The translations under genes and the position numbers were made by a program. From Betaproteobacteria bacterium (GTDB taxonomy: Bacteria > Pseudomonadota > Gammaproteobacteria > Burkholderiales > SG8-39): DNA of 5,348 nucleotides. Positions 1 to 5,348 of the stretch are shown one piece after another. Where the stretch lies: assembly GCA_029865405.1 (NCBI GenBank), contig JAOUGZ010000223.1:1-5348 (forward strand), read 5' to 3'. A model generated the notes under the pieces. It did not search any database. It saw nothing but the letters and a program-made list of their open reading frames with translations, and had not been told where the DNA came from. Every line of letters begins with the position of its first letter. Position 1 is the stretch's first letter.

Positions 1-579
1 GCCGCCGATACGCTCATCGAGCACGCGCAACTCATCGAGCAGATCCCCGATCGCGCGCCGCGCGAGCTCGGGCAGGCTCTCCGCCGCCGCTGCCGCCTGG
101 CGGCGCACGGTGACCGGGCGCAGCGGCAGCACCACCCCGAACTCCGACATCAGCCCCCGCAGCCGGTTGATGGTTGCCGTCCTCTCCACCACGAACCCCT
201 GCCTGACCCGGTGCATCGCCAAGAGCGCCTGCTGCTCGGCCGACTTCACCGGCACAAACCTCATGCTCGGGCGCGTCGCCGCCTCGCAGATCGCCTCGGC
301 ATCGTTGCCGTCGTTCTTGCCGCTCTTCCTGTAGGGGGCCACGAACTTGGGCGCCATCAGCCGCACCGTGTGCCCGAACTCCTGGAACCGCCGGCCCCAC
401 TCGTGCGCACCGCTGCAGGCTTCCATGCCGATCAGACACGGCGATAAGCCCGCCACCACCTCAAGCAGCTGATCACGGCGCACCGTTCGTTTGAGCACCA
501 CGCGCCCCGCCTCATCCACCCCGTGCAGCGAGAACACGCTCTTTGCCAGATCGATTCCCACAGTAGTAATCTTCTCCAT
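1..579 (-). CDS. IS110-family transposase, N-terminal part (cut by window edge)
   Basis: The - strand frame is open from an ATG at 579-577 to base 1 (193 codons, no stop). It encodes the RuvC-like DEDD domain of IS110-family recombinases, which pair a DEDD nuclease domain with a C-terminal serine-containing Transposase_20 domain and are guided by a structured RNA from the element. Visible catalytic candidates are D10 in GIDLAK, E53 in GMEAC, and D90 and D93 in KNDGNDAEAI. The Transposase_20 half is outside the window, so whether the protein is intact is unknown. The start is supported by AGGGG a few bases upstream on the coding strand and by the GIDLAK motif at residue 8. The style (MAPKFVAPYRKSGKNDGND, RFVPVKSAEQQ) is closer to the IS1111 subgroup than that of the second transposase in this window. 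The gene points against the cassettes. Confidence 0.93.
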   Translation of the reverse strand, partial: MEKITTVGIDLAKSVFSLHGVDEAGRVVLKRTVRRDQLLEVVAGLSPCLIGMEACSGAHEWGRRFQEFGHTVRLMAPKFVAPYRKSGKNDGNDAEAICEAATRPSMRFVPVKSAEQQALLAMHRVRQGFVVERTATINRLRGLMSEFGVVLPLRPVTVRRQAAAAAESLPELARRAIGDLLDELRVLDERIGG

Positions 580-673
580 GACTTCCCCTCTCGAATTTAG
601 ATTGAAGAACCGAACCTCAATCTTGGCACTTCGATGCCGCGCGGGTATCGCCCGCTCTCGAGCAGGGGAAGTC
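580..673 (-). repeat. Inverted repeat flanking the leader of the first IS110-family transposase
   Basis: The inner arm 580-594 (GACTTCCCCTCTCGA on the + strand) abuts the start codon; the outer arm 658-673 (TCGAGCAGGGGAAGTC) is its reverse complement with one extra base, giving about 15 pairs. On the coding strand the inner arm contains the AGGGG ribosome binding site. The intervening 63 bases hold two small hairpins, GCGGG/CCCGC and GATTGA/TCAATC. In a transcript entering from outside the element, the stem would bury the ribosome binding site; it may also be a DNA recognition site or part of a guide RNA. Confidence 0.7.
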
Positions 674-683
674 CCTTTCATTC

Positions 684-690
684 GTTAGGC
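684..690 (+). other. attC R' core (3' remnant of an IS-split attC)
   Basis: GTTAGGC matches the GTTRRRY core of integron attC sites and lies 7 bases before the first cassette ORF, as cassette junctions do. The partner half-site is not adjacent: the sequence before it is the end of the IS110-family element. The original attC was therefore probably split by the insertion, with its 5' part before base 1. Confidence 0.6.
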
Positions 691-697
691 CTCGCGA

Positions 698-1099
698 ATG
701 GAGGACGCCGTGGACTTTCGACCTGGTTTTCGCCTTTCCGAGATCGATGTCGGAGTCTTGATGTCGGGTATTCTTGCCTCGGTCTTGCTAGCTCGCGTCG
801 ATAAGTCGTTCGCTCTCGCGCTCCTCTTCACACTCGCTCACTTCTTTCTGTTCTGCAATGTGCTGCGAATGAGTCGGCCACTCGAACTCCTATGGGCGGC
901 ACTCTTCGTCGTCCTTGCCGCGAGTACTATCCTCGTCGGTTTTCCGCCGTGGAGCTACACGCTCTCCGCCATGTTGGCCGTGACGGTCATCCTTGCAGTG
1001 GTTCAAGTGCTTCGGCCGTCGTACCACGGTGTGTTGTGGCAGCGAGTAAATCCGGACTTGCCGCAATGGTGGGACGCCAACAGAAAGAGCCGGACGTGA
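698..1099 (+). CDS. Integron cassette protein, predicted four-helix membrane protein
   Basis: A 133-aa protein of no recognised family. Four hydrophobic stretches are visible at about residues 18-35, 38-55, 62-80 and 88-105, so it is predicted to sit in the inner membrane with short loops; the tail (about 107-133) is polar and contains a WQRVNPDLPQWWD stretch. There is no signal peptide and no catalytic motif. It is the only gene of its cassette, starting 7 bases after the attC core GTTAGGC and ending 43 bases before the next attC. The start is uncertain: ATG at 698 has no good ribosome binding site, while an in-frame GTG at 710 (residue 5) has GGAGG at 700-704, ideally spaced. No promoter is evident; cassette genes usually rely on an upstream one, and the opposed IS upstream may have cut that off. 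Function unknown. Confidence 0.75.
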   Translation: MEDAVDFRPGFRLSEIDVGVLMSGILASVLLARVDKSFALALLFTLAHFFLFCNVLRMSRPLELLWAALFVVLAASTILVGFPPWSYTLSAMLAVTVILAVVQVLRPSYHGVLWQRVNPDLPQWWDANRKSRT

Positions 1100-1142
1100 A
1101 TACCAACCAGCCTTCTCGCGCTGGCACTCTGAATAGTGCGAG

Positions 1143-1214
1143 GCCTAACCTTTCGCTGCAGGCGACGCGCTGCGGCCTGCGGCCACCGCGCGCGGCTGAG
1201 CTTGCACGTTAGAC
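1143..1214 (+). other. attC recombination site
   Basis: The best attC in the window, 72 bases. R'' is GCCTAAC (1143-1149) and R' is GTTAGAC (1208-1214), both matching RYYYAAC/GTTRRRY and complementary in their AAC/GTT parts and most of the rest. The inner L-type pairing is TGCAGGC with GCTTGCA (one G-T pair), and the interior is GC-rich and dyad-like. It follows the first cassette gene and ends 12 bases before the next start codon, marking the cassette junction. Confidence 0.82.
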
Positions 1215-1226
1215 AGCAGCTACCCC

Positions 1227-1652
1227 ATGGCGCCTGGGCTCGAGATTCGCGTAGTGGATGTCGACGACGACTATCTGGGTATCAATATCGCCGCATCCAG
1301 CGACCGCTTCTCCGGGTCGGCTCGGATATTTGCTGGGCTTACGGAACTGAGTGCGTTTGCTAGTGCCATGACGGGTTTCCCGTCTAGCGCCAGTGACCGT
1401 AGGTCATACGAATTCGGTGCTCGCGGGAGTGGGTACGCCGGTGGCTTTGTGCAGCTAGCATTCCATTGCCAAGATGGGGCTGGGCATGCGGCGCTGACGA
1501 TAGCTATCGAGGATGATGCGCAAATGCGCTCCGAGGCTTCAGCCACTTTCTCGTTTTCGTTTGAGGCCGCAGAGCTGGATCGCTTTCTGACAAGTCTTCG
1601 GAAGCTTGAGCGCACCAAGGACGGCTATGCGACGTTGTCAGCTGCTGTCTAA
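1227..1652 (+). CDS. Integron cassette protein, soluble, function unknown
   Basis: A 141-aa protein with no membrane segment or signal peptide. It begins LEIRVVDVDDDYLGINIAAS, continues through an aromatic and Gly-rich middle (FGARGSGYAGGFVQLAFHC), and alternates hydrophobic and polar residues in a way that suggests a mostly beta fold followed by a C-terminal helix (FEAAELDRFLTSLRKLE). I recall similar small proteins in integron cassettes but cannot assign a named family or activity. It is the single gene of its cassette, 12 bases after one attC; its stop codon TAA overlaps the R'' core GTCTAAC of the next, a compact arrangement typical of cassettes. No clear ribosome binding site precedes the ATG at 1227. 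The opposite-strand ORF over this region is a shadow. Confidence 0.78.
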   Translation: MAPGLEIRVVDVDDDYLGINIAASSDRFSGSARIFAGLTELSAFASAMTGFPSSASDRRSYEFGARGSGYAGGFVQLAFHCQDGAGHAALTIAIEDDAQMRSEASATFSFSFEAAELDRFLTSLRKLERTKDGYATLSAAV

Positions 1653-1727
1653 CAGCGCGTTGTTGACCGACGCCTACACCTCGCCGCTTCGCGCTCAGCG
1701 CGGCGCGGCAAAACGCGGACGTTGATA
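1647..1727 (+). other. attC recombination site with a degenerate R' core
   Basis: R'' GTCTAAC (1647-1653) overlaps the stop of the preceding gene. The L pairing is CGCGTT (about 1656-1661) with AACGCG (about 1712-1717), followed by GTTGATA at 1721-1727, which keeps the GTT but departs from GTTRRRY at the last two positions. The interior (CGCTTCGCGCTCAGCGCGGCG) is GC-rich and self-complementary. Length 81 bases, within the usual attC range. Confidence 0.65.
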
Positions 1728-1857
1728 TGGCTAAACGCTGTCAAGAGGCGAGTGAAGTTCTCTGCATTTCCGGCAATGAATTCGATGTACATAACGCGCG
1801 ATGGGCAACGCGGCGGGGCCTGGTGACGACGGTCGATCACGCTGATATGCGCGCGTT
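1727..1857 (+). pseudogene. Short cassette ORF interrupted by the IS110-family element
   Basis: An ATG at 1727, overlapping the end of the attC-like site, opens a frame that runs into the IS and stops at 1907-1909 (60 codons as it stands). Joining base 1857 to 3255, which restores a plausible empty target site, gives a 47-codon reading frame ending in ALSHSV and a TAG at 3268-3270. The reconstructed peptide resembles nothing I recognise, and the frame passes through the attC-like dyad at 1789-1857, so it may not be a real gene. No clear ribosome binding site is visible. It could be a small cassette protein, the remnant of a larger one, or a non-coding cassette. Confidence 0.3.
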
Positions 1858-1861
1858 GGGT
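1789..1861 (+). other. attC-like site split by the second IS110-family element
   Basis: ACATAAC (1789-1795) followed by GCGCGAT pairs with ATGCGCGC before GTT (1847-1857), giving a stem of about 10 pairs with one extra base. The interior has a bulged hairpin, GTGACGA/TCGATCAC. The R' now reads GTTGGGT, but its last bases probably belong to the IS; joining 1857 to 3255 restores GTTAAGC and an attC-like site of 73 bases. The R'' deviates from RYYYAAC at one position. The repeated GCGTT on both sides of the IS (1853-1857 and 3250-3254) marks the insertion point. Confidence 0.5.
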
Positions 1862-2042
1862 AGCGCAAGACTGTGGTGCGTCACGGAGCTGCCTCGCTCT
1901 AGGGGCTGAGGTGCCGGCGGTGAGGCCGGATCAATAACGTTTCGACGAGGGTTCTCCAGCCGTGGCCGCGCCGCGTTGCCGATCGGGGCTAGGGTCAGGT
2001 GTGCGCTAAGGCCTCCTGGGTAGCTCGAGCGGTACTCGAGTC
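1858..2042 (-). ncRNA. Candidate bridge RNA (seekRNA) region of the IS110-family element
   Basis: Non-coding region downstream of the transposase stop, transcribed with it on the - strand. It opens with a hairpin CTCGAG-5 nt-CTCGAG (2040-2024) just after the stop codon. Two neighbouring segments could act as guides. TGGGTAGC at 2017-2024 is an exact copy of the element end at 1857-1864. GCGCTAAGG at 2003-2011 resembles the attC target GCGTTAAGC at 3250-3258. The RNA would pair with the element end over 9 positions and the target over 8, each with one G-U pair at the same core T. IS110-family recombinases are known to use such RNAs; this assignment is inferred from position and pairing only. 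Confidence 0.45.
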
Positions 2043-3146
2043 TCAGGCGGTCGGCTTCACCTGCCGCGCGATCGCCCAGACGAAGCCCGAGAGCTCGCGC
2101 GCAATCGCCACCACCACCTTGTTGCGTGGAAGGCGCCGCGCCGCCAGGCGCCTGAACCTCGCGCACAGGCGCAGCTGCGCCTTCCAGGCAAGATCGGTCA
2201 CGCCCTTGGCAAGCCCGGTATGCCGGCGCGCGATCACCCAGGACACGCGCGCCGGGTGCGCGTACGCCCAAGCCGCCTCGATGAACGCGCGCCGCGCCGA
2301 GGAGTTGCCCGCCTTGGTGATGCCGCCCTGACGGCGGCGCTTGCCCGAAGAATCTTCGCTTGGGGTGAGCCCCAGGTAGCCCATGAGCTTCCTCGGGGAT
2401 TCAAACCGCGACAGGTCCCCCAGCTCCGCCACGATCCTCACCCCATGGATCGCCGAGACCCCGCGCAGCGCCTGCAGCGCCTCGATCACCGGCCGCCAGC
2501 GCCAGTGCTCGAGCTGCGCCGCAATCGCCCCCTTCAGCCGCTCAAGACGCGCACCCGCCTCTTGCACCGCCTGCACGTACTCCTCGAACGCAATCTGCTG
2601 CGCCGGATCGGGCAGCTTCAGGTGCGCGATCCAGCGCCGGTGCGCCTGCGTCCAGGCACTCCTTCCTACGTAGCGGATCTCGTTCCTCAGCAGCAGTGCC
2701 TGCAACCGCTGCCGCGCCTGGCGCTGCATGCACACCGCATCCTCCCGGGTCCGCACCAGGTCGCGCACCGCCTCATCGTGCGCGTCGGGCACGTAGATCG
2801 GCGCCAGCTCCCCGGCCCGCGCAAGGCGCGCCAGCATCAGCGCGTCCCTCCTGTCGGTCTTGACCCGATCCCCGCTTCGCCGCGGCGTCATCGAGGGCGA
2901 GACCACCATGCACCTCAAGCCCTGCGCCCGCAGCCTTCGGTACAACCAGAACCCGCAGGGCCCTGCCTCGTACACAAACAGCGGATTCCGATGCGCCGCG
3001 CGGATCCTCCTCACCGCCCGATCCACCGCCGCCGCCTCTCCACCCACACGCCCGAACAGCCGCGCTTCTCTCCCATCCGCAATCGCGATATCCACCGACT
3101 CCTTGTGCATGTCCAACCCCACAACCGCGGTGCTATCCTTTCCCAT
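2043..3146 (-). CDS. IS110-family transposase (RNA-guided DEDD/serine recombinase), full length
   Basis: A 367-aa protein, within the usual size of IS110-family transposases, with both expected domains. The N-terminal RuvC-like DEDD domain shows D12 in VVGLDMHK, E60 in FVYEAG, and D98 and D101 in KTDRRDA. A coiled, charged middle (about 110-215) is followed by a C-terminal Transposase_20 domain (about 225-295) with LRGVSAIHGVRIVAEL, FESPRKLMGYLGLTPSE and GGITKAGNSSARRAFIEAAW; the catalytic serine is expected at S282 or S283. All key residues are present and no frameshift is seen. It is not closely similar to the other transposase at 1-579. The start is supported by GGAGG 6 bases upstream of ATG, but that site lies in the inner arm of an inverted repeat. 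The gene opposes the cassettes. The long + strand frames over it are shadows caused by high GC. Confidence 0.95.
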   Translation of the reverse strand: MGKDSTAVVGLDMHKESVDIAIADGREARLFGRVGGEAAAVDRAVRRIRAAHRNPLFVYEAGPCGFWLYRRLRAQGLRCMVVSPSMTPRRSGDRVKTDRRDALMLARLARAGELAPIYVPDAHDEAVRDLVRTREDAVCMQRQARQRLQALLLRNEIRYVGRSAWTQAHRRWIAHLKLPDPAQQIAFEEYVQAVQEAGARLERLKGAIAAQLEHWRWRPVIEALQALRGVSAIHGVRIVAELGDLSRFESPRKLMGYLGLTPSEDSSGKRRRQGGITKAGNSSARRAFIEAAWAYAHPARVSWVIARRHTGLAKGVTDLAWKAQLRLCARFRRLAARRLPRNKVVVAIARELSGFVWAIARQVKPTA

Positions 3147-3241
3147 GGCCTGCCTCCTCGATTGGTTGTTGATGCCTTCGTGCTCAACAGGTGGCTCTAC
3201 GTGCCCTAAGCACGCAACCCACGATACGCCGGAGGCAGGCC
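3147..3241 (-). repeat. Inverted repeat flanking the leader of the second IS110-family transposase
   Basis: The inner arm GGCCTGCCTCC (3147-3157) abuts the start codon and the outer arm GGAGGCAGGCC (3231-3241) is its perfect reverse complement, 11 pairs. On the coding strand the inner arm supplies the GGAGG ribosome binding site. The loop contains GTGC/GCAC and GTTGA/TCAAC hairpins. The layout equals that of the first element (580-673): same abutment to ATG, same burial of the ribosome binding site, and the outer arm ending 10 nt from the attC GTT, though the arm sequences differ. Confidence 0.75.
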
Positions 3242-3251
3242 GCCTCTTCGC

Positions 3252-3258
3252 GTTAAGC
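3252..3258 (+). other. attC R' core on the far side of the IS110-family element
   Basis: GTTAAGC matches GTTRRRY and starts 10 nt after the outer inverted-repeat arm, as GTTAGGC does in the first element. It is the likely 3' end of the attC whose 5' part is at 1789-1857. A competing junction motif, GTTTAGGC at 3265-3272, lies closer to the next start codon and recurs at 5137-5144, so which marks the cassette edge is not certain. Confidence 0.5.
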
Positions 3259-3278
3259 CATTCTGTTTAGGCGTTTCG

Positions 3279-3665
3279 ATGCGCCACACCGAATCGAAGG
3301 CTAACAAGGTGTTTGAGAACGTCGCCGCTCTCGGCATCGGAGTTCCGGTCGTCGGTCTGCTCATGGGCGGCATCTACTCAATGCCCGCGATGCACGTCTG
3401 CAAAGGCCGCGAGCCCTGGCTCAGCGTGTCATTGAGCATCGGCCTAGCGATCACCGTCTTTGGCCTTGGCTACCTTACCGACACCCCCATTCTCTTTTCT
3501 GTCGGAGCGTGGGGTTTCTCCGTCATCCTGCTGCTTGTCGCTCGACGTCTCTACGGCACTCTCGACGGCAACCTCGAACGCTTCGGGCTTGTTCACGCCG
3601 CTGCGCTGCTGATCGCATTCGTCCTCGCCCTCCTCACCGCACATGGGATATCAAGAAACGCCTAA
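3279..3665 (+). CDS. Integron cassette protein, predicted four-helix membrane protein
   Basis: A 128-aa protein of no recognised family. Hydrophobic segments are visible at about residues 14-36, 47-66, 69-90 and 103-121, predicting four inner-membrane helices; a polar loop with MHVCKGREPW separates the first two. The N-terminus (MRHTESKANKVFENV) is polar and not a signal peptide. It shares architecture but no obvious sequence with the membrane protein at 698-1099. Only a weak AGG (3269-3271) precedes the ATG. The stop TAA overlaps the R'' core GCCTAAC of the next attC-like site, strongly suggesting a cassette gene. With an opposed IS immediately upstream, any promoter further back in the array would be separated from it by about 1.4 kb. 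Function unknown. Confidence 0.78.
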   Translation: MRHTESKANKVFENVAALGIGVPVVGLLMGGIYSMPAMHVCKGREPWLSVSLSIGLAITVFGLGYLTDTPILFSVGAWGFSVILLLVARRLYGTLDGNLERFGLVHAAALLIAFVLALLTAHGISRNA

Positions 3666-3767
3666 CCCCCCGGTCAACGCGGACGCGCGCGACGTGCCGG
3701 CGCATGCTGTCGCCCCCGCTGCGCGCGCCGGTTACCGGGCACGTTCGGCAGACCAGCGCCGTTATGG
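3660..3767 (+). other. attC-like recombination site, long form
   Basis: R'' GCCTAAC (3660-3666) overlaps the stop of the preceding gene. The site ends at GTTATGG (3761-3767), keeping GTT but not the full GTTRRRY. Inner pairing is GGTC (3672-3675) with GACC (3751-3754), then ACGTGCC with GGGCACGT further in, and the interior is rich in GCGCGC. At 108 bases it is long but within known attC sizes. It lies 9 bases before the next start codon. Confidence 0.6.
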
Positions 3768-3776
3768 TGGACATCA

Positions 3777-4067
3777 ATGAGGTATTTGACTGTGGATGGC
3801 ATGTTCGCTGGCACGGGAATCCGGGACTCTATCGAGGGAGGCTATTTGTCGCCCTCGGATCTCGGCCTTTCATCGAACCTCTCGTCACGTCTGGCGGCGT
3901 GGGTCCGCGAGTACGCGGCGGCGCACTATGCTGGATACAATGACGCCGACCAAGTCGCGCGCCTTGACCTAGAGGGTGAAAAGATCTGCGCGGCGGTGCG
4001 GGAGGAGCTGCCCTACGCCAAGGTCGAGTACTATTCGGATGCCTTGATGAAGCGATCCCTCGCGTGA
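3777..4067 (+). CDS. Small cassette protein of unknown function
   Basis: A 96-aa, probably cytosolic protein with no membrane segment, signal peptide or recognised catalytic motif. It starts MRYLTVDGMFAGTGIRDSIEGGYL, then SPSDLGLSSNLSSRLAAWVREYAAAHYAGY, and ends in an acidic helix and KVEYYSDALMKRSLA, looking like a small alpha/beta fold. It begins 9 bases after an attC-like site, the position expected of a cassette gene. The start is preceded only by a weak GGTGG (3766-3770). An overlapping + strand frame (3509-3943) reads through the attC and is judged a shadow. The protein composition (balanced acidic and aromatic residues, few Arg/Pro runs) supports real coding. I do not recognise a family with confidence. 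Confidence 0.68.
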   Translation: MRYLTVDGMFAGTGIRDSIEGGYLSPSDLGLSSNLSSRLAAWVREYAAAHYAGYNDADQVARLDLEGEKICAAVREELPYAKVEYYSDALMKRSLA

Positions 4068-4083
4068 CCGAACCGTGGTCGCT

Positions 4084-4128
4084 GCCGAACCCGCCGTTGC
4101 AGTCGGACGGCAAGCTTCCCTCGATTTA
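4084..4128 (+). other. Possible 5' part of an attC interrupted by the IS3-family element
   Basis: GCCGAAC (4084-4090) is one mismatch from RYYYAAC and lies 17 bases after the preceding stop. It is followed by CCGCCGTTGCAGTCGGACGG. The matching 3' part could be 5070-5144, ending in GTTTAGGC. If the IS3 element is removed the site would be about 121 bases. Neither core matches the consensus, so this is tentative. Confidence 0.25.
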
Positions 4129-4163
4129 GTTGACACCTCGGGCTAACAGCTCGGAGGTGTGTT

Positions 4164-4316
4164 GTGGCAAAAGCTGGACCGCGAAAGATTGCGAAATACG
4201 GAGAGCGATTCAAGGCGACTGCGGTGAAGTTGAGCGGCCTGCCCGGTGTGCTGATTCGGGATGTGGCGGCGGCGCTGGACGTTCATCCGTTCATGCTGTC
4301 GTTGTGGAGGAAACAG
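4164..4316 (+). pseudogene. IS3-family orfA, 5' fragment (helix-turn-helix part)
   Basis: GTG start at 4164 with GGAGG at 4153-4157. The first 51 residues (MAKAGPRKIAKYGERFKATA, LPGVLIRDVAAALDVHPFML, SLWRKQ) match the N-terminal helix-turn-helix part of IS3-family OrfA, which binds the element ends. After Q51 (4314-4316) the frame continues to 4463, but the residues no longer look like OrfA; from there the DNA encodes OrfB in the frame at -1. The OrfA leucine-zipper part and the usual orfA-orfB slippery region are missing. The boundary is set by where similarity to the family, as I recall it, stops. Confidence 0.8.
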
Positions 4317-4318
4317 GC

Positions 4319-5056
4319 GAGCGTGAGCGCCAGAACGAGGCGCTCGCGGATCAGATTCGAGCAGTTCACCTCGAAAGCCGTGGGACCTACGGCAGTCCCC
4401 GTGTGCACCAGACGCTCCGGCGCAAGGGCCATTGCGTGGGTAAGCATCGGGTGGCGCGCCTGATGCGCGCGCACGGGATCAAGGCACGGGTGGCCACTAT
4501 CCGCTACACAAATCCCAGCCTGCAGCGCTACTACGGCAGCATCCCCAACCAGCAGCTCGATCTCGAGCTGAAGACTCCCGACCAGGTCTGGGTGGGCGAC
4601 ATCACGTATTTGAAGGTGGCTGGGATCTACCGTTACCTCGCGGTGGTGATGGACAAGTACAGCCGCCGCGTTGTGGGCTGGAGCTACGGGCCCAGGAAAG
4701 ACGTGAAGCTCACCCTCGCAGCGCTCAACCACGCCGTGGGTAGCCGCCGGCCGGCTTCAGGAGTCGTGTTCCACACCGATCGGGGCATCGAGTACGCCGC
4801 AGGCGCTTTCAAGGACCGAATCGCTGAGCTAGGCTTCACTCAGAGCATGAACCGCCCCGGCAAGGTCACCGACAATGCCTTCATCGAGTCCTTCTTCCAT
4901 TCGATGAAATCGGAAGTGTTCCATGGCTACCGCTTCAACGATGACAGAGAAGTCCGCGCTGTGCTGCAAAGCTATTTGCCCTTTTACAACCGCGATAGAC
5001 TTCACTCGTCTTTGGACTACGTGTCGCCTGCGACGTTTGAACGGCAGGCTCGATGA
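4319..5056 (+). pseudogene. IS3-family orfB (DDE transposase), 5'-truncated
   Basis: An open frame of 245 residues ending at the TGA 5054-5056. It begins inside OrfB (ERERQNEALADQIRAVHLES) and includes RGTYGSPRVHQTLRRKG, typical of the region before the catalytic core. The rve/DDE domain is complete: D in VWVGDITYLKV, D in VVFHTDRGIEYAA, and E in DNAFIESFFHSMKSE, with 35 residues between the second D and the E; NRDRLHSSLDYVSPATFE follows near the end. Full OrfB proteins have roughly 45 more N-terminal residues. No own start codon with a ribosome binding site is visible; the frame extends upstream to 4130, but those residues are the out-of-frame reading of orfA. Likely inactive because the OrfAB fusion cannot be made. 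Confidence 0.85.
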
Positions 5057-5069
5057 ACCGGGTGTCAAC

Positions 5070-5144
5070 AAAACCGGGGGAAGATTCCGGGCGCGTCGGT
5101 CGCTGCGCTCTTTCTCGCCCCCGCCGCTGAATGCCAGTTTAGGC
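5070..5144 (+). other. Possible 3' part of a degenerate attC
   Basis: A GC-rich stretch after the IS3 end (CGGGCGCGTCGGTCGCTGCG) leads to GTTTAGGC at 5137-5144. The same octamer occurs at 3265-3272, in both cases shortly before ATGCGC. It resembles GTTAGGC with one inserted T. It may be the right half of the attC begun at 4084, but the pairing is weak. Confidence 0.25.
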
Positions 5145-5151
5145 CGCAGAC

Positions 5152-5319
5152 ATGCGCTTCACCCTCACATCGCCGCACCACCCAAACGTCACAGCGCCAC
5201 GCAACGGCAATTTTCACAGCATCACCAACTCCCCACGCCATCGATCGCACGGCGCGGCCGTGGCGCAACGGATATTTACGGCCTGCTTGGCACGCCTACC
5301 CCACATAAGGCTGGTATGA
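5152..5319 (+). CDS. Doubtful 55-aa ORF after a possible cassette junction
   Basis: ATG at 5152, 7 bases after GTTTAGGC, opens 55 codons to a TGA at 5317-5319. The peptide (MRFTLTSPHHPNVTAPRNGN...) is rich in His, Pro and Arg and has no hydrophobic core, so it looks like chance. No ribosome binding site is seen. A second start at 5316 (ATGACCTCGGTTC, preceded by AAGG) opens a frame to the window end and could be the true cassette gene. Otherwise I see nothing in 5145-5348. Confidence 0.15.
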   Translation: MRFTLTSPHHPNVTAPRNGNFHSITNSPRHRSHGAAVAQRIFTACLARLPHIRLV

Positions 5320-5348
5320 CCTCGGTTCTATTTCCCGTCTTTCTTTTC

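Follow-up and report, generated by a model that had tools for sequence, protein, structure and literature searches.

An insertion sequence within an integron attC site

The window, by which we mean the whole stretch of 5,348 nucleotides analysed here, carries a complete insertion sequence of 1545 bp on the minus strand (1724-3268). Its boundaries are the positions at which homology stops in relatives found in other contexts: it runs past 1857 and 3250, upstream to (A)GACAGAATGG and downstream to GCCATATC, before the sequences diverge. Near-identical copies within the same genome (L027/L049 and L028/L050) share these ends in different surroundings. A scan for inverted repeats with IS1111 extensions, in which the extension lengths were preset at 7 bp and 3 bp, returns 3268 and 1724, in agreement with the divergence points of the relatives. 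The subterminal inverted repeats occupy 3250-3261 on the left (ATGGCTTAACGC, minus strand) and 1727-1738 on the right (GCGTTTAGCCAT, minus strand); compared as ATGGCTTAACGC / ATGGCTAAACGC they match at 11 of 12 positions, as is expected of the perfect or nearly perfect repeats of 11-13 bp in IS1111 elements. Outside them lie the extensions AAACAGA (7 bp, 3262-3268, minus strand) and ATC (3 bp, 1724-1726, minus strand), the left and right lengths described for IS1111 (PMC11187229).

The insertion point is GTT|AGGC (1723|3269) in the R' core of an attC site; insertion into an attC core is characteristic of the IS1111-attC group. The left part of the interrupted site, from R'' GTCTAAC to the R' GTT, lies at 1647-1723 on the plus strand, and the remainder of R' (AGGC) at 3269-3272 on the same strand. 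Rejoined, these flanks restore an empty attC, 81 nt long, whose R'' reads GTCTAAC and whose R' reads GTTAGGC; its bottom strand folds into a single hairpin of -38.5 kcal/mol (computed with RNA parameters). Insertion sequences of the IS1111-attC group have reportedly been found in attC R' sites of integrons, as here, by Tetu and Holmes in 2008 and by Post and Hall in 2009. Among 47 elements (L047, L048, L056 and L061 excluded), the right flank begins with AACG in 24, and a GTTRRNN motif follows 40-160 nt on in 20 of these 24 vs 8 of the 23 others. In L065 the right flank (AGAATCCTTGTTTGGGTTAT) is identical to a part of the target stem and guide in that element's seekRNA, as would be seen if one copy lay in or beside another.

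The surroundings hold other mobile DNA. Positions 684-4080 form an integron cassette array, with four cassette-like reading frames at 698-1099, 1227-1652, 3279-3665 and 3777-4067 that lack a Pfam match. A second, partial IS1111-like element occupies position 1 to about 683 (minus strand; PF01548, 59% to IS5708-named proteins) and seems to have one end at the corresponding GTT|AGGC of another attC, the other end lying beyond the window. IS3-type transposase frames are found at 4130-5056, with HTH_Tnp_1 at 4164-4463 and HTH_21 and rve within 4130-5056.

The transposase gene of the complete element (2043-3146, minus strand) encodes a DEDD-type protein of 367 aa with both PF01548 and PF02371, the domain pair of the IS1111 family, and the C-terminal stretch GLTPSEDSSG agrees with the IS1111 motif GL-P----S(t)G. 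As in other IS1111 elements, the longer non-coding region lies downstream of the gene (319 nt, 1724-2042, vs 122 nt upstream). IS1111 transposases usually measure 330-350 aa, a descriptive range and not the defining criterion (PMC11187229); since the protein exceeds this range, we word the assignment as IS1111-type. The family is common, with 7,964 of 8,000 scored candidates at E <=1e-60, and the closest named transposases among those seen (PLSDB annotation) are ISSfr2 (51.8% identity), ISSso6 (48.6%) and ISEc45 (45.2%). Against the IS5708-like transposase L084, the C-terminal stretch alone aligns (25/79). Scans of viral contigs confirmed no relative, and phage records gave a lone match with 71% identity over 11% of the query. 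Judged by its sequence, the element is an attC-targeting, RNA-guided IS1111-type insertion sequence, a kind that is already known.

Relatives were drawn from 25 of 394, 11 of 369 and 4 of 337 genomes and from 12 plasmid loci; genome contigs, when scanned, yielded 14 loci that hold relatives. Where the transposase match was incomplete or the upstream sequence too short, the locus had been excluded earlier. The 51 elements kept are those that remained after removal of duplicates (L015, L016, L017, L018, L021 and L053), of loci with weak ends (L008, L023, L025, L031, L063, L071 and L079) and of two with no ends (L036 and L064).

Joining of the ends in a circle would also create a promoter. Its predicted -35 box, TTGACA, lies at 1739-1744 and its -10 box, CAGAAT, at 3260-3265, both on the minus strand and 18 nt apart in the joined circle. 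TTGACA with CANNAT at left-end positions 4-9, at a spacing of 17 or 18, is present in 34 of 47 joined-end elements (L047, L048, L056 and L061 omitted), and the TTGACA-N18-CAGAAT of the window fits the family junction promoter as described in PMC11187229.

Predicted guide segments in the 3' non-coding region

The 3' non-coding region is predicted to encode an RNA of the seekRNA/bridge type at about 1821-1973 on the minus strand (covariance model R2, 115.1 bits). The outer limits were set during alignment, and with them the modelled RNA measures 153 nt, near the range given for long seekRNAs (145-170 nt; PMC11187229). In an alignment of 26 sequences its 11 pairs are formed in 96.9% of cells, 4 of the 11 are changed on both sides, and the covariation score is reached by 0 of 500 shuffles; further pair types are no more frequent than in shuffles (388 of 500 reach the value), and the folding energy is no better than that of shuffles (z 0.31). 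Model R2, whose training set included the window and L001, matches 25 of the 27 loci searched at E <=0.0015, these two among them; L034 and L084 are without a match. In most relatives the core leads from GGAGAACCCUCG, or a variant of it, through a variable stretch and a hairpin to a stretch ending in CUAGA, after which come GAGGCAGCUCC and a second loop that ends near ACCGUCG. The conserved 5' anchor and stem strand of the window, GGAGAACCCTCG (1946-1957, minus strand), pairs with CGAGGCAGCTCC at 1885-1896.

The position of the target guide is defined by the relatives. An octamer at most 14 nt after the CCUCG anchor reverse-complements the last base of the left flank and the first seven of the right flank; 33 of the 47 elements reach a match of at least 7/8. 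When each distinct guide/target combination is counted once (n=31), the mean match is 6.37/8 vs 4.56 when permuted, and with one element per distinct guide region (n=25) it is 6.24 vs 4.44; 0 of 10,000 permutations reach the observed value in either case, fractions that are not probabilities because the permutations leave relatedness in place. The 47 elements lack L040, L043, L075 and L077, which have no anchor, and doubtful rows were retained, which lowers the observed mean.

Fourteen of the 47 fall below 7/8. Among the low scorers, L039, L047, L048, L054, L056, L060 and L061 have doubtful ends or anchors, while the window, L001 and L070 are free of such doubt. In the window the guide AAACGUUA (1942-1935, minus strand) agrees at 6/8 with T|AACGTCC, that is, the T of the left flank and AACGTCC of the right flank. 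The octamer at 1799-1792 of the same 3' region scores slightly higher (6.5), so that the guide of the window is identified by its location, which the relatives fix, and would not stand out in the window taken alone.

Two further segments match the left flank and the element's own ends. The second guide, CCCCUAGAG (1905-1897, minus strand), has the same sense as the left flank and left end; over 40 combinations its mean match is 6.35 vs 5.92 permuted (reached by 4 of 10,000 permutations, or by 294 of 10,000 for the left flank alone; L047, L048, L056, L061, L039, L075, L076 and L077 omitted). The 3' region thereby matches both target strands, with the top-strand match first, as expected of a seekRNA, the top strand being that of the transposase orientation; taken without the left end, the second match is weak. 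The third segment, CAUAUCAG (1849-1842, minus strand), matches the junction formed by the right and left ends, with a mean of 6.83 vs 6.06 over 35 combinations and 0 of 5,000 permutations reaching it; this test omitted L047, L048, L056, L061 and L057, and the region is mislocated in L082. Such a match to the joined ends is probably that of a right donor guide. For the second and third segments, too, the permutations leave relatedness in place, and the fractions are not probabilities.

We consider it very probable that the element at 1724-3268 is an IS1111-type insertion sequence in an attC R' core, the 3' region of which encodes a seekRNA/bridge-type RNA with guides at 1942-1935, 1905-1897 and, probably, 1849-1842. 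In this reading the element, whose transposase gene is on the minus strand, has inserted between GTT and AGGC of R', and its 319-nt 3' non-coding region encodes the RNA at about 1973-1821. Guide 1942-1935 would read the right half of the target in the transposase orientation, guide 1905-1897 the last bases of the left flank together with the first of the element, and the loop 1849-1842 probably the joined ends; the RNA would then bind the transposase and direct the circular intermediate to the target. The ends, the empty site, the conserved RNA structure and the guide-target matching across relatives are established by sequence comparison. From published experiments on other members of the family, as described in PMC11187229, we infer that the RNA is made and bound by the transposase, and that it guides a circular intermediate to its target.

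Three other explanations have been weighed against this reading. A protein might recognise the folded attC strand and choose the target in that way, the guide-like matches being by-products of shared ancestry. The attC does fold into a hairpin and the permutations do keep relatedness; we nevertheless regard this as very improbable. The targets differ among relatives, one being AACGCC (Shewanella group). Others are AACAGT (L055), AGCCCGT (L057), AGGAACC (L076) and AGAAATG (L081), and in these relatives with unrelated targets the guide has changed correspondingly at the same place. In addition, the 3' RNA is described as bound to the transposase in ISKpn4 and ISPst6 and as needed for the movement of ISEc11 (PMC11187229). 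Alternatively, the 5' leader (3147-3241) could be the guide RNA, as in IS110-type elements with an upstream non-coding RNA. It is conserved, structured and of about the right size, but the target-matching sequence of the relatives sits at a fixed position of the 3' region, and the leader motif CGNGG(G/A)UU hardly varies from one target to the next, so that, judged by this motif, a guiding role for the leader is equally hard to credit.

The weakest explanation, to which we attach hardly any weight, is that of the sequence-only reading, which drew the element at about 1857-3250 and placed its guides at 2017-2024 (for the element end) and 2003-2011 (for the attC target), on the strength of an exact 8-base repeat and of paired runs of 9 and 8 positions. 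The letters are indeed there, TGGGTAGC at 1857-1864 and again at 2017-2024, GCGCTAAGG at 2003-2011 and GCGTTAAGC at 3250-3258, and the paired runs are real if G-U is included, but they are at chance level: in 500 dinucleotide shuffles of 1870-2042, with no closeness required between the two segments, a run of at least 9 against the first site occurs in 210, one of at least 8 against the second in 135, and both in 71. Conserved sequence continues past 1857 and 3250, which already contradicts this reading: both proposed ends, and the target too, fall within the element. At 1857-1864, TGGGTAGC is part of the 3' non-coding region, where it sits in a hairpin loop predicted for the seekRNA-type RNA, and since the element ends at 3268 and 1724, the supposed attC target GCGTTAAGC belongs to the element itself, as its left subterminal inverted repeat.

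Comparison with L001, whose transposase is 92% identical, points the same way. The donor segment GCTACCCAG is lost there, and the target segment CTTAGCGC is retained although the repeat that it would read has changed from TTAACGC to TTGATGC; identity between the window and L001 falls to 31/43 at 2003-2045 vs 144/154 at 1821-1974. With the L001 changes, this drop and the shuffles, the two segments at 2003-2024 (minus strand) are rejected as guides on present evidence, and the region to which the guide RNA had been assigned folds no better than shuffles (z -0.02). What stands of that reading is the kind of RNA, a predicted seekRNA/bridge-type guide that follows the transposase gene on its 3' side and is encoded on the minus strand, together with the insertion in the GTT of the R' core. 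Its placement at 1858-2042 and the target sequence named at 3250-3258 do not hold: the guide RNA was misplaced because the element ends had been drawn too short, and by comparison with the relatives the guides lie at 1935-1942 and 1897-1905, some 60-130 nt nearer the 3' end. Guides placed elsewhere by a model are what the sequence-only reading had itself named as refuting it, although here they lie in the 3' region and not in the upstream leader.

A structured leader upstream of the transposase

Between the left end and the transposase gene lies a putative second RNA, the 5' leader (3147-3241, minus strand). It folds with the Shine-Dalgarno sequence inside a closing stem (3231-3241 / 3147-3157) that encloses two hairpins and ends at the ATG start codon (z -4.59; 0 of 200 shuffles). 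Across 24 relatives, 15 pairs are formed in 93.3% of cells and 10 pairs are changed on both sides, a count reached by 8 of 500 shuffles; the covariation score is reached by 0 of 500 and is lost when the registers are shifted by 1-3 columns, and further pair types are no more frequent than in shuffles (433 of 500). Nine of ten leaders fold with z <=-2.57, the exception being L075 (z -0.86). In this clade the enclosed hairpins carry the conserved motif CGNGG(G/A)UU...AGAGCC. The partial element at 1 to about 683 has a leader of its own, with the Shine-Dalgarno sequence in the closing stem (z -6.05); in its Polaromonas relative (L084) the leader is not clear (z -0.30).

A covariance model of the leader matches 30 of 197 genomes at E <=0.01. 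In 14 of the 20 loci fetched, a transposase match begins at residue 1 directly behind the leader, the other six being L102 (fragments), L096 and L100 (at a contig end), L101 and L104 (start codon and shortened frame) and L103. L085, L101 and L104 consist of the left end, the leader and the first part only of the transposase frame. An Rfam scan of the window up to E 1 gave one match alone, mir-3957 at E 0.19, which we take as chance, and a literature search at listing level, with subscription papers mostly outside its coverage, found no paper naming such a leader.

The leader octamer CGNGG(G/A)UU (3216-3223, minus strand) is largely complementary to an octamer of the donor-side hairpin of the seekRNA (1850-1857, minus strand) in most of 20 combinations, without covariation. 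The mean for this pairing is 6.6/8 over the 20 combinations and is reached by 17.5% of permutations, and such a pairing is not claimed here.

In the wider family, 60 loci yielded 11 usable frames, or 31 after a looser start rule, from which 27 distinct upstream regions entered the scoring. Of these 27, 9 have a stem close to the start codon at p <=0.05. Two of the nine (L122 and L123) belong to this clade; in L134 the stem lies 11 nt from the start codon; and in L162, L142 and L112 it overlaps a 10-nt inverted repeat that the downstream side also has. In these last three elements, the repeat also appears to supply the strand opposite the Shine-Dalgarno region. We speculate, at about even odds, that IS1111-type elements carry a second RNA, a leader that buries the ribosome binding site and acts as a translational gate opened by a signal, with motif-bearing hairpins in this clade and with the left repeat covering the Shine-Dalgarno sequence in L162, L142 and L112. 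If the leader gates translation, this would add a layer of control to RNA-guided transposition, and if the left inverted repeat covers the Shine-Dalgarno sequence, the identity of the DNA end would be tied to translation. The leader is the more novel part of the element in comparison with the guide RNA.

Relation to known seekRNA and bridge RNA systems

Targeting of attC by the IS1111-attC group has been called well documented (PMC11616780), and in the description of PMC11187229 seekRNAs are shown for the attC-targeting ISKpn4 and ISPst6, along with the natural redirections ISEc11/ISXne4 and ISEc21/ISMch6. The present analysis corrects the guide location for this element and adds a natural series in which guides have changed along with targets. 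Such a series tests the seekRNA model more broadly than do the two redirections presented in PMC11187229. This series extends to the locus named ISSfr2 (L074), with the right flank AGTGGA and a guide correspondingly different from that of the window.

By description, the element resembles ISKpn4, ISPst6 and ISPa25 (PMC11187229) in its attC target, its 3' non-coding region, its 7-bp and 3-bp extensions with subterminal repeats, and a target match that lies 5' of the match to the other strand. It is unlike them, as far as they are described there, in its transposase of 367 aa; for ISKpn4 and ISPst6, binding of the RNA to the transposase has been shown (PMC11187229). According to PMC11208160, bridge RNAs are predicted in 93.0% of IS1111 elements, at the right end. 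The predicted RNA of the window shares this right-end location, and like the bridge RNAs of IS621 and of IS110/IS1111 elements as presented there, it would hold target-reading and donor-reading segments. IS621 belongs to the IS110 group and carries its RNA in the left end (PMC11208160), unlike the element described here, in which the donor guide is represented by the right candidate only.
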